DNA of 64,000 nt from Kosmotoga olearia TBF 19.5.1 (lineage in GTDB: Bacteria; Thermotogota; Thermotogae; Petrotogales; Kosmotogaceae). How positions within the stretch are numbered: position 1 is the stretch's first letter; each line of letters starts with the position of its first letter. This document shows positions 1 through 64,000 of the stretch, piece by piece. A model generated the notes under the pieces. The model was given only the letters and a program-made list of their open reading frames with translations. It was not told where the DNA came from and made no database searches. The stretch spans positions 1,674,001 through 1,738,000 of the forward strand of contig NC_012785.1 of NCBI RefSeq assembly GCF_000023325.1, written 5' to 3'. The translations under genes were made by a program, and so were the position numbers.

Positions 1-393
1 AGGACTTTCGAAGAGACGTTGGAGTTTGTGAATGATGTTAAGTTTGATAAGCTTGGTGGATTTGTATATTCTCCTGAGGAAGGAACACCAGCATATTCAT
101 TTAAAATGACTATTGATGAAAATATGGCCCGTCAATACCTTGATGAACTCCTGGATTTGCAGGATGAGATATCCTATGAACTCAATCAACGACACTTTGG
201 TAAGGTACTCAAGGTTCTTATAGAGGAAAATACTGAAGAAGTCATGATTGGCAGGAGCCCGCACTTTGCTCCCGAAATCGACGGCAGCATCTTTCTCAAA
301 AGAGCCGATGAAGCGGGAGAGTTTGTGATGTGTCGTATAACCGGGGTTTACGAGCATGACCTGGAAGGTGTGATTGTGGATGAATCTGCCTAA
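1..393 (+). CDS. rimO: Ribosomal protein S12 methylthiotransferase RimO (3' end only)
   Basis: Partial gene: the frame is open from the first base, and only the last 130 codons are present. RimO is a radical SAM enzyme that adds a methylthio group to a conserved aspartate of ribosomal protein S12. The visible part matches the end of the radical SAM domain (FDKLGGFVYSPEEGTPA, then LQDEISYELN) and the C-terminal TRAM-type RNA-binding domain (VLIEE, GRSPHFAPEIDG, YEHDLEGVIV). The catalytic cysteines lie outside the window. MiaB and MtaB relatives have a similar layout, but the S/T-EEGTPA context and the APEIDG element favour RimO. Its stop overlaps the start of pgsA, so the two are probably co-transcribed. 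Confidence 0.85.
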   Translation, partial: RTFEETLEFVNDVKFDKLGGFVYSPEEGTPAYSFKMTIDENMARQYLDELLDLQDEISYELNQRHFGKVLKVLIEENTEEVMIGRSPHFAPEIDGSIFLKRADEAGEFVMCRITGVYEHDLEGVIVDESA

Positions 394-919
394 TATATTG
401 ACGTTTTCAAGAATGTTATTGACATTTCCTGTGGTAGCATTACTTACAGTAGAAAATAGGGTTTCGGTTATTATTTCCGTTCTTTTATTTACGATAGCTG
501 CGTCAACGGATTTCTTTGATGGATATCTGGCGCGGAAGCTGAATCAGGTTACAGATCTCGGAAAGTTCATGGACCAGATATCGGATAAGATCCTGATAAC
601 TTCGCTGTTTCTCGTGTTTTTGAGTCTGGGAATGATCAATTTGTGGCTTGTTGTTGTCATAGTTGTGAGAGATATATTTGTTTCCGGGTTGAGGATGGCT
701 GCTGCGTCCAAAGGAGTTGTAATTCCTGCTAATTATTTTGGAAAAGCGAAAACGATATCCCAGATTGTCCTAATTGGTTGCCTTTATCTGATTTTATTGA
801 CTGGAGTTGATTTTCAGTTATTGTTAGATGCTTTGCAATGGATCGTTGGAGTGCTCACCGTTGCCAGTGGTGGTAGTTATTTCAGGATTTCTGGTAAGAT
901 CTTTGAAGGGGGGAAGTAA
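380..919 (+). CDS. pgsA: CDP-diacylglycerol--glycerol-3-phosphate 3-phosphatidyltransferase
   Basis: Integral membrane enzyme that makes phosphatidylglycerol phosphate from CDP-diacylglycerol and glycerol 3-phosphate, the committed step of acidic phospholipid synthesis. The CDP-alcohol phosphotransferase signature D-G-x2-A-R-x8-G-x3-D-x3-D is complete (DGYLAR ... LGKFMDQISD), followed by several hydrophobic segments. Length is 179 aa, normal for PgsA. I chose ATG 380 (MNLPNILTFSR, the typical N-terminus) rather than the in-frame TTG at 374 because GGAAGGTG at 362-369 is well spaced from 380. It overlaps rimO by 14 bases and ends just before thpR. cdsA, which supplies its substrate, lies at 50841-51695. 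Confidence 0.93.
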   Translation: MNLPNILTFSRMLLTFPVVALLTVENRVSVIISVLLFTIAASTDFFDGYLARKLNQVTDLGKFMDQISDKILITSLFLVFLSLGMINLWLVVVIVVRDIFVSGLRMAAASKGVVIPANYFGKAKTISQIVLIGCLYLILLTGVDFQLLLDALQWIVGVLTVASGGSYFRISGKIFEGGK

Positions 920-920
920 A

Positions 921-1487
921 TTGAGGACCTTTATAGCCATAGATACTGGTAAAGGTGTTGCTTCGGTTGTTGATATGGTTGTCGATAAACTGAAAAGGAT
1001 GGGTTTTAAAGCTTCATGGGTACCGGGAAGCAACGCTCATTTAACGCTTTCATTTTTGGGTGAGATAGAGTTTAGTAAAGTTGAAATTCTTGCTTCTATG
1101 CTTTCAAAGAGGTTAAGAGGTTTTCCTTCTTTCACTTTTTCTACGAAACAGCTCGGCTTTTTTAGACACAACAATCTGCCAAGGGTAATATGGATAGGCG
1201 TGGAAAACACTCCTTTCTTGAACAATCTACATCGTGAAGTACGGGTGGCTCTTGGAAGTTTGGGACTGGCAGCAGAAGACAAGTTTCATCCCCATATTAC
1301 CGTTGGACGAATGAAGTACAGTCCCCCATACTGGAAAAAATTATTAGCGACGATCGAACTCGAGGAAATTGTGGTACCTGTAAATGGAGTTCACATCTAT
1401 GAATCGGAACTTTTGAGCGAAGGTGCTAATTACAGGAAAATCTTCAGTTGTAATTTTGAAGGAGGCCTGGTTAAACATGAATTCTAG
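921..1487 (+). CDS. thpR: RNA 2',3'-cyclic phosphodiesterase (2'-5' RNA ligase family)
   Basis: 188-aa member of the 2H phosphoesterase superfamily. Both catalytic HxTx motifs are present: HLTLSFLG in the first half and HPHITVGR in the second. Family members hydrolyse RNA 2',3'-cyclic phosphates; older literature calls them LigT or 2'-5' RNA ligases, and the physiological substrate is uncertain. The start is taken as TTG 921 (MRTFIAID, the usual N-terminus), right behind the purine-rich GAAGGGGGGAAG run at the end of pgsA. An upstream extension to 828 would lie inside pgsA and is unlikely. The 3' end overlaps recA by 11 bases, placing it in the pgsA-thpR-recA-recX run. Confidence 0.88.
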
Positions 1488-2544
1488 GGAAGACAAAGCG
1501 AAAAAAATCGCTCTTGAAAAAGCCATTAAGGAAATCGAAAAACAATTTGGTAAGGGAGCGGTAATGCTCCTTGGTGATCAGGAAGCAAGGGCAAATATCG
1601 ATGTCGTTCCAACCGGGTCACTGTCTCTGGACATAGCTCTTGGTGTAGGAGGTTATCCAAGAGGCAGGGTTGTGGAAATCTACGGATCTGAATCCAGCGG
1701 AAAGACCACTGTTGCTCTCCATGCTATAGCGGAGGTTCAGAAAATGGGAGGAACGGCGGCTTTTGTTGATGCGGAACATGCTCTGGATATAAGCTATGCG
1801 AGGGCTCTCGGTGTCGATGTGGACAATCTGCTCATTTCGCAACCCGACTATGGCGAGCAGGCTCTCGAGATAGTTGAGAGTCTTGTAAGATCCAATGCTG
1901 TCGATCTGGTTGTGGTTGACTCTGTTGCTGCCCTGGTTCCCAGAGCGGAGATTGAAGGCTCGATGGGAGATATGCAGGTAGGCCTTCAGGCGCGGCTCAT
2001 GTCTCAGGCTTTGCGTAAGATATCTGGTACCGTCAGTAAATCGCGTTCTATTGTGATGTTCATAAACCAGACAAGAATGAAAATTGGAGTGGTTTATGGC
2101 AATCCGGAAACGACCACAGGCGGTGTGGCTTTGAAGTTCTATTCCTCGATCAGGCTTGAAATCAGAAGAGGTGCCGCAATTCGCGAGGGGAACAACGTTA
2201 TCGGGAATGAAACCTACATAAAGGTTGTAAAAAACAAGGTGGCACCTCCATTCAAGGACGCAAAGGTCGATTTGATTTATGGAAGAGGGATCGTAAGAGA
2301 AAACGAACTCTTTGAGCTCGCTGTAAAGGAAGGATTTATTGAACGAAAAGGTGCGTGGTACACCTACATTTCTCAGGATGGGAAAGAAATCAGCCTCGGT
2401 CAGGGAAAAAGTAACGGCATAAACTTCCTGATGGCTAACTCTGAGATATTGCTTGAGATTGAAAACAGAATTCGTGAAAAGTATAGTTTACCGAAAGTAG
2501 AGGAAAAATCAGAAAAAGTGAAAGAAAATGGTGAAAAAGAATAA
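1477..2544 (+). CDS. recA: Recombinase RecA
   Basis: Central homologous-recombination and SOS coprotease ATPase; forms helical filaments on single-stranded DNA and catalyses strand exchange. Conserved features run throughout: Walker [10 protein letters not shown] near residues 70-78, the [10 protein letters not shown] Walker B region, and the loop-2 region around [14 protein letters not shown]. Length is 355 aa, typical. ATG 1477 ([10 protein letters not shown]) is preceded by GGAGG at 1461; an upstream in-frame start would extend into thpR. The 3' end overlaps recX by 17 bases, so recA and its modulator are translationally linked. I found no convincing LexA-type box immediately upstream, as the gene sits inside an operon. 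Confidence 0.98.
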
Positions 2545-3016
2545 CAATAATGCTGAGATTGTTTCCATGGCTCGTAAGGAAGCACTCAGATACTTGCGTT
2601 ACAGAGCACGTTCCGAAAAAGAGATGAAAGCTTATCTCGGGAAAAGAGGATATGATTCTCAAGTCATAGAAAAGGTGCTTGCGGAGCTTAAAAGACAGAA
2701 TTTCATCAATGATGAACAATTTTGTAGACTCTACGTTTATGATGCATTCAGGGTTTATCACAAAGGACCTTTTCGAATCCGTCAGGAATTGAGACAGCTA
2801 GGTATAAGCATTGGAACGATAGAAAAGGAAATTGAAAGTTTTTTGGCCGAGAACGATCTGAAGGAAATTGTAAAGGATTATTTGAACAGACATCTCGGGA
2901 ATGAGCCACTATCGATAAAAAAATTGGAGAAACTAAAAGCAAGACTATATCGAAAAGGATTTGATCCGTTTTTCCTAAATGAGGTTTTAAGAGAATACCT
3001 CGAAGAAAGTCACTGA
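2528..3016 (+). CDS. recX: Regulatory protein RecX
   Basis: 162-aa RecX-family protein that binds RecA filaments and modulates recombinase activity. Characteristic triple three-helix repeats are visible: an [24 protein letters not shown] segment (described here, residues about 18-41), then a [16 protein letters not shown] segment, then [13 protein letters not shown]. Its position overlapping the end of recA is the usual arrangement and supports the call. The ATG at 2528 lies inside recA, so translation is probably coupled. Length and motif order are ordinary for the family. Confidence 0.93.
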
Positions 3017-3046
3017 TTCTGTAGTTTTTTGAAACCATGATACAAG

Positions 3047-3089
3047 AAAGGAGGGAGCTGGATATATCCAGATTCGGATAAGTACCAGC
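3047..3089 (+). promoter_or_regulatory. Distant Shine-Dalgarno plus hairpin in the rny leader
   Basis: AAAGGAGG at 3047-3054 is the only strong ribosome binding site before rny, yet the ATG is at 3097 and an in-frame TAG at 3091-3093 excludes any earlier start. Between them GCTGG (3057-3061) can pair with CCAGC (3085-3089), enclosing TATCC (3065-3069) paired with GGATA (3076-3080). Folding leaves two bases before and seven bases after the hairpin, giving normal SD-to-AUG spacing. The overlapping 14-bp perfect palindrome CTGGATATATCCAG (3058-3071) could instead be a protein site. The pairing is seen in the sequence; its role is inferred. Confidence 0.5.
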
Positions 3090-3096
3090 GTAGATC

Positions 3097-4629
3097 ATGA
3101 CAATAATTTGGTCTTTAATAGGTTCAATCATAGGAATAGTAATTTCTGCTTTGATTTTTATTCCCATTGTTTCCAGAAAGGTTCGGAAGAAGCTTGAGGA
3201 AGAGTTGAAACTGGCAAAACAGGATGCGGAATCTATAAAGAAGAGGGCTCTGGAGGAAGCAGAACATCTTAAGAAAAAAGCCATTATTGAGGGACGTGAA
3301 GAACTTCATAAGCAACGCGACGAAATGGAAAGGGAACTGCGTCGTGAACGTGAAGAACTCAAACAGTGGGAAGAAAGAATTTCCAGACGGGAAGATAACC
3401 TTGATAGGAAAGAGGAAAATCTTGAAAAACTGAGGGTAGAGCTGGAAAAGGAGCGCAATGAGATAGAAAAGCTTCGGCAGGAAGCAGAAAACAAGCTTTA
3501 TCAGCTTGCTGAGCTGTCTCCAGAAGAGGCGAGAGAGATCGTCTTTAAGCGCGTTGAAGAAAGGTATGAATACGATATAGCCCAGAGATACAAACAGATA
3601 AAGGAACAGTATGAAGAAGATGCGGCTAAACATGCAAAATGGGTGGTTGTTACCACAATACAAAGATATGCTGCCGACTACACAAGTGAGATTACCGTTA
3701 GTACGGTAAGTCTTCCTTCGGATGAAATGAAGGGAAGAATAATAGGAAGGGAAGGCAGGAACATCCGTGCCTTCGAAAAATTAACAGGGGCAGATCTGAT
3801 CATAGATGATACCCCTGAAGTGGTTGTAATCTCGTGTTTCAATCCTTTGCGGCGAGCAATTGCGAAATTGACACTGGAAAAGCTTGTGGAGGATGGAAGA
3901 ATTCATCCAGCAAGAATAGAAGAGATGTATGAAAAAGCGAAACGCGAAATATACGCTGAAATCAAAGAAGCCGGTCAGGAAGCACTCATGAAGGTTGGGA
4001 TACCTTCGATGCACCCGGAACTGGTAAAACTTCTCGGGCGCTTGAAGTACAGAACCAGTTATGGTCAGAACGTTTTGCAGCACTCCATAGAAGTGGCACA
4101 GATCGCTGCACTTATGGCGGCAGAGCTGGGGCTCAATGTTGAAAAGATCAAACGGGGTGCTTTGCTTCACGATATTGGAAAGGCTGTTGATCATGAGATA
4201 GAAGGTTCTCACGCCATCATAGGCGGAGAAATAGTAAAGCGTTACGGTGAGAAATCCGATGTTGTTAATATGATACAGTATCACCATGGTGAGACGGAGG
4301 CCCTAACACCGGAAGCTGTTCTTGTAGCAGCAGCCGATGCTGTGTCTGCGGCTCGTCCTGGAGCCAGAAGAGAGTCTCTTGACATGTACATAAAACGACT
4401 CGAGAATCTTGAGAACATTGCAAAAGGGTTCGCAAACATCGAGAAGGCTTACGCTATTCAGGCTGGAAGAGAAATAAGAGTGATAGTGGAACCGGAAAAA
4501 GTTGATGATGTGATGGCAGAAAAACTTGCCGGAGATATTGCAAAACGGATAGAAGAAGAAATGGAGTATCCAGGTGTTATAAAAGTGACAGTCATTAGAG
4601 AGAGAAGGAGCGTGGCTTACGCCAGTTAA
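3097..4629 (+). CDS. rny: Ribonuclease Y
   Basis: Membrane-anchored endoribonuclease of 510 aa that starts mRNA decay in many bacteria. Domain order is as expected: an N-terminal membrane helix (about residues 5-25), a long charged coiled coil (about 28-180), a KH RNA-binding domain with [15 protein letters not shown] (near 211-225), and an HD metal-dependent phosphohydrolase domain with HSIEVAQ and [12 protein letters not shown]. The start is forced by a TAG two codons upstream. No ordinary ribosome binding site is close to the ATG; see the leader hairpin at 3047-3089. It is the last gene of the rimO-pgsA-thpR-recA-recX-rny run and lies directly ahead of a separately promoted tRNA gene. Confidence 0.96.
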
Positions 4630-4636
4630 GTTGCAA

Positions 4637-4665
4637 TTGACACCCATAATTTTGTGCGGTAAAAT
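4637..4665 (+). promoter_or_regulatory. Promoter of tRNA-Thr(CGT)
   Basis: TTGACA at 4637-4642 and TAAAAT at 4660-4665 are separated by exactly 17 bases, a near-consensus sigma-70-type promoter. Transcription would begin near 4672, a few bases before the tRNA at 4676. Confidence 0.85.
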
Positions 4666-4675
4666 TGTGCCGAGT

Positions 4676-4751
4676 GCCAACGTAGCTCAACCGGCAGAGC
4701 GGCTCATTCGTAATGAGCAGGTTGTGGGTTCGAGTCCCACCGTTGGCTCCA
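4676..4751 (+). tRNA. tRNA-Thr (anticodon CGT)
   Basis: 76-nt cloverleaf with encoded CCA. The acceptor arms are GCCAACG and CGTTGGC (4741-4747), then discriminator T and CCA at 4749-4751. The anticodon stem GCTCA/TGAGC holds the loop TTCGTAA, giving anticodon CGT for ACG codons. The T loop GTTCGAGT and its stem are regular. A second threonine tRNA with anticodon GGT is on the other strand at 63890-63966. Confidence 0.96.
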
Positions 4752-4752
4752 T

Positions 4753-4778
4753 GCGCCCAAACCGGGCGCTTTATTTTT
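4753..4778 (+). terminator. Intrinsic terminator after tRNA-Thr
   Basis: GCGCCC (4753-4758) and GGGCGC (4764-4769) form a six-pair stem with loop AAACC, followed by TTTATTTTT. It ends the short tRNA transcript ahead of tilS. Confidence 0.85.
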
Positions 4779-4804
4779 AATCAAAGTGAATGGGTGGCGA
4801 GAAA

Positions 4805-6214
4805 ATGACCGGGTTTGAAAAGAAGGTATTTGAGTTCATAGATCGATGGGGACTTATAAAGCAAGGAGAAAAAATTCTGGTGGCAGTATCCGGCGGTAAA
4901 GATTCTATGGCTCTGCTCCACTTTTTGGTTTCTAAAAAAGAACGATTGGGATGTGAGATCTGCGTTGCGAATATGGATCACGGCTTACGTGATGACAGCG
5001 GTCGCGAGGAAGCCGTGATGATAGCCTCCTTTTGTGAAAAACATGATGTTCCTTTTTATCATGAGAGACGCGACGTAACCCAATATCATAAAAATAACCG
5101 TGGGCTTTCTCTTGAAGAAGCGGCACGTATTGTTCGATACGATTTTTTGTTCAATGCCAGAGAAAAACTTGGAGCCGATAAGATCGCCCTGGCCCATCAT
5201 CTGAACGATTTGGTGGAGACGATGTTGATGAGGATAGCAAGAGGAACGGGGTTAAAAGGGGTAATTTCTATGAAGCCTATGAACAATTCTATAATACGTC
5301 CTCTCTTATCTGTTGGAGTGCAAGAAATACTCGATTATGTTACAATTAACATGATTCCTTATAAAGAAGATCCAACAAACGTTCTCGAGGTCTATGACAG
5401 AAATTTTATAAGAATGAGAATAGTTCCACTCTTTAAGGAACTCAACGCTTCTTTTGAAGATGCTATTTATAGGTTTTACATGAATATTATGGAAAGCTAC
5501 AACATTATTGAAGAAAAGGTTCGAAGCTTTATTTCCAGTTTGGAAACGGAAACAGAGAATGGAAAGGTGCAAAGGTGCTTTGGGGAGCTGGATATCTTTT
5601 TGAAAGAACAAGACGCCCTTGTGGCTGAAGTGGTAAGAGAGATTGTAATGCGATTATCTGAGGATGGGTATCCACCTTCAAGGGAAAGAATAGAAGCGTT
5701 TATGAAACTCTTAGGCAAACAGGATAGAAGATGGACCATTGAGTTCAAAGAGGATATCAAATCGAGTCGTTTGGGGAAATATATATTTTTTTATAGAGGA
5801 GATCTGTTTGAAAGTATGAAAGACGATGTTGATGAAGTTATCGAAAAACTGCCGGTCAGAGTCTCAACAAGGTTCGGAGAGATTATTCTGAATTATGAGA
5901 AAGGTAAATTGGAACTCAAAGAAAAATTCGATGGTAAAAAAGTTTGTCCATGTACTCTTAAAGTATTAAAATTTCCTTTGAGGTTCCGAAGGGTAAAATG
6001 TGAAGATAGAATGATTCCTTTCGGGAGCAAAAAAGAAAAGGAAGTTTTTAAAATCATTAAAGAAAGTGGAATGACAGGTTTTATTACACGGATACCTGTA
6101 CTGGAGAATGCTGATGGCACAATTTTATGGGTACCGGGAATTAGAGCCGCTGAGCAGTGCAGGGTGTCCGATTCCGAAGACGGATACGCCCTTTTTAGAT
6201 TTGAAAGGAGGTAA
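4805..6214 (+). CDS. tilS: tRNA(Ile)-lysidine synthetase
   Basis: Modifies C34 of the CAU-anticodon isoleucine tRNA to lysidine so that it reads AUA. The N-terminal ATP-pyrophosphatase domain carries the PP-loop SGGKDS at residues 29-34, followed by the family's NMDHGLR and AHHLNDLVETMLMRIARGTG elements (the latter contacts the tRNA). The C-terminal part resembles the TilS substrate-binding domain, ending with a WVPGIRAAEQCRV-type segment. Length 469 aa. ATG 4805 is preferred over ATG 4790 because GGGTGGCGAG sits just ahead of it. The final codons contain the AAAGGAGG that serves as ribosome binding site of ftsH, the same tilS-ftsH linkage seen in many bacteria. Confidence 0.92.
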   Translation: MTGFEKKVFEFIDRWGLIKQGEKILVAVSGGKDSMALLHFLVSKKERLGCEICVANMDHGLRDDSGREEAVMIASFCEKHDVPFYHERRDVTQYHKNNRGLSLEEAARIVRYDFLFNAREKLGADKIALAHHLNDLVETMLMRIARGTGLKGVISMKPMNNSIIRPLLSVGVQEILDYVTINMIPYKEDPTNVLEVYDRNFIRMRIVPLFKELNASFEDAIYRFYMNIMESYNIIEEKVRSFISSLETETENGKVQRCFGELDIFLKEQDALVAEVVREIVMRLSEDGYPPSRERIEAFMKLLGKQDRRWTIEFKEDIKSSRLGKYIFFYRGDLFESMKDDVDEVIEKLPVRVSTRFGEIILNYEKGKLELKEKFDGKKVCPCTLKVLKFPLRFRRVKCEDRMIPFGSKKEKEVFKIIKESGMTGFITRIPVLENADGTILWVPGIRAAEQCRVSDSEDGYALFRFERR

Positions 6215-6218
6215 TTTG

Positions 6219-8156
6219 GTGGATCAAAGGCCTAAGTTTGGCATGATTCTATTCTATATCGTGTTGGGAGTCTTCTTAATGGTTGCTCTTAGAGGGCTAT
6301 ATACTACTGACACAAATTTGTCAGTACCTTACAATCGTTTCCTTGAAGATGTGAATGATAAGAAAATTATTAAGATAGTTATTTATGATGATGGGAGAAT
6401 CGTTTATACAACCAGTGAAAGTTCGAAACGTTCTTTAGAAACCAAGGTTTCTCCCCAAACGCTTTCGACAGACAGGTTTCAGAACTATATAGACCAGCTG
6501 GTTACCGATGGTGTCAATGTTGTTTACGAGAAAGGGAATGATTCTCTTTTCTGGGTTAATCTGCTTGGCACCATTATCCCGTTGGCGATCATAGTGTTTA
6601 TATGGTTTTTCGCGATGCGATCATTATCTGGAAGGAATTCTCAGGCTTTTACTTTCACAAAGAGTCCCGCGAAAAAATATCTTTCAAATGATAAGAACGT
6701 TACCTTCAAAGATGTAGCTGGAGTGGATGAGGCTATAGAGGAACTTCAGGACGCCGTTAATTACCTTAAAAATCCGAACGCTTTTTCACAAACCGGTGCA
6801 CGTATGCCCAAAGGTATACTTTTGGTTGGGCCTCCTGGAACCGGTAAAACACTTTTGGCAAGGGCGGTTGCAGGAGAAGCTAATGTCCCATTCTTCTACA
6901 TAAGTGGTTCCGATTTCGTTGAGCTTTTCGTCGGTGTTGGTGCAGCCAGGGTCCGTGACCTTTTTTCACAGGCAAAAGCAAGTGCACCCTCAATCATATT
7001 CATAGACGAAATAGATGCTGTTGGAAGGCACAGAGGAGCGGGTCTCGGTGGTGGACACGACGAAAGAGAACAAACCTTGAACCAGATACTGGTTGAGATG
7101 GACGGATTTGACGCGAAAACAGGTGTTATCGTGATGGCAGCCACCAACAGGCCTGATATCCTTGACCATGCTCTGCTCAGACCGGGACGTTTCGATAAGA
7201 AAATAACCGTTGATCCACCAGATGTGAAAGGCAGAGCAGAGATTCTAAAGATACACATGAGAGGAAAACCTGTTGATCCCGACGTTGATGTCTGGTTGCT
7301 TGCAAGGAGGACTCCAGGGTTTGTTGGTGCGGATCTGGAAAACCTAGTCAATGAAGCTGCCATACTTGCAGCCAGGAGAAAGAAAAAGATTATTGGGATG
7401 AAAGAACTCGAAGAAGCCATAGATCGGGTTATAGCTGGCCCGGCAAGGAAGTCCAGAATAATGAACCCAAAGGAGAAAAAGATTGTGGCTTATCACGAGC
7501 TCGGACACGCGATCGTGGGGCTCGCGCTTCCCAACGCTTATCCAGTTCATAAAGTTACGGTAATTCCGAGAGGAAGTGCTTCCCTTGGGTTCACCGAGAG
7601 TTTGCCTTCGGAAGATAGATACCTTGTCTCCCGTTCCGAGATGCTTGACAATCTGGCGCAGATTCTTGGTGGCAGAGCAGCTGAAGAGATTGTATTCGGT
7701 GAGATCACCACCGGGGCAGCCAACGATCTTGAACGGGCTACCCAGATGGCGCGAACGATGGTCTGTCAGTTAGGGATGAGCGATAGGCTCGGTCCAATAG
7801 CCTGGGGGAAGGAAGAAGGAGAGGTATTCCTCGGGCGCGAGTTAACACGAATGCGAAATTACAGTGAAGAGATAGCCAGTGAAATAGACAACGAGGTAAA
7901 AAAGATAGTTATAGAGGCACATGAAAGAGCCAGAAAATTGGTTGAAAAGTTCAGAGATAAACTTGATAAAGCGGCAGAATATCTCATAGAAAAAGAAACG
8001 ATAACGGGCAAAGAACTTGCAGAAATAGTTGGATTAGCAGAGAGCGGGAATTATTACCGTGATCCTCTTGCTGAAACGAAGGGATCGAAGAGAAAAGTAA
8101 GTGCTGTAAGCACCAATGAAGAAGCAAAGGAAGGCAATGAAGATGAAAAGAATTGA
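6219..8156 (+). CDS. ftsH: ATP-dependent zinc metalloprotease FtsH
   Basis: Membrane-bound AAA+ protease that degrades damaged membrane proteins and short-lived regulators. Two membrane helices flank a small extracytoplasmic domain (about residues 8-26 and 110-130). The AAA module has Walker A GPPGTGKT near 204, Walker [12 protein letters not shown], and the second region of homology ending in RPGRFDKKI. The zinc protease motif is HELGH near residue 426; the third residue is Leu where Ala is usual (HEAGH), which should not affect zinc binding. Length 645 aa. GTG 6219 is chosen because AAAGGAGG at 6204-6211 is seven bases upstream; the frame is open further back only inside tilS. Confidence 0.97.
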
Positions 8157-8535
8157 AGAACACCAGGAAATTTTTGTTGTAGATACAAACAACCCTGAGT
8201 TGCGCTGGGAGGAGAATCCAGCCGGTGGGGCGTTGAATCTCATATCAAGCAGTGGGTTAATGAAGCTCATTCATAATTGCACCTATAAGATTGTTGAACC
8301 GCTGGAAACGCCGGACACTATTTTTGTTGTTGTCGAATCTTCGATAAAACATTGCTCATCGGCAGAGATCGGTGTGGATGTTCGAATAGAATGCGAGGTA
8401 ACGATGACCGAAAAGGGAACGTTTAGTTTTAAAGGGAAAGTCTTTCAGGAGCAACGCCTGGTTGCTGTGTTCTCCACTGTGCGGCAGGCTGTTACGCTGG
8501 AGTATCTAGGGAGGAAACTGAGTGAGGAGACCTAG
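8143..8535 (+). CDS. FlK-like hotdog-fold thioesterase family protein
   Basis: About 130 aa. The pattern (NPAGGALNLISSSGLMKLIHNCTYKIVEPLETPDTIFVV, then a CSSAEIGVDVRIECEVT segment) resembles the hotdog-fold proteins related to fluoroacetyl-CoA thioesterase FlK, in which a small helix after the start is followed by a curved beta sheet. Members are usually dimeric acyl-CoA thioesterases, but the substrate here is unknown. ATG 8143 has the best spacing to AAAGGAAGG at 8126-8134; ATG 8137 and 8116 are alternatives. It overlaps the end of ftsH by 14 bases and the next gene by 14, so it belongs to the tilS-ftsH operon. Confidence 0.62.
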   Translation: MKRIEEHQEIFVVDTNNPELRWEENPAGGALNLISSSGLMKLIHNCTYKIVEPLETPDTIFVVVESSIKHCSSAEIGVDVRIECEVTMTEKGTFSFKGKVFQEQRLVAVFSTVRQAVTLEYLGRKLSEET

Positions 8536-9970
8536 AGCCCCAAGAGCCTGGAAAGAATTTGAAAAGGTTTCCTTCTATAAGAAATCCGAGGTCTTTGTAA
8601 ATCAAATAGAGCTTCAAGGAGACGTAAAGGTTGCATTGATTTATCCTAATGATTATCGTGTTGCCAGTGCTAATCTTTCGTTTCACGATCTTTTTGAGCG
8701 GTTCAATGCCCTTGGTAATGTTAGATGCGAGCGTTTCTTTTATGATAGATCTTTTGAAAAGTTTTACTCCATAGATAGCAGAACACCTTTAGACGAGTTC
8801 AGGATATGGGCAATATCAATTCACTTTGAGCTTGATATTTTGAATGTTCTGGAATTGTTGCGTAGATTTAAGGTGCCGCTGTTTAGTGAAGAGCGATTGG
8901 GGCATCATCCGGTTATCGTTATTGGAGGAGCTCTAACTTATTTCAACACGGCTCTTTTGGAACTTATAGCTGATGTGGTTCATATCGGTGATTTGAGTGA
9001 GAGCTTTCTAAGTGCTCTGGGGTCTTTGAAATCGTACATCGATAGAAAGGAGATAATCGCCGCGTTATCAGGACAAAAAGGCAGAACCTGTGATAGTTGT
9101 TTTGAGGAGAGGCTGGCTAGTGGTGTTTTTATAACACCTCATTCGGTGTTCGGAGATAGGTTTCTGATTGAAATCGGTAGAAGTTGTTTCAGGAAATGCA
9201 GGTTTTGTGTTGTTGGGTACTGTTTCGGGCCGGCAAGATTTAGAGGACTTGATGAGGTAATGAAATTGATGGAAACGGCCTCTCACCTTACGAATAAGTT
9301 TGGTTTGATCGCGGCAACGGTTACCGATTATCCCTATCTTGAAGAATTATTGAATTTTATCGAAAAAAGGGACTATCAAGTCTCGGTTTCCTCTTTGCGG
9401 TTGGATGCACTCAATGAAAAGTTGTTGACCATCTTGAGGAAAAGCGGACAGGAACAGTTTACCATTGCCCCAGAGGGTGGATCGCAGAGGCTCAGGAACC
9501 TTTATGGGAAAGGAATCTCTGGTGAACAGATTTTGAGTGCCCTGAAGCTTGGTAGAATGGTTGGATTCAGGCATGTAAAGCTTTACTATATATATGGCGC
9601 AGTCTTTGAAAGTGAGGAAGACAGGAGGGAAATCGTCGAAACTGCAAAACTGTGCAGGGAACTCGGTTATTCAAAGGTAACCCTCAGCCTTAATCCGTTG
9701 ATTCCAAAGCCCGGTACACCGCTGGGAGCTCTTCCGATGCAGGACAGAAGAATTTTAAGAGGCCTCGAACGAAATTTAGCTTTAGCTTTGAGGAGTGTTG
9801 GTGCAAAAGCGGATTTTGAGAGTATCAAAGAATCGGTGATCCAGTTCAGCCTCGCTAATATGGACAGGAATGGTGGAAGAGAATTTTTGTTGTGGATAAA
9901 TAACAATAAAAAAGGCAGAGAATTTCTCTATAAGTATGCAGAAAGGATAAACCTTCAAAGAAAGGAGTGA
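8522..9970 (+). CDS. B12-binding-domain radical SAM protein
   Basis: 482-aa protein. The first about 190 residues look like a cobalamin-binding (Rossmann-like) domain, with VALIYPNDYRVASANLSFHDL at the start and a VIVIGGALTYFN segment near the middle. The radical SAM core follows, with the iron-sulfur motif CFRKCRFC near residues 222-229 and an IAPEGGSQRLRN element typical of the B12-radical SAM group. The substrate cannot be deduced; relatives are generally annotated only by domain. GTG 8522 is preceded by GGGAGGA at 8510-8516. The presence of a B12-linked enzyme fits the riboswitch-controlled B12 importer at 42372-45242. Confidence 0.8.
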   Translation: MRRPRAPRAWKEFEKVSFYKKSEVFVNQIELQGDVKVALIYPNDYRVASANLSFHDLFERFNALGNVRCERFFYDRSFEKFYSIDSRTPLDEFRIWAISIHFELDILNVLELLRRFKVPLFSEERLGHHPVIVIGGALTYFNTALLELIADVVHIGDLSESFLSALGSLKSYIDRKEIIAALSGQKGRTCDSCFEERLASGVFITPHSVFGDRFLIEIGRSCFRKCRFCVVGYCFGPARFRGLDEVMKLMETASHLTNKFGLIAATVTDYPYLEELLNFIEKRDYQVSVSSLRLDALNEKLLTILRKSGQEQFTIAPEGGSQRLRNLYGKGISGEQILSALKLGRMVGFRHVKLYYIYGAVFESEEDRREIVETAKLCRELGYSKVTLSLNPLIPKPGTPLGALPMQDRRILRGLERNLALALRSVGAKADFESIKESVIQFSLANMDRNGGREFLLWINNNKKGREFLYKYAERINLQRKE

Positions 9971-9976
9971 GAAAGA

Positions 9977-10696
9977 GTGGCCAAAAAGAACATATTGGTA
10001 ATTGATGATGAGCCATCGATCGTCGAGCTTCTTAGTTTCAACCTCAAGAAAGAGGGATATGATGTCTTAAAGGCTTATGATGCCGAGGAAGCTCTCAAAA
10101 TTGTAGAGGACAACGATGTTGACATGTTCATAGTAGACATCATGCTTCCTGGAATGGACGGTTTTGAATTGGTAAGAAACCTGAGGAGTACGGAAAAACA
10201 CAGACATACTCCTGTGATATTCCTCAGTGCTAAAAGCGAAGAGTTTGACAAGGTTCTTGGGTTGGAACTTGGTGCTGACGATTATATTACGAAGCCATTC
10301 AGTGTCAGGGAGGCTCTAGCGAGGATAAGGGCTATATTCAGAAGGATCCAGCAGAGCGTTCAGGCAAAGGAAGAGAGACCTAAGAAGATAACGGCAAGAG
10401 ACCTTGAAATAGACACTGAGAAGTATGAAGTGAGAGTCAGAGGGAAACTGGTCAATTTAACACCTCTTGAGTTTGAGCTCCTTAGATTCCTCGCTGAGAA
10501 TGAAGGTAAGGTTTTCAGCAGGGATGTCCTTCTCGACAAACTCTGGGGTTACGATTACTATGGTGACACCAGAACTGTTGATGTTCATATAAGACGCCTG
10601 AGAACGAAGATCGAAGAGGATCCTTCCAATCCTAAATATATCATAACAGTGAGGGGTAAAGGATACAAATTCAGAGACCCTGGAAAGGAAGACTGA
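9977..10696 (+). CDS. OmpR/PhoB-family response regulator
   Basis: 239-aa transcription factor with an N-terminal receiver domain and a C-terminal winged helix. The acidic pocket is IDDEP near residues 9-13, the phosphorylated aspartate is Asp54 in FIVDIMLPGMDG, and the conserved lysine lies in YITKPFS. The output domain has LTPLEFELLRFLAENEGKVFSR and the DVHIRRLRTKIEEDP recognition-helix region. GTG 9977 follows AAAGGAGTGAGAAAGA. It is three bases upstream of a histidine kinase, giving a complete PhoBR-like pair; the signal is not evident. Confidence 0.93.
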   Translation: MAKKNILVIDDEPSIVELLSFNLKKEGYDVLKAYDAEEALKIVEDNDVDMFIVDIMLPGMDGFELVRNLRSTEKHRHTPVIFLSAKSEEFDKVLGLELGADDYITKPFSVREALARIRAIFRRIQQSVQAKEERPKKITARDLEIDTEKYEVRVRGKLVNLTPLEFELLRFLAENEGKVFSRDVLLDKLWGYDYYGDTRTVDVHIRRLRTKIEEDPSNPKYIITVRGKGYKFRDPGKED

Positions 10697-10699
10697 TTT

Positions 10700-11953
10700 T
10701 TGTTGACGGTATTTGTTATAATTCTGGCAGCGCTTTCCGCGCTGCTAGTTTATCTTCTGTACCGGACTAAAGTGGTGTATGTCAGGTATGAAAAAACTAT
10801 AAAGCGTTTCGCGGAGCTCGCGAATATTTCCGGCTCCCGTTCTCCTGTTGCAATTTACAATGCAGTCAGGACACTTATTAGAGATAAAACAGAAGAGATT
10901 AAGCGTGTTTCAGAAAAATTAAAGTATATGGAAAACGTGCTCGATAATCTCGGTGATGCTCTTTTCATAACAGACGCTGAAGGTAGAGTTGAATTTATAA
11001 ACAAATCGGCCAAGGAACTAGTGAAATCCCAGGACCTTCTCGGAAAGAAGATGAACGAGATAATCGACAATTATTACATCGTTGATCTACTTGAAGATGC
11101 CGTGAAGAGTGGTTCGGTTCAGCAGACGAATCTTACGATTTTTCATCCCAAACGACGTTTTTATGAATGCAAAGCTATTCCGGTTAGCTATGGTGAAAAG
11201 ATTCATTGTTTGCTCATTCTCAGAGATATTACGATGGAGAGAAACCTGGAACTCATGAGGCGCGAGTTTGTTTCTAACGTTTCTCACGAATTGAGAACAC
11301 CATTAACCTCGATACATGGTTACGCCGAAACCCTGCTTGAGTACGATTTGAGCGATGAAGAAACTGTCAGAAAATTTCTGAGAATAATCGAGGGTGAATC
11401 TGCTCGTATGACGCGCCTGATAAACGATCTGCTGGACCTTGAAAAACTCGAGGCCGGTGATATTCAACTCGTTCTGGAAGACGTTGAACTTTCTGAGGTG
11501 GGAGAGTACGTTATAAAAATTGTGTCACCTCTCGCTGAAGAACTCGGAGTATCAATTTATGAAGACATGGAACGTGGAGTCTTCGTTGAGGGGGATTTTG
11601 ACAGGCTTGTGCAGCTGACGCTTAATCTTGTTGATAATGCCGTTAAATATACTTCTGTAAAAGAGCACGGACCAAAAGAAGTCTGGATACGTGTTTATAC
11701 AGCGAATAATTATGCAGTGCTGGAAGTTGAGGATACTGGTATTGGTATTCCCGAAGAAGCTCGAAAACACATATTTGAGAGGTTTTACAGGGTTGATAAA
11801 GCACGGTCAAGGAAAATGGGAGGTACGGGTTTAGGGCTTGCAATAGTTAAATTGATCGCTGAAAAACACGGTGGAACGGTTTCACTGGACAGTGAATTTG
11901 GAAATGGGACAACGTTTAAAGTTAGATTACCACTTAAGAAGGTGATAGAATGA
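10700..11953 (+). CDS. PhoR-like sensor histidine kinase
   Basis: 417 aa. One N-terminal membrane helix (about residues 2-20), then a linker, a PAS domain (about 75-175, with ALFITDAEGRVEFINKSAKEL), a HisKA dimerisation domain with the phospho-acceptor His196 in SNVSHELRTPL, and a HATPase domain with NLVDNAVKYT (N box), DTGIGIPEEA (G1) and GTGLGLAIVK (G2). There is no sizeable extracytoplasmic domain, so sensing is probably through PAS or the membrane. Start is TTG 10700. The stop overlaps the start of the next gene (ATGA at 11950). Confidence 0.93.
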   Translation: MLTVFVIILAALSALLVYLLYRTKVVYVRYEKTIKRFAELANISGSRSPVAIYNAVRTLIRDKTEEIKRVSEKLKYMENVLDNLGDALFITDAEGRVEFINKSAKELVKSQDLLGKKMNEIIDNYYIVDLLEDAVKSGSVQQTNLTIFHPKRRFYECKAIPVSYGEKIHCLLILRDITMERNLELMRREFVSNVSHELRTPLTSIHGYAETLLEYDLSDEETVRKFLRIIEGESARMTRLINDLLDLEKLEAGDIQLVLEDVELSEVGEYVIKIVSPLAEELGVSIYEDMERGVFVEGDFDRLVQLTLNLVDNAVKYTSVKEHGPKEVWIRVYTANNYAVLEVEDTGIGIPEEARKHIFERFYRVDKARSRKMGGTGLGLAIVKLIAEKHGGTVSLDSEFGNGTTFKVRLPLKKVIE

Positions 11954-13251
11954 GAGCTTATGATGTTATTTTGAAGAAGAGAAATGGATTACCAAATTCA
12001 CATGAGGAATTGAAGTTTCTTATTGAAGGTTATGTTAAAGGGGAAGTGCCGGATTATCAGGTATCAGCGTGGTTGATGGCTGTGTATTTCAACCATTTGA
12101 CTCCAGAAGAGCGCTTTGATATGACAAGGATAATGCTGGAATCCGGCGATCAAATCAGTTTAAGTGAAGTCAACGGAATAAAGGTTGACAAACATTCCAC
12201 AGGTGGTGTTGGGGATAAAGTCACCCTTGTTGTCGGTCCCATTGTAGCTGCAGCTGGTTTAACCATGGCCAAGCTTTCCGGAAGAGGATTGGGTCACACC
12301 GGCGGAACCATAGACAAGCTGGAATCTATACCCGGGTTCAGAACAGCTTTAAAGAAGGAAGAATTCTTCAAGATAGCAAACGAGGTTGGATTGGTTGTAG
12401 CGGGTCAGACAGCGACAGTGGCACCGGCTGACAAAAAGCTTTACGCTTTGAGGGATGTCACAGCTACGGTTGATGAGATATCTCTTATAGCTTCCAGTAT
12501 AATGAGCAAGAAATTAGCCATTCACTCTGATGTGATAGTGCTGGATGTTAAGGTTGGAACCGGTGCATTCATGAAGTCCATTGAGGAAGCAACGGAGCTG
12601 GCCAGGGCGATGATAGATATTGGAAAGAGGTATGGAAGAAAAATAGGTGCTGTTGTCAGTGATATGAATCAGCCTCTTGGAAAGATGGTTGGTAATGCTT
12701 TGGAGGTCAAAGAAGCCGTAGAGACCTTGAAAGGGAATGGGCCCGAAGATTTAGATAGGTTGTGCAGGCTCATTTCCGCAAGACTGATAGAACTCGCCAG
12801 AGGAGTTTCTTCAGAGGAAGCAGAGAAGATGGTAAAAGATGTTCTGGAATCTGGAGAAGCTCTGGAGAAATTCAGAAGCTTTGTCATTGCTCAAGGCGGG
12901 GATGGATCAGTCGTTGACTCGCCAGAATCGGTGCTTCCTGCAGCGAAGGGAACGATGGAAGTTTTAAGTTCAAAAGATGGTTATATTTCTTATATAGACG
13001 CCGAGCAGGTGGGAATTTCCTCGATGATTCTCGGTGCTGGTCGTGCGAAAAAAGAAGATGCAATCGACTATGCTGTGGGAATAGAGGTTTTCAAGAAGCT
13101 TGGAGATAGGGTACTTAAGGGTGATCCCATTGCTCGTCTGTATTTCAATGATGAAGAGAAAGCAGAGAAAGCAAAGGAACTATTTTTAGAAGCGTACAAG
13201 ATTTCTGATGCTCCAATTGAACCACCATCTCTGGTACATGAGATTTTTTAA
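11950..13251 (+). CDS. pdp: Pyrimidine-nucleoside phosphorylase
   Basis: Phosphorolyses uridine, thymidine or deoxyuridine to the base and (deoxy)ribose 1-phosphate for nucleoside salvage. The N-terminal alpha domain begins MRAYDVILKKRNG, and the phosphate-binding region KHSTGGVGDKVTL and the SGRGLGHTGGTIDKLE family signature follow. Length 433 aa matches the family. Thymidine phosphorylase (DeoA) is the close alternative; sequence by eye does not settle substrate range, though Gram-positive and Thermotogota forms are usually the broad Pdp type. Starts inside the histidine kinase stop (ATGA). Confidence 0.88.
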   Translation: MRAYDVILKKRNGLPNSHEELKFLIEGYVKGEVPDYQVSAWLMAVYFNHLTPEERFDMTRIMLESGDQISLSEVNGIKVDKHSTGGVGDKVTLVVGPIVAAAGLTMAKLSGRGLGHTGGTIDKLESIPGFRTALKKEEFFKIANEVGLVVAGQTATVAPADKKLYALRDVTATVDEISLIASSIMSKKLAIHSDVIVLDVKVGTGAFMKSIEEATELARAMIDIGKRYGRKIGAVVSDMNQPLGKMVGNALEVKEAVETLKGNGPEDLDRLCRLISARLIELARGVSSEEAEKMVKDVLESGEALEKFRSFVIAQGGDGSVVDSPESVLPAAKGTMEVLSSKDGYISYIDAEQVGISSMILGAGRAKKEDAIDYAVGIEVFKKLGDRVLKGDPIARLYFNDEEKAEKAKELFLEAYKISDAPIEPPSLVHEIF

Positions 13252-13267
13252 GGGGTTTGTGTAAGAT

Positions 13268-14944
13268 ATGCGCAGATCAGTTATAATAATTCTTCTCGTT
13301 TTTTGTGCGGTCATCTCGATTGGTAAGGATGTTGTTTTTTCTCTCGAGAATAGAACCCTGAAAATAACTGACAATGACGTTCTCCAGAGTTATGACAACA
13401 TCTTTATCTCTGTGGATTCTCTTGGAAGACTATATAACAACATTTTAATCACAGAAGCAGAGGATTCTGATGAATTCTTCATATTTTTTCCGGGGAATTC
13501 ATTGGTAACGTTTTCATTGGTTGATGGTTCCGCAACGGTGGAGTTTGGTAGCAAATTCCATAATGCGGCAACGAAGCGTGACGATAAGAATTACGTTAGC
13601 CTCTCTTTTTTATGCACACTATTGAACCTGAATTGTGTTGATACCGAAAAAACGATGATCGTGTACGATGTTCCACCTAAAATCGAGAACATATCAAAAA
13701 CTCCGCAGGGGCTTGTTTTTTATCTGGACAGACCTGCATTCCCTGAAATGTTCAGTTATTGGCATACCACCAGTGGCGCCTTAGTAATAACCATAAAGCC
13801 GGCTGTTAAAGGGGACAAGCTTGAACTTCCCGGCAGCCAAATCTTTACAGGAACCAACTATGTTAAGCTGTATATGAATACAGCTTCGTGGTCAGATCTT
13901 TCCGTTGAGGTTTCGGAGAATAAACTCATCGTAAACAGTAGATGGAGCCTCGGAAGGATACTAAAGAAAGATTCGGGGGCAGGATATTTTCTTGGTGTAT
14001 TCGAAAATTATGTTTCCGGGAGAAGGATAATATTAACTGCTTTGGAACTTGATCCCGAAAGATTCGATATACATCCAGTGCTTGCAAATGGGCGTATTCC
14101 TTCCGGGGAATCTCTTCTGTCCATGGCAAAGAGATACGATGCTTTTGCGGTGATAAACGGAGGATATTTTGATCCCTCCAGCTTTTATCCTATCGGGTTA
14201 CTCATCGAGGATGGGAAGTTAATCAGCTTACCATCCCTTGAACGGCCGTTGTTTTTCCAGACAGAGGATGGAAAGATGGGAATAGGAAGGCTTGATACCC
14301 TCCTCTTCCTATCAATTGGGAATGTTACCCTTCAGGTAAAAGGAGTGAATACACCCTATCGTGGTTCTGTGGTTGTTTATACAAGGGAATTTTCCGGGAA
14401 ACTGCCGTATCACGAGGACTATGTGTATGCATTTCTTGATGGTGAAACCATCAGTAGTATTGGTTACAAGGAACAGATAGAAGGTAATGAAAGTGTTATC
14501 CTCTTTTCTCCAGCAGCCATGGAGAAGATAGAAAAACTCGAACCAGGAATGAAGGTTAAATTTACGTTCTTCAATTCCTTTAACGAAAAATTGAAATTTG
14601 CCATAGAAGGGGGACCGCTGATTATTTCGCGCGGGAAACCTGTTACAGAATATGAGAAGAGTTTCTATTCCTCTTCTCTTCTCGATATAAGAGCTCCAAG
14701 AACACTAATAGGGATCACAAAAAGCGGTACTTTGATGTTCATGATAATAGACGGTTACCAGATGAAGAGCTATGGATTAACTTTTAAAGAGATGGTAGAA
14801 TTCTTTACAGACAAAAATTTTGAATATCTCATGTGTGTGGATGGAGGGAAATCGTCCGCATTGGTTTTCAAAGGAGAGGTTTTCAGCTCTCCTTCTTCGG
14901 GTGTTCCCGTCGTTCCTGTGGGAATAGTTATAAGTCAAAAATAG
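13268..14944 (+). CDS. Exported NAGPA-domain (phosphodiester glycosidase family) protein
   Basis: 558 aa. An N-terminal signal peptide (MRRSVIIILLVFCAVISIG) is followed by a region resembling a copper-amine-oxidase N-terminal-type or AMIN-like beta domain (about 20-240). The C-terminal half has the phosphodiester glycosidase (NAGPA, DUF2233) hallmarks: INGGYFDPSSFYPIGLLIEDGKL, APRTLIGITKSGTLMFMIIDG and CVDGGKSSALVF, ending in VPVGIVIS. In bacteria such proteins act on cell-envelope glycans, but the exact substrate is unknown. ATG 13268 is 16 bases after the phosphorylase stop, preceded by AAGGGG. It is probably part of the same operon. Confidence 0.8.
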   Translation: MRRSVIIILLVFCAVISIGKDVVFSLENRTLKITDNDVLQSYDNIFISVDSLGRLYNNILITEAEDSDEFFIFFPGNSLVTFSLVDGSATVEFGSKFHNAATKRDDKNYVSLSFLCTLLNLNCVDTEKTMIVYDVPPKIENISKTPQGLVFYLDRPAFPEMFSYWHTTSGALVITIKPAVKGDKLELPGSQIFTGTNYVKLYMNTASWSDLSVEVSENKLIVNSRWSLGRILKKDSGAGYFLGVFENYVSGRRIILTALELDPERFDIHPVLANGRIPSGESLLSMAKRYDAFAVINGGYFDPSSFYPIGLLIEDGKLISLPSLERPLFFQTEDGKMGIGRLDTLLFLSIGNVTLQVKGVNTPYRGSVVVYTREFSGKLPYHEDYVYAFLDGETISSIGYKEQIEGNESVILFSPAAMEKIEKLEPGMKVKFTFFNSFNEKLKFAIEGGPLIISRGKPVTEYEKSFYSSSLLDIRAPRTLIGITKSGTLMFMIIDGYQMKSYGLTFKEMVEFFTDKNFEYLMCVDGGKSSALVFKGEVFSSPSSGVPVVPVGIVISQK

Positions 14945-14963
14945 AGTTCTGGAGGTGGAAGAA

Positions 14964-17027
14964 ATGGGGAAAGTACCAGTTGAAGCCAAAAGAAACGTAA
15001 CCTTGATAGGACATCATGGTTCAGGAAAAACACATCTCGTTGACTCTTTGCTTTTTAACGTGGGAATGATCGACAGAACGGGAATCTTCGTTACCGATAA
15101 CGAAGAGATTGAAAAAGAGAGAAAGGCGACGTTCTCCCTTGGCGTAACAGGGCTCGAGTACAAAAATACCAGAATAAACATCGTTGATACACCCGGTATG
15201 CCGGATTTTCATGCCGAAACTGTGAACGGTATCTATGCTTCTGAGAATATTCTGCTGGTTCTAAATGCTACAGCAGGGATGGAGATTCAATCGGAAAGAT
15301 TCGGGGCTGTTGCCAAAGAGCTCAGCAAGGGAATAATAGTCTTTTTCAATATGATGGATAAAGACAGAGCGGAATACGAAGCAGCTCTTTCTGACATCAA
15401 AGAAACCTTCGAGAGAAGTCCGGTACTTCTGCAGTTGCCCATAGGGACAGCCGCGGAGTTCAAAGGCGTAATTGATCTGATCGAAGGAAAGGCTTACATT
15501 TACGATAATGGCAAACCGCAGGTTCAGGAGCTTCCTGATGATCTAAAAGATCAATATGAAGAAGCGAGAACCAGGATGATTGAGGACATTGTAGAAACCG
15601 ATGAAGAACTAATGGAAAAGTATTTTGAAGGCGAAGAAATCACAACGGAAGAGATTAAAAGGGCCTTAAAAACAGCCTATATAAACAATCAGATTATTCC
15701 CGTTCTTTTTGGATCGGCTCTAAAGAACATAGGAACAGATAGGCTCTTAGAGACCATCGTTGATCTTGGCAAGAATCCTGCTGAAGGTGGGAAATGGCCC
15801 GCGCAGCTTCAGAGCGGTGAGGAGATTGAAATATCCCCGGTTGAAAACGAACCCTTTGCCGGGTACATCTTCAAATCTGTTGTTGATCCGTTTGTTGGTA
15901 AGTTGACCTTTATCAAGATTATCTCGGGAATCCTTAAACCGGGAGATAGCATAGTCGTGGTTGACGAAGAATCCACGGAAAAGGTGAGTCATATTCTGGC
16001 ACCAAATGGTACCAAGGATATTGAACTAGAGGAAGCCTCTGTTGGCGATATCATAAAGCTAGCTAAGCTCAAAAAATCAGCTGTTGGAGACACCGTAACT
16101 CATAAAGACAGGCAACTTAAGGTCAAGCTTCTCAACTGGCCAGAACCGATGATTTCCAAGTCAATACACCCGAAATCGAAAACAGACATCGACAAGATAA
16201 GCAACGGATTGTCCAGGCTTTCCGAATCCGATCCCACCTTCAACTGGGAATACGATCCTGAGACCGGTGAAACGGTCATTTCCGGGCTGGGGTCATTGCA
16301 TCTCGATATTATGATCGACAGGCTCAAGAGACTTTTCTCTGTGGATGTCGAAGTTGGAAAACCAAAGATAGCTTACAGAGAAACCATCAGGAAAAAGGTT
16401 GTTGCCGAGTACAAGCACAAGAAACAGACCGGCGGTCATGGACAGTATGGACACGTTCAGATAGAGATAGAACCCCTTGAAAGGGGAGCGGGCTTCGAGT
16501 TCGTTGATAAGATAGTCGGTGGCGTTATACCAAAGAACTACATCCCTGCGGTTGAAAAGGGCGTTAAAGAAGCCATGAAAAAGGGTGTCCTCGCTGGTTA
16601 TCCTGTAGTTGACGTTAAGGTCACCCTGGTATATGGTTCTTACCACGAAGTCGATTCTTCCGATATGTCATTCCAGATTGCTGCAAGTCAGGCCTTCAAA
16701 AAAGGAATGGCTGAAGCCAACCCTGTTATTCTTGAACCGATAATGGATGTTGAAATCTTCGTTCCGGATGATAATGCTGGAGACGTGATGGGTGAAGTCA
16801 CATCCAGAAGAGGCCGCCCCATGGGGATGGAAACATTGGGGAAAGGTACCACGAAGGTTCTTGCGCAGGTGCCTCTTGCAGAAATGCTTGATTTTGCCAA
16901 CAAGTTGAACTCCATAACCAGCGGTAGAGGTTATTTCACAATGAAATTTGCCGGTTACCAGGAGACGCCTTCAGATGTTCAGCAAAAAGTGATTGTTGAA
17001 CGCGAAAGAGAGCAAGAAAACGGTTAA
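14964..17027 (+). CDS. Elongation factor G-like GTPase (FusA2 type)
   Basis: 687-aa paralogue of EF-G. The G1 motif is GHHGSGKT and G3 is DTPG (VDTPGMPDF), with EF-G-like domains II-V following (GHGQYGHVQIEIEPL, SDMSFQIAASQAFKKGM, then the last domain with VTSRRGRPMGME). Two departures from canonical EF-G are visible: the switch I region reads ERKATFSLGVTGLEYKN rather than the RGITI type, and the G4 motif N-K-x-D is NMMD (bases 15348-15359). This matches the divergent FusA2/EF-G-like group whose role is unclear. ATG 14964 is eight bases after GGAGG; the GTG at 14955 overlaps that site. A terminator follows directly. Confidence 0.87.
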   Translation: MGKVPVEAKRNVTLIGHHGSGKTHLVDSLLFNVGMIDRTGIFVTDNEEIEKERKATFSLGVTGLEYKNTRINIVDTPGMPDFHAETVNGIYASENILLVLNATAGMEIQSERFGAVAKELSKGIIVFFNMMDKDRAEYEAALSDIKETFERSPVLLQLPIGTAAEFKGVIDLIEGKAYIYDNGKPQVQELPDDLKDQYEEARTRMIEDIVETDEELMEKYFEGEEITTEEIKRALKTAYINNQIIPVLFGSALKNIGTDRLLETIVDLGKNPAEGGKWPAQLQSGEEIEISPVENEPFAGYIFKSVVDPFVGKLTFIKIISGILKPGDSIVVVDEESTEKVSHILAPNGTKDIELEEASVGDIIKLAKLKKSAVGDTVTHKDRQLKVKLLNWPEPMISKSIHPKSKTDIDKISNGLSRLSESDPTFNWEYDPETGETVISGLGSLHLDIMIDRLKRLFSVDVEVGKPKIAYRETIRKKVVAEYKHKKQTGGHGQYGHVQIEIEPLERGAGFEFVDKIVGGVIPKNYIPAVEKGVKEAMKKGVLAGYPVVDVKVTLVYGSYHEVDSSDMSFQIAASQAFKKGMAEANPVILEPIMDVEIFVPDDNAGDVMGEVTSRRGRPMGMETLGKGTTKVLAQVPLAEMLDFANKLNSITSGRGYFTMKFAGYQETPSDVQQKVIVEREREQENG

Positions 17028-17049
17028 TAAGCACAAAGAAGACGATTTT

Positions 17050-17074
17050 GGGGGGCGATAGAGCCCCCTTTTTT
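17050..17074 (+). terminator. Intrinsic terminator after the EF-G-like gene
   Basis: GGGGGC and GCCCCC form a stem with loop GATAGA, followed by TTTTTT. The GGGAGG ribosome binding site of the amylase gene (17075-17080) begins immediately after the T run, so the two transcription units abut. Confidence 0.85.
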
Positions 17075-17084
17075 GGGAGGTAAA

Positions 17085-18359
17085 ATGGCAAAGGATACGC
17101 AGGTTACGGCCTTTGACTTAGCGATTTATGAAATCTTTCCAAGAATGTTTGTGGACAAAGGGGGAGGCGCCTTTAAGAATATCTCTGGAATTCTGTCTGA
17201 ACTCAAATCATTGGGAATTAATACGATCTGGTTGATGCCTATTCATCCTGTTGGGATAGAGAATCGCAAAGGTGCTTCCGGGTCTCCGTATGCGGTAAGA
17301 GATTATTTTGAGATCGATTCAAAACTCGGAAGCAAAGAAGATTACCGTGTTTTTGTAAAAACAGCGCATTCGTATGGTATAAAGGTTTTTATGGACATGG
17401 TGATGAATCACTGCGCGTGTGATTCTGTTTTAGTGAGGGAACACCCGGATTGGATCTTGAAAGATGGTCAGGGAAAATTCGGTCGCAAGATAGCCGAATG
17501 GGAGGATGTTTATGACCTTGACTATCACAACCAGCAACTGGTTGATTACATGGTAAGCGTTTTGAGGTACTGGGTCGAAGAATTTGACATTGACGGTTAT
17601 CGTTGTGATGTGGCCGATCTGGTTCCTCTCAGTTTTTGGTTGAAGGCAAGGCATGAAATCTCCATGATAAAGCCCGATTTTTTATGGCTTTCAGAAGGCT
17701 ACGAAAATGAAATGTACCGGGCTTTCGATATCACATATGATTACGATGGTTTTACAAACTTTCTTCAATATCTCGAGAAAAAGATCCCATTGATGGATTA
17801 TATTTCCTATTTGAATTATCAGCATAGGAATTCGCCCAAAAATGCTGTAAAGTTACGTTTCCTGGAGAACCATGACCAACTAAGGATTTCAGGCAGGCTG
17901 GGAGTCGAAGAAGTCTTGGAATGGACGGCGTTTATGCTCATGCTTCGTGGGGTTCCCCTGATATATAATGGTCAGGAATATCTCAAGGGTTCCCGACCGG
18001 ATATTTTTGATTATCCTCCATTGTATGAAAAAAAGAACCTTTGGTTCAGGGATTTTCTGGCCGGGTTGCTGAAGCTCAGAAGTAAATCACCTGCGTTGAG
18101 GTACGGCGAAATGGAATTATCATTTGAAGACCGCGATGTGGTTTTACTGAAGCGTTTTTACAATGGTAGTGAGGTTCTGGCAATATTCAATTTCGGTAAC
18201 GAGGAAAGGGAAATAGCAATTCGAACTTCCGAAAGATCCGGGGTTCTTCATTACATGGAACATTTGAGCGATAGTCCCGTACATCTAAAGGTTAGAAACC
18301 ATGAGATGCGATTAGCCCTGAATTCAAAACCTCTGGTACTTTCGAGAGTCATATACTAA
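17085..18359 (+). CDS. Alpha-amylase family (GH13) glycoside hydrolase, cytoplasmic
   Basis: 424 aa. The four GH13 regions are present: I MVMNHC, II GYRCDVAD with the catalytic nucleophile aspartate, III LSEGY with the acid/base glutamate, and IV FLENHDQ with the transition-state aspartate. There is no signal peptide, so it likely acts on internal maltodextrins or glycogen-like glucans. The C-terminal portion is a small beta domain (VVLLKRFYNGSEVLAIFNFGNEE). ATG 17085 follows GGGAGG by four bases. It heads a group of genes with tight spacing (ylxP, yqeK and so on). Specificity (amylase, neopullulanase, glucanotransferase) cannot be decided by eye. Confidence 0.87.
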   Translation: MAKDTQVTAFDLAIYEIFPRMFVDKGGGAFKNISGILSELKSLGINTIWLMPIHPVGIENRKGASGSPYAVRDYFEIDSKLGSKEDYRVFVKTAHSYGIKVFMDMVMNHCACDSVLVREHPDWILKDGQGKFGRKIAEWEDVYDLDYHNQQLVDYMVSVLRYWVEEFDIDGYRCDVADLVPLSFWLKARHEISMIKPDFLWLSEGYENEMYRAFDITYDYDGFTNFLQYLEKKIPLMDYISYLNYQHRNSPKNAVKLRFLENHDQLRISGRLGVEEVLEWTAFMLMLRGVPLIYNGQEYLKGSRPDIFDYPPLYEKKNLWFRDFLAGLLKLRSKSPALRYGEMELSFEDRDVVLLKRFYNGSEVLAIFNFGNEEREIAIRTSERSGVLHYMEHLSDSPVHLKVRNHEMRLALNSKPLVLSRVIY

Positions 18360-18370
18360 GAGGTGATTTT

Positions 18371-18652
18371 GTGCATTTTGGATATACCACTTATAAGATC
18401 AAACTTTACGCCATAAATTCACTGAAGGAGAAAAGAAGCGTTGTAAAACGATTGATAAACGATCTCAGGAAGAATTTTAATGCATCGATTGTAGAGACGG
18501 GTGCCCATGATTCCAGGGACTGGCTCGAGATTTCGGTGGGGATGATAACAAGAACGAGAAAAGAGATAGATGCGCTTTTTGAGTCTGTAGAATCGAGAAT
18601 TATAAACTGGAACGGTCTGGAGGTAATCAATGTTGAAAGCGAGGTCTGGTGA
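18371..18652 (+). CDS. YlxP-like protein (DUF503)
   Basis: 93-aa small protein of the DUF503 family, recognisable from SLKEKRSVVKRLINDLRKNFNASIVETGAHDSRDW (residues about 17-51) and the trailing alternating-strand pattern. Family proteins are alpha-beta folds often encoded next to infB/rbfA; the function is not established. GTG 18371 follows AAGAGGTG. The gene overlaps yqeK by 23 bases. Confidence 0.85.
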   Translation: MHFGYTTYKIKLYAINSLKEKRSVVKRLINDLRKNFNASIVETGAHDSRDWLEISVGMITRTRKEIDALFESVESRIINWNGLEVINVESEVW

Positions 18653-19265
18653 GAACTTAGAAAACACGGAAAAAATTTTGAATGTACTCAAAGAAAAGGT
18701 TCACAGGTATTGCACCCCGTTGAGATTGAATCATATAAAAGGAGTATCGAAACTGTCAAGAGAACTTGCCCGGCAATACTTAGTCGATATTCAAGAGACT
18801 GATATAGCTGCCTGGGCACATGACATGTTCAGGGATGTAAGCAGTGAAAAACTGCTGAGTATGGCAAGAGATTATGGAATAAATATTTCAGATATAGAAG
18901 AAAAAAAGCCCATCCTTCTTCACGGGAAATTGGCTGCCATATATTTGAAAAAGCATTTTGACGTCGATGATGAAATCTTTGAGGCGGTTTACTGGCATAT
19001 TACGGGTTATCCCGGTCTCTCTATTCTTGGGAAGATCCTCATGGTGGCAGATATGGCAGAAGAGGGAAGATCCTTTGAAAGTGCCAGGATTATACGTACC
19101 ATCGCAAAGAAAGATCTGGAAGAAGCCTTTAAGAACGTGATAAGATTGAAAGTGAAATGGGCAGTCGAAAGTGGATTGTTCATCCCGGTTGAGCTGGCCA
19201 TGACATGGAACTATCTTTTAGGGGGTGTTTCCCTTGGCGGCAATAAGGGTTCGCAGAAAGAATAA
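18630..19265 (+). CDS. yqeK: HD-domain nucleotide hydrolase, YqeK family
   Basis: 211 aa. The HD metal-site pattern is seen as RLNHIKGVSKLSRELARQY, then AAWAHDMFRDVS and LLHGKLAAIYLKK, with AVYWHITGYPGLSILGKILMVADMAEEGR further on; this is the signature of YqeK, which hydrolyses diadenosine tetraphosphate symmetrically. In many genomes yqeK lies next to rsfS, nadD and lytR-type genes, and here an LCP protein is two genes downstream. The ATG at 18630 follows GGAGG at 18616-18620. The C-terminus overlaps the next gene. Confidence 0.85.
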   Translation: MLKARSGENLENTEKILNVLKEKVHRYCTPLRLNHIKGVSKLSRELARQYLVDIQETDIAAWAHDMFRDVSSEKLLSMARDYGINISDIEEKKPILLHGKLAAIYLKKHFDVDDEIFEAVYWHITGYPGLSILGKILMVADMAEEGRSFESARIIRTIAKKDLEEAFKNVIRLKVKWAVESGLFIPVELAMTWNYLLGGVSLGGNKGSQKE

Positions 19266-19950
19266 TGCTTCGAGAATCGCTTTATTCCTTATTGTAGTTG
19301 TTGCGATACTGGCAGTTGGCGGTTATTTTGTTCTTAAAACCTACCGCGTGAAAAACAGCGAAACCTTTAAAGCAGAAAAAATTGACTATCTCATTCACGT
19401 CGATGAAAGCATTGGTGGAAACGAAAGTTACGTTTTGATGCGTACAAGGAGCAACGGGAAGATATTTATGGTTAAGTTCCCGAAGTACCTTAGTTTAGGA
19501 CAGAAAGAAATTCTCGGAGAACAGGAATCATTGTCGGATGTCATGAGAGCTATTTACAACTGGCTTGGAATAAAGGCGGATATCAGTTTTTATTTCAGTC
19601 TGGATGATACAGTTCTAAAGGATCTGTCAAATAGCCTTGGTTTTTTCGCGGATAATTTTGATGATTTTCTGGATGGTGTTTCAAGAAGAGGATTCAATTT
19701 TTCGGATTACTGGAAACTCGACAAATACAGAAAGATTTTATCGGACGCTGGTTTTGAAACAAATTTAACTGCGGAGGGTATTGCTGCCTTCATCGAGAGA
19801 GTTTCAAATTCCCGTTTCTACGAATTCAAGCTCGAAACCCTCACTGATCACCCTATACAGGTCTATGTGAATAATGCTGAACCGAAAAAGGTTCTCTATA
19901 TATCTACTGAGTCTATTAAAGAACTGAAAAATGAGATTCTGGAGTGGTAG
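19234..19950 (+). CDS. Membrane-anchored protein of unknown function
   Basis: 238 aa; I do not recognise the family. A short basic N-terminus (AAIRVRRKNNASR) is followed by one hydrophobic helix (about residues 14-35) and a soluble, mixed domain rich in D, K and aromatic residues, presumably outside the cytoplasmic membrane. TTG 19234 is chosen because AGGGGGTG at 19220-19227 gives proper spacing; GTG 19225 overlaps that site. It is sandwiched between yqeK and an LCP gene with almost no spacing, which suggests an envelope role. Extracytoplasmic residues SFYFSLDDTVLKDLSNSLGF show no catalytic motif I can name. Confidence 0.7.
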   Translation: MAAIRVRRKNNASRIALFLIVVVAILAVGGYFVLKTYRVKNSETFKAEKIDYLIHVDESIGGNESYVLMRTRSNGKIFMVKFPKYLSLGQKEILGEQESLSDVMRAIYNWLGIKADISFYFSLDDTVLKDLSNSLGFFADNFDDFLDGVSRRGFNFSDYWKLDKYRKILSDAGFETNLTAEGIAAFIERVSNSRFYEFKLETLTDHPIQVYVNNAEPKKVLYISTESIKELKNEILEW

Positions 19951-19957
19951 GGTTTAA

Positions 19958-21142
19958 ATGGCATTTTCAAAGCTTACCTGTTTGATCGTACTCGTCGGAT
20001 TCCTGGCGTTTTTTGTTTTGTTGATGTCTTCAACCTTCTTGACTTCGGATGATTTCCAGGCTAAAGCTTGTGATGGCTTTTTTCTTGTCCTGGGGATAGA
20101 TTCAGGTGGAAAACATTCCTTTGGCGGTAGAACGGATTTTATAGCGGCGGTAGAGCTTTACAAAGGCGAAGGAATAAAGGTTATCAACATTCCGAGGGAC
20201 ACGTTGGTTGTCAAGGATGGTGAAGAACACAAGATAAATGCTCTGTACAACAATTATGGGATTTCGACAGTGTTGAAGACTGTCGAAGGCCTTTTGAACA
20301 TGGATTGTATAGGGTATGTGATTGTTGATTTCAACATTGTCGTGAAACTGACGAATTTTACTGGTCCTATTCCCGTGAAGATTGATAATCCGATGCATTA
20401 CGATGATTTTCAGCAGGACCTTCACATTCATTTTGAACCGGGGGTTTACTTTCTCGAAGGAGAAGACCTTCTGAAGTATGCGAGATTTCGCCATGACAGT
20501 GCCGGTGATCTTGGCAGGATAGAACGTCAGCGTGAAGTGATAGAAAAACTTCTAAGAAAGCTTTTATCATTACCGCCTAAAGAGCTTCTGAAGGCTGTTA
20601 GATTTGTTTTCAGTGAGACTGAATTGGACTTCTCTTTTCCATCGGTTGTAAAGATGTTGATTGGATTCTTATCCGGAGAGAGGCAGATACATTTTTCAAG
20701 GCTTCCGGTAAAAATAGATGAAGAGGGAAATGTTTTTCCCATCATCGGGATGGTGGATCATGCTTCTGAGAATTCTTCAGCCGATCCCAGGATCCTTGTT
20801 CTTAACAACATACCGGGATATCAGGGAGCTCTTGGAAACTTTTCCGAGATTGTCTCGGGACAGTGGAAAACGAGGACGGGAATCGATATTGACGTTTTTC
20901 CCGATGAACTTCCTCTCGAAGATTTCATACCCCGTAAGTCTTATATATTCATAAACTCAAGAGAAGATGATGTTCTGGAGAATTTCCGGAAAGCGCATCC
21001 ATTCCATAATGCTCAGATCTTCAGGGTATACAAACTGGAAGGCCTGAAGCAGTATTTTGAGGTTGTTCGATGGTTAGCTTCAGGGCGTTTTTATAAGAGT
21101 GGTTACGATGCGATTGTTATTTTGGGGGTAAGCGGTAAATGA
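19958..21142 (+). CDS. LytR-CpsA-Psr (LCP) family protein
   Basis: 394 aa, one N-terminal membrane helix (about residues 5-27). The LCP domain is seen in FFLVLGIDSGGKHSFGGRTDFIAAVEL, INIPRDTLV, NALYNNYG and YARFRHDSAGDLGRIERQREVIEKL, with the arginines that bind pyrophosphate-linked lipids conserved. The last about 110 residues resemble the LytR_C domain (ILVLNNIPGYQGALGNFSEIV). LCP enzymes transfer glycopolymers from undecaprenyl diphosphate to the cell wall or other acceptors. In an organism with an outer sheath the acceptor is not obvious. It follows the unknown membrane protein by seven bases, and its stop overlaps the permease start (ATGA). Confidence 0.87.
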   Translation: MAFSKLTCLIVLVGFLAFFVLLMSSTFLTSDDFQAKACDGFFLVLGIDSGGKHSFGGRTDFIAAVELYKGEGIKVINIPRDTLVVKDGEEHKINALYNNYGISTVLKTVEGLLNMDCIGYVIVDFNIVVKLTNFTGPIPVKIDNPMHYDDFQQDLHIHFEPGVYFLEGEDLLKYARFRHDSAGDLGRIERQREVIEKLLRKLLSLPPKELLKAVRFVFSETELDFSFPSVVKMLIGFLSGERQIHFSRLPVKIDEEGNVFPIIGMVDHASENSSADPRILVLNNIPGYQGALGNFSEIVSGQWKTRTGIDIDVFPDELPLEDFIPRKSYIFINSREDDVLENFRKAHPFHNAQIFRVYKLEGLKQYFEVVRWLASGRFYKSGYDAIVILGVSGK

Positions 21143-22242
21143 GAAATCTTTCTGTTAGTTTAGAACTTGCGAGAGCTTTCAGCTCGAGAAACAGAAAACA
21201 CTTTGTTTTGCCGTTTTTAGCCATAGTGATAGGGCTTATCGGGTTAATCGTGGTGTTGTCGGTTATCAACGGTTTCGATTCACTGTTGATCGAGTCATTA
21301 ACCTCATTTTTTCCTCATCTTCTCGTTGATTCACCTGATTACGTTCCTTCAGGAATAAATGAGCTTCTTACCTATTTTCCTCTTTCAATACATGAAGGTG
21401 TGGTATCGATGGGGACCAACTTTTCGGGAAGCTTTGTTTATACCACAAATGAGGATGGATTGAGATATATCGACCGGTTTCTTCAGGATGGCAGAATGCC
21501 ACTTGCAGAGAGTGAAATAGTTCTTGGCAAAGAGATAATGGAAAAGCTTGCGCTGACGATTGGAGATATCATTCTGTTGTACTCTTATAAGGGGAGAGAG
21601 CCTGTTTCGAAGCAGTATACAGTGGTTGGGACCCTAAACACGGGAATTTATCAGTTCGATTCTTCTGTGTGTGTGATACGAGGAGATCTGTTTGATTTTA
21701 CTGCTGTTTATTTACTTGATCCGATGAAAGCCGGTGAGTTCAAGAGAAGGATCGAGAAGGATACATCTTTCGTTGTTTATTCCTGGCAGGAACTCAATCA
21801 GAGTTTTTATAAAGCGGTGAAGATGGATGAATTTTTTGCGATGTTGATCACTGTTTTTGTCGTTCTCCTATCAGGATTTGGTGTTTCCAATTCAATACTC
21901 TATTCGGTGCTTACCAGAAAGAAGGAAATAGCGGTACTGAGCTCGCTGGGTTTATCTTCGAGAAGCATCTCAGCGATTTTTGGGTTTCAGGTAGCATATA
22001 TAGCAACCTTTGGCTCAGCGATTGGAGTTAGTGCTGGCGTGATGATCTCTTATCTCATCTCGAAGATACAAATACCGTTACCTTCGGATATTTTTTACAC
22101 CACATCTTTACCGGTAAAGATAGAACCCTTGCATGTGTTGATCGCTGTGATTTTTGAGTTTTCTCTGGCTATCGTATTTTCGATGATTCCTGCAAGGATG
22201 GCCGGGAAGATCGATCCCATGGAGGTACTGAGATATGAGTGA
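21139..22242 (+). CDS. ABC transporter permease, FtsX/LolC-like
   Basis: 367 aa. One membrane helix near the N-terminus (FLAIVIGLIGLIVVLSVING), a large extracytoplasmic MacB-like domain (about 45-230), then three helices at the end with ILYSVLTRKKEIAVLSSLGLSSRSIS linking the first and second, the FtsX-family pattern. LolC/LolE and MacB belong to this fold. It overlaps the ATPase gene by eight bases. A single permease suggests a homodimer. Confidence 0.85.
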   Translation: MRNLSVSLELARAFSSRNRKHFVLPFLAIVIGLIGLIVVLSVINGFDSLLIESLTSFFPHLLVDSPDYVPSGINELLTYFPLSIHEGVVSMGTNFSGSFVYTTNEDGLRYIDRFLQDGRMPLAESEIVLGKEIMEKLALTIGDIILLYSYKGREPVSKQYTVVGTLNTGIYQFDSSVCVIRGDLFDFTAVYLLDPMKAGEFKRRIEKDTSFVVYSWQELNQSFYKAVKMDEFFAMLITVFVVLLSGFGVSNSILYSVLTRKKEIAVLSSLGLSSRSISAIFGFQVAYIATFGSAIGVSAGVMISYLISKIQIPLPSDIFYTTSLPVKIEPLHVLIAVIFEFSLAIVFSMIPARMAGKIDPMEVLRYE

Positions 22243-22894
22243 GTTACTGCTCAAGATAGTAAACGTGGGTCATAATTACGGGAAGGTTCAGGTTCTGGAG
22301 AACTTGAATCTGACCATACAGCACCATGGTATTGTGGGTATTTATGGAAAATCCGGAGCCGGTAAGTCAACGCTGTTTGGCATAATCGGAGGGCTTCTGA
22401 AGCCGAAATCCGGAAAGGTTTTTATAGAGGAAAGAGATGTTTATTCGTCCATGAACACGACGTTGAGTGTACGAAGAAGACTTGGTTTCGTTTTCCAGCT
22501 CTTCAACCTGATTCCTGAGTTGACGGTTTACAAGAACATAGAAATAGCCCTGAAACTACGGGAAGGTCGTTCGGATCCTCAACAGATACGCCAGTTATTG
22601 CGGGAAATGCATATAGAGGACCTGGAAGGGCGTTATCCTTCGGAACTCTCGGTTGGAGAGCAGCAGCGTGTGGCGATAGCAAGGGCTGTTGTTGGGAGCC
22701 CGAAGCTTGTGTTAGCCGATGAACCAACAGGCAGCGTGGACGAACATAACAAGCAGGGAATATTGGAACTCTTTAAAAAGGTTAAAGCCAGGGGGATAAC
22801 GCTGCTGATTACGAGCCACGATTTATCAACTCTAGAAATATGCGACAGAGTACTTGAATTAAGAGAAGGAAAACTCTGGGAGGTGCAACAATGA
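22235..22894 (+). CDS. ABC transporter ATP-binding protein, LolD-like
   Basis: 219-aa ATPase partner of the preceding permease. Walker A GKSGAGKST, Q loop in VFQLFNLIPEL, signature LSVGEQQRVAIARA (Gly-rich, V in place of the usual second S/G), Walker B LVLADEPTG, and H loop in TSHD. These match the LolD/MacB/FtsE group, which extract lipoproteins or act mechanically on the envelope rather than transport small solutes. It overlaps both neighbours, so expression is coupled. Confidence 0.9.
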   Translation: MSELLLKIVNVGHNYGKVQVLENLNLTIQHHGIVGIYGKSGAGKSTLFGIIGGLLKPKSGKVFIEERDVYSSMNTTLSVRRRLGFVFQLFNLIPELTVYKNIEIALKLREGRSDPQQIRQLLREMHIEDLEGRYPSELSVGEQQRVAIARAVVGSPKLVLADEPTGSVDEHNKQGILELFKKVKARGITLLITSHDLSTLEICDRVLELREGKLWEVQQ

Positions 22895-23847
22895 GAAGCA
22901 TATTCAGGGATTTTTCAGAGGAGTTTTTTCAAATACTTACATATCCTAAGGAGGATTGGTTTGAGTTCTGGAAAGAGTACAAGAAGAATCATCCAAGGAT
23001 TTTTGAAGAATACCTCATAAAACATTCCTTGACCGAAGAAGAGGAAAAGAAACGCCTCAAAAGCCTTGAACGGCGTTCCCTCGATATGCTGCGTCAAAAC
23101 TGGCAGCAGTGCCAGCAAAAAGTCAAACAACACGTTATCAAAAGCATAGATGAATTGTCCGACAAACTGGAGCTTTCCAGAGAAGATTTTGTTGTTTTTG
23201 TTATGGGAGCTCTCGGTTACGAGCGCAGGATGTTTGTTCCCACATCTGTAGGGCATGTGATAATGGTAGATCTTGTTGGAAACTTGCAAAGGGGAAATCT
23301 CGAAAATCTCGGGGAGTTCATCATAGAAAGTATGCTCGAATTCAGAAGGTTTTCCGAATTAGAGGTAACGCTTGAGATGCCAGTAGAAGAAAGAAAAAGG
23401 CGCTTTGAAAAGTTGTTCAACGTCATTTCCGAAAAGATTAGAGAAAAAGAGTTTGATGAAAAGCTGAAAACCATTGTGAAACTTTTAGATCATTACGTTA
23501 CTTATTACAACTGGACCGGGTTTTATCTTACCGATGAAGACGAAGCCACCCTGTTACTCGGTCCTTTTGTCGGGGAACCAACGGAACATGTGAGGATCAA
23601 GTTTGGTCAGGGAATTTGCGGTCAGGCCGCTGAGAAAAAAGCCCTGTTCCTTGTCCCGGATGTTTCCAGAGAAGCAAATTATCTATCCTGCAGTCCTAAA
23701 ACGAAATCGGAAATCGTTGTTCCAATCTTGAAAGGGAACAAAGTCATTGGAGAATTGGACATAGACAGCCACAGTATTGGAGCATTTACTGATGCTGACA
23801 GCGAATTTCTTGAGAAGATCTGTAAGTTACTTGTAGACAATCAATGA
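22891..23847 (+). CDS. GAF-domain protein resembling free methionine-(R)-sulfoxide reductase
   Basis: 318 aa. The first about 175 residues are a charged, helical region of no recognised family. The C-terminal about 140 residues are a GAF domain of the fRMsr type: YYNWTGFYL, LLGPFVGEPTEHVRI, FGQGICGQAAEKK, NYLSCSPKTKSEIVVP and IGELDIDSHSIGAF. Two cysteines (in GICG and LSCS) match conserved positions of fRMsr, which reduces free methionine-R-sulfoxide. The fusion to a large N-terminal region is unusual, as fRMsr is normally about 160 aa. ATG 22891 overlaps the ATPase stop, so it is the last gene of this operon. Confidence 0.72.
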   Translation: MRSIFRDFSEEFFQILTYPKEDWFEFWKEYKKNHPRIFEEYLIKHSLTEEEEKKRLKSLERRSLDMLRQNWQQCQQKVKQHVIKSIDELSDKLELSREDFVVFVMGALGYERRMFVPTSVGHVIMVDLVGNLQRGNLENLGEFIIESMLEFRRFSELEVTLEMPVEERKRRFEKLFNVISEKIREKEFDEKLKTIVKLLDHYVTYYNWTGFYLTDEDEATLLLGPFVGEPTEHVRIKFGQGICGQAAEKKALFLVPDVSREANYLSCSPKTKSEIVVPILKGNKVIGELDIDSHSIGAFTDADSEFLEKICKLLVDNQ

Positions 23848-23931
23848 TCGGTTTGGTGCTGCATTTCATGGAATAAATTTAGTGTGTGTTTGTAGTTTGT
23901 TGTAATCTTAATTTAACCTTGATTGCGAAAA

Positions 23932-23951
23932 TGAGAAATCAAATCTTCTCA
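23932..23951. repeat. Inverted repeat upstream of the decarboxylase gene
   Basis: TGAGAA (23932-23937) and TTCTCA (23946-23951) are perfect six-base arms around an eight-base spacer, inside the 167-base gap before the speC-like gene. There is no T run, so it is more likely an operator or a mere hairpin than a terminator. A possible -10 (TAGAAT, 23973-23978) lies downstream, without a good -35. Confidence 0.35.
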
Positions 23952-24014
23952 AATTATACGAAAAAAAGATGATAGAATTTCCCGACACCTGCTTATGCCG
24001 GGGAGGGATGTTTT

Positions 24015-25175
24015 GTGGAACTCACCAATGAAATCAGACAGATTTCCAGGGTCCTCCAGACTCCTTTTCTCGTGATGGATCTGAAATATGTAGAAAAAAA
24101 TTATTATGATCTGGTTAGGAACATAAAGGATGTTAGGGTTTTTTATGCTGTTAAAGCCAACTCTCATCCAAGAATAATTTCCCTTCTTCGCGATCTTGGC
24201 AGTTCTTTTGATGTTGCTTCAAGAGGGGAAATAGAGAAATTACTTTCCCTTGATGTTCCAGCGGAAAAGCTGAGCTTCGGGAATACAATAAAGAAAGTTG
24301 AAGATATAGCTTATGCGCATAGTGTCGGGATAGAATATTTTGCCGTTGATTCCGAAATGGAAGTTGAGAAGATCGCCGCTCACGCTCCTGGAAGTAAGGT
24401 TTACGGAAGAATTGCCACAAGTGGAGCCGATAGCGATTGGCCCCTTTCCCGGAAGTTTGGCACCGATGTGGAGCACGTGATTTCTATACTCGAATATGCT
24501 TCGCGGCTCGGGCTTGACGCCTACGGGGTCTCTTTCCACGTGGGATCGCAGAATTACAGCGTGAAGAATTGGGAGACGGCTATACAGGACGCCTCGAAGG
24601 TCTTCAAGGCTCTTAGGGCCAAAGGAGTTAACCTGCGGATGCTGAATCTCGGTGGAGGGATACCCGTAAAGCATGTACGGGAAATCCCATCGATAGAAGA
24701 GATTGCCGCCTGTATAAACGCTTCCATTGAGAAGTATCTCGGATTTGTTCCGAACCTCGAGGTCTTCATTGAACCCGGCAGGTCTATGGTCGGAGATGCC
24801 GGTATAATGGTGACGAGTGTGATATTGAAGAGCAAAAAAGGAAACGAAGATTGGCTGTATATAGATGCAGGTGTTTTTCATGGGTTAACGGAAACCATCG
24901 AGAATTTCAGGTACGAAGTTATCACCGACGTGGAAGACAACAACTTGAAAACCTTCCACCTTGCTGGGCCAAGCTGTGATTCAGTGGACACGATCTACGA
25001 TGACATCAAGTTACCTAGAAGCATCAGTTATGGTGATATCCTTTACTTTTTGAATGCCGGTGCTTATACCACGGAATACGGGACGCACTTTAACGGAATA
25101 GAACCCCCCAGGATATATTTTGTGGACGAACTTGTCGAATTCACGGAAAAGAGAGTAAAAAAAGAGGAGCTTTAA
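24015..25175 (+). CDS. Ornithine/lysine-type PLP decarboxylase (fold III)
   Basis: 386 aa. Group IV (alanine racemase-fold) decarboxylase: the PLP lysine is Lys47 in FYAVKANSHPRI, the glycine-rich phosphate site is NLGGGIPVKH, EPGRSMVGDAG binds PLP phosphate, and AGPSCDSVDTI holds the active-site cysteine and aspartate. Size and the CDSVD motif fit ornithine or lysine/ornithine decarboxylase (polyamine synthesis) better than DAP or biosynthetic arginine decarboxylases, which are longer or differ in this motif. GTG 24015 is eight bases after GGGAGGG. It is monocistronic and ends in a strong terminator. Confidence 0.85.
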   Translation: MELTNEIRQISRVLQTPFLVMDLKYVEKNYYDLVRNIKDVRVFYAVKANSHPRIISLLRDLGSSFDVASRGEIEKLLSLDVPAEKLSFGNTIKKVEDIAYAHSVGIEYFAVDSEMEVEKIAAHAPGSKVYGRIATSGADSDWPLSRKFGTDVEHVISILEYASRLGLDAYGVSFHVGSQNYSVKNWETAIQDASKVFKALRAKGVNLRMLNLGGGIPVKHVREIPSIEEIAACINASIEKYLGFVPNLEVFIEPGRSMVGDAGIMVTSVILKSKKGNEDWLYIDAGVFHGLTETIENFRYEVITDVEDNNLKTFHLAGPSCDSVDTIYDDIKLPRSISYGDILYFLNAGAYTTEYGTHFNGIEPPRIYFVDELVEFTEKRVKKEEL

Positions 25176-25188
25176 AAGCTCCTCTTTT
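25161..25188. terminator. Bidirectional terminator
   Basis: AAAGAGGAGCTT (25161-25172) and AAGCTCCTCTTT (25176-25187) form a 12-pair hairpin with A- and T-rich flanks on both strands. It overlaps the stop of the decarboxylase (TAA, 25173-25175) and ends the convergent - strand operon as well. Confidence 0.92.
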
Positions 25189-26526
25189 TCATTTTCCGAG
25201 AGCACCTTTATATATAAATCTCATAAAGACATCGCTTTTCTTACCCGGAGTGTTTTTCCAGCCAAAGATATGATATCCCAATGTTCCAATGTATAGCTCA
25301 GAGGCAAACTCATCTGTATCCGAGTCCGTATAATAAACATACCTTGATTTTCCGTCTAAATCTGTTTTGAATAGATATACGTCGTAGTCTTTATCACGAT
25401 AAACCGAGCCAGTCACGATAACATTGTCTCCGAAGACTTTGATATCTCCTGCAATATCGTCTCCATCATTGTCTATACTGATTTTCCATAGAAGATGCCC
25501 CATGGGGTCAAGCTTCACAAGTAATAGATCGTTATCCTGGTCGAAGGGGCTGTCAATTTCTCCAAGGAGATATATTCCATTTTTTGTTACAAAAGCATCG
25601 GTGAAACGTCCGATCATCGGTAGTTCAAGGTAACGGGTGATTTTATAGCCTTTCAGAACCGTGACTGCAGGAAGGATTTCAGAATCTTTTTTAATGAAAC
25701 CTGCTACAATTGTTAGATCATTCTTGAAAGACAGGGTTTCTGGTTCCAGCGGGGGAAGCTTAATAATCGAAGAGGTTGACGAACCGGTGAGATTCAATTT
25801 TTGTAGAACAGGAGTACCATCCTGGGTTTTTCCAAGAATAAGAAAAGTGTTGTTACCGAGAGGTTTAGGCTCTTTCAATAGAGAATATTTCTTATCCGTG
25901 AGGATATTTACCAAACCGTCTTTTATCATCGCCGGTAGGTAAACGCTTTCATCATAAATTGCACCGAAGAAACGGTCGCCGTTCATTGCCAGGACTTCGA
26001 AATTCGTGGCTTCTAACGTAGTTTCTCCAAGTTCTTCGCCCGCAGAGGTTATTCGGATCACCCGAAATGATTTTTTATACGGTTCGAGAGATTTTATTAC
26101 GATCCGGAAAATGTCTTTTTCTGCATACTCAAGGGTTGTAAAATAATCCCAGCCAGCTGTTCCAAACGAGGATGAGATTTGGAGGGGAACGGTAAAATTC
26201 CAGAACTGTCCGGGATAGGTTTTATCGTATACGATGGTCGTTACTTTCCAGCGATAAATTTTTCCGGGGCTAACCGCGAGCTTGAAATGGTTCTCTTTCA
26301 GTCTGTAACTCTTTTTGCCATCTCCGTCTTCTATTTCCAGAAGGTAACTGATGGTTTTATTGTAAGGGTTCGATATATCCCAGCTAAGGGTTACCTCTCC
26401 GTTGATGGGAACGATTGTCTCGTTATCCGATGGAGATGGGTTGTAGGGAATGTATTTCTTTTCTCCAAAAGCGAAACCAAAAAGCATAACACTCAATAAA
26501 AAAGTCAGGAGAAAGTTTCTTAGCAT
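25189..26526 (-). CDS. Secreted protein with a Fn3-like domain and a propeller-like region
   Basis: 445 aa; family not recognised. The N-terminus (MLRNFLLTFLLSVMLFGFAFG) is a signal peptide. Residues about 25-110 resemble a fibronectin type III or related beta sandwich (NGEVTLSWDISNPYN, YLLEIEDGDG, PGKIYRWKV). The remainder has repeats of the type KLDPMGHLLWKIS followed by GDNVIVTGSVYRDKDYDVYLFKTDLDGK, as in beta-propeller proteins that carry bacterial outer-surface repeats. No catalytic motif is seen. ATG 26526 follows AGGAGG. It is the last gene of the long - strand operon, nine bases after the rhomboid gene. Confidence 0.72.
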   Translation of the reverse strand: MLRNFLLTFLLSVMLFGFAFGEKKYIPYNPSPSDNETIVPINGEVTLSWDISNPYNKTISYLLEIEDGDGKKSYRLKENHFKLAVSPGKIYRWKVTTIVYDKTYPGQFWNFTVPLQISSSFGTAGWDYFTTLEYAEKDIFRIVIKSLEPYKKSFRVIRITSAGEELGETTLEATNFEVLAMNGDRFFGAIYDESVYLPAMIKDGLVNILTDKKYSLLKEPKPLGNNTFLILGKTQDGTPVLQKLNLTGSSTSSIIKLPPLEPETLSFKNDLTIVAGFIKKDSEILPAVTVLKGYKITRYLELPMIGRFTDAFVTKNGIYLLGEIDSPFDQDNDLLLVKLDPMGHLLWKISIDNDGDDIAGDIKVFGDNVIVTGSVYRDKDYDVYLFKTDLDGKSRYVYYTDSDTDEFASELYIGTLGYHIFGWKNTPGKKSDVFMRFIYKGALGK

Positions 26527-26535
26527 GCTTTCCTC

Positions 26536-27405
26536 CTAAATGAATTTTCTGAGCTTTTCAAATTCATCATCCGTTATCAGATTACGCCTGTAAAGATCCC
26601 CAAGGACCTTATAAGCCAGTTCATAATCTGCCAGTTCACTGAGTTCTTTCCTAAGTTGGGCAATTTGCACGGTTCTTTCATCAATCTCCCTATTATCCTG
26701 CCGAGAGTTTTTAAGGGCATTGAGTATAGGGACATACTTCAGCAGTATATCTCTGGCGATTTCCTCTGGCGATTTTTGTTTCACACGGCTTACACGAGGT
26801 TTCCTCACAATGGCATACTGTGGCAGAACAAACCACCCAAGCAGGCTTCCTGCGATAAGCCCACCAACGTGAGCGGAGTTGCTGATATTGGGTATCATAA
26901 GACCAAACATGAGGTTTAAGAGAATAATAGGCAGCAGAGAAAGTCCTGTAACAGATTTCAACACAACAGGTGTATCCTTTTTAAAGCCGAGGGCAAAAAG
27001 CACCCCGACCAATCCGAAGATGGCGCTGCTGGATCCGATGGTTATGTAAGGGGTCATTGTGGCCGCCGTCAGGTTTCCAATTATTCCAGAGACGAAATAG
27101 AAAATGAGAAATTTCCGCATGCCGTAAATTCCCTCAACAAGATATCCAAGCTGAAACAAGGCATACATGTTGAAAAGAATGTGGAGCATGTTTCCGTGCA
27201 AAAAGAGCGCGGTCAAAGGGGTATAAAAAAGACCTCTTAACAATGCACCGCGGCTTATACCACCGTAGATCAGGATCAGATTGTACAGATCAATAGTTCT
27301 TCTGGAGTGGGATAGAATAAAGACGAAAAAATAAACAGCCAGGTTAATGATTATAAGTATTATTGTAGCATTTGTACGCTTTGAGATTCGCATCTTTTTA
27401 TCCAC
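26536..27405 (-). CDS. Rhomboid-family intramembrane serine protease
   Basis: 289 aa with six hydrophobic segments. Hallmarks: HGNMLHILFNMYALFQLG (conserved H and N), the serine site GSSSAIFGLVGV, and the catalytic histidine in SAHVGGLIAGSLLG. The residue after the nucleophile is Ser where Gly is usual (GxSG). The cytoplasmic C-terminal tail (about 215-289) ends in YRRNLITDDEFEKLRKFI, a SHOCT-like short helical module also present at the end of the preceding gene. Rhomboids cleave single-pass membrane proteins; no substrate is evident. ATG start one base after the upstream stop. Confidence 0.85.
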   Translation of the reverse strand: MDKKMRISKRTNATIILIIINLAVYFFVFILSHSRRTIDLYNLILIYGGISRGALLRGLFYTPLTALFLHGNMLHILFNMYALFQLGYLVEGIYGMRKFLIFYFVSGIIGNLTAATMTPYITIGSSSAIFGLVGVLFALGFKKDTPVVLKSVTGLSLLPIILLNLMFGLMIPNISNSAHVGGLIAGSLLGWFVLPQYAIVRKPRVSRVKQKSPEEIARDILLKYVPILNALKNSRQDNREIDERTVQIAQLRKELSELADYELAYKVLGDLYRRNLITDDEFEKLRKFI

Positions 27406-27406
27406 C

Positions 27407-28318
27407 TTATCTGAGTAATCTTATAAGTTTTTTGTATTCCTTCTCATCAATTATATCTTTTTTGAGCATCTCGGAGATGATTCGAATGGCATCATCGCGG
27501 TTTGTGTCACCGAGATCTTTAAACAACTGTGCGATAATGGTCTTTCTTTCATGAGGATCGGTTTCCTTTGCTAGCATCTCTGAGTACTTTTCATTCATGT
27601 TAGCTATTTTTTCCAGACGTTTTTTCTCTTTTTCTTTTCTGGCTTGTTCAAGTGTTTCATATTGTGCCTTAGCTTCTTCAAAGCTTCTATCGAGCTGAAA
27701 GTAAAGAACCTGAATTCTCATGAGTTTATATCTGATGTACCAGCTGAAAAGGCCTGACGTGATTATCGTGAATACAACAGCCATGGGTATGGACAAAGGG
27801 CTCCTCAAAATCATCGGGATTTTCTTTCGCGAGCTTTCAATGGATTGCATCTTGAATTCATCGTTGAAGGTTATGGACAGAAGTTTGAAGTACATTATCA
27901 AGGTCAGGATCGCCGAAATCATGAACACGGAGGAGGCAATCATATATTCGGGTCCAAGAAGTCCCACCAATTCTTCCGGCGAGATATTTTGTACGGTATC
28001 AATATTGGATACAAATAGTTGAGCCGATACAATCCCCGAAAGATTCATCACTGAAAATACGAGGGAGTAGAAAATTGCCCAAACTACCGCTTTTCTTTTC
28101 AAACCAAAGCTGAAAAGTTCTTCCTCTTTGATAACACCCTTTTTCAACGAATTTTCAAGGTGTTTATCTCTATTCCAGGCGAGAACGTGCCATATATACA
28201 GACTCAACACTATACCTATTACTACAAGGGTTATAGCAAGTCCCTGATTTTCAAAAAGCAGTCCAGCATAACTGAAAAAAACACCGAGGATAAACAAATA
28301 TCCGGGAACCCTGATCAC
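27407..28318 (-). CDS. Multi-pass membrane protein with SHOCT-like tail
   Basis: 303 aa; family not recognised. Four to five hydrophobic segments (about 5-45, 75-100, 130-145, 178-200), then a charged region likely to form a coiled coil (RSFEEAKAQYETLEQARKEK) and a C-terminal helical module ending ISEMLKKDIIDEKEYKKLIRLL. That ending has the short-oligomerisation (SHOCT-like) pattern. It shares this tail with the adjacent rhomboid protein, so the two may interact or be controlled the same way. Overlaps rqcH by four bases (ATGA). Confidence 0.7.
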   Translation of the reverse strand: MIRVPGYLFILGVFFSYAGLLFENQGLAITLVVIGIVLSLYIWHVLAWNRDKHLENSLKKGVIKEEELFSFGLKRKAVVWAIFYSLVFSVMNLSGIVSAQLFVSNIDTVQNISPEELVGLLGPEYMIASSVFMISAILTLIMYFKLLSITFNDEFKMQSIESSRKKIPMILRSPLSIPMAVVFTIITSGLFSWYIRYKLMRIQVLYFQLDRSFEEAKAQYETLEQARKEKEKKRLEKIANMNEKYSEMLAKETDPHERKTIIAQLFKDLGDTNRDDAIRIISEMLKKDIIDEKEYKKLIRLLR

Positions 28319-30000
28319 TCTTCTTTCACCTCTCCGACGTCCAGAGTTTCTGGATCGACCGTAATGGTTTTGAAGTCTCTGTACAGCACCCTTCCCAGGG
28401 CAAACCCTTTGGGTTTCCAGAGATTTTTAACTTCTGTATAGTCAACCTCTACCTTTTTGGAATAACGGGCTTTCGAAAAACGTGCAGCGAGAGCTGCACC
28501 ATAAAGATATTCCCTTTCTGATGGTTTTCTGCCTGACACTTTCAGTATAACATGAGCACCCGGTATGTTTCGTGCGTGGAACCAGATATCATTTCTTGCG
28601 GCCTGTTTTCTCAGAAGGTCGTTCTGAAGATTGTTTCTCCCTATAAGATAGGTCCAGCCGTTTATATTGAAAATCCTTGGCCCGCTGATGGGAGGCTTTT
28701 TGTTTCGCTTTCGGGATTCCTTTATCAATCCGGTGTGGACCATCTCTTCTTTAACGGCATCAAAATCCTTTTCATCTTCCGCCAGCAGAAGGATCTCTTT
28801 CAAATCCAGGAAATATCCCAGTTTTTTTTCTAATTCGTCTAACCTCTTTTCTACCTGTTTGATCTTTCTTTTCGCTTTCTCGTAGTATTTGAAAAAGGAT
28901 TGTGCATTTTGTGCCGGAGTGAATCTGGAATCCAATTTTATTTCAATCTCTTCCCCGGTATTCCAATCTTCCAGAACAACGGTTTCTCGCTTCTCATTCA
29001 AGCGATATAGATTCGCGGTCAATAGTTCTGCCCGGCGTCTGTAATCCTCATAATCTTCTACCTGGCTTTTCTCCCTAAGAAGTTTATCTCGTAGCTTTTC
29101 CAGTTTGCCGATTTCCTTTTGCAGTTTTTTTAATAGAAGAGCCCTTTTTGATTCAATTTCTCTATGCAATCTGGAACTTTCGATTACCATCATGATAGCG
29201 GTGTTTACGGACTCTTTTTCACAGGGATACCTTTTGTCCGGTAGCAAAGATATCTCTGAAGAATCATCACGATGGATTACATAAACATCCTCGTTTTCCA
29301 GCTCTTTTTTCAACGTTTCAAAGACTTTCCATAGTGAGATTATTGCACTCCCATTCCTGGATTCAAGTTCTCCAGGATTCAACTCGAAAAGCTCAAAAAT
29401 CTTCCTGATCGTCTTTCTTGAGATACCTTGAATATTCTTGATAATAGCAGTTTCAATATTTCCTGAATAATTTTTGATTAAGCTTTCCAGTGACTCTTTA
29501 GTCAGATCTGTTATCAATACACCGTTTTTGTCTGGAAAGATGTATCGGGCGCCGGGTAACAGGGTTCTGTTTTTTGTTACACGTGGTTTGAACGACTGAA
29601 GGATTATACCGGAGGCACCGGTAACGATGATGTTTGAATTGGGGCCCATCAGTTCGACGATTAACCGATAAGCCTCTTTCTCCCCGAAGGGTGTCTTCTT
29701 CTCAAAATCCAGCGACAATATCCTGTCCATCCCGTGTTGTTCGATACTCCGAAGTACCGCACCAGTGAGCCTGGATCTCAAAAACTGAAGAAATTTAGAT
29801 GAATCTGAAGTTCCTGGAGTGAACCTCTCTCTGAACACAAGGAACGTCCATTCCGGGTGTAGAGAGATCTGAAACATCCCGGAACGAAACTTGAAGAAGA
29901 AGTTCCATCTATCCTTTTGATAAACCTGCCTCAGAGACTCGTTCTGGATTTTTGTCATGGTCTTTGAAACTTTGTAGAGGATAACACCATCAAAGGTCAT
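28315..30000 (-). CDS. rqcH: Rqc2/RqcH homologue (NFACT family, ribosome quality control)
   Basis: 561 aa. NFACT-N domain at the start (MTFDGVILYKV), an HhH region near the middle (IQGISRKTIRKIFELF), a long coiled coil (about 285-425), and the NFACT-R region with FNINGWTYLIGRNNLQNDLL and NDIWFHARNIPGAHVIL. RqcH binds stalled 50S-peptidyl-tRNA complexes and directs alanine tailing; older names are FbpA or fibronectin-binding. The start at 30000 is preferred because MTFDGVIL matches the family start; ATG 30042 would add 14 residues inside ispE. GGGGGAAAAA lies just upstream. It overlaps ispE by 11 bases. Confidence 0.9.
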   Translation of the reverse strand: MTFDGVILYKVSKTMTKIQNESLRQVYQKDRWNFFFKFRSGMFQISLHPEWTFLVFRERFTPGTSDSSKFLQFLRSRLTGAVLRSIEQHGMDRILSLDFEKKTPFGEKEAYRLIVELMGPNSNIIVTGASGIILQSFKPRVTKNRTLLPGARYIFPDKNGVLITDLTKESLESLIKNYSGNIETAIIKNIQGISRKTIRKIFELFELNPGELESRNGSAIISLWKVFETLKKELENEDVYVIHRDDSSEISLLPDKRYPCEKESVNTAIMMVIESSRLHREIESKRALLLKKLQKEIGKLEKLRDKLLREKSQVEDYEDYRRRAELLTANLYRLNEKRETVVLEDWNTGEEIEIKLDSRFTPAQNAQSFFKYYEKAKRKIKQVEKRLDELEKKLGYFLDLKEILLLAEDEKDFDAVKEEMVHTGLIKESRKRNKKPPISGPRIFNINGWTYLIGRNNLQNDLLRKQAARNDIWFHARNIPGAHVILKVSGRKPSEREYLYGAALAARFSKARYSKKVEVDYTEVKNLWKPKGFALGRVLYRDFKTITVDPETLDVGEVKEE

Positions 30001-30829
30001 CGTTTTTTCCCCCAATCGCTGGAAGAAAAGAATATTCCCCATTTTTACTTTCAGGAGGGTACAGCATGAATAACGTGCTTCCAGAACCAGACATCCTTAC
30101 CATTATTGCATCCTCTTTCAGGGATTCGATTGCCTCCACGTATTTTCCTTTAATCTCCGGAAAAGCTTCAGAAACGACTTTTTCAAAGTCATTTTTGGAT
30201 AATTCTCTGATTCTATTGTAATTTTTCTCTAAGAAAGCTTCATAAAGTTTATAAACATTGCCATCATCCAGAATTTTTTTCGTTCCTCTTTCGTCTAAGA
30301 GTTTGTACGCATACGCTGTTTGAACTGAAACGTTTGGAAAAATCAGCGAGACCCGGTATTCACTTAAGCCTTTCAGATATTCTAGAATTTCACCGCGCCC
30401 TTTTCCTATGGCGGTCCCTCCTTTCAAAAAGAAAGGAACGTCACTGCCAATTTTTTTGGAGATCTCGTAGATCGCTTTGGCATCGACCCTGTATTTCGAG
30501 GCTAGAAAGCTTAAAATCGTGGCTGCGTCAGAACTTCCGCCACCCAGCCCTCCGCCTGATGGTATTCGTTTTCTTAGAAATATACGCAAGTAAAGCCTGT
30601 TTCCTGTTAGTTGTTCAAAGAGTTCACAGGCTCTGTATATGGTGTTTTCAGGACTCCATTTCAAATTAGCATCACTGTCAAACAATACCCCAGGTATGGG
30701 CCTATCTTCAACGAACAGTTCGTCGTAAAGTGATATCGTTTGAAAAAGCGTGAGAAGCTCGTGAAAACTGTCATCACGCTTCGGCCCGACAGCGAGGTAA
30801 AGATTTAATTTGGCGTAAGCTTTTAACAA
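29990..30829 (-). CDS. ispE: 4-diphosphocytidyl-2-C-methyl-D-erythritol kinase
   Basis: GHMP kinase of the MEP isoprenoid pathway; phosphorylates CDP-ME with ATP. Evidence: the N-terminal KAYAKLNLYLAVGPKRDD segment, the ATP loop PSGGGLGGGSSDAA, and the C-terminal MVRMSGSGSTLF glycine-rich motif. The uppS gene at 51685-52380 uses its downstream products. Start is uncertain: TTG 30829 gives a normal 279-aa protein; TTG 30862 would add 11 residues. No strong ribosome binding site precedes either, and the gene overlaps the NUDIX stop, so translation is probably coupled. Confidence 0.9.
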   Translation of the reverse strand: MLKAYAKLNLYLAVGPKRDDSFHELLTLFQTISLYDELFVEDRPIPGVLFDSDANLKWSPENTIYRACELFEQLTGNRLYLRIFLRKRIPSGGGLGGGSSDAATILSFLASKYRVDAKAIYEISKKIGSDVPFFLKGGTAIGKGRGEILEYLKGLSEYRVSLIFPNVSVQTAYAYKLLDERGTKKILDDGNVYKLYEAFLEKNYNRIRELSKNDFEKVVSEAFPEIKGKYVEAIESLKEDAIMVRMSGSGSTLFMLYPPESKNGEYSFLPAIGGKNDDL

Positions 30830-31404
30830 CCCGTTATTTCTTTCAACACCAGTTTCGACCAACCTTCAAGTCCCCAATCTTTTTTACAGAGTTCATCAGG
30901 ATGAATCCATTGGATTTCAAACATATCCTCTTCTCTGAGACCGAAAAACTCTACCTCTGCTACATAGGCAATCCCCAGGTGTACCCTGCTGACTTCCGTT
31001 GAGGTTTCATTTATCAATCCTATGTACTTCAATTCTTTTATCTCGACTTCTACTTCTTCATTTATTTCGCGTTCCATCCCTTTTTTAAAGGTTTCCCATA
31101 GATCGGAAGAAGCATCGGTATCGTTTATATGTCCGCCAACACCAAGAGAGTATTTGTTGTGAAGCCTTTTTTCTCCCTGTCTGGTTGTACGTCGTAACAA
31201 CAGCACCTTACCTTCCGACATCATGACGACATAGGGAATTATCTGCCGGTAATTTTCATCGAACTCTGCCGCATTCCGAGGTAAAAACTCGCCGAATTCT
31301 CTCAACTTAGACTCAATTATCTCTTCGCTTACCTTAAGTACACCTTCTTCCGTGAGAATGTCTGAAAGAGCCTGTGTTTTTACTACCAGAACGTTTTCTT
31401 CCAC
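30823..31404 (-). CDS. NUDIX hydrolase family protein
   Basis: 193 aa. The NUDIX box is recognised as GHINDTDASSDLWETFKKG followed by MEREINEEVEV; the REINEEV core and the upstream glutamate spaced by seven residues are intact, but the gap between the first glycine and that glutamate is enlarged. Strands VVMMSEGKVLLLRR and YIGLINETSTEVSRVHLG fit the fold. The substrate is unknown. GTG 31404 follows GAGGAGG at ideal spacing. Its place directly before ispE and behind the CCA-adding enzyme suggests a housekeeping role. Confidence 0.8.
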   Translation of the reverse strand: MEENVLVVKTQALSDILTEEGVLKVSEEIIESKLREFGEFLPRNAAEFDENYRQIIPYVVMMSEGKVLLLRRTTRQGEKRLHNKYSLGVGGHINDTDASSDLWETFKKGMEREINEEVEVEIKELKYIGLINETSTEVSRVHLGIAYVAEVEFFGLREEDMFEIQWIHPDELCKKDWGLEGWSKLVLKEITGC

Positions 31405-31419
31405 TGTTTACCTCCTCGA

Positions 31420-34020
31420 TTAGCGTTTTCCCCTCATTTCCGGGGGTTCTTTTAGAAGCTTTCTGACAAAAGCCTCTTCCTCACTTTCTGGTAAGCCCTC
31501 AAGACGTGCACAGTATAATTCTTTCAGTATCATTTTTATCTCTGGGCCTTCTTTCAAGCCGTACTTCTGGATTAAAATTCCACCATTTACTTTTGGTTTA
31601 TTGCTTTCAAGAGCCTTGAGATATTTCAACAGAATGTTCGACTTTTTTTCATCGAAATGTGCATCGATAAAGTGAAAAATCTCTGCCGATGGTCTTTCCA
31701 TCAGTCTGTATAGATTGGAAAATCTCCAGTCCTCCATTTCTTGGAGTTTTTTTAATATCCTTAGACTAGTTTTCAGAACTTCTGGAAGACGTTTGGGGAA
31801 ACCATATCTTGATATTATCCAGTCTGTTGATTCCTCTGGAGTATTTTCGAGAACCAGCATCACCATAACCGTTATTTTTCTGCTTTCATTTGTTAGTTTC
31901 TCAATAGTTTCCCATCTTGTGAACAGCCGGTCAAAATGTTTCTGGAGCTCTTTGCTGTGACGAACTCCCGGAAACAAATGTTTGAGAATATCAAGTTTTG
32001 TCATCCTTTTTACTGCGTTTTGAGGTTCAGGTTCGGCAAGAATTTTCTCCAGCTCATCTCTCAGTCTCTGACCGGTGACTCTTTCAAGGTAACCATCATT
32101 CACAGCTTTTTTCAACAGTTGCAACGTTCTCTCTTCGATCTTGAACCCGAAGCGTTGTTCGAAGCGTATGGCTCTGAGTATCCTTGTTGGGTCTTCAATA
32201 AAGCTCAGATTGTGGAGAATGCGGATTATGCCTTTAGCGAGATCTTTTCTACAACCAAAGAAATCAAGCAAAAGACCATATTCTTCATGATTGAGTTTTA
32301 TTGCCATGGCATTTATCGAGAAGTCTCTACGGTACAAATCCTTTTTTATTGTGCTTGTTTCAACATTTGGAAGGACAGCAGGTTCTTCATAAAATTCAGT
32401 TCTCGCCGTTGCTACGTCTATTCTCACACCATCACTGAAGAATATCGAGGAGGTCTTAAAACTCTTGTGTTCGACGATTTTCACATCGAAATACCTTTTG
32501 ACGGTGTGACTGAAAATCCTGGCGTCACCTTCAACAACGACATCGATATCGTAATTTGGTATATTCAGCAAAAGATCTCTGACCATTCCCCCAACGAGAT
32601 ATGTGGGCATCAAAAGTTCGTCTCCAACGACGCCAAGAAAGCGCAGCAATGTCTGGATTCTTCTTGGAAGTCTTTCCTCGATCAGTTTATCTACCTTTGT
32701 TGTTATCGGTGTGGCGAACCCAATAAACCGATCCTGTTGTCCTTTCAATATGTATCGGCTTCTCATTATGTCGCTACGGGTAACTATTCCGGTAAGAACT
32801 CCGTTTTCCACCACCAGTGTTCTGCCCACACCTTTTTCAACCATTTTTCTCATGGCTTCGCCGATTGAATCTGTTGGTTTCACCGTGACGAGCTCCGTTG
32901 TCATGATTTCCCTTATTTTTTCGTTGGCCAGTCCGTGTTTCAATGCTTTTTGAACATCCTTCCACACGATCATTCCCACAAGTTTTCCGTGATCTATTAC
33001 CGGGAGGCCGGTATGACCGGTATTTGCCATTATCCTTGCAGCCTCACTTACGGGCATATCCGCGAGAACCGTTCGCACCGGCGATGACATGATGTCTTTA
33101 ACCCTAACAAATTCCAGGACATTCTCTTTCAATGAACTGATTATCTTTTTTTCAACCTCCTGTAAGGAAACGTTGTCCAAGTAGCCCAGAGTGTAGAAAG
33201 GATGTGATAGCAGATTCGCATCCTCAAAGATGCGTCCAAAATCTATTTCACTGTATCGCGATCTAGCTATGATGAATACGCGTCTCCCTGATTTTATGAG
33301 TAGTATCAAGTTATCGTAACCGAGAAACCGCCAGATACGGTCTGCTATTTCGAATATGCCTGACGGAAGTGTGGAATAATCAACAGTTGCGATTCCTACT
33401 TCAACTCCGTCAACGATAAGCTTTTTCACAGTTTCAAGCAGTTTTCTGTATAATTTTAGTTGTTCATCAGAAAGGTTAACCTTCAGGTATTTTAAGACTC
33501 CTTCAAAGGATGCTCCGGATTCCAGCAGCCATGATGCGACCTTCAGATCCTGGGGAGTCGTTGTTGCCAGGGTGAAGTTGAGAGTAGACCGATAAAGTGC
33601 CGTTAGGAACAACGTTGCTTCAGCGGGTGTTATCTTTATACCGGCTTCCATGAGGTGCGTCGTAATAAGGGTGATGCACGCTCCAAGATCTTTTGCATAT
33701 AGCTTTTCCCAGCGAGTTGCTGTTGTTTCATGATGATCATATACGATTGTCGAGACTTCTTTCACGAAGGGTTTGAGTTTTTCGGGTAGTCTATCATAAT
33801 CCGAATTGTCCACGATTACCAGGGAAGAAATACTCGTTAGTGTCAGGTCTTCGTCCATTCTGAAGGACAGAAACGGAGAAAATTCTTCGATGAAATCAAG
33901 TAATTCTTCATCAAGTTTTCCACCAAAAACGATTTGGTGGTCAGGGAAAAGCCTCTGAGCCGCTACCGCTGAAGCGACCCCATCAAAATCAGGGTTAACA
34001 TGCGTCGTTATAATTTTCAA
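31420..34020 (-). CDS. cca: CCA-adding tRNA nucleotidyltransferase with DHH and CBS domains
   Basis: 866-aa fusion. Residues 1-300 form a DHH/DHHA1 phosphoesterase (HVNPDFDGVASAVAA, VIVDNSDYD, YDHHETTA). Two CBS domains follow (about 310-425; SPVRTVLADMPVSEAARIM and MTTELVTVKPTDSIGEAM). The C-terminal half is a class II nucleotidyltransferase: LVGGMVRDLLL, the DIDVVVEG metal site, DLYRRDFSINAMA and EDPTRILRAIRFEQRFGFKIEE. It should restore or add the tRNA 3' CCA; all three tRNAs in this window already encode CCA. The same architecture is known from Thermotoga. Start TTG 34020 fits AAAGGTGG; GTG 34032 overlaps that site. Confidence 0.9.
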   Translation of the reverse strand: MKIITTHVNPDFDGVASAVAAQRLFPDHQIVFGGKLDEELLDFIEEFSPFLSFRMDEDLTLTSISSLVIVDNSDYDRLPEKLKPFVKEVSTIVYDHHETTATRWEKLYAKDLGACITLITTHLMEAGIKITPAEATLFLTALYRSTLNFTLATTTPQDLKVASWLLESGASFEGVLKYLKVNLSDEQLKLYRKLLETVKKLIVDGVEVGIATVDYSTLPSGIFEIADRIWRFLGYDNLILLIKSGRRVFIIARSRYSEIDFGRIFEDANLLSHPFYTLGYLDNVSLQEVEKKIISSLKENVLEFVRVKDIMSSPVRTVLADMPVSEAARIMANTGHTGLPVIDHGKLVGMIVWKDVQKALKHGLANEKIREIMTTELVTVKPTDSIGEAMRKMVEKGVGRTLVVENGVLTGIVTRSDIMRSRYILKGQQDRFIGFATPITTKVDKLIEERLPRRIQTLLRFLGVVGDELLMPTYLVGGMVRDLLLNIPNYDIDVVVEGDARIFSHTVKRYFDVKIVEHKSFKTSSIFFSDGVRIDVATARTEFYEEPAVLPNVETSTIKKDLYRRDFSINAMAIKLNHEEYGLLLDFFGCRKDLAKGIIRILHNLSFIEDPTRILRAIRFEQRFGFKIEERTLQLLKKAVNDGYLERVTGQRLRDELEKILAEPEPQNAVKRMTKLDILKHLFPGVRHSKELQKHFDRLFTRWETIEKLTNESRKITVMVMLVLENTPEESTDWIISRYGFPKRLPEVLKTSLRILKKLQEMEDWRFSNLYRLMERPSAEIFHFIDAHFDEKKSNILLKYLKALESNKPKVNGGILIQKYGLKEGPEIKMILKELYCARLEGLPESEEEAFVRKLLKEPPEMRGKR

Positions 34021-35357
34021 AAGGGTTCCCACCTTTTGAGTTTTTCGTAGAGAGTGCTCTTACTGATTCCAAGTACTTGAGCGACCTTCGTTTTATTTCC
34101 GGAGTACTTTTTCAGTAACTTGCGTATGTAACGCTTCTCGAGTTCCTCTAGGGTCAAATCTTCATTGGAGGCATCTCTGGAATTATCTATTCTTGACCCA
34201 AGTACGTCGAAAAGCATCCATTCTTCAAGTGTCTCAGAACTATCGTGAACTGCGAGTATTGATAGAAGACAGTTTCTCAGTTCTCTGACATTTCCAGGCC
34301 AGTGATAGTTCATCAACGCCTGAATAAAGGTTTCGGAAATTTTCGGTCGTTTTCTCAAGCCGAGTTCCGCAGAGATGTCTTTGACGAACTGTTTTGCGAG
34401 AATCGCAATGTCTTCCGGCCTCTCTCTTAATGGCGGGAGCTTTATACGCACGACGTTGAGACGGTAAAACAGGTCCTCACGAAACTTCCCTTCTTCCACG
34501 AGTTTTTCCAGGTCTCTATTGGTAGCGCAGATTATTCTGACATCCGTTTTTTTCCTTTTTGTACTCCCTATTCTCTGGAAGGTGCCCGTTTCAATAAAAC
34601 GGAGCAGTTTTGGTTGAAGTGTTATTGGTAGTTCAGAAATTTCGTCCAGGAAAAGCGTTCCCCTGTCGGCTTCTTCCACAAGCCCCTTTTTCGAATCTCC
34701 AGCACCGGTAAAGGCTCCCTTTTCATAACCGAAGATCTCACTTTCAAAGAGATTTTCGGGGATAGCCCCACAGTTTATATCAACAAATTCTTTTCTCCCA
34801 CTGAGTTTATGGATCATCCTTGCGATAACCTCTTTGCCCGTGCCGCTTTCGCCCTGAATAAGTACGGTTACTTTTTTGGGTGCTATGTTTTCTATGAGTT
34901 TTTTTATTGAAACGATTGATTCCGAAACGCCGAGCAACTCATCGGTAAAGCCCAGCTGCTTGACTTTTTTCAACAGCAAGCGATGTTCCCGTTGAAGCTC
35001 AGCGAACTTCAGGGCTCTCTCAACCTCTACGAGTGCATGATTCAAATCGAAGGGTTTCTCGAGGAAATTGTAAGCCCCTTTCTTTACCGCTGAAACAGCA
35101 GTTTCTATGTTACCGTGGGCGGACATAACAATGACGATAGTTTCCTGACTTCTAGCGAAGTCTATCAACTCAATTCCATCACCATCAGGTAACCTGATGT
35201 CGAGCAAAGCACAGTCGAAACTTTCTTCCTGAAGCAGTTCTTTTGCGCTTTTTAGATCGTGGGCTTTTGTTACGAGATATCCTTCGCTTTCCAGTGCTTC
35301 GCAAAGTATTAAATTGAATGCCATATCATCGTCCACAACCAGCAATTTTCTTTTCAT
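34017..35357 (-). CDS. NtrC-family response regulator (sigma-54 activator type)
   Basis: 446 aa: receiver domain (phosphorylation site in CALLDIRLPDGDG), AAA+ domain with Walker A GESGTGKE, the sigma-54 contact loop GAFTGA around residue 215, Walker B GTLFLDEI, and R-finger region REDLFYRLNV; then a Fis-type helix-turn-helix (NKTKVAQVLGISKSTLYEKLKRW). All features of an active bacterial enhancer-binding protein are intact, which predicts an rpoN gene elsewhere. It is one base from its kinase partner. ATG 35357 follows the kinase stop closely. Confidence 0.93.
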   Translation of the reverse strand: MKRKLLVVDDDMAFNLILCEALESEGYLVTKAHDLKSAKELLQEESFDCALLDIRLPDGDGIELIDFARSQETIVIVMSAHGNIETAVSAVKKGAYNFLEKPFDLNHALVEVERALKFAELQREHRLLLKKVKQLGFTDELLGVSESIVSIKKLIENIAPKKVTVLIQGESGTGKEVIARMIHKLSGRKEFVDINCGAIPENLFESEIFGYEKGAFTGAGDSKKGLVEEADRGTLFLDEISELPITLQPKLLRFIETGTFQRIGSTKRKKTDVRIICATNRDLEKLVEEGKFREDLFYRLNVVRIKLPPLRERPEDIAILAKQFVKDISAELGLRKRPKISETFIQALMNYHWPGNVRELRNCLLSILAVHDSSETLEEWMLFDVLGSRIDNSRDASNEDLTLEELEKRYIRKLLKKYSGNKTKVAQVLGISKSTLYEKLKRWEPF

Positions 35358-35358
35358 T

Positions 35359-36645
35359 TCACTCCACCTTCTTCATCGTTAGCGAAAAAACGGTACCCTT
35401 TCCAGGAATACTCTTAAATCTTAATATAGCACCATTGTCCTCACAAAAGCTTTTGGCTAAAGCTAATCCAAACCCTGTTCCCTGTGGTTTTGTGGTGAAG
35501 AAGATCTTGAATATTTTCTCAGCGTTTTTTGGTTCTATTCCAGGACCATTGTCACAGATAATGACTGTCACGATATCGCTTCCTTCACGAAGTTTAACGG
35601 TAACCGACGCGTCGTCAACATTTTCGCAGGCTTCTATAGCATTCAAGATCAGGTTTTTCAAAACATTCTCAAGCCTGTTTGACTGAACCTGAATCTTCCC
35701 ATCGCCGTGATAGCGACAGGAGAGACGCACCTTCCTGGATTCAGCAATGGAACTCATATATCCCATAATTCTTTCGAGCAAATCTTTAAGGTTTACTTCT
35801 CCAAAATCTTCTCCGAAATGGTACAACTGCAGAACCGCAGCGATTTTTTCGCGAAACTCTGACAGGTTTCTCTTGAGTTGCTCCAGATATTTCTCATCCT
35901 TCGTGCGAATATACATATCAAAGGTTAATTGTATGGTTGCAAGAGGTTGTTTGAGACCGTGTGCAAGATCTGCGACGCTTTCAGCGCTGACTGCGTATTT
36001 TCTGGTTTTTTCCAGAAGCCGTTTTGTTTTCCAGTAGGCAGTTACATCCGAGAAACTGACGATCCACCCTTTGTTCTTCCTGACGATGGAGACAAGGAAT
36101 CTCTTCTTCAAACGGCGGGAGTAAATCTCATAGTTTCCATCTTCAAACGAAAAGCGGAAACCACTACGCTTCATTAAAGCTCTAAAATCCTTTGCTTTGG
36201 TATTGTGCCTCTCAAGGAAGTATTCCTTGAAGGCCTTATTTGCTATCTTGATTTGAAAGGAATCATCGATTATGACAATAGCGATGTTGAGAGAATCCAG
36301 AACCTCGGCAAAATCTGAATACAGCTTTCTGTAAAGCTCCCATTCCTGTCCTAACTGATATACAACATTCTTATAAGCTTCGTAGATCTGGCGGTAGATG
36401 CCATGCAGTTTCCCCGGGGGAACCTCCCTTCTCCCGGCGAAAGCGTTCAAAAGCTTAAAAAGAGGGATGTTAAAAAGGTAATGGGAAACCAGAAAACCTG
36501 CACCTGCTGCAACCATAAGCGCTACAAAACTACTTACGGATAGCGAACCATACAAGAACAACACAACAAAACCGCTCAAAAAAGTCCAGATAGCAACGGT
36601 CAACGGTATTCTGAAATCCTCTTTATTCCATCTTGTTAGGAACAA
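35359..36645 (-). CDS. Sensor histidine kinase, partner of the NtrC-type regulator
   Basis: 428 aa. Two membrane helices close together (about 15-33 and 37-57) with no real extracytoplasmic loop, a PAS-like domain (about 105-205), a dimerisation helix with the phosphoacceptor His229 in SVADLAHGLKQPLATIQL, and a HATPase domain with NLILNAIEACENV, CDNGPGIEP and GTGFGLALAKSF. The AHGLKQPL motif is of the NtrB/AtoS-like kind. Start TTG 36645 lies inside the SAM hydrolase gene, with GGTGAG upstream. Confidence 0.9.
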   Translation of the reverse strand: MFLTRWNKEDFRIPLTVAIWTFLSGFVVLFLYGSLSVSSFVALMVAAGAGFLVSHYLFNIPLFKLLNAFAGRREVPPGKLHGIYRQIYEAYKNVVYQLGQEWELYRKLYSDFAEVLDSLNIAIVIIDDSFQIKIANKAFKEYFLERHNTKAKDFRALMKRSGFRFSFEDGNYEIYSRRLKKRFLVSIVRKNKGWIVSFSDVTAYWKTKRLLEKTRKYAVSAESVADLAHGLKQPLATIQLTFDMYIRTKDEKYLEQLKRNLSEFREKIAAVLQLYHFGEDFGEVNLKDLLERIMGYMSSIAESRKVRLSCRYHGDGKIQVQSNRLENVLKNLILNAIEACENVDDASVTVKLREGSDIVTVIICDNGPGIEPKNAEKIFKIFFTTKPQGTGFGLALAKSFCEDNGAILRFKSIPGKGTVFSLTMKKVE

Positions 36646-37417
36646 TTTCTATCAACTCACCTTCTCTCGCTTTGATAAGAGATTTTGCACTTCCCTCATT
36701 CACAGCGATTTCTATAAAGCCACTGCTATCAATGTGGACGAGAATTTCACCAGGTCTAACATCAAAGTATGTCTTTCCAAAGGTAGCCCCGAATTCGTTC
36801 TTTCCGTATTTAATGAGAATTTTCTCTCCTTCATTGGGATTGACAGCTTTTAAGAGTTGTTCGGGGATATTTGTTTCCATGTTTCCAAAGTGATCGTAGA
36901 AAGCCACTTCACCGATGATTGAATTACCTTTTATATGGGATTTTCTGTATCGTAATACCTCGTAGTTCATCAGCAGAGATCCCACTCTGGAAAGCTCAAG
37001 ACCGTTTGCCAGATGCGCAGCTACAGCTGCGAAGATGTCTCGGCCATGGAAGGTCGTGGAATGCCCGTAGTAGTACTTTTTGTTGTCCAGTTCCCTTATT
37101 TCATGAACGCCATACTTCTCAGCCACAAAGGTGAATAAACCGTTATCCGGTCCCACAAAAGTCATTCCATTTTTGGTTCGCATGGCTATGGCTTTTCTGG
37201 ATGTTCCGACGCTGGGATCAACTACACACAAAAAAATTGTGTCCTTTGGAAAATCTATAGACGCTCTGAGTAAGATATGGGCTCCCATCCTGATGTTGAA
37301 GTGGTCGATATTGTGCGTTATATCGATTATTTCTTCCTTTGTAATGCTTCGAATAACAGCCTTTGCTACACCTACATAATAACTGTCGTAACCCCAATCA
37401 CTCATGAAAGCAATCAT
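36623..37417 (-). CDS. SAM hydroxide adenosyltransferase (SAM hydrolase, DUF62)
   Basis: 264 aa. Family features: MSDWGYDSYYVGVAKAVI at the N-terminus, FLCVVDPSVGTSR, VGPDNGLFTFV, and FHGRDIFAAVAAHLANG, all typical of the fluorinase/chlorinase-related duf-62 enzymes that hydrolyse S-adenosylmethionine to adenosine and methionine. The halide-binding features of true fluorinases cannot be assessed by eye. The physiological purpose is unclear. It overlaps both neighbours (by 20 and 23 bases), so it is part of the long - strand operon. Confidence 0.88.
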   Translation of the reverse strand: MIAFMSDWGYDSYYVGVAKAVIRSITKEEIIDITHNIDHFNIRMGAHILLRASIDFPKDTIFLCVVDPSVGTSRKAIAMRTKNGMTFVGPDNGLFTFVAEKYGVHEIRELDNKKYYYGHSTTFHGRDIFAAVAAHLANGLELSRVGSLLMNYEVLRYRKSHIKGNSIIGEVAFYDHFGNMETNIPEQLLKAVNPNEGEKILIKYGKNEFGATFGKTYFDVRPGEILVHIDSSGFIEIAVNEGSAKSLIKAREGELIEIVPNKME

Positions 37418-37817
37418 CTATCTCCCTCCGTTTTCTCAGTATATTTGTAAGCATTTTTTCTAGTTCTTCATCCTTCAATCGGTATAAATTCGTTACCGTA
37501 TCGCGGTCACTCGAACCGAATCCTTCAACGACTTCCACGGAATATTCACCAACAAACACAGACCAGAAATCCTCTTCACGCTTGTTAGAGGGAAGCAACA
37601 AAGCCCCTAAAACCTTCGCATGAGGTAAAAGAAAATCTATATGCCAGTGATTTTTCTTACCACCAATAAGATGACGTTTAACCCGTGAGGTCAACCCTCC
37701 CATCCCTGAGCCGATATAAGCATATGTCCCTGGCTTCAGTTCCCATGATCTGGCTTTGGTTTTGAGATTTACATTAGAATCTACCTGCAAAAATAAGATA
37801 TAACTTCCCTTATCCAG
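37398..37817 (-). CDS. GIY-YIG-related nuclease (DUF123), probable CTG start
   Basis: About 139 aa. The conserved parts are PGTYAYIGSGMGGLTSRVKRH and KKNHWHIDFLL, typical of the DUF123/Uri nuclease-like family; the C-terminus (SSDRDTVTNLYRL) fits too. The first ordinary start (TTG 37790) would remove the family's first strand, while the open frame continues upstream with KGSYILFLQV. The best candidate start is CTG at 37817-37815, five bases after AGGGTG (37828-37823). A TATAAT lies just upstream (37839-37834). It would be the first gene of the long - strand operon. Biochemical function is unknown. Confidence 0.72.
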   Translation of the reverse strand: MDKGSYILFLQVDSNVNLKTKARSWELKPGTYAYIGSGMGGLTSRVKRHLIGGKKNHWHIDFLLPHAKVLGALLLPSNKREEDFWSVFVGEYSVEVVEGFGSSDRDTVTNLYRLKDEELEKMLTNILRKRREIDDCFHE

Positions 37818-37833
37818 GATATCACCCTAATAA

Positions 37834-37839
37834 ATTATA
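37834..37839 (-). promoter_or_regulatory. -10 element for the 37.8-25.2 kb - strand operon
   Basis: TATAAT reading on the - strand, only five bases from the AGGGTG ribosome binding site of the GIY-YIG gene; a start 6-7 bases downstream would fall in the binding site. No good -35 is visible at 17 bases. Its twin on the + strand is at 37902-37907. Confidence 0.6.
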
Positions 37840-37898
37840 CGATAAATTGAGGTTTACAGTTCTCCTGTGTTGGTGCGAGGGTAGCTTTTTTACGAAAT

Positions 37899-37907
37899 TG
37901 GTATAAT
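37899..37907 (+). promoter_or_regulatory. Extended -10 promoter of the racemase-like gene
   Basis: TGgTATAAT (37899-37907) is a perfect extended -10. The ribosome binding site AAGGAGG at 37912-37918 begins four bases later, so transcription would start at or within it. No matching -35. Confidence 0.65.
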
Positions 37908-37927
37908 CGTTAAGGAGGTTGATATTT

Positions 37928-38995
37928 ATGGCATTTGTGGAGATTTATCCGAATAGAGTGAAAATGAATACTTCCTATTTGAGGAATTTATGTGCTGGTT
38001 ACGGTGTTGAAGTTGTTGGTGTAACCAAGGTTACCTGTGGAGATGAAAAAATCGCATCCGCGATAGTTGAGGCTGGTGTGAAGACAATAGGTGAGTCCAG
38101 GATTGAGAATATCATCAGAATCAGAAATTCAGGTATGGATAACGCCAATTTTATGCTTTTACGTCCTCCTCAAAGGAGCAGAGTGTCTGCAGCCCTGGAT
38201 GTTGCTGATGTCTTTCTGATATCGGATCTGGATATGCTGGGTTGCTTTATGGAAGCTCCCAATCTGAGAAAATACCATAGGATGATTTATATGATCGACA
38301 CCGGTGACCTCCGGGAAGGTGTCTGGTATAAAGAAGCTATTCCGGAACTTGAAGAGGCTGTAAAAATCGCTGGTCGATATTTAGCTGGTATTGGAACGAA
38401 TCTTGGCTGTTACGGTGGGGTACTGGCAACTCCTGAAAAATTTGAAATATTGCTGGACCTTGGTGAAAAACTTTACAAAAGGACCGGTGTAAAGTTGGAG
38501 ATTTATTCTGCGGGCAATACAGCTTCGTTACCTCTTATTGAAAACAACACGTGCCCGGAAGGGATAAACCAGTTCAGATTGGGTGAATCGATCGTTTGCG
38601 GAACGGATGTTACCAACAACAGGGTGGTTCCAGGAACGAGGCAGGATACGTTCATACTCTACGGTGAGATCATAGAATTGAAAACAAAACCCTCGGTTCC
38701 GGAAGGTGAAATAGGCAGGGATGCTTTTGGAAGGATACCGGTTTTTGAAGACAAAGGGCCAAGATTGAGGGCCATTCTCGATATGGGTGAACTGGATGTT
38801 ATTCCGTCAGGGCTTACACCGCTGGATTCGAAAATCTCAATATTGCATGCTTCCAGCGATCATCTTATAGTTGATTTGACGGAATCCAGTGTTGATTACA
38901 AAACAGGCGATATCATTGCCTTCAAAATGTCTTATGGTGCTTTACTAAGAGTGATGACCTCCAGATATATTGAAAAGGTTTATCGATGGGAATAA
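37928..38995 (+). CDS. PLP-dependent amino-acid racemase, ornithine racemase-like
   Basis: 355 aa. Alanine-racemase N-terminal (TIM-barrel) domain: the PLP lysine is in VVGVTKVTCG (usual VxK motif), followed by GVKTIGESRIENI, MIDTGDLREGV, IGTNLGCYG, YSAGNTASLP and INQFRLGESIVCG. These match the group that includes ornithine racemase and YhfX-like proteins, which lack the C-terminal domain of true alanine racemase. Substrate is not certain; ornithine is plausible given the ornithine/lysine decarboxylase at 24015. ATG 37928 follows AAGGAGG. Monocistronic, ending in a hairpin. Confidence 0.8.
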   Translation: MAFVEIYPNRVKMNTSYLRNLCAGYGVEVVGVTKVTCGDEKIASAIVEAGVKTIGESRIENIIRIRNSGMDNANFMLLRPPQRSRVSAALDVADVFLISDLDMLGCFMEAPNLRKYHRMIYMIDTGDLREGVWYKEAIPELEEAVKIAGRYLAGIGTNLGCYGGVLATPEKFEILLDLGEKLYKRTGVKLEIYSAGNTASLPLIENNTCPEGINQFRLGESIVCGTDVTNNRVVPGTRQDTFILYGEIIELKTKPSVPEGEIGRDAFGRIPVFEDKGPRLRAILDMGELDVIPSGLTPLDSKISILHASSDHLIVDLTESSVDYKTGDIIAFKMSYGALLRVMTSRYIEKVYRWE

Positions 38996-39030
38996 TCCAC
39001 TCGCTCATAGAGGTGCGAGTGGGTTATTTA
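38991..39030. terminator. Bidirectional terminator between racemase and CBS genes
   Basis: CCACTCGC and GCGAGTGG form the core of a long hairpin that extends through AATAA/TTATT on each side, overlapping both converging stop codons (TAA at 38993-38995 and, on the - strand, at 39026-39024). Confidence 0.85.
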
Positions 39031-39464
39031 ACATCATAAAGTGCCTTGAGAATTTCCAGTGAGTTTAGGTCACCAAGTATATTGCCGTTTTTGTCAATGA
39101 CGGGAATCTCCTGGACCTCATTTTCTATCATATACCTCAAAGCTTCATCCAGGGTGGTTTCTTCGGTAACCGTTATAGGATCGAACATGATATCTTTCGC
39201 TTTTTTACCCGTAATTATTTCTATTGTCTTGGCAAAAAGGCTTCCGGGTTGAATGATTCCGTAGAACTCATATCCGGATATTTTTAAGAGGTAAAGCACG
39301 GGTATCATTCCGACGATCTTTTCATTGTCATCGACTACATAGACCGTTCTCGCTAGAGGATGATCCAGGAGCGCTTTGACTATATCCTGTATAGCCGCAT
39401 TCTCTTTAACAATAGGGGCGTCAAGGGTTATGGAATTGAAAATATCCTTTACCAGCATTCTCAC
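39024..39464 (-). CDS. Two-CBS-domain protein
   Basis: 146 aa: a complete Bateman module and nothing else. CBS1 runs from LVKDIFNSITLDAPIVKENAAIQDIV, CBS2 from AKDIMFDPITVTEETTLDEALRYMIENEVQEIPVIDKNG. Such modules bind adenosine ligands and regulate a partner. The gene overlaps the end of the upstream permease gene by four bases, so it likely regulates that transporter. Confidence 0.87.
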   Translation of the reverse strand: MRMLVKDIFNSITLDAPIVKENAAIQDIVKALLDHPLARTVYVVDDNEKIVGMIPVLYLLKISGYEFYGIIQPGSLFAKTIEIITGKKAKDIMFDPITVTEETTLDEALRYMIENEVQEIPVIDKNGNILGDLNSLEILKALYDVK

Positions 39465-40744
39465 ATACCTCCCATCGAAAGTTGTACAAGCACATAGATG
39501 GTTCCCAGCCCTAGCGAGATCATTGTGGGTATTATGGAAAGTTTTAAATAATTCAGATATCCAAATTTCTTTCTTGTATGCTTCTCAACCAGGGCAGCTC
39601 CTACCATATTCGCTGCTGCACCCGTGAGTGTGGCATTTCCACCAAAACACGCTCCAATGGATAAAACCCACCAGATATCCGCTGGAAATCCGTGTGTAGC
39701 TATCAGAGATTTTACGATAGGTATCATGACGGTCACCGTAGGGACCGCACCTATTATAGCGCTCATGATAGCTGTGAGCCACAGCATGACCATGAATATG
39801 GTGAGAGGGTGATTATATAGGCCGGCAATGGAGGAGGATATCAGGTCGGTTATACCAACTTCCTGAAGCGCGGAGGCAACCATGAACAATCCCATAAAGA
39901 AAAAGATTGTATCCCATTCTATATCTCTTGACAGTTCACCAACGCTCTTTTGAGATAGCAACATAGAGATTGCCGCGCCTGTCAATGCGATGCTGGCCGT
40001 TTCATAATCAAGGGTTTCATGAAGTATGAAGCCAACGATGACAGCCACGAAGATTCCAAGGGATTTGTACAGCTCTTTTTGAGATTTGATTACCTTAGAA
40101 GCGTCCACAGCTGAAAGTTTTTTTAACTTTCGGGATAAACCCGAGTACTTTCTGAAGACGGTGAGATCCATGTACAAAAGAAGAATACCGAGAGTTACCA
40201 GAACAAGCGGCCCCAGATTAATGATAAAGTCGAGGAATCCATTTCCACTTGCTGAGCCTATCAGTATATTTGGTGGGTCACCGATAAGGGTAGCGGTGCC
40301 CCCGACATTTGCGGATATAACTCCCATGATTAAAAAAGAGACAGGAGAAACCCCCAGAGAATCAGCAACAAGAAAAAGGATGGGAGAAAAAAGGAGAATG
40401 GTGGTAACGTTGTCCAGGAAAGCGGAAAACACAGCTATCGTAACCATGAAAAAATAGAAAAGAAGTCGGATATTTCCTTTCGAAAGCCTCACAACGAGTA
40501 TAGCAACGTACTCGAAAAAGCCTGTGGTTCGAAGTATAGCTATGATTATCATCATTCCAATGAGAAGACCGATGGTGTTGAAATCAATATACTGACCTAC
40601 ATCAGTTGTATTGAAGCTTTCAATTACCTTTGAAAGGATTATGATCATGCCCGCGGCAAAAGCTACGATGGAGCGTTTGAATTTTCCCTGAATAATTAAA
40701 AGATAAGTTACGACAAATACTACTGAGACGAAGATCTTTTCCAA
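39461..40744 (-). CDS. ArsB/NhaD-type ion permease
   Basis: 427 aa with about eleven hydrophobic segments. The pattern of the ion-transporter superfamily is seen in NTIGLLIGMMIIIAILRTTGFFEYVA, FLDNVTTILLFSPILF, GVISANVGGTATLIGDPPNILI and its repeat, WVLSIGACFGGNATLTGAAANMV. This group includes ArsB, NhaD and the SLC13 transporters; the ion is not evident. Pairing with the CBS protein suggests allosteric control. TTG 40744 follows GGGGTGATC. Confidence 0.83.
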   Translation of the reverse strand: MEKIFVSVVFVVTYLLIIQGKFKRSIVAFAAGMIIILSKVIESFNTTDVGQYIDFNTIGLLIGMMIIIAILRTTGFFEYVAILVVRLSKGNIRLLFYFFMVTIAVFSAFLDNVTTILLFSPILFLVADSLGVSPVSFLIMGVISANVGGTATLIGDPPNILIGSASGNGFLDFIINLGPLVLVTLGILLLYMDLTVFRKYSGLSRKLKKLSAVDASKVIKSQKELYKSLGIFVAVIVGFILHETLDYETASIALTGAAISMLLSQKSVGELSRDIEWDTIFFFMGLFMVASALQEVGITDLISSSIAGLYNHPLTIFMVMLWLTAIMSAIIGAVPTVTVMIPIVKSLIATHGFPADIWWVLSIGACFGGNATLTGAAANMVGAALVEKHTRKKFGYLNYLKLSIIPTMISLGLGTIYVLVQLSMGGM

Positions 40745-40760
40745 GCGATCACCCCGAATA

Positions 40761-40769
40761 AGTATAACA
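40761..40769 (-). promoter_or_regulatory. Extended -10 promoter of the ion-permease gene
   Basis: TGtTATACT (- strand, 40769-40761). The GGGGTGATC ribosome binding site (40756-40748) begins five bases later, so the 5' end would lie at this site. The -35 region is poor. Confidence 0.55.
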
Positions 40770-40858
40770 CTTTTGAACCATCAGAATAATCGCAAAGTCT
40801 CAAAAAATGAACCCAATTTTTTGCCACACAGTTGATGAAGAGGAGGGAGGTAGAAAAT

Positions 40859-42247
40859 ATGAAAAGACTTTTTGTTGTTTCTCTCGTGATCCTTCTTGCA
40901 ACCCTGGGTCTGGCATATGTGAATCCAGATTATGAAAGTCCCATTGTGAAGGTTGTGGAAGTAGCAGCACCCGCAGTCGTAAAGATCGATGTGGTAACCA
41001 CTCAGCGTTATAGTCCCTTCGATCCTTTCACTGATGAGTTTTTTAGAAAATTCTTCGGTGAGATTCCCTTTGGAGAGCGAAAAGCAGAAGCACTTGGTTC
41101 TGGATTCATATTTGATAAAGAGGGTTACATTCTTACCAACGAACATGTTGTCCATAACGCTGACAAGATAATGGTTACTTTGCTGGATGGTAGCAAATAC
41201 CCGGCGAAGTATATCGGTGGGGATGAAGAACTCGATATCGCGGTTATCAAGATAGATCCTGACGGAAAGGATCTCCCTGTTCTTGAAATAGGCGATTCTG
41301 ATAAGCTTCAGATAGGCGAATGGGCGATAGCTATTGGGAATCCTCTTGGATTCCAGCATACGGTGACGGTAGGTGTTGTGAGTGCGGTAGGAAGGCAGAT
41401 CCCGAAACCGGAAGGAAATGGTTATTATTCCAATCTCATTCAAACGGACGCGGCGATTAATCCTGGAAACTCTGGTGGACCGCTTTTGAACATTCACGGT
41501 CAGGTTATCGGGATCAATACAGCCATCGTTTCTCCCCAGTATGGGACAACGCTTGGCTTTGCGATCCCGATCAATATGGCCATGAGGTTTGTGGATTCTA
41601 TAATCAAAACAGGGACTGTTCAAAAAGCTTTCCTTGGCGTTTATGTCACAACGGTTACCGAAAGCACAGCTAAATCGCTGGGCCTAAAGGTTGATGAAGG
41701 TGCGTTGGTCACCGATGTTTTCAAGGATTCTCCTGCGGAAAAAGCCGGTATAAAACCTCAAGACGTCATTATAAAACTGAATGGCCTTGATATTCGCAGC
41801 TCTTCAGAGCTTGTAGCGGCGGTACACAACTATCCCGCGGGAGCCAGAGTTACGATAACGGTTGACAGGTTCGGCAAGAGGATCACTTTCGATGTTGTCC
41901 TTGGTTATCAGGATAACGCTTCCGGCGAATCGAATGCACAGTACTCAGATGACAAATTAGGATTGGTTTTGGGAAACCTGCTACCCGGGGACAGGGAAAG
42001 GCTTTCAATTCCGGAGGAGATCAATGGTGTAATTGTGCGTGATGTTAAAGCTAAAGCCTATGCAGCGCAGCTTGGAATCAAGAAGGACGATGTCATTATT
42101 CGAATCAGCATCAACGGTAAGCAGAAAGAAATATCCAGTCTGGAGGATTACGAAAAGGTAATAAAATCCCTTGAAAGAGGGGACTATGTAGCACTCTTCA
42201 TATTGCATGAGGGTGTACGGTTTGTAGCTTCATTCAGATATTACTGA
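40859..42247 (+). CDS. htrA: HtrA/DegP-family periplasmic serine protease
   Basis: 462 aa. Signal peptide (MKRLFVVSLVILLATLGLAYV), trypsin-like domain with catalytic His96 (LTNEHVVHN), Asp126 (ELDIAVIKID) and Ser205 (NPGNSGGPL), then two PDZ domains (about 255-345 and 370-460). Envelope protein quality control. ATG 40859 follows AGGAGGGAGG; the upstream ATG 40832 is not near a binding site. Convergent with the btuD gene. Confidence 0.95.
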   Translation: MKRLFVVSLVILLATLGLAYVNPDYESPIVKVVEVAAPAVVKIDVVTTQRYSPFDPFTDEFFRKFFGEIPFGERKAEALGSGFIFDKEGYILTNEHVVHNADKIMVTLLDGSKYPAKYIGGDEELDIAVIKIDPDGKDLPVLEIGDSDKLQIGEWAIAIGNPLGFQHTVTVGVVSAVGRQIPKPEGNGYYSNLIQTDAAINPGNSGGPLLNIHGQVIGINTAIVSPQYGTTLGFAIPINMAMRFVDSIIKTGTVQKAFLGVYVTTVTESTAKSLGLKVDEGALVTDVFKDSPAEKAGIKPQDVIIKLNGLDIRSSSELVAAVHNYPAGARVTITVDRFGKRITFDVVLGYQDNASGESNAQYSDDKLGLVLGNLLPGDRERLSIPEEINGVIVRDVKAKAYAAQLGIKKDDVIIRISINGKQKEISSLEDYEKVIKSLERGDYVALFILHEGVRFVASFRYY

Positions 42248-42265
42248 TATCGATATAAACTGCAT

Positions 42266-42335
42266 AAAAAAGCGCCGCGTCACCAGTAACGGTGTGCTCG
42301 CGGCGCTCCCCCCTTTTCCCCTGTTACGGGTACAC
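42266..42335 (-). ncRNA. Candidate small RNA ending in a strong terminator
   Basis: Between btuD and htrA, on the - strand. A promoter-like pair (42368-42341) would start RNA near 42335. The predicted ~70-nt RNA ends in a hairpin GCGCCGCG/CGCGGCGC (42306-42299 and 42279-42272) with an inner CACC/GGTG stem and loop GTTACT, then T6 at 42271-42266. An upstream segment ACCCGTAAC (42332-42324) could pair 8 of 9 bases with GTTACTGGT in the terminator, an alternative fold. It contains no open reading frame I would defend. If the promoter is false, this is simply the terminator of the btu operon. Confidence 0.45.
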
Positions 42336-42340
42336 AAGGG

Positions 42341-42368
42341 ATTATAGCATAACCTTGCTTAAAGCCAA
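42341..42368 (-). promoter_or_regulatory. Promoter-like element downstream of btuD
   Basis: On the - strand, TTGGCT (42368-42363), 16 bases, then TATAAT (42346-42341) preceded by TG at 42349-42348, making an extended -10. It points at the terminator hairpin at 42306-42266 with no gene between. Confidence 0.5.
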
Positions 42369-42371
42369 AAA

Positions 42372-43151
42372 TCAATGGAAAATTACCAGAGGTTTTCCAT
42401 TTATGGGATTTTTGATTATCTTCGACTTCACACCATAAACCTTTTCCAGAAGCTCTTCAGTAATCACTTCCTCAGGGTGGCCTTTTGAGATTATCTTTCC
42501 GTCTTTCAGAAACATAATCTCACTCGATACCTTTATAGCCTGGTTCACATCATGGGCAACCATTATCGCCGTCAGGTTGTTGGTTTTAATCAGATTCAGG
42601 GTAAGGTCCAGAAGCTTTTGTGAGTGACCGGGATCGAGGTGTGTGGTGAACTCGTCCAGGAGTAGGAGCTGACCTTCCTGTGCCAACGATTTTGCAATGA
42701 TAACGCGTTGTTTTTCACCACCGCTGAGGGTGGAGCATCGTCTTTCCCTGAATTCGTAAACCTCTGTGCTTTTCATCGAAGCTTCTATTATTTCATAATC
42801 TCTTTTGTTGAGTCCTCGAAAAAGCGAAAGATGGGGATTCCTTCCAAAGGAGACTATTGTGAAGTTCTTCAGGTCAAAAACAGGTGAAAACTCCTGTGGA
42901 ATATAAGAAGCGATCATTGCTAGATGTTTTATGGAATATTCTTTTACTTCTTTATCGAGGATCTTTACGCTTCCGCTGTAATCTCTCAAGATACCAACTA
43001 TTATCTTCAACAACGTGGATTTTCCACTTCCGTTAGGTCCAAGGATACTTAAAACCTTGCCTTTTTCAACGGAAAAACTTATGTTTTTGAGGACCTCTTC
43101 GTTCGTGTAACGGTAAGTGAGTCCTTCGACTCTTACGAAAAAGTCACTCAC
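42372..43151 (-). CDS. btuD: ABC transporter ATP-binding protein, vitamin B12 import
   Basis: 259 aa. Walker A GPNGSGKST, signature LSGGEKQRVIIAKSLAQ, Walker B LLLLDEFTTHLD and H loop VAHD, all of the FecE/FhuC/BtuD iron-siderophore/B12 family. The order substrate-binding protein, permease, ATPase and the cobalamin riboswitch upstream indicate B12 (or a corrinoid precursor) rather than iron. Overlaps the permease gene by eight bases. Confidence 0.88.
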   Translation of the reverse strand: MSDFFVRVEGLTYRYTNEEVLKNISFSVEKGKVLSILGPNGSGKSTLLKIIVGILRDYSGSVKILDKEVKEYSIKHLAMIASYIPQEFSPVFDLKNFTIVSFGRNPHLSLFRGLNKRDYEIIEASMKSTEVYEFRERRCSTLSGGEKQRVIIAKSLAQEGQLLLLDEFTTHLDPGHSQKLLDLTLNLIKTNNLTAIMVAHDVNQAIKVSSEIMFLKDGKIISKGHPEEVITEELLEKVYGVKSKIIKNPINGKPLVIFH

Positions 43152-44136
43152 GGGAAATCGCCTCTCTGCGACGCATCAGATAGATAAAGATTGGAGCTCC
43201 CACGAGAGCTGTTACGGCTCCTATCGGGAGTTCTGTAGGTTGGAAAAAGGTTCTTGCGAAACTGTCACAGGCGATGAGAAAGATTCCACCTATGGCAACG
43301 TTTGAAAAGAGGCTGAATCTGCTGTCAACGCCAAAGATGAGACGAGTTATATGAGGAATAATAAGCCCGACAAAGCCTATCAATCCCGCTGTAGCTACGG
43401 AAATCGCCGAAACCAGTGCTACGGTAAAGAAAACAGTCACCTTTATTTTTTCCGGATTGATTCCAAGGGTTATGGCGTGTTCTTCCCCCATCGCGATTAT
43501 CAGCATCCTCTGCCTTAAAAAGAAGAAGATGATTACCTCTGCAATTACAACGGGCAGTAGTTTCAGAGCATCGTCCCATGTCACGCCCGAAAGAGAGCCA
43601 AGCGACCAGAAATGTAGGCTCAAAACGTTCTTCCACGCAAAAACCACAAGAAAAGTGACCGCTGCATTGAAAAGAAAAGAGATTATCACACCGCTTAAAA
43701 TCAAAGAGGTTACCGGCACCCTTCCTCCCCTCTTTGCGAGATAATAAACGAGGAAGGCGGAGACAAGGGCGAAAATAAAGGAAAGAACCTCCATACTTAT
43801 GAAGATACCGGCACTCTCTTTAAGAACAAGGCTCAATACTGCACCAAAAGAAGCTCCCGCCGATATCCCTATGATATAGGGATCGGCGAGAGGGTTCATT
43901 AAAGTTAACTGAAGGCCATCTCCAGCAACGGCCAATCCGGCACCTATCAGCAGTCCTACAATTACTCTTGGCAATCGGAGATTCATGTAGAGATGCGCTT
44001 TGGGTCCTAGAAGTTTTCCGCTAATTATTTTGAGTACTTCAAACAATGAGTACCTGACGGTACCAAGGCTGGAGAGCCATATTATTAGAAATAAAGAGCT
44101 AAAAAGAATCAAAAGGAATAAAACGAATCGTTTCAC
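43144..44136 (-). CDS. btuC: ABC transporter permease, FecCD family (B12 import)
   Basis: 330 aa with about ten hydrophobic helices. Family landmarks: LRLPRVIVGLLIGAGLAVAGDGLQLTLMNPLADPYIIGISAGASFGAV near the start (given here over residues about 53-100), and GLIGFVGLIIPHITRLIFG near the end, which contacts the ATPase. Role fixed by the riboswitch and the adjacent btuF-like and btuD-like genes. Confidence 0.9.
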   Translation of the reverse strand: MKRFVLFLLILFSSLFLIIWLSSLGTVRYSLFEVLKIISGKLLGPKAHLYMNLRLPRVIVGLLIGAGLAVAGDGLQLTLMNPLADPYIIGISAGASFGAVLSLVLKESAGIFISMEVLSFIFALVSAFLVYYLAKRGGRVPVTSLILSGVIISFLFNAAVTFLVVFAWKNVLSLHFWSLGSLSGVTWDDALKLLPVVIAEVIIFFFLRQRMLIIAMGEEHAITLGINPEKIKVTVFFTVALVSAISVATAGLIGFVGLIIPHITRLIFGVDSRFSLFSNVAIGGIFLIACDSFARTFFQPTELPIGAVTALVGAPIFIYLMRRREAISRE

Positions 44137-44138
44137 AT

Positions 44139-45032
44139 TTATTCACCGTAGAAAAGCTGGTACAGTCGCTCCAGCAGGATTATGATATCTGGATTTGCGT
44201 AAGACATGAGGTTCCCGTCTATGGGATAGACTCTCTTATTTTTAACAGCCGGAACCGAAGCGAAAGGTTTATAATTCAGGATTTTGTTTACGGCTTCTTG
44301 CTGACCTCCTTCGTAATAATACGGAACGAGTATTACATCCGGAGATGTTTTGAGAACGAATTCCGGACTGACCGGGAACCAGCCGTTATTTCCGGTGTAT
44401 GGAGCGGCAACGTTGACACCGCCGGCGTAAGCAATTATCTGGTTCAAATAAGAACCCGTTCCACAGGTCCAGATTTCGTTGATTTCCGAGGAGATCATGG
44501 CGAGAAAAACCTTTGGCCTTTCCTCCTGAGGAACGGAATAGGTTTTCTTGGCTATCTGAAGTACCCTGTTTCTGAAATCAGCAGCAATGTTTCTTCCCTT
44601 ATCGTTTATCCCGAATATTGAGGCTATGAGAACGATATCGCGGTAGATATCTTCAATGGAATTTGCGTTTATCACAACAGCGGTAACCTCTATATTCTCG
44701 AGTTTTTTCACTTCCGGTTCCTGAAAGCCGCCCGTAAGAAATACGATGTCAGGTTCTAAAAGGAGTATCTTTTCCAGATTTAAAGGCACCAGGTTTCCGA
44801 TCTTCTCAACGTTGCTTTCAAATGCGTAAGGATCCCAATCGGTAACGCCAACTATTTTGTCTTCCAATCCCAGGGTTTTCAAGAAGCCTGTAACAGCTGG
44901 AGCGGCAACTATAACTCTTGATGGTGCCTTAGATATCTCCACCATTCTGCCAAGATCATCAACGATGACCAGGGACAGTCCCATAGCAGCGAGAATAGTA
45001 ACAAAAAAGAGTGAAAACAAAACCTTTTTCAC
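44139..45032 (-). CDS. btuF: Periplasmic substrate-binding protein, B12 import
   Basis: 297 aa. Signal peptide (VKKVLFSLFFVTILAAMGLS) without a lipobox cysteine, then a two-lobed TroA/BtuF-type fold: VDDLGRMVEISKAPSRVIVAAP, VGVTDWDPYAFESNVEKIGN, LEPDIVFLTGG, and FPVSPEFVLKTSPDVILVP. GTG 45032 is eight bases behind GGAGG; ATG 45047 contains this site and is rejected. Gene order and the cobalamin riboswitch give the substrate as B12 or related corrinoids. Confidence 0.88.
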   Translation of the reverse strand: MKKVLFSLFFVTILAAMGLSLVIVDDLGRMVEISKAPSRVIVAAPAVTGFLKTLGLEDKIVGVTDWDPYAFESNVEKIGNLVPLNLEKILLLEPDIVFLTGGFQEPEVKKLENIEVTAVVINANSIEDIYRDIVLIASIFGINDKGRNIAADFRNRVLQIAKKTYSVPQEERPKVFLAMISSEINEIWTCGTGSYLNQIIAYAGGVNVAAPYTGNNGWFPVSPEFVLKTSPDVILVPYYYEGGQQEAVNKILNYKPFASVPAVKNKRVYPIDGNLMSYANPDIIILLERLYQLFYGE

Positions 45033-45062
45033 GAAAAACACCTCCATAGGAACGAATTTTCA

Positions 45063-45088
45063 CCATCCCTTTAGCCTCGAAGGGATGG
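45063..45088 (-). promoter_or_regulatory. Expression-platform hairpin of the cobalamin riboswitch
   Basis: CCATCCCTT (45088-45080) and AAGGGATGG (45071-45063) make a nine-pair hairpin with loop CGAGGCTA, ten bases after the aptamer and about 18 ahead of the btuF binding site. There is no T run, so transcription termination is unlikely; translational control or the kissing-loop L13 hairpin used by class-I cobalamin riboswitches is plausible. Confidence 0.55.
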
Positions 45089-45097
45089 CGAACCTTA

Positions 45098-45242
45098 AAC
45101 GTCGGGGAGGTCTCCTGGCTCGTGGATCATCCTACTCTCCGCGCCTTCCCAGCTTTCGCCAGTGGCATAATTGCGGATTTTGTCCCCACTCACAGTGGCG
45201 GGCCCGCACCGGATTTTCACCGGTTTCCCTGATCCCGACGTT
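45098..45242 (-). promoter_or_regulatory. Cobalamin riboswitch aptamer
   Basis: On the - strand, P1 arms AACGTCGGG (45242-45234) and CCCCGACGTT (45107-45098) close a domain with the expected consensus pieces: GGGAA, GGTGAAAATCC, GCGGGCCCGCCACTG, TGGGAAGGC and the B12 box AGCCAGGAGACC. It sits between mutL and btuF, so it controls B12 import. It may act on read-through from the mutL operon or on a promoter hidden in the mutL 3' end. Confidence 0.95.
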
Positions 45243-45259
45243 GTTGTCCGGTTATGCGT

Positions 45260-47068
45260 TTACCTTGAGAAGTGTCTGTCCAGATCTTTAAATCGGATCA
45301 ACATCGATACCGGCCTTCCGTGTGGACAGAACAGTATCTCTTCTTCCAGTAACTTTTCTAAAAGTTCTTTAGCTTCACTCTCGCTCAAACGATCACCGGT
45401 TTTTATCGCTGATTTGCACGCAAGCGTTGACAAAAGATGGTCGAAAATCTTCTCGGGTTCCTCGAGTCCTTCCAGCCTTAGCTCGTCTAAGACTTCGTTC
45501 AATGCGTTAACGGCAACACTTTCCGAAAGTATTGAAGGAATACCCGTCAAAAAGATTCTATCACCTTCGAAGGAAATTTGAAATCCCAGTTTTTCAACAT
45601 CATTTTTCTTTTCTCTTAAAAGGGACTTCCTTGAATCCTCAAGGGTTAACCTGATGGGCGAAAGTAATTTCTGACTTTGTATCTTTGCAGCTTTCTTTAA
45701 TTTTTCATAAATGAGCCTTTCATGTGCAGCGTGCTGGTCGACTATCAGTAGACCATCTTTTGTTTCGGCGAGGATATAACGCTCGCCGAATACTCCGAAT
45801 AATCTTGGTTCACCCGTTTCTTTTGCTTCTGTTTTTTCGAAGCGTCTGGAAGCAGTTCTTTCGATATTCAACAGCAACTCATTATCTGGTTGGTAGTGTA
45901 GAGGTACTTTTCTTTTCTCAAAATGATCGCGCTGTTCCCAGTGTGTTTCTCTCAAATGTGTTCCGTATCCCCGGGCTTTTTCTGGGTTGTCAGACTCTTG
46001 TTTTTTAGTGTCCTGTTGTATTCCGGAGTAGTTGGTTGAACTACCTGGGAACGGTCTTTTCTCTATGCGAAGGATTGATGTTCCGGACGTTCGCAAAGTA
46101 TTTCTGACGGCTCTTTTGATTGCGTCAAAGACAAGGGAAGGGTTGGAGAAACGAACCTCGAGTTTTTGAGGGTGGATGTTTACGTCTATCATTTCCGGAT
46201 TTACCGAAATGAACAGAATAGCGAAGGGGAAACGCCCTTTTTCAAGTGATTCTCCGTAGCCTTTTTCTATGGCGTAATTTAGCTCCGGTTGCCTAACATA
46301 ACGCCCGTTGACAAACACCATCTCACCGAGTCTGTTGAACCGGGTTCTTTCTGGGAAAGTGATGTAGCCTGTTATTGAGATCCCGCTGGTTTCTTCTTTA
46401 ACCTCCAGCAAGTCGGTTGTAGAGAGTTCTGGAAAAACTACAGGTATTCTTTCAAGAATTCTTTCTGCAGGGGTGAGATCGTAAATAAGTTCACCGTCGC
46501 GAATGTATTTGAATCCGGCGTCCGGGATAGCCAGAATGAACCTTTGCACGATCTCTGTAACCATTCTTCCTTCAACTCTTTGAGATTTCAGGAATTTTCT
46601 TCTGGCAGGTGTATTGAAAAGCAGGTCATAAACCTCAACGGTTGTCCCTTTTGGTCCGATATATGACTTTTCCCTGACGATTTTCCCGCCAGAGATTTCG
46701 ATAGTCAACCCTAAATCAGCGTTATCAGGCATCGATGAAATACGCATTCTTGAAACGCTGGAGATGGTTGAGAGCGCTTCGCCACGAAATCCGTATGTCA
46801 GAATTCTTTCCAGATCTTCTATGCACTGAATTTTGCTTGTGGTGTGTGGCTTTATAGCCATTTTGAGTTCCTCGGGCAGCATGCCAATACCGTTATCCGA
46901 AACCCTTATATATTCTTTTCCCCCAGCTTTGATCTCTACTTCCACTGTTGTAGCTTCTGCGTCGAGAGCGTTTTCCACAAGCTCCTTTACCACTGAGAAA
47001 CAACCGGTAACAACCTCACCTGCCGCGATCTTCAAAATCACTTCCTGAGGTAATTCATGTATTTTCAT
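45260..47068 (-). CDS. mutL: DNA mismatch repair protein MutL (endonuclease type)
   Basis: 602 aa. N-terminal GHKL ATPase: AAGEVV, ELVENALDA, DNGIGM, YGFRGEALSTI and GPKGTTVEVYDLLFN TPAR-type segments (about residues 18-160). The C-terminal domain has the nicking endonuclease motif DQHAAHERLIYE and the metal-site elements ACKSAIKTGD and CPHGRPV, so this is a nickase-type MutL as in species without MutH. ATG 47068 follows AAGGTG; the stop of rlmB overlaps it (ATGA). The riboswitch begins 17 bases after its stop. Confidence 0.96.
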   Translation of the reverse strand: MKIHELPQEVILKIAAGEVVTGCFSVVKELVENALDAEATTVEVEIKAGGKEYIRVSDNGIGMLPEELKMAIKPHTTSKIQCIEDLERILTYGFRGEALSTISSVSRMRISSMPDNADLGLTIEISGGKIVREKSYIGPKGTTVEVYDLLFNTPARRKFLKSQRVEGRMVTEIVQRFILAIPDAGFKYIRDGELIYDLTPAERILERIPVVFPELSTTDLLEVKEETSGISITGYITFPERTRFNRLGEMVFVNGRYVRQPELNYAIEKGYGESLEKGRFPFAILFISVNPEMIDVNIHPQKLEVRFSNPSLVFDAIKRAVRNTLRTSGTSILRIEKRPFPGSSTNYSGIQQDTKKQESDNPEKARGYGTHLRETHWEQRDHFEKRKVPLHYQPDNELLLNIERTASRRFEKTEAKETGEPRLFGVFGERYILAETKDGLLIVDQHAAHERLIYEKLKKAAKIQSQKLLSPIRLTLEDSRKSLLREKKNDVEKLGFQISFEGDRIFLTGIPSILSESVAVNALNEVLDELRLEGLEEPEKIFDHLLSTLACKSAIKTGDRLSESEAKELLEKLLEEEILFCPHGRPVSMLIRFKDLDRHFSR

Positions 47069-47820
47069 GGATTCACACCTTCTCTCAAAGCCCATTGCCT
47101 TCGATACTCGAAAAGCATTATTGCTGCTGAAGCGGCAACATTCAGCGAGTCGATACCCTCACACATTGGGATAGAAACGAGGTAATCACTTTTCTTTTTA
47201 ACCAGGTGTCTTATCCCTTTGCCTTCGTTACCAAAGATCAAAGCGGCTTTGTCAGTGAAACTCACCGAGTAGTAAGGCTCTCCTTCCATTGTAGCAGCAT
47301 AAGTCCAAAATCCCTCTTCCTTTAAGGTTTCAATTGTTCGCGCCATGTTGACCACGCGAACGATAGGAATCCTGAAAACCAGGCCTGTGGAAACTTTTAC
47401 CACAGCCGGTGTTACCTCTACCGACGCCTTTTCCGTTATGATTACGCCATCGGCACCGGCGGCTACAGAACTTCGAATTATCGCTCCAAGATTGTGAGGG
47501 TCTTGAATTCTATCCAGAAGAACCAGTAAGGAGCGCTTTTTTTCCATAATTTTATCTAGAAGTGTTTCTAAAGAGGTGTAAGGGAATTCTTTGAGGTTTA
47601 TCACAACGCCCTGATGTTTCTTTTCGCGGGAGAGGTTGAAGAGTTTTTCAGGAGGGACGACTTCCATTCTGTAACCTTTTTTAGCTGTATGTTCTTTCAA
47701 CTCCTCGAGCTCCCTGTCAACATTTTTCTGATCCGTAAAGAGGACCTTTTTTATTTTCAGTTTTTTTGGTTCAAGTTTTAGAATCTCTCTCAGCACATTT
47801 CTTCCATGAAGATACATCAT
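47065..47820 (-). CDS. rlmB: 23S rRNA (guanosine-2'-O)-methyltransferase RlmB-like (SpoU/TrmH family)
   Basis: 251 aa. N-terminal substrate-binding domain beginning LHGRNVLREIL, then the SPOUT catalytic domain with the three motifs: LDRIQDPHNLGAIIRSSVAAG, LIFGNEGKGI and the trefoil-knot motif SLNVAASAAIMLFEY. The RlmB name is the likeliest for this length; TrmH would be shorter and lack the N-terminal domain. Starts at two consecutive ATGs (47820 or 47817) with AAGGTGG nearby. Overlaps mrnC by 50 bases. Confidence 0.87.
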   Translation of the reverse strand: MMYLHGRNVLREILKLEPKKLKIKKVLFTDQKNVDRELEELKEHTAKKGYRMEVVPPEKLFNLSREKKHQGVVINLKEFPYTSLETLLDKIMEKKRSLLVLLDRIQDPHNLGAIIRSSVAAGADGVIITEKASVEVTPAVVKVSTGLVFRIPIVRVVNMARTIETLKEEGFWTYAATMEGEPYYSVSFTDKAALIFGNEGKGIRHLVKKKSDYLVSIPMCEGIDSLNVAASAAIMLFEYRRQWALREGVNP

Positions 47821-48220
47821 TTTCCACCTTTTCCAGAAGTTCCTCCAGACGACGATACCGGCCTTTCAAAAAGAGATACCCAACGAGGGCTTCCAGGGCG
47901 GTAGCACATTTATAGTTTTCGTCATCACCGCGTTTTCTCGCACCGCGAGAATTATATCCTCTGCGAACAATTATTCTCTCTTCTTCTGAAAGAAATTTCT
48001 CTATAACTTCGAGTGCTTTTCTCTGGCCTTTTGCTTCGACGTAGAGAAGCGTGAGATTGTGTTGATATCCTGTTCTTCTTTTTGCCGACCGGAGGGTTTT
48101 TATACGGAAATACAGGCTATAAACAGCATCTCCTACGAAAGACAGGGAATCTATCGATAATTCTTCCGGTACTATATCGGTTCTAAAAAAATTTTCGAAA
48201 TCAGACAAAGAACTTTTCAA
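47771..48220 (-). CDS. mrnC: Mini-ribonuclease III
   Basis: About 149 aa: a stand-alone RNase III catalytic domain without the double-stranded RNA-binding domain. Key elements: ELSIDSLSFVGDAVYSLYFR (the catalytic DAVY signature), SRGARKRGDDENYKCATALEALVGYLFLKGR. Mini-III matures 23S rRNA ends in Firmicutes. Start is uncertain: the frame is open back into alaS and the only suitable codons are TTG 48220 or TTG 48208; neither has a strong binding site, so coupling with the end of alaS (48201) is probable. Its usual neighbours in other genomes are cysS and rlmB; the rlmB link is kept here. Confidence 0.85.
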   Translation of the reverse strand: MKSSLSDFENFFRTDIVPEELSIDSLSFVGDAVYSLYFRIKTLRSAKRRTGYQHNLTLLYVEAKGQRKALEVIEKFLSEEERIIVRRGYNSRGARKRGDDENYKCATALEALVGYLFLKGRYRRLEELLEKVENDVSSWKKCAERDSKT

Positions 48221-50822
48221 GATTCTTGATGACCCATTCGACACGTTCAATCTTTTTTCCTCCAGCCTGTGCAAAATCGGGTCTTCCGCCGCCGCCACCG
48301 CCAAGTTCTGTGGCGATTTTTCTTGCAAGATCTCCAGCTCTGTATTTCTGTTGGAGTTCTTTACTGACTTTTACAACAAAAACAACCTTTCCGGATTCCG
48401 GCATTCTATTGAACAGGATGACCACACCTTTACCGAGTTTTTGCATAAGAACATCGGCGGTATTTCTCACAACATCCATCGAGGTGTTTTCTACAACTCT
48501 TGCAAGTACCTGAGCATCATCGAGTGTGAGTTTTCGTTCCAGTGAAGAAGCACCTTCACCGGATAGAAGTTTTTCCTTTAATCTTTTCAATTCCTTTGCC
48601 TGGTCTTTTAATTTTCCGTTCAGGTTGATGATTTTCTCCACAAAGGCTTCCTGTGGAACTTCGAGAACGGCTCTAAGCTCTTCAACCAGATTCATAAGTT
48701 CGGTCATTTTCTCTAACGATTTCAGTCCGGTTATGGCTTCAATCCTTCTAACACCGGCGGAAACGGAAGACTCTGAAACAATCTTAAACAGGCCAATTTC
48801 GCCGGTGTTTTTCACGTGGGTTCCGCCACAGAGTTCCTTGCTAAAATCTCCTATGGATACGACACGGACGCGGTCACCATATTTTTCTTGAAAAAGGGCG
48901 ACGACATCCTCATTTTTAACCTCTTCGAAGCTCTTCTCTGCAACATCGACGGGAATAGCTTCCAGTATCTTTCTATTTACGAGTTCTTCGATTTTTTGGA
49001 TTTCCTCTTTATCAAGGGCGGTATAGTGGGAAAAGTCGAATCTCAATCTTTCCGCTTCAACAAGGGATCCAGCTTGTTTAACATGTTCACCCAGTATTTT
49101 TCTCAAAGCGGCGTGTAGCAGGTGGGTGGCGGTATGATTGCGAGCCGTAGATCTTCGGTTCTCTTTGTCCACAATTAGTGTGGCAAGATCTCCTGATTTT
49201 ATCTTTCCGCTTTTTACCAGAACCCGGTGAACGATCAGATCCTGAAATGGAATAAATACGTGCTCAACCTCTGCAAAGCCTTCAGCGGTTTTTATGATGC
49301 CTCTGTCGGCAACCTGCCCGCCTTTTTCTGGATAGAAAGGAGTGATATCAAATATCAATTCACCCTTCTCGCCTTTGGAGAGTTCTTCGGTAATTTTCTC
49401 GTCTTTGAGTATATGCGCGATCTTCGTTTTTACAGTGAGCTTTTCATAACCGACGAATTTCGTTCCGCCAATGATTTCGTAGGCTTTTCGGTAGCGGGAA
49501 GAATCCTTTTCGTACTCCACATTACCGGCAGCTTTTCTTGCCCTTTCTCTCTGCTGTTCCATGAGAGCTTTAAAGCCCTCTTTATCCAGAGGGAGATTCT
49601 TCTCAGCTACAATCTCCTCTACCAGTTCGAGGTGGAATCCGTAGGTATCGTGAAGCAAGAAAAGATCTTCCCCGTCCAGGCGGTTTTTCTTTTCCACGAT
49701 TTGCCATAGGCGTTTTGTCCCGCTTTCAAACGTGGTGAGAAAACGTTCCTCCTCTTTCAGGGTTATCTCTTCAACAAGAGAGAGTTTTTCTTTTATCTCC
49801 GGATACACATCTCCAAGCGTCACGACAACCACTTCTGGTATTTTATACAAGAAGGGTTTGGAGCTACCAAGTAACGACCCGTGTCTTATAGCTCTTCTCA
49901 TTATTCTTCTGAGAACGTAGCCTCTGCCTTCGTTTGAGGGGAGAACGCCATCGGTTATGAGAAAGGTTATTGCTCTGGAATGGTCGGCGATGACGCGAAT
50001 AGAAACATCGCTTTTGTCTGAAACACCGTATTTTACATTGAGCAATCCTTCTATTCTTTCCACTATCGGTTTGAACATGTCTGTTTCGAAGTTCGAACTG
50101 ACTCCCTGCATGATTGCAGCCATCCGTTCCAGTCCCAGGCCGGTGTCTATGTTCTTTTTCTTCAAACGGGTCAGATTACCGTCTCCGTCCATGTTGTATT
50201 CAGTAAAGACCAGATTCCAGAATTCTAGGAATCTACCACAATCACACGCCGGAGAACAGTTTTCAACATCCGGGCAGTCCTTCGTTCTTCCGGTATCCAC
50301 AAATATTTCTGAAGACGGGCCGCATGGACCGGTTGGGCCAGCAGGGCCCCACCAGTTGTCATCTTTTCCGAGGCGAACGATCCTCTTTTCGGAGATTCCC
50401 ACGTTATTACGCCATATCTCGTAGGCTTCGTCGTCGTCGTGGTACACGGAGACCCAGAGTTTGTCCTCCGGGATTTTGAGAACCTCGGTTATATATTCCC
50501 AGGCCCATTCTATTGCTTCTTTTTTGAAATAATCACCAAATGAGAAGTTCCCAAGCATTTCAAAGAACGTGTGGTGTCTGGGTGTTCGTCCCACGTTATC
50601 TATATCCACTGTTCTGACGCATTTCTGGCAGGTGGCAACCCGGGGATAGGTGGGTTCGATTTTTCCCCAGAATATCGGTTTGAACGGAACCATACCAGCT
50701 ACAGTGAACATCAGTTGGGGATCATTGGGTATTAGAGAAGCACTTGGAAGAATCGTGTGCTTTTTTGACTCAAAAAATTTCAGGAAGCTTTCCCTTATTT
50801 CGTGACCGGTCATATATCTCAT
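48201..50822 (-). CDS. alaS: Alanyl-tRNA synthetase
   Basis: 873 aa, full length. Class II synthetase: FESKKHTILPSASLIPNDPQLMFT at the start, TCQKCVRTVDIDNVGRTPRHHTFFEMLGNFSFGDYF (motif region, about residues 60-95), editing-domain zinc ligands HTATH (near 560) and CGGTH, then a C-Ala-like coiled region and a C-terminal DHHA1 domain ending in GGGGGGRPDFAQAGG. Charges tRNA-Ala such as the GGC isoacceptor at 56041. ATG 50822 lies 12 bases behind GAGGAGGG. Confidence 0.97.
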   Translation of the reverse strand: MRYMTGHEIRESFLKFFESKKHTILPSASLIPNDPQLMFTVAGMVPFKPIFWGKIEPTYPRVATCQKCVRTVDIDNVGRTPRHHTFFEMLGNFSFGDYFKKEAIEWAWEYITEVLKIPEDKLWVSVYHDDDEAYEIWRNNVGISEKRIVRLGKDDNWWGPAGPTGPCGPSSEIFVDTGRTKDCPDVENCSPACDCGRFLEFWNLVFTEYNMDGDGNLTRLKKKNIDTGLGLERMAAIMQGVSSNFETDMFKPIVERIEGLLNVKYGVSDKSDVSIRVIADHSRAITFLITDGVLPSNEGRGYVLRRIMRRAIRHGSLLGSSKPFLYKIPEVVVVTLGDVYPEIKEKLSLVEEITLKEEERFLTTFESGTKRLWQIVEKKNRLDGEDLFLLHDTYGFHLELVEEIVAEKNLPLDKEGFKALMEQQRERARKAAGNVEYEKDSSRYRKAYEIIGGTKFVGYEKLTVKTKIAHILKDEKITEELSKGEKGELIFDITPFYPEKGGQVADRGIIKTAEGFAEVEHVFIPFQDLIVHRVLVKSGKIKSGDLATLIVDKENRRSTARNHTATHLLHAALRKILGEHVKQAGSLVEAERLRFDFSHYTALDKEEIQKIEELVNRKILEAIPVDVAEKSFEEVKNEDVVALFQEKYGDRVRVVSIGDFSKELCGGTHVKNTGEIGLFKIVSESSVSAGVRRIEAITGLKSLEKMTELMNLVEELRAVLEVPQEAFVEKIINLNGKLKDQAKELKRLKEKLLSGEGASSLERKLTLDDAQVLARVVENTSMDVVRNTADVLMQKLGKGVVILFNRMPESGKVVFVVKVSKELQQKYRAGDLARKIATELGGGGGGRPDFAQAGGKKIERVEWVIKNLEKFFV

Positions 50823-50840
50823 AAAACTTTCTTTCCCTCC

Positions 50841-51695
50841 TCAACTGAATAATATCAAGAAAATGTAAAACATGGGCACCACAAACAGCAAACCATCTAT
50901 TCTATCGAGCATTCCACCGTGCCCGGGAAGAATGCTGCCAGAATCTTTAACATTATGATACCTCTTAAATGATGATTCCACAATATCGCCCACCGTGCCG
51001 AAGAAAGCTACAACGGCGGAAAGTATCAATGAATTGACTGCGCTGAGAGTAAAAATCTCTCCAGATAGGAGTATTTCCCTGGCGGTTTCGTATATAAGAA
51101 AGAACAAGAATGTGGTTACAAACCCTCCTATTACCCCTTCAAGGCTTTTCTTGGGGCTGTAAGAAGGTGATATTCTTATCCTGCCAAATCTCATTCCGAT
51201 AAAGTACGCTCCCGCATCATATACCCAGACTGATACCAGCGTAAGCAACGCTAAACTTGCCCCGAATTTTAGATATATGGGGAAGAAAAAAGATAGATTC
51301 ATTGCTACATAAAAAAGGGAAAAAATACCATTTACGACAAAATCCTTAGCTTTTTTTGGGTCCTTTATCGAAAAGATAACGATGGAGGAAATGGCTATCA
51401 TGATAATTAAAAAAACAAGTTCAGGTCTTTTGGCGTTGTCGTTGGAATAGACAAATTTTTCCAGAGCAAGCCCATAAAACATCGTACTGAGAACCACAAG
51501 GGTGTTTACCAGCAACCTTACAATGGTGTGCCCGTGCCCTTTAAGACTGAAGGTTAAATACTCATAAGAGGCAAAGAAGACAACAGTCGCTACCAATCCC
51601 ACCAGAGATTTGTAACTCACAAAACACAGTACAACAAATGGGCTAATGGTCAATGCAGTTAATATTCTTGTGAAAACATCCGATTTACTCTTCAT
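50841..51695 (-). CDS. cdsA: Phosphatidate cytidylyltransferase
   Basis: 284 aa, about eight hydrophobic helices. Makes CDP-diacylglycerol, the substrate of PgsA. The C-terminal family signature is intact: SPKKSLEGVIGGFVTT, then VESSFKRYHNVKDSGSILPGHGGMLDRIDGLLFVVP (about residues 238-273). Overlaps uppS by 11 bases, the usual frr-uppS-cdsA order. Confidence 0.94.
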   Translation of the reverse strand: MKSKSDVFTRILTALTISPFVVLCFVSYKSLVGLVATVVFFASYEYLTFSLKGHGHTIVRLLVNTLVVLSTMFYGLALEKFVYSNDNAKRPELVFLIIMIAISSIVIFSIKDPKKAKDFVVNGIFSLFYVAMNLSFFFPIYLKFGASLALLTLVSVWVYDAGAYFIGMRFGRIRISPSYSPKKSLEGVIGGFVTTFLFFLIYETAREILLSGEIFTLSAVNSLILSAVVAFFGTVGDIVESSFKRYHNVKDSGSILPGHGGMLDRIDGLLFVVPMFYIFLILFS

Positions 51696-52380
51696 CCTTT
51701 ATCACCGCACCAAATTTTCTCTTTCTTCTGGAATAATCTTCAATCGCCTGTAAAAAATCATCTTTCGTAAACTCAGGCCAGAGCTTTTCACAGAAATACA
51801 GCTCTGAATAAGCACTTTCCCACATTAGAAAATTACTTAGCCTTTTTTCTCCGGAAGTTCTGATTATTAGATCCGGCTCCGGCATTTCGGGGAGATAAAG
51901 GTAACGTTCAAAGATATGTTCATCTACTTTTTTGAGCTTGGCAGCGAGGATTTTGTTTACAGCGTCTATGATCTCAGCACGTCCTCCATAGTTTAAGGCA
52001 ATGATCAAATTCAGGCGGTCGTTTTTTGCGGTTTTCTGTTCTATATTCTCACAAAATCTGCGTATATTTCCTGGCAGTTGTTGAATTCGCCCGAGAAATT
52101 TCAGTTTTATACCTTCGTTAATGATCTCGTTCAAGCGGTTGTTGATGTAACGAACGAGCAAATTGAAAAGAAATTCAACCTCCTCTTTCGGGCGTTTCCA
52201 GTTTTCCGTGGAGAAAGCGTACAGAGTAAGATAACGAATCCCGAGTTCCGCTGCCCATCGGGCAACACTGTCTGCGACCTCAGCACCTTTTTTATGCCCT
52301 TCCGTTCTCCGTAATCCTCTTTGTTTGGCCCAGCGACCGTTGCCATCCATTATGATAGCAATATGAGTAGGTATCTTCAT
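51685..52380 (-). CDS. uppS: Isoprenyl transferase (undecaprenyl diphosphate synthase type)
   Basis: 231 aa. cis-Prenyltransferase making the long-chain lipid carrier for wall or glycan synthesis from IPP. Conserved blocks: HIAIIMDGNGRWAKQRGL with the catalytic aspartate, GHKKGAE, YLTLYAFSTENWKRP, NLIIALNYGGR and DLIIRTSGEKRLSNFLMW. Chain length cannot be read from sequence. Five bases from frr upstream. Confidence 0.95.
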   Translation of the reverse strand: MKIPTHIAIIMDGNGRWAKQRGLRRTEGHKKGAEVADSVARWAAELGIRYLTLYAFSTENWKRPKEEVEFLFNLLVRYINNRLNEIINEGIKLKFLGRIQQLPGNIRRFCENIEQKTAKNDRLNLIIALNYGGRAEIIDAVNKILAAKLKKVDEHIFERYLYLPEMPEPDLIIRTSGEKRLSNFLMWESAYSELYFCEKLWPEFTKDDFLQAIEDYSRRKRKFGAVIKDEE

Positions 52381-52385
52381 CTGCT

Positions 52386-52943
52386 TTAAAACTCCATGAT
52401 TTCCTTTTTCTTTTTCTCAAAAAGCTTATCCATTTCTTCAACGTATTTGTCGGTCAACTTTTGGAGCTCTTCCTCAAATCTTCGAAGATCGTCTTCTGTC
52501 ATTTCCTTGTTCTTTTCCATTTCTTTAGCTTCCTTTAGAACGTCACGCCTGATGTTCCTGACCGCTATTTTTCCCTTTTCAGCGATCTCTTTGCTCAGTT
52601 TTACCCATTTTTCCCTCTGTTCAGTTGTCGGAATGGGGAAATTCAGTCGCACAACGTTACCATCGTTGATGGGGGTCAATCCCAGATTAGAGGCCAATAT
52701 AGCTTTTTCAATATGGGAGAGCATGTTCTTTTCCCACGGCCTGATGATTAAAGACCTATCCTCACTAACATTTATCGTTGCTAACTGATTAATGGGGGTA
52801 GGAACGCCATAATAATCCACCTTGATTTCCTCGAGGATTGCAGGCGAAGGTCTTCCGGTTCTCATATGGCTGAACTCTTCAGAGATTTTTTCTGTGCTTT
52901 TTTTCATGCGCTCTTCAGCATCTTTCAGAAGCATATTTTTCAT
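52386..52943 (-). CDS. frr: Ribosome recycling factor
   Basis: 185 aa, exact family length. Splits post-termination ribosomes together with EF-G. Conserved features: the N-terminal helix with [71 protein letters not shown] and the C-terminal three-helix bundle ending in [21 protein letters not shown] 52943 follows AAAGGAGG at seven bases. It is the first gene of its operon. Confidence 0.97.
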
Positions 52944-52965
52944 TATTTATTCCTCCTTTCATGTT

Positions 52966-52979
52966 GTTGAATATTCAAC
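52966..52979. repeat. 14-bp palindrome at the frr transcription start
   Basis: GTTGAATATTCAAC is a perfect palindrome. It covers the predicted start of frr transcription (about 52977), five bases downstream of the TATAAT, a classical operator position. Confidence 0.5.
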
Positions 52980-52983
52980 CCAA

Positions 52984-52992
52984 ATTATATCA
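52984..52992 (-). promoter_or_regulatory. Extended -10 promoter of the frr operon
   Basis: TGaTATAAT on the - strand (52992-52984). The -35 (CATTGT at 17 bases) is weak. The leader to the frr ATG would be about 34 bases and includes the palindrome at 52966-52979. Confidence 0.7.
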
Positions 52993-53044
52993 CAGCTTTA
53001 GTGGCAACAATGCTGATTTCAATTTGGCAGACGATAAGCTGTAT

Positions 53045-53073
53045 TGAATTGGTAAGATTCTTCTGGTAAAATG
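53045..53073 (+). promoter_or_regulatory. Promoter of yajC-secD-secF
   Basis: TTGAAT (53045-53050), 17 bases, then TAAAAT (53068-53073) with TGG before it (extended -10). Start near 53080. A nine-base tandem AACAGAATG lies just downstream (about 53088-53105). Confidence 0.8.
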
Positions 53074-53116
53074 TTCACGATGTTCTAACAGAATGAACAG
53101 AATGGGAGGTAAGAAA

Positions 53117-53488
53117 ATGTTCCCTATTTTGGGTTTTGTTGCCTATGGTCCCGCTGCTCCTGAGACCACATCGCCAGTTCCGACTGGTGCCACAGGTGGA
53201 TTTGCCGGTATAATTGTGTGGCTGGTAATAATGATTGGTTTGTTTTATTTCATGATTATCCTTCCACAAAAGCGTAGGGACAAGAAATTTAAGGAACTGA
53301 TGTCCAAATTGAAGGTTGGAGACAGGGTAATCACCGTTGGTGGAATCATCGGAAAAGTTACAAACATCAAGGAAAATACCGTAAGGATAAAAACTGGCAA
53401 TGGTTCAGAGATAGACATTGCCAGAAGGTCCGTGACGGCTATTCTCGGGAAAGGAACCCCAACGGACATAGATCCTGGAATTCAGTAA
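53117..53488 (+). CDS. yajC: Preprotein translocase accessory subunit YajC
   Basis: 123 aa. A single membrane helix (VWLVIMIGLFYFMIILPQ) followed by the family's KRRDKKFKELMSKLKVGDRVITVGGIIGKV segment (residues about 53-82). Associates with SecDF. The N-terminal extension before the helix is longer than in E. coli. ATG 53117 follows GGGAGG; ATG 53093 is upstream of that site. Heads the Sec operon. Confidence 0.95.
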   Translation: MFPILGFVAYGPAAPETTSPVPTGATGGFAGIIVWLVIMIGLFYFMIILPQKRRDKKFKELMSKLKVGDRVITVGGIIGKVTNIKENTVRIKTGNGSEIDIARRSVTAILGKGTPTDIDPGIQ

Positions 53489-53535
53489 GAAAGCAGGAGT
53501 AAGGGTTCATAAAAAAGTATTTCTGATATTTCGAA

Positions 53536-53563
53536 AGGGGGTGCTCTGTCCGACTATCGGACA
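53536..53563 (+). promoter_or_regulatory. Distant Shine-Dalgarno plus hairpin in the secD leader
   Basis: AGGGGGTG (53536-53543) is the only strong binding site, but the secD ATG is at 53571. In between, TGTCCGA (53547-53553) and TCGGACA (53557-53563) form a perfect seven-pair hairpin with loop CTA. Folding leaves three bases before and seven after the hairpin, giving normal spacing. The layout parallels that of rny (3047-3089). Confidence 0.55.
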
Positions 53564-53570
53564 AAACAAT

Positions 53571-55076
53571 ATGAGAGCAAACCAAAAACGTCTCATTGTT
53601 GTTGTAATTGTTATTGTTCTCGCGCTTCTTCCCCTGGTTATACCTCGTGGAGAAACGGCTGGAGGTTCTTTTTTGTCGCTAATTACTTCCAACATTCGAT
53701 TGGGTCTTGACATCAAAGGTGGAGCCCTGCTTGAGTATGCTCTGGTAACTGACACTCCTAAAGAAGAGCAAAGCACAATAGCCGATAGAGTTGTGGAAGT
53801 GCTTAGAAAGAGGCTTGATGCTGCCGGGTTCACTGAAGCGACCGTTGAGAAGGTTGTTGCAAGTATTAGCTTTGGCGAAGAGGTGCCTTCTGTTAGGGTG
53901 CGTGTGCAGATACCAGGGATAACCGATATCGAAAAAGCCGAAAAACTCGTTGGGCAAACGGGTAAATTGTACTTTGCTGATGTTCTTGCCATCGAGACGT
54001 CAGATGCAACACCAGGTATGCCTTCTGGAATGGCTTATGAGATAAGCAAACTCAAACTTCAAGGAGTCGAGCCTTTCTGGACCAAAAGCTTTCATTATGG
54101 AAAGATCGAAAACGGTGTTGAAAACAGGATATGGTATTATATAAGTCCTAAAATAAACATCGGTGGAAGATATGTAGAGCTCGATGGAAGTACCATTACT
54201 GATGCGAAGGCACTGGTAAATCCGAGACCACAACCCGGTCAAGGTAAGTTCATGGTTTCTCTGGAGTTCAATAGAGACGGTAGAGATACCTTCAGAGATA
54301 TCACAGCTTCCAAATCGGGACTTCCCGAGAACGATATAAAGAAAAGACTGGCGATTGTTCTAGATGATAAAGTTATCATTGCGCCGATCGTCTCTTCAAC
54401 GATTTCCGATGGAAAGGCAGTTATTGAAGGACTTCAAACGATCGATGAAGCCAGGGAGATCGCCATACTTGTCAGCAGTGGAAACCTGCCAGTTGAGCTT
54501 AAACCTTTCAACAAAAGGGTACTTTCTCCTACTCTGGGTAAGGACATAATAACATCAGCCCTCTGGGCCGGGCTTGCTGGCCTGGTTATCATTATGATTT
54601 ACATGGTGCTTGTCTATGGCTTGATGGGACTCGTTGCTGATGTTGCTTTGCTTTATAACTCGCTCCTTCTCTTCGGAATGCTTGCGTTGACCGGATCGAT
54701 CCTGACGCTTCCTGGTATTGCGGGTATCATCCTTACAATAGGTATGACCGTGGATGGAAACATTCTCATATTTGAGAGAATCAAAGAAGAACTCAGAGTT
54801 GGAAAAACACCTGAAAATGCTGTTGATAGTGCTTTCAACAAGGTGTTCTGGACGATATTTGATGCGAATCTGACCACAATTCTTGCCGGTCTCGTGCTTC
54901 TTTACTTTGGAACGGGAACAGTTAAGGGATTTGCTGTAACGCTCATAATTGGAGTTTTAGGCGCAATGTTTACTAACCTGGTTGCCTCCAGAACAATGCT
55001 CGTTGGAATGGCCGGAAGCATCAATGCTGCACGCTACGTAAAGGCTACCGGCGGTGAAGGGAGCGATAAAAGATGA
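53571..55076 (+). CDS. secD: Protein translocase subunit SecD
   Basis: 501 aa. One N-terminal helix, a large extracytoplasmic P1 domain with DIKGGALLEYAL and GLQTIDEAREIAILVSSGNLPVELKPFNKRVLSPTLG near its end, then five membrane helices with the conserved GIAGIILTIGMTVDGNILIFERIKEEL segment. RND superfamily; uses the ion gradient to help release exported proteins. ATG 53571 (MRANQKRLIVVVI) is the likely start: GTG 53541 overlaps the binding site. Overlaps secF (ATGA). Confidence 0.96.
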   Translation: MRANQKRLIVVVIVIVLALLPLVIPRGETAGGSFLSLITSNIRLGLDIKGGALLEYALVTDTPKEEQSTIADRVVEVLRKRLDAAGFTEATVEKVVASISFGEEVPSVRVRVQIPGITDIEKAEKLVGQTGKLYFADVLAIETSDATPGMPSGMAYEISKLKLQGVEPFWTKSFHYGKIENGVENRIWYYISPKINIGGRYVELDGSTITDAKALVNPRPQPGQGKFMVSLEFNRDGRDTFRDITASKSGLPENDIKKRLAIVLDDKVIIAPIVSSTISDGKAVIEGLQTIDEAREIAILVSSGNLPVELKPFNKRVLSPTLGKDIITSALWAGLAGLVIIMIYMVLVYGLMGLVADVALLYNSLLLFGMLALTGSILTLPGIAGIILTIGMTVDGNILIFERIKEELRVGKTPENAVDSAFNKVFWTIFDANLTTILAGLVLLYFGTGTVKGFAVTLIIGVLGAMFTNLVASRTMLVGMAGSINAARYVKATGGEGSDKR

Positions 55077-55987
55077 GATACAACTTTGATTTTGTTGGTA
55101 AAAGAAAGGGATTCCTTACTCTATCATTGGTGCTTGTAGCATTGACGCTCGTCATGGTGTTCACTAAGGGTTTTAACCTCGGCGTGGATTTCACCGGCGG
55201 TATAGAGATCAGCGTTACAGTTTCAGATTTAGAAATGTCTGTCGGCGAGATGAGAGGACTTTTGAGTTCCGTGAATCCCATCTTTGAATCTGCTCGAATC
55301 ATCAAGCAGAAGCCGTTAACTCAAGAAGGTAGTTCTGATCAGCTTGCCAGGTTCTCTATTGTTGTCAATTCGGAAAATGAGCAGGGGCTCAAAGAGGATA
55401 TCATTAAAGCGCTTACTTCAAAGGGAGTAAAAAGCAGCAATATTCTTTCGGTAAACAGAATCTCAGGGTTCGCTGCTCAGGAGATCAAAGGGTATGCATG
55501 GACAGCGGTTATCGTTGCTGTTGCTCTTATATTGCTTTACATAACAATACGTTTCAGGTTCTCTTTTGGTATTGGTGCAATTATCGCTCTTGTTCACGAT
55601 ATACTCATAACACTCGGTTTCTATAGTATCTTTGGCATAGAAATAAACGCACCTGTGGTTGCCGCACTTCTAACGTTGCTGGGGTATTCTCTTAATGATA
55701 CTATTGTTGTATATGACAGGGTCAGGGAAAATCTCCGTAAGCTTAGAGGGAAAAGCATAGAGGAAATCGTCAACAGGAGCATCAACGAGGTTATCGTTAG
55801 ATCTTTGAATACGTCTTTGACAACGTTCACAGCCGTTCTGATGCTCTTTATATTTTCTGGAGAAGTTCTTAGACCCTTTGCCTTTGGAATCATGGTAGGT
55901 GTTGTAGTCGGTACATATTCTTCGTTGCACATAGCGGCACCGGTTGTCATTACCTGGCTCGGACGCTCGAAAGTAAAGATAAAATAA
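55073..55987 (+). CDS. secF: Protein translocase subunit SecF
   Basis: 304 aa. N-terminal helix, GVDFTGGIEISV (family signature), extracytoplasmic domain, then five helices with HDILITLGFYSIFGIEINAPVVAALLTLLGYSLNDTIVVYDRVRENL (residues about 171-217). Forms SecDF with the product of the overlapping upstream gene. Ends just ahead of the tRNA-Ala promoter. Confidence 0.96.
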   Translation: MRYNFDFVGKRKGFLTLSLVLVALTLVMVFTKGFNLGVDFTGGIEISVTVSDLEMSVGEMRGLLSSVNPIFESARIIKQKPLTQEGSSDQLARFSIVVNSENEQGLKEDIIKALTSKGVKSSNILSVNRISGFAAQEIKGYAWTAVIVAVALILLYITIRFRFSFGIGAIIALVHDILITLGFYSIFGIEINAPVVAALLTLLGYSLNDTIVVYDRVRENLRKLRGKSIEEIVNRSINEVIVRSLNTSLTTFTAVLMLFIFSGEVLRPFAFGIMVGVVVGTYSSLHIAAPVVITWLGRSKVKIK

Positions 55988-55999
55988 GGGTAAAGGCTA

Positions 56000-56028
56000 T
56001 TGAAATTATAATTGGTGTAGTGTATAAT
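56000..56028 (+). promoter_or_regulatory. Promoter of tRNA-Ala
   Basis: TTGAAA (56000-56005), 17 bases, TATAAT (56023-56028). Expected start near 56035, six bases before the tRNA. Confidence 0.85.
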
Positions 56029-56040
56029 CTTTGACGAAGT

Positions 56041-56116
56041 GGGGTCGTAGCGCAGCTGGGAGCGCGTCACAATGGCATTGTGAAGGCCGAGGGTTCGAAT
56101 CCCTTCGACTCCACCA
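56041..56116 (+). tRNA. tRNA-Ala (anticodon GGC)
   Basis: 76 nt with encoded CCA. Acceptor arms GGGGTCG and CGACTCC (with one G-U pair), discriminator A, CCA at 56114-56116. The anticodon stem TCACA/TGTGA holds the loop ATGGCAT, giving anticodon GGC for GCC/GCU codons. T arm GAGGG TTCGAAT CCCTT is regular. Confidence 0.95.
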
Positions 56117-56117
56117 G

Positions 56118-56142
56118 CGGGGAACCTGGTTCCCCGTTTTTT
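56118..56142 (+). terminator. Intrinsic terminator after tRNA-Ala
   Basis: CGGGGAA and TTCCCCG form the stem, with loop CCTGG, followed by TTTTTT. Confidence 0.88.
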
Positions 56143-56163
56143 CTTAATTTAAGGTGATTCTAT

Positions 56164-57090
56164 ATGAAAAGACAACTGTTTCTGTTCATCTTCATACTTT
56201 TTTTGGTTTCAATCACTAACGCAACATGGCGGGTTGTATCCACAGAAAATAGTGATGTACCTTACGAATTGGTGAAGCTTATTGATACGGCCGAAAGCAC
56301 AGTTCTTTTGGTAGCTTATTCCCTTGATCTTGACAGGATAATCGAATCATTGAATGATGCAGTTGAGCGAGGCGTTTTTGTTGAGGCAATTGTTGACGAT
56401 TCTTCTGTTACGAGGACACTGTCAAAAAAACCTAAATTCAAATTACTCACTGACAGTTCTTCAGCGTTGATTCACGCTAAGTTTTTACTGGTAGACAACA
56501 GTTTTCTTGTTTTTGGAACCGGGAACTTCTCTCAATCTGGACTGGTTGATGATTCCAATGTGTTCATAATAACTGATAATGAGGAGATTGTACAAGCGTT
56601 CACTGAAATATATTCGGCGGTCATTTCTGGAAATAATTATTTCGATGTTTTCCAAAGTATTGAAATTTATCTTACCCCTGCACCGGAATCCAAGAAGCGG
56701 GTTATTGAAGAGCTTACAAATGCAAAAGACGAGATTCTCTTTTTATCTTATGCTTTTACAGATCCCGAGATCCTCAGCGTTTTAAAACTCAAAAGCGCTC
56801 AGGGGATCGAGGTGAAAGGGGTTATTGATTCCTGGAACAAAAATTCTTCACCCGTCTTCAAATGGGTAACAACGGGAATGCGGGTGAGAGTCAACCCCAA
56901 CGAGTGGAGGGTTCACGATAAGATAATAATTATCGATAGAAAAACCGCGATTTTTGGTTCCGCCAATCTCACTTTAAGTGCCTGGGAAAGAAATCGAGAA
57001 ATCATTGTTATAATTGAATTGAAAGAGATTGTAGACAGGCTTATAAATCATTTTAACTACATCTGGGAGGTTTGTTCAAATGATAGTTAG
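56164..57090 (+). CDS. Exported phospholipase D-like protein
   Basis: 308 aa. Signal peptide (MKRQLFLFIFILFLVSITNATW). Two HKD half-sites: HAKFLLVDNSFLVFGTGNFS (about residues 104-123) and HDKIIIIDRKTAIFGSANLT (about 254-273), each with H-x-K-x4-D and the trailing GS/TxN element. A single chain with two HKD motifs can form one active site; relatives include Nuc-type endonucleases and phospholipases. The substrate is unknown. Overlaps nadE by 11 bases. Confidence 0.85.
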   Translation: MKRQLFLFIFILFLVSITNATWRVVSTENSDVPYELVKLIDTAESTVLLVAYSLDLDRIIESLNDAVERGVFVEAIVDDSSVTRTLSKKPKFKLLTDSSSALIHAKFLLVDNSFLVFGTGNFSQSGLVDDSNVFIITDNEEIVQAFTEIYSAVISGNNYFDVFQSIEIYLTPAPESKKRVIEELTNAKDEILFLSYAFTDPEILSVLKLKSAQGIEVKGVIDSWNKNSSPVFKWVTTGMRVRVNPNEWRVHDKIIIIDRKTAIFGSANLTLSAWERNREIIVIIELKEIVDRLINHFNYIWEVCSNDS

Positions 57091-58816
57091 ACTTGGACTC
57101 GCACAGATCAACACCACAGTTGGGGATTTGAAAGGTAATGTAACGAAGATAAATGAATACATAGATCTTGCAGAGAAAAAAGGAGTTAGCATTCTTGTTT
57201 TTCCGGAATTGGCGATTACTGGTTATCCCCCAGAGGATCTCGTTCTGCGCACGGGGTTCATAAAAGATAATCTTTCAGCTCTTGAAAAGGTCAGAGAATA
57301 TACAATAGATAAGGAACTTCTTGTGATTTTAGGATTCGTTGATTTTGACTTTGAGATATACAACGCCGCTGCGGTTCTTCATAACGGAGAAAAAGTCGCT
57401 GTTTATCGCAAAATGCATCTCCCAAATTATTCAGTTTTTGACGAAAAGCGATATTTTTCGGCCGGAAAAAAGGCTTTAATTCTGAGAAACAAAAACCTCC
57501 GCATTGGCGTGAACATCTGTGAGGATCTCTGGGTCCCTTCAGGGCCAATAAATGAACAAACGATATTCGGGGCAAACCTCATAATAAACCTTTCCGCTTC
57601 TCCGTTCACTGCCGGAAAGTCAAGAAAACGTTTGGAATTATTATCTACACGCGCTTCAGAATACTCCTGTGCAATCGCTTATTGCAACCTCGTTGGAGGC
57701 CAGGACGAGCTTGTTTTCGATGGATTGAGCGCGGTTGTTCTGCCAGACGGAAGGAGCTTCATAGCACGAGGGTTTGAGGAGGAACTGTTCATTACGGATC
57801 TGGACCTCGATATCGCAACTCGATACAATCTTTATGAAGGAAAGCGGAAAAGCTTCAAAGCGAATGCTGAACTGGAAGAAAAGGAAATAAGCTTCACACT
57901 TCGTGATAACATCGAGTTTTTGACTTCTCACAGGATAGCGGAAGGCATAGAGGAAATTTTCAATGCGCTTGTCCTTGGTTTGAGAGACTACGTAAAGAAA
58001 AATGGTTTTAGTACCGTGACCCTCGGTCTCAGTGGTGGTATGGATTCTTCTCTTGCAGCTTGTATAGCCGTTGAGGCACTCGGAAGGGAAAACGTTGTTG
58101 GTGTGTTGATGCCTTCAGAGTACACCTCCAACACGAGCATTGAAGATGCCAAAATGCTTGCAAAGAATCTCGGGATAAAAACCCTGACCGTTCCTATAAC
58201 TGCGATTTATCATTCATATCTTGGAACGCTTTCTGATGCTTTTAAAGGAAGAGAACAGGATGTAACGGAAGAAAATATACAGGCACGAATAAGAGGCAAC
58301 ATCCTTATGGCACTTTCTAACAAATTCGGCTGGCTTGTTCTGGCAACCGGCAACAAGAGCGAACTGGCTACGGGGTATGCCACCCTTTATGGCGATATGG
58401 CTGGAGGCTTTGCCGTCCTTAAAGACGTATACAAAACGGACGTTTATAGATTGGCAGATTATTTCAACCGTACTAAGAAAACCGAGATAATCCCCAGAAG
58501 AGTTTTTGAAAAACCGCCTTCGGCTGAACTCCGGCCAAACCAGACAGATCAGGACACACTTCCTCCATACGAAACACTGGATAAAATCCTGAAACTTTTT
58601 ATAGAGGAAGGGCTTTCAGCCAATGAAATACTCGAACATGGTTTCGATAATAATACTGTGAACTTCACGCTAAAGCTGCTTAAGAAAAATGAATATAAGC
58701 GAAGGCAGGGGGCACCTGGAATAAAAATTTCAAGGAGGGCCTTTGGAAAAGATTGGCGAATGCCGATAACTAACGATTATAATACAACATTTATGGATGG
58801 TGAAAACGGTGATTAA
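57080..58816 (+). CDS. nadE: Glutamine-dependent NAD+ synthetase
   Basis: 578 aa. N-terminal nitrilase-type glutaminase domain (VFPELAITGYPPEDLVLR with catalytic Glu; MHLPNYSVFDEKRYF with Lys; GVNICEDLWVPSGP with Cys), then an NAD synthetase ATP-pyrophosphatase domain with SGGMDSSLAACIAVEALG and ATGNKSELATGYATLYGDMAGGFAVLKDVYKT (about residues 430-461). Converts deamido-NAD to NAD with glutamine. Length and order normal. ATG 57080 follows GGGAGG. Confidence 0.96.
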   Translation: MIVRLGLAQINTTVGDLKGNVTKINEYIDLAEKKGVSILVFPELAITGYPPEDLVLRTGFIKDNLSALEKVREYTIDKELLVILGFVDFDFEIYNAAAVLHNGEKVAVYRKMHLPNYSVFDEKRYFSAGKKALILRNKNLRIGVNICEDLWVPSGPINEQTIFGANLIINLSASPFTAGKSRKRLELLSTRASEYSCAIAYCNLVGGQDELVFDGLSAVVLPDGRSFIARGFEEELFITDLDLDIATRYNLYEGKRKSFKANAELEEKEISFTLRDNIEFLTSHRIAEGIEEIFNALVLGLRDYVKKNGFSTVTLGLSGGMDSSLAACIAVEALGRENVVGVLMPSEYTSNTSIEDAKMLAKNLGIKTLTVPITAIYHSYLGTLSDAFKGREQDVTEENIQARIRGNILMALSNKFGWLVLATGNKSELATGYATLYGDMAGGFAVLKDVYKTDVYRLADYFNRTKKTEIIPRRVFEKPPSAELRPNQTDQDTLPPYETLDKILKLFIEEGLSANEILEHGFDNNTVNFTLKLLKKNEYKRRQGAPGIKISRRAFGKDWRMPITNDYNTTFMDGENGD

Positions 58817-59606
58817 TGGTGTCGTTATCGATATAGATGGAACTTTTATAGACAGCGAAGAGAAGATCCCGATAGAAAACCTTGAAGTTTTCAGAGAACT
58901 TGAGGCTAAAGGCTTACGAGTGATATTTGCCAGTGGTAGGATGCTTACTTCTGTGAAGAATTTTATATCGAAAATCTCTGATAAGGCTTATCCCATAATC
59001 GCGTATAACGGTGCTGTTGTGTATGTGAATGGTGAGAATATCTTTAATCAGGTACTCTTACAGGATACTGCTGTAAGGATCGTTGAGCGTGCCTTGAGTA
59101 ACAATATGTATATTCAAGCATATGTTGACGACAGGTTAGTTGTTCCAAAAGACTGTGAAGAAGCTCGATCCTATGCTTCACATTCTGGTGTTGATTTTAT
59201 GGTTGTTGAAGATTTGACAAATTATCTTTCTAAACACCCGACCATTAAACTTTTGATGATAGCTCCTTCAGAGCAAATTGATAACCTCAGATTGGAGTTC
59301 AGCGAAATTTTTCCTGAAGTCGATTTTGTAAGGTCTTTCAGTACATATCTTGATATTGTTCCCAAAGGGGTCTCGAAGGGGAAAGCCCTGGAGATTCTTT
59401 GCAAACACCTGGAGATCGATATCGGAAAATTAATAGCTTTTGGGGACAATGATAACGACATTTCGCTTTTTGAACGTTGTGGATTCTCTATTGCTATGGC
59501 AAATGCCACTCAAAGAGCAAAAAAGGCTGCCGATGTCATTGCACCTTCGAACGATGAAGCTGGATTTGCGAGAGTCATGAAAAAGCTTCTAACACTGTGC
59601 GATTAG
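58797..59606 (+). CDS. HAD-superfamily phosphatase, Cof type
   Basis: 269 aa. HAD motif I VIDIDGTFIDS, motif II FASGR, motif III lysine in SKGKALEILCKHL, motif IV FGDNDNDISLFE. The cap is of class IIB (Cof/YbiV group), which act on sugar phosphates, pyridoxal phosphate or flavin phosphates. The substrate is not deducible. Overlaps nadE by 20 bases and meets the convergent gene at 59603, sharing four bases. Confidence 0.88.
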   Translation: MVKTVINGVVIDIDGTFIDSEEKIPIENLEVFRELEAKGLRVIFASGRMLTSVKNFISKISDKAYPIIAYNGAVVYVNGENIFNQVLLQDTAVRIVERALSNNMYIQAYVDDRLVVPKDCEEARSYASHSGVDFMVVEDLTNYLSKHPTIKLLMIAPSEQIDNLRLEFSEIFPEVDFVRSFSTYLDIVPKGVSKGKALEILCKHLEIDIGKLIAFGDNDNDISLFERCGFSIAMANATQRAKKAADVIAPSNDEAGFARVMKKLLTLCD

Positions 59607-60838
59607 AGTTTCTGGAGGATTTCCAGAACTTTGTGGCTTTTTCTGGCGAGAGAAAGATGTTTTGTAAGTGCTTTGAGATAGTATTCTTCGGCCCATGCCG
59701 GAGCGGTCTTCATTTCTTCCAGCACCGAAGATAAGAATTTTAAATCATGACCTCCTGATACGGTAGCGTCTATCGACAAAATCTCCTTGACGAGTTCATC
59801 TTTACTTGTAACTTCGTAATTTTGCTGGTCGTTACCCATCCCACAGCGTTCGTTTAGAACCCTCTCACAATACAATCCTTGAACGAAAAGGGCCTGTAGT
59901 GAACGTAGGTTTCTGTGTCTCTGGAAGTATTGCTCACTTGCGTGTAGATAATTGAAGAGATGGATGAAATAAAAGGTCGAATCAATACGCCTTTCAATCA
60001 TGAACCTGAGCGCCGATAACGCCAGGGATTTTCTTACGGAGTCCGGGCTATATCCAGCATTCAAAGCCTTTTCCATTGTGGTTATTATTCCTCTGTTGTG
60101 ATACAGTCCGTCGTAGATCAATTCAAACACGTCATCGTCAAACCTCATGGCATTTCCACACCATTTGTCGCTTAACGTGTAGTTCGCGGTTAACTCATCA
60201 TAAAGGGGAAGAATGACCGGTTGTGAAGAAAGGTATCTAACCATCCAGTCGTAGAAATAGTCAGCATTTTTCGGGCACTTTATCACGAGTTTATAGGCTT
60301 TCTCAACAGCTATAGCTTTATGGCCGAGATTTCTCATTTGCCTTCGGGTTGTTTCTTCCACTTCGATTATTCCAAAGAAAAAGAGGAGATCTTCGAGTTC
60401 CGGTTTTAATGCGATTGCCTCTCCCTGAAGTTTTTTGAAAAGCGCTACGGCTTCCGGGGTCTGGCCATAAAACAAAGCCCTTCCAAATTCTTCGAGTTCG
60501 CCGTCGGCACTGGTTGATTTTTCAGGTTTTGTGTATTCCCATAGATATCGCTCTCGTATATTGTAAATCGCCTGAGACAGAGCAAGGAAAAGATGTTCCG
60601 GATAATGTTCTCCTATCTCGAAAGAAGCGGAAAGAACCAGAAGAGCATGGTTTGTGGGTATCGATTTCAGATTGCTCCCTTCTCTGTCCCACTCCACATA
60701 ACTCTTTTTCCAGATCCTGAATTTCATTTCCCTTACGAGAAAATCCACCAGACTCTCGAGTTTTTCTTTTTCTACCGCACGCTTTATTTTTTTGAATAGC
60801 AGGAGCTCATCCATGTTCTTTAGCTGTTCCTGTCTCAT
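59603..60838 (-). CDS. Helical protein of unknown function
   Basis: 411 aa; I do not recognise it. Almost all alpha-helical by appearance, no signal peptide or membrane segment. Notable are several histidines in a helical setting: ALNAGYSPDSVRKS, FYFIHLFNYLHASEQYFQRHR. ATG 60838 follows GGAGGG; it overlaps the end of the multi-PAS gene by 32 bases, so the two are co-translated and probably act together. It converges with the HAD gene. Confidence 0.75.
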   Translation of the reverse strand: MRQEQLKNMDELLLFKKIKRAVEKEKLESLVDFLVREMKFRIWKKSYVEWDREGSNLKSIPTNHALLVLSASFEIGEHYPEHLFLALSQAIYNIRERYLWEYTKPEKSTSADGELEEFGRALFYGQTPEAVALFKKLQGEAIALKPELEDLLFFFGIIEVEETTRRQMRNLGHKAIAVEKAYKLVIKCPKNADYFYDWMVRYLSSQPVILPLYDELTANYTLSDKWCGNAMRFDDDVFELIYDGLYHNRGIITTMEKALNAGYSPDSVRKSLALSALRFMIERRIDSTFYFIHLFNYLHASEQYFQRHRNLRSLQALFVQGLYCERVLNERCGMGNDQQNYEVTSKDELVKEILSIDATVSGGHDLKFLSSVLEEMKTAPAWAEEYYLKALTKHLSLARKSHKVLEILQKL

Positions 60839-62624
60839 AGTTTCCCTCCGAATCCTCTTTTTCTTTTCTTTTTAGAGGAATAATAATAACATCAGCCATA
60901 AAATATCCTTCCTCATTTTTAAGACGGACGATGATTGTATCGACTGAGTACGATTTTTTGCCTCCGAATAAATGAATAAGCCGGCCTTTCCAGAAGCCAT
61001 TGCTAGAGATTTCCTTCTTTACAAGATTTCTTTCTTTCAAAGTTATCTTCACGAAATTGGGTACTAATTTTTTTCCATGAACCTCGGATAAATCCGTGAA
61101 TCCATTGTGTTTGAGCCACTGGTTGTTAGCGTAAATAATACGACCTTCAAGATCCACAGCAACCAGCATTTGTTGCATATGATACAGCAAGTCAGATTTC
61201 CTTAGGAGTTCGCCAAGTAATTTGTTCAGATGTTCGTTTGTTCTTATGGCGAAAACAACCGCAATTTCTTCTCCTTGAACATTTTTAACTATTTGTGAGG
61301 AATATTCAATGAGTATTTTTGTGCCCTTTTCGTCGACCACTTCCAGTAGTTCGTTATCGGTAATTTCTTTCTTTTTCCACACAAGCGTTATGAAGTTTTT
61401 CAAAAGTTTGGGTTTTATGTCTTCTGCCTGTAATCCATAAACGCTGTCGAACTCCACCTTAAAGAACCTTTCGGCGGCTTCGTTCATGTATATAAGTCTA
61501 CCATTAATATCTAAAGCAAAAGCAACCTCTCTCACATTCTTCAGAATCAGTGAATGCAGTTCCAGTTTTTCTTGAAGCTTTCTTCTTTCTGTTACATCCA
61601 TTGCGACTACAAGCTCAAGTTTCCCCAGCTCAGTTTCGATTAGAGTCCTTTTGGTACTCGTAATGAAGAGACTGCCATTCCTTTTTATCCGCCATTCATC
61701 GCCTTCCCATCGTTTGTTTTTTCTAAGGATGTTCTTTTGTTCTTCAAGCTCTTTCTCAGTAAATTTTAAATACAATCTTTCAGGGGTGCCTAACATTTCT
61801 TCGAGTTCGTATCCGTGGGATTTCGCCGCGAATTGGTTGAGATAAACGATTTTTCCTTCTTTATCAAGCGCCATGGCTATTTCTTCGGCATTGTCCAGAA
61901 AATTCCACTGAAAGGCGATTTCTTCGCGATTCCTTTTTTCCTGGGTTATATCCATAAATGTGAATTGTGAGACAACCTCTGCGCCATAGACCATTTCTGA
62001 AGTGTTGCACCTAACATAGCGTATATCGCCTAAAGAGGTCTTCAGGGTAGTTTCCAAACATTTGATGCTTCCGGAATTGAGTTTTTTTATTGTTTTGACA
62101 TTGGTTGTTAATTCATCAAAGACCATTCTGGAGAGCTCGTCTTCAGAATATCCAAGGATATTCTGGGCGACACGGTTAGAAAAAATAATCCTATGATCTC
62201 TCTTTCTTATCACAAGGATACCACAGCCCATACTGTTAACGAGATTAAAATACTTTTCTTTCTCGAATTTCAGCCTCCTTTCAAGACCTTGTTTCTCAAG
62301 CATGAAGAAAACAACACTGCTGAGATAATGTAAATAACCGGGACCTTTGATCAGGTATTCAAAAGTCTTTAAATTGTATTTTTTTACCTTTTCGATATCT
62401 GAAAGCAAGAACAAATAAGGTACATTGCCTTCACGGCACTTTTGGAGGATTTCCGTGTTTAAAAAGTCAAACACGAGAAGGTCTGAATATTTCCATAGGT
62501 CATCGTTAATCTCTTCGATATATCTAACATCAAAGCTATCCGGGAAGGCTTCCAGGAGCCTTTTTGCATCTTTCTGACTTTTGCCTACGAGTATAATTCG
62601 GGAACCATATGTAACCTCTAACAA
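60807..62624 (-). CDS. Multi-PAS sensor protein without an output domain
   Basis: 605 aa. An N-terminal receiver-like region (IILVGKSQKDAKRLLEAFP; LLVFDFLN), then four PAS domains: about 120-230 (GILVIRKRDHRIIFSNRVAQN), 240-350 (AMALDKEGKIVYLNQFAAK), 360-475 (AFALDINGRLIYMNEAAER), and 480-590 (MLVAVDLEGRIIYANNQWL). Linkers read VTERRKLQEKLELHS. There is no histidine kinase, GGDEF, HD-GYP or DNA-binding domain, so it likely works through a partner, possibly the overlapping helical protein. Start probably TTG or ATG at 62624, with GAGGTGATAC upstream. Confidence 0.85.
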   Translation of the reverse strand: MLEVTYGSRIILVGKSQKDAKRLLEAFPDSFDVRYIEEINDDLWKYSDLLVFDFLNTEILQKCREGNVPYLFLLSDIEKVKKYNLKTFEYLIKGPGYLHYLSSVVFFMLEKQGLERRLKFEKEKYFNLVNSMGCGILVIRKRDHRIIFSNRVAQNILGYSEDELSRMVFDELTTNVKTIKKLNSGSIKCLETTLKTSLGDIRYVRCNTSEMVYGAEVVSQFTFMDITQEKRNREEIAFQWNFLDNAEEIAMALDKEGKIVYLNQFAAKSHGYELEEMLGTPERLYLKFTEKELEEQKNILRKNKRWEGDEWRIKRNGSLFITSTKRTLIETELGKLELVVAMDVTERRKLQEKLELHSLILKNVREVAFALDINGRLIYMNEAAERFFKVEFDSVYGLQAEDIKPKLLKNFITLVWKKKEITDNELLEVVDEKGTKILIEYSSQIVKNVQGEEIAVVFAIRTNEHLNKLLGELLRKSDLLYHMQQMLVAVDLEGRIIYANNQWLKHNGFTDLSEVHGKKLVPNFVKITLKERNLVKKEISSNGFWKGRLIHLFGGKKSYSVDTIIVRLKNEEGYFMADVIIIPLKRKEKEDSEGNYETGTAKEHG

Positions 62625-62969
62625 AAAGTATCACCTCTTCATTTCCTGAATAAGGAAAACACTCCTCCTTACATTACAGCCAGGTTCCCTTAAAGTAATT
62701 TAGAATCCTGCTGAACTTGTCAATCTAATTTTAACACAAGACCACTCATATCTCGCATTTCACTGTTTTGGAGGATGTAAGTAAGGAGAATCAGAGCATT
62801 TGTTGTTCTGTTTGTTCAAAAAAGTTTTTTTGGAAAAAGTTGTAAACAAACAAGAATCCGGGATAGGAGACAATTTTAGCCAGAATTAGTAGGTTACTTT
62901 AGTATAATGAATGTATATCAAACGATTTGTCACAACATTTCTTACAAGGTAAAACATAGAGGCGAGAGA
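62625..62969. other. Gene-poor interval before the small peptide
   Basis: 345 bases without a convincing gene. On the - strand TTGACA lies at 62723-62718, pointing at the PAS gene, but no good -10 follows at 17 bases; an extended -10 (TGtTAAAAT) lies further upstream, near 62740. On the + strand a hairpin with an 11-pair stem (one bulge), TTCTGTTTGTT against AACAAACAAGAA, spans 62806-62856, and a TATAAT occurs at 62903-62908 without a -35. Confidence 0.5.
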
Positions 62970-63032
62970 ATGAGGCGGTTTATTTTCCTGGTAGTTTTGG
63001 TGATTCTTGCAGTTTTTGGAAGTTGGATTTAA
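62970..63032 (+). CDS. Possible 20-residue hydrophobic peptide
   Basis: ATG 62970 opens MRRFIFLVVLVILAVFGSWI, which has two arginines then one membrane-spanning stretch. A GAGGCGAG element (62959-62966) is four bases upstream, and a TATAAT is at 62903. The size and composition resemble type I toxin or small membrane peptides, but many hydrophobic runs arise by chance. Function unknown; low confidence. Confidence 0.3.
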   Translation: MRRFIFLVVLVILAVFGSWI

Positions 63033-63051
63033 AGAACCTGTTAGGTATAAT
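63023..63051 (+). promoter_or_regulatory. Promoter of the esterase gene
   Basis: TTGGAT (63023-63028), 17 bases, TATAAT (63046-63051). Leader of about 50 bases containing the 14-base tandem repeat. Confidence 0.65.
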
Positions 63052-63056
63052 ACATG

Positions 63057-63084
63057 AATAAAACAAGTCTAATAAAACAAGTCT
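63057..63084. repeat. 14-bp tandem duplication
   Basis: AATAAAACAAGTCT occurs twice, exactly head to tail (63057-63070 and 63071-63084), in the leader of the esterase gene. It could be a recent slippage product or a repeated binding site. Confidence 0.8.
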
Positions 63085-63108
63085 GATGCATAGCTTGAGG
63101 TGATGTTA

Positions 63109-63861
63109 ATGTTTAATTTTTCGAGAACTCCGAAAGTAATGAAAGGTGCGGAAAGTATCCATCTGGAAGGCAATGATAACGCTGTTCTCTTGATTCATGG
63201 TTTTACAGGAAGCCCTTTTGAGCTCAAAGAACTTGCTCATTGTTTGAACGAAAGCGGTTACTCCGTGGATGTCCCAAGGCTGCCCGGTCATGGTACGGTT
63301 ATTGAAGATATGCTAACAACAAGGTATCAGGATTGGCTGAGAAAGGTAGTCGATGCGTACATTGATTTGAAATCGAAGTACAAAAAAGTTTTTGTGGGCG
63401 GGCTCTCCATGGGTGGAACGCTTACATTGGCGTTAGCTGAGATATTTGGTGATATCGATGGGATATTCCCTCTGGCTGCCCCTATAAAACTGAACAGAAT
63501 GGACTTAAAACTAACGTGGTTAATGAAGTATTTTGTCAAAACTCGGCCAAAAGACCCAAAGGGCAACGTTGAAACTGTTTCGTATGATGCCGATCCTATA
63601 CCTCAGGCGTGGGAAATGAACAAACTTATGGCAATGGTTAGAAAGAATTTGAGAAGGGTGACAGCCCCCTGTCTCGTGGTTTATTCTAAAAAAGATGGAA
63701 CCGTACCGTATAGCAATGCAGAGCTTGTATACCACGGTATTTCATCGGAGAAGAGGAAGCTTGTGTCCCTTGAAGAAAGTGGTCATATAATTACCATGGA
63801 TGTAGAAAAAGAAAAGGTTTCGTCGTCTGTGATGGAATTCATAAGAAAAATAGAAAAATAA
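63109..63861 (+). CDS. Alpha/beta hydrolase, carboxylesterase Est30-like
   Basis: 250 aa. Oxyanion region LLIHGFTGSPFEL, nucleophile Ser100 in GGLSMGG, acid in YSKKDGTVP, and the catalytic histidine in LEESGHII. Order and length match the Est30/monoacylglycerol lipase-like family. No signal peptide. ATG 63109 is eight bases from GAGGTGA; ATG 63103 overlaps it. Confidence 0.87.
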   Translation: MFNFSRTPKVMKGAESIHLEGNDNAVLLIHGFTGSPFELKELAHCLNESGYSVDVPRLPGHGTVIEDMLTTRYQDWLRKVVDAYIDLKSKYKKVFVGGLSMGGTLTLALAEIFGDIDGIFPLAAPIKLNRMDLKLTWLMKYFVKTRPKDPKGNVETVSYDADPIPQAWEMNKLMAMVRKNLRRVTAPCLVVYSKKDGTVPYSNAELVYHGISSEKRKLVSLEESGHIITMDVEKEKVSSSVMEFIRKIEK

Positions 63862-63888
63862 CAAGCCCCCTGGTCGGGGGCTTGTTTG
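63861..63888. terminator. Bidirectional terminator between esterase and tRNA-Thr
   Basis: ACAAGCCCCC (63861-63870) and GGGGGCTTGT (63876-63885) form a ten-pair hairpin. It is followed by TTT on the + strand and by TTATTTTT on the - strand, so it also ends the tRNA. Confidence 0.88.
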
Positions 63889-63889
63889 G

Positions 63890-63966
63890 TGGAGCAGGCG
63901 ATGAGACTCGAACTCACAACCTCCGCCTTACCAAGGCGGCGCTCCACCGATTGAAGCTACGCCTGC
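63890..63966 (-). tRNA. tRNA-Thr (anticodon GGT)
   Basis: 77 nt with encoded CCA. Acceptor arms GCAGGCG and CGCCTGC, discriminator T, CCA at 63892-63890. Anticodon stem CCGCC/GGCGG around the loop TTGGTAA, giving anticodon GGT for ACC/ACU codons. T arm GTGAG TTCGAGT CTCAT. Confidence 0.95.
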
Positions 63967-63976
63967 TCGTTCAGTG

Positions 63977-63982
63977 AGTATA
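63977..63982 (-). promoter_or_regulatory. -10 element of tRNA-Thr(GGT)
   Basis: TATACT on the - strand, 11 bases ahead of the tRNA 5' end; the -35 lies at the very edge of the window and cannot be judged. Confidence 0.55.
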
Positions 63983-64000
63983 ATATCATAGACCTTAAAA

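Follow-up and report, generated by a model that had tools for sequence, protein, structure and literature searches.

A putative small-RNA gene, conserved within one family, at the 3' end of htrA in Kosmotoga olearia

Little is known about small RNAs in the Thermotogota. In Thermotoga maritima there are 13 putative ncRNAs, none of which has a definable structure (PMC3636130), and the only transcriptome of Kosmotoga olearia that we found was selected against RNA of <200 nt, and so against the size considered here (PMC5674127). Among general kinds of RNA, those closest to the locus described below are the classic intergenic sRNA genes, which consist of a sigma-70 promoter and an intrinsic terminator, and the cis-encoded 3'-UTR antisense RNAs, or convergent overlapping transcripts. 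The locus very probably holds a new small-RNA gene of a familiar kind that is restricted to one family, and no published mention of the RNA was found. Such an RNA gene, conserved in its place opposite the htrA 3' end, would offer a concrete handle on post-transcriptional control in a host with a growth range of 20 to 79 °C.

The unit, a promoter followed by a hairpin and a T-run, occupies positions 42368-42266 (minus strand) of the window, which is the whole analysed stretch of 64,000 nucleotides of K. olearia TBF 19.5.1; it was delimited by reading the sequence together with a promoter/terminator scan. Reading and scan agree with the preliminary description of this DNA in finding TTGGCT and TATAAT 16 nucleotides apart, with an extended TG, on this strand: the -35 hexamer lies at 42363..42368 and the extended -10, TGC-TATAAT, at 42341..42349 (TG 42349-42348, TATAAT 42346-42341). 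The promoter is among the two best sigma-70-like sites within 5 kb, and a search of 164 kb of the K. olearia genome for TTGnnn-(16-18)-TATAAT with an extended TG gives a single match, where 0.3 are expected under a first-order Markov model. The promoter is probably of the near-consensus housekeeping type with an extended -10, and the RNA gene is probably constitutive. The same near-consensus type is seen in TTGAAA-17-TATAAT at 56000-56028 (plus strand), directly 5' of a tRNA gene (56041-56113). Reading off the -10, the 5' end of the RNA would lie near 42335-42333; its 3' end is predicted in the T run, and covariance model R1 covers the resulting small RNA of ~70 nt (42266..42335, minus strand).

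Two genes flank the unit. Convergent with it is htrA (40832..42247, plus strand), a protease Do-like gene with trypsin-like and PDZ domains according to its ORF and Pfam, whose stop codon falls 18 nt short of the small RNA's 3' end. Upstream on the minus strand is btuD (42372..43151), the stop codon of which is found a few nucleotides before the -35, so that the unit does lie after btuD as first described. This is the last gene of a btuF-btuC-btuD-like operon preceded by a cobalamin riboswitch (45253-45088, minus strand; Rfam RF00174, 103.7 bits).

The predicted RNA folds with -31.7 kcal/mol (z = -3.05), a value equalled by 1/200 shuffled sequences. It is composed of a 5' mini-hairpin, CCC-GUAACA-GGG (42319..42330), a G-rich linker, GGGG-AAAA-GGGGGG (42308..42321), and an intrinsic terminator (42266..42307) with the stem AGCGCCGCG / CGCGGCGCT, an inner stem CACC/GGTG, a variable loop and T6 at 42271-42266, all on the minus strand. 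The two-part hairpin and the T6 were thus rightly noticed before, although the hairpin has 9 + 4 = 13 pairs and not 12, and the ~30 bases ahead of it that were taken as unpaired contain the short CCC/GGG hairpin. The G6 run is able to add ~five G.U pairs with the U tract of the terminator. A consensus terminator scan omitted the small RNA's terminator, probably owing to its 8-nt loop limit and stem rules. That the unit holds no reading frame is essentially true; its ends are crossed by mechanical ORFs of 31 and 35 aa, and short frames occur in a few copies, but none is common to the 16 copies described below.

The distribution of the unit was followed in 17 genomes of the family, inferred to be the Kosmotogaceae, with 86 other genomes of the phylum as a comparison set. 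Carriers of the unit belong to K. olearia's own genus (g1) and to the genera g2 (n=2), g3 (n=3) and g4 (n=10, inferred to be Mesotoga-like), while g5 stands for a single genome, G004. A blastn search with a 181-bp query from the locus had matches in a sister genus, in three of its genomes (E 4e-11, 1e-10 and 2e-8), and in the two more complete of these the matches lie ~20 kb away from btuD. When htrA was fetched from all 17 genomes the unit was found 3' of it in 16, G004 being the sole family genome without it at that place. The covariance search among Kosmotoga and Mesotoga relatives that had been suggested at the outset gave one significant match of R1, a model of the RNA part, per genome in exactly these 16 (E 4e-8 to 2e-14), and nothing convincing or above noise among the 86 other genomes. 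The weak R1 matches outside the unit that were read are ordinary terminators or coding-like sequence; the one weak match in the phylum is in G058 (E 0.02). A plasmid search for the unit was empty, a homologue search through btuD in genome contigs returned only distant ABC transporters, and Rfam 15 gave no match at the unit, either in the window at the gathering threshold or at seven homologous loci at E <= 5.

Within these copies conservation is highest in the extended -10, which is present in 16/16 and shows 92% identity between genera against 35% for the adjacent spacer. A TTG at the -35 position, correctly spaced 16-17 nt from TATAAT, is likewise found in 16/16 copies, with a chance expectation of 0.03-0.20 per copy. 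In the alignment of the 16 copies three pairs of the terminator stem show compensatory changes and 97% of the stem's cells are paired, as opposed to 48-69% with slid-partner controls; much of the covariation lies within the terminator, which could be conserved just as a terminator. A further helix, between the conserved G-run and the U/C tract, is predicted by RNAalifold, again with 97% of cells paired, and g4 copies have C in the tract at positions where G can pair; as the changes are on one side only, this helix is plausible but not proven. In the 5' mini-hairpin, which most copies support, two pairs have two-sided change and 70% of cells are paired; the hairpin is absent in G016, weak in g2 and longer (UUAAUCC/GGAUUAA) in most copies of g4. 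Both G-runs of the linker are kept in three of the four genera (alignment A2), the first having been lost in g2, and the predicted transcript length across copies is 65-72 nt.

The position of the unit at the convergent htrA 3' end is seen on one contig in 15 copies; in G008 a break between contigs separates htrA from the unit. Across copies the small RNA's 3' end lies a few to ~90 nt past the stop codon of htrA. Most of the g4 copies tested have, on the htrA strand, a strong predicted terminator, CCCCTGTGC...GCACAGGGG-TTTTTT, that encloses the small RNA's -10, and the predicted htrA 3' UTR therefore spans, and is fully complementary to, the whole small RNA. Conservation in g4 is in part due to this overlapping terminator. 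At the g4 loci L093, L095 and L098 the same bases would serve htrA termination and small-RNA initiation. No clear htrA-strand terminator was found past the small RNA in g1, g2 and g3. Beyond the family, most relatives have a plain hairpin terminator at the htrA 3' end and no TGnTATAAT promoter, which suggests that the RNA gene originated when a promoter evolved beside a shared terminator. Complementarity of the small RNA to the htrA leader is unremarkable, so that the argument for an antisense role is one of position. The protease Do of K. olearia (Kole_1599) is a heat-shock protease reported to rise at 77 °C and fall at 40 °C (PMC5674127). Judging from the name and the approximate genome position, Kole_1599 is probably the htrA of the window.

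The preliminary description had offered two readings, an independent ~70-nt RNA or a conditional terminator of the B12 operon. Comparative genomics supports the former well, as promoter, RNA body and terminator are kept together in 16/17 genomes while the same-strand upstream gene is btuD in g1 and g2 only, an unrelated gene in g4 and missing in g3, where rimP points away (divergent). The strongest evidence for selection of a separate transcript is a conserved promoter that has outlasted the exchange of the gene ahead of it. As adjacency to htrA is constant and the upstream gene variable, the unit belongs to the tail of htrA and not to the B12 operon. An attenuator of that operon would find btuD in a suitable place in K. 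olearia, and the proposed 8-of-9 pairing of ACCCGTAAC with GTTACTGGT is real on paper (-7.0 kcal/mol). However, as a switch it is 11 kcal/mol weaker than the terminator (the enforced alternative has -20.4 against -31.7 kcal/mol), and it has no conserved partner in other copies because the terminator loop varies; neither fold energies nor comparison of copies revealed mutually exclusive conserved folds. Since, moreover, g3 and g4 have no btuD beside the unit and the minus strand has no gene directly downstream to control, we consider this attenuator extremely improbable. In K. olearia the hairpin probably terminates btuD transcription as well, as an ordinary shared terminator rather than a switch, since the btuD stop adjoins the -35 and no other terminator lies between. 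It could even be argued that the unit is merely a shared terminator of convergent genes, namely the upstream operon and htrA, with an incidental TATAAT: a same-strand gene that needs a terminator ends just before the -35 in g1, g2 and g4, a second terminator serves htrA in g4, and plain terminators prevail at this place among relatives outside the family. Yet in g3 promoter and terminator persist with no such gene upstream, and the strongly conserved extended -10 sits beside a spacer that is near random, which makes a mere terminator quite improbable.

It is possible, but rather doubtful, that the RNA acts mainly in trans, its G-rich linker and 5' loop pairing, possibly together with Hfq, to C-rich parts of other RNAs, and the htrA site being a mere birthplace. 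The two G-runs kept in three of four genera, the presence of hfq in 17/17 family genomes and a promoter that looks constitutive would all suit such a role; however, g2 is without the first G-run, the G-run would mask the U tail, and the complementary 13-mer is not enriched genome-wide (60 matches, several of them the locus itself, against 52 for the reversed control). As regards features of Hfq-type sRNAs, the U tail is pairable by the G-run and the best candidate partner is supported only in g1 and g3. The linker could pair with the anti-Shine-Dalgarno sequence, taken from general knowledge, at ~-12 kcal/mol, but selection for Shine-Dalgarno mimicry looks unlikely because GGAGG is present in 0/16 copies, and GGA motifs of the CsrA type are, judged by eye, not kept in every copy. 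The candidate partner is a second conserved RNA-like element, which surfaced from a search for the complement of the G-rich linker. It lies outside the window (G000:C1:627714-627800), in the 3' UTR that follows a ~36-aa ORF next to tandem ArsR-type genes, and consists of the C-runs GCAACACCCCCCC-UUU-CCCCACGGA and a terminator. Model R2 finds it in 12 family genomes (K. olearia and 11 others) and it is degenerate in G004; it has no Rfam match. Its CCCCCC-UUU(U)-CCCC matches the GGGG-AAAA-GGGGGG of the small RNA, and g1, g3 and most of g4 have the two motifs intact; in g2 the C-rich element is missing and the first G-run has been lost, and in G004 the G-rich RNA is missing and the C-runs are broken. 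This co-occurrence is suggestive. The duplex energy is near the top of the background in g1 and g3 (1/6650 windows as good) and unexceptional in g4 (76/6650 in G012, 813/6650 in G009); cognate pairs are no better than non-cognate ones. The C-rich element is thus a weak candidate for the partner of the small RNA, and a regulatory pair in which one sponges the other is unlikely.

The whole reading that we prefer, and consider likely, is that of an independent small-RNA gene, specific to the inferred Kosmotogaceae, lying antisense to the htrA 3' UTR; its core, a functional independent RNA gene, is highly likely. Computation shows promoter, RNA, terminator and position to be conserved; transcription, stability of the RNA and any effect on htrA are inferred. 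An extended -10 housekeeping promoter would start a non-coding transcript of 65-72 nt made up of a small 5' hairpin, the G-rich linker and a strong terminator hairpin. Its 3' end should be protected by the conserved G-run, which can zip onto the U/C tract. With the RNA gene placed tail-to-tail with the htrA 3' end, any htrA mRNA running well past its stop would be complementary to the small RNA, which could pair with it and affect 3'-end formation, stability or convergent transcription. Such antisense control of htrA mRNA, perhaps with trans targets in addition, seems the most likely function; it is quite possible, if short of probable, that htrA is the main target.

How, then, does this RNA compare with those already described? 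With the putative ncRNAs of T. maritima (PMC3636130) it shares the phylum and the nature of an unannotated short transcript, in this case a predicted one; it differs from them in having a definable predicted structure, and R1 found no homologue in the 86 other genomes of the phylum. It resembles classic intergenic sRNA genes in having its own promoter, a length of 65-72 nt, a terminator, no conserved ORF and hfq in the genome, but it has no Rfam family, its linker is G-rich instead of C/U-rich, and its U tail is pairable by the G-run. Like cis-encoded 3'-UTR antisense RNAs and convergent overlapping transcripts it runs against the 3' end of a gene, and in most tested g4 copies it lies fully inside the predicted htrA 3' UTR; unlike them, its sequence and structure are conserved beyond what complementarity needs.
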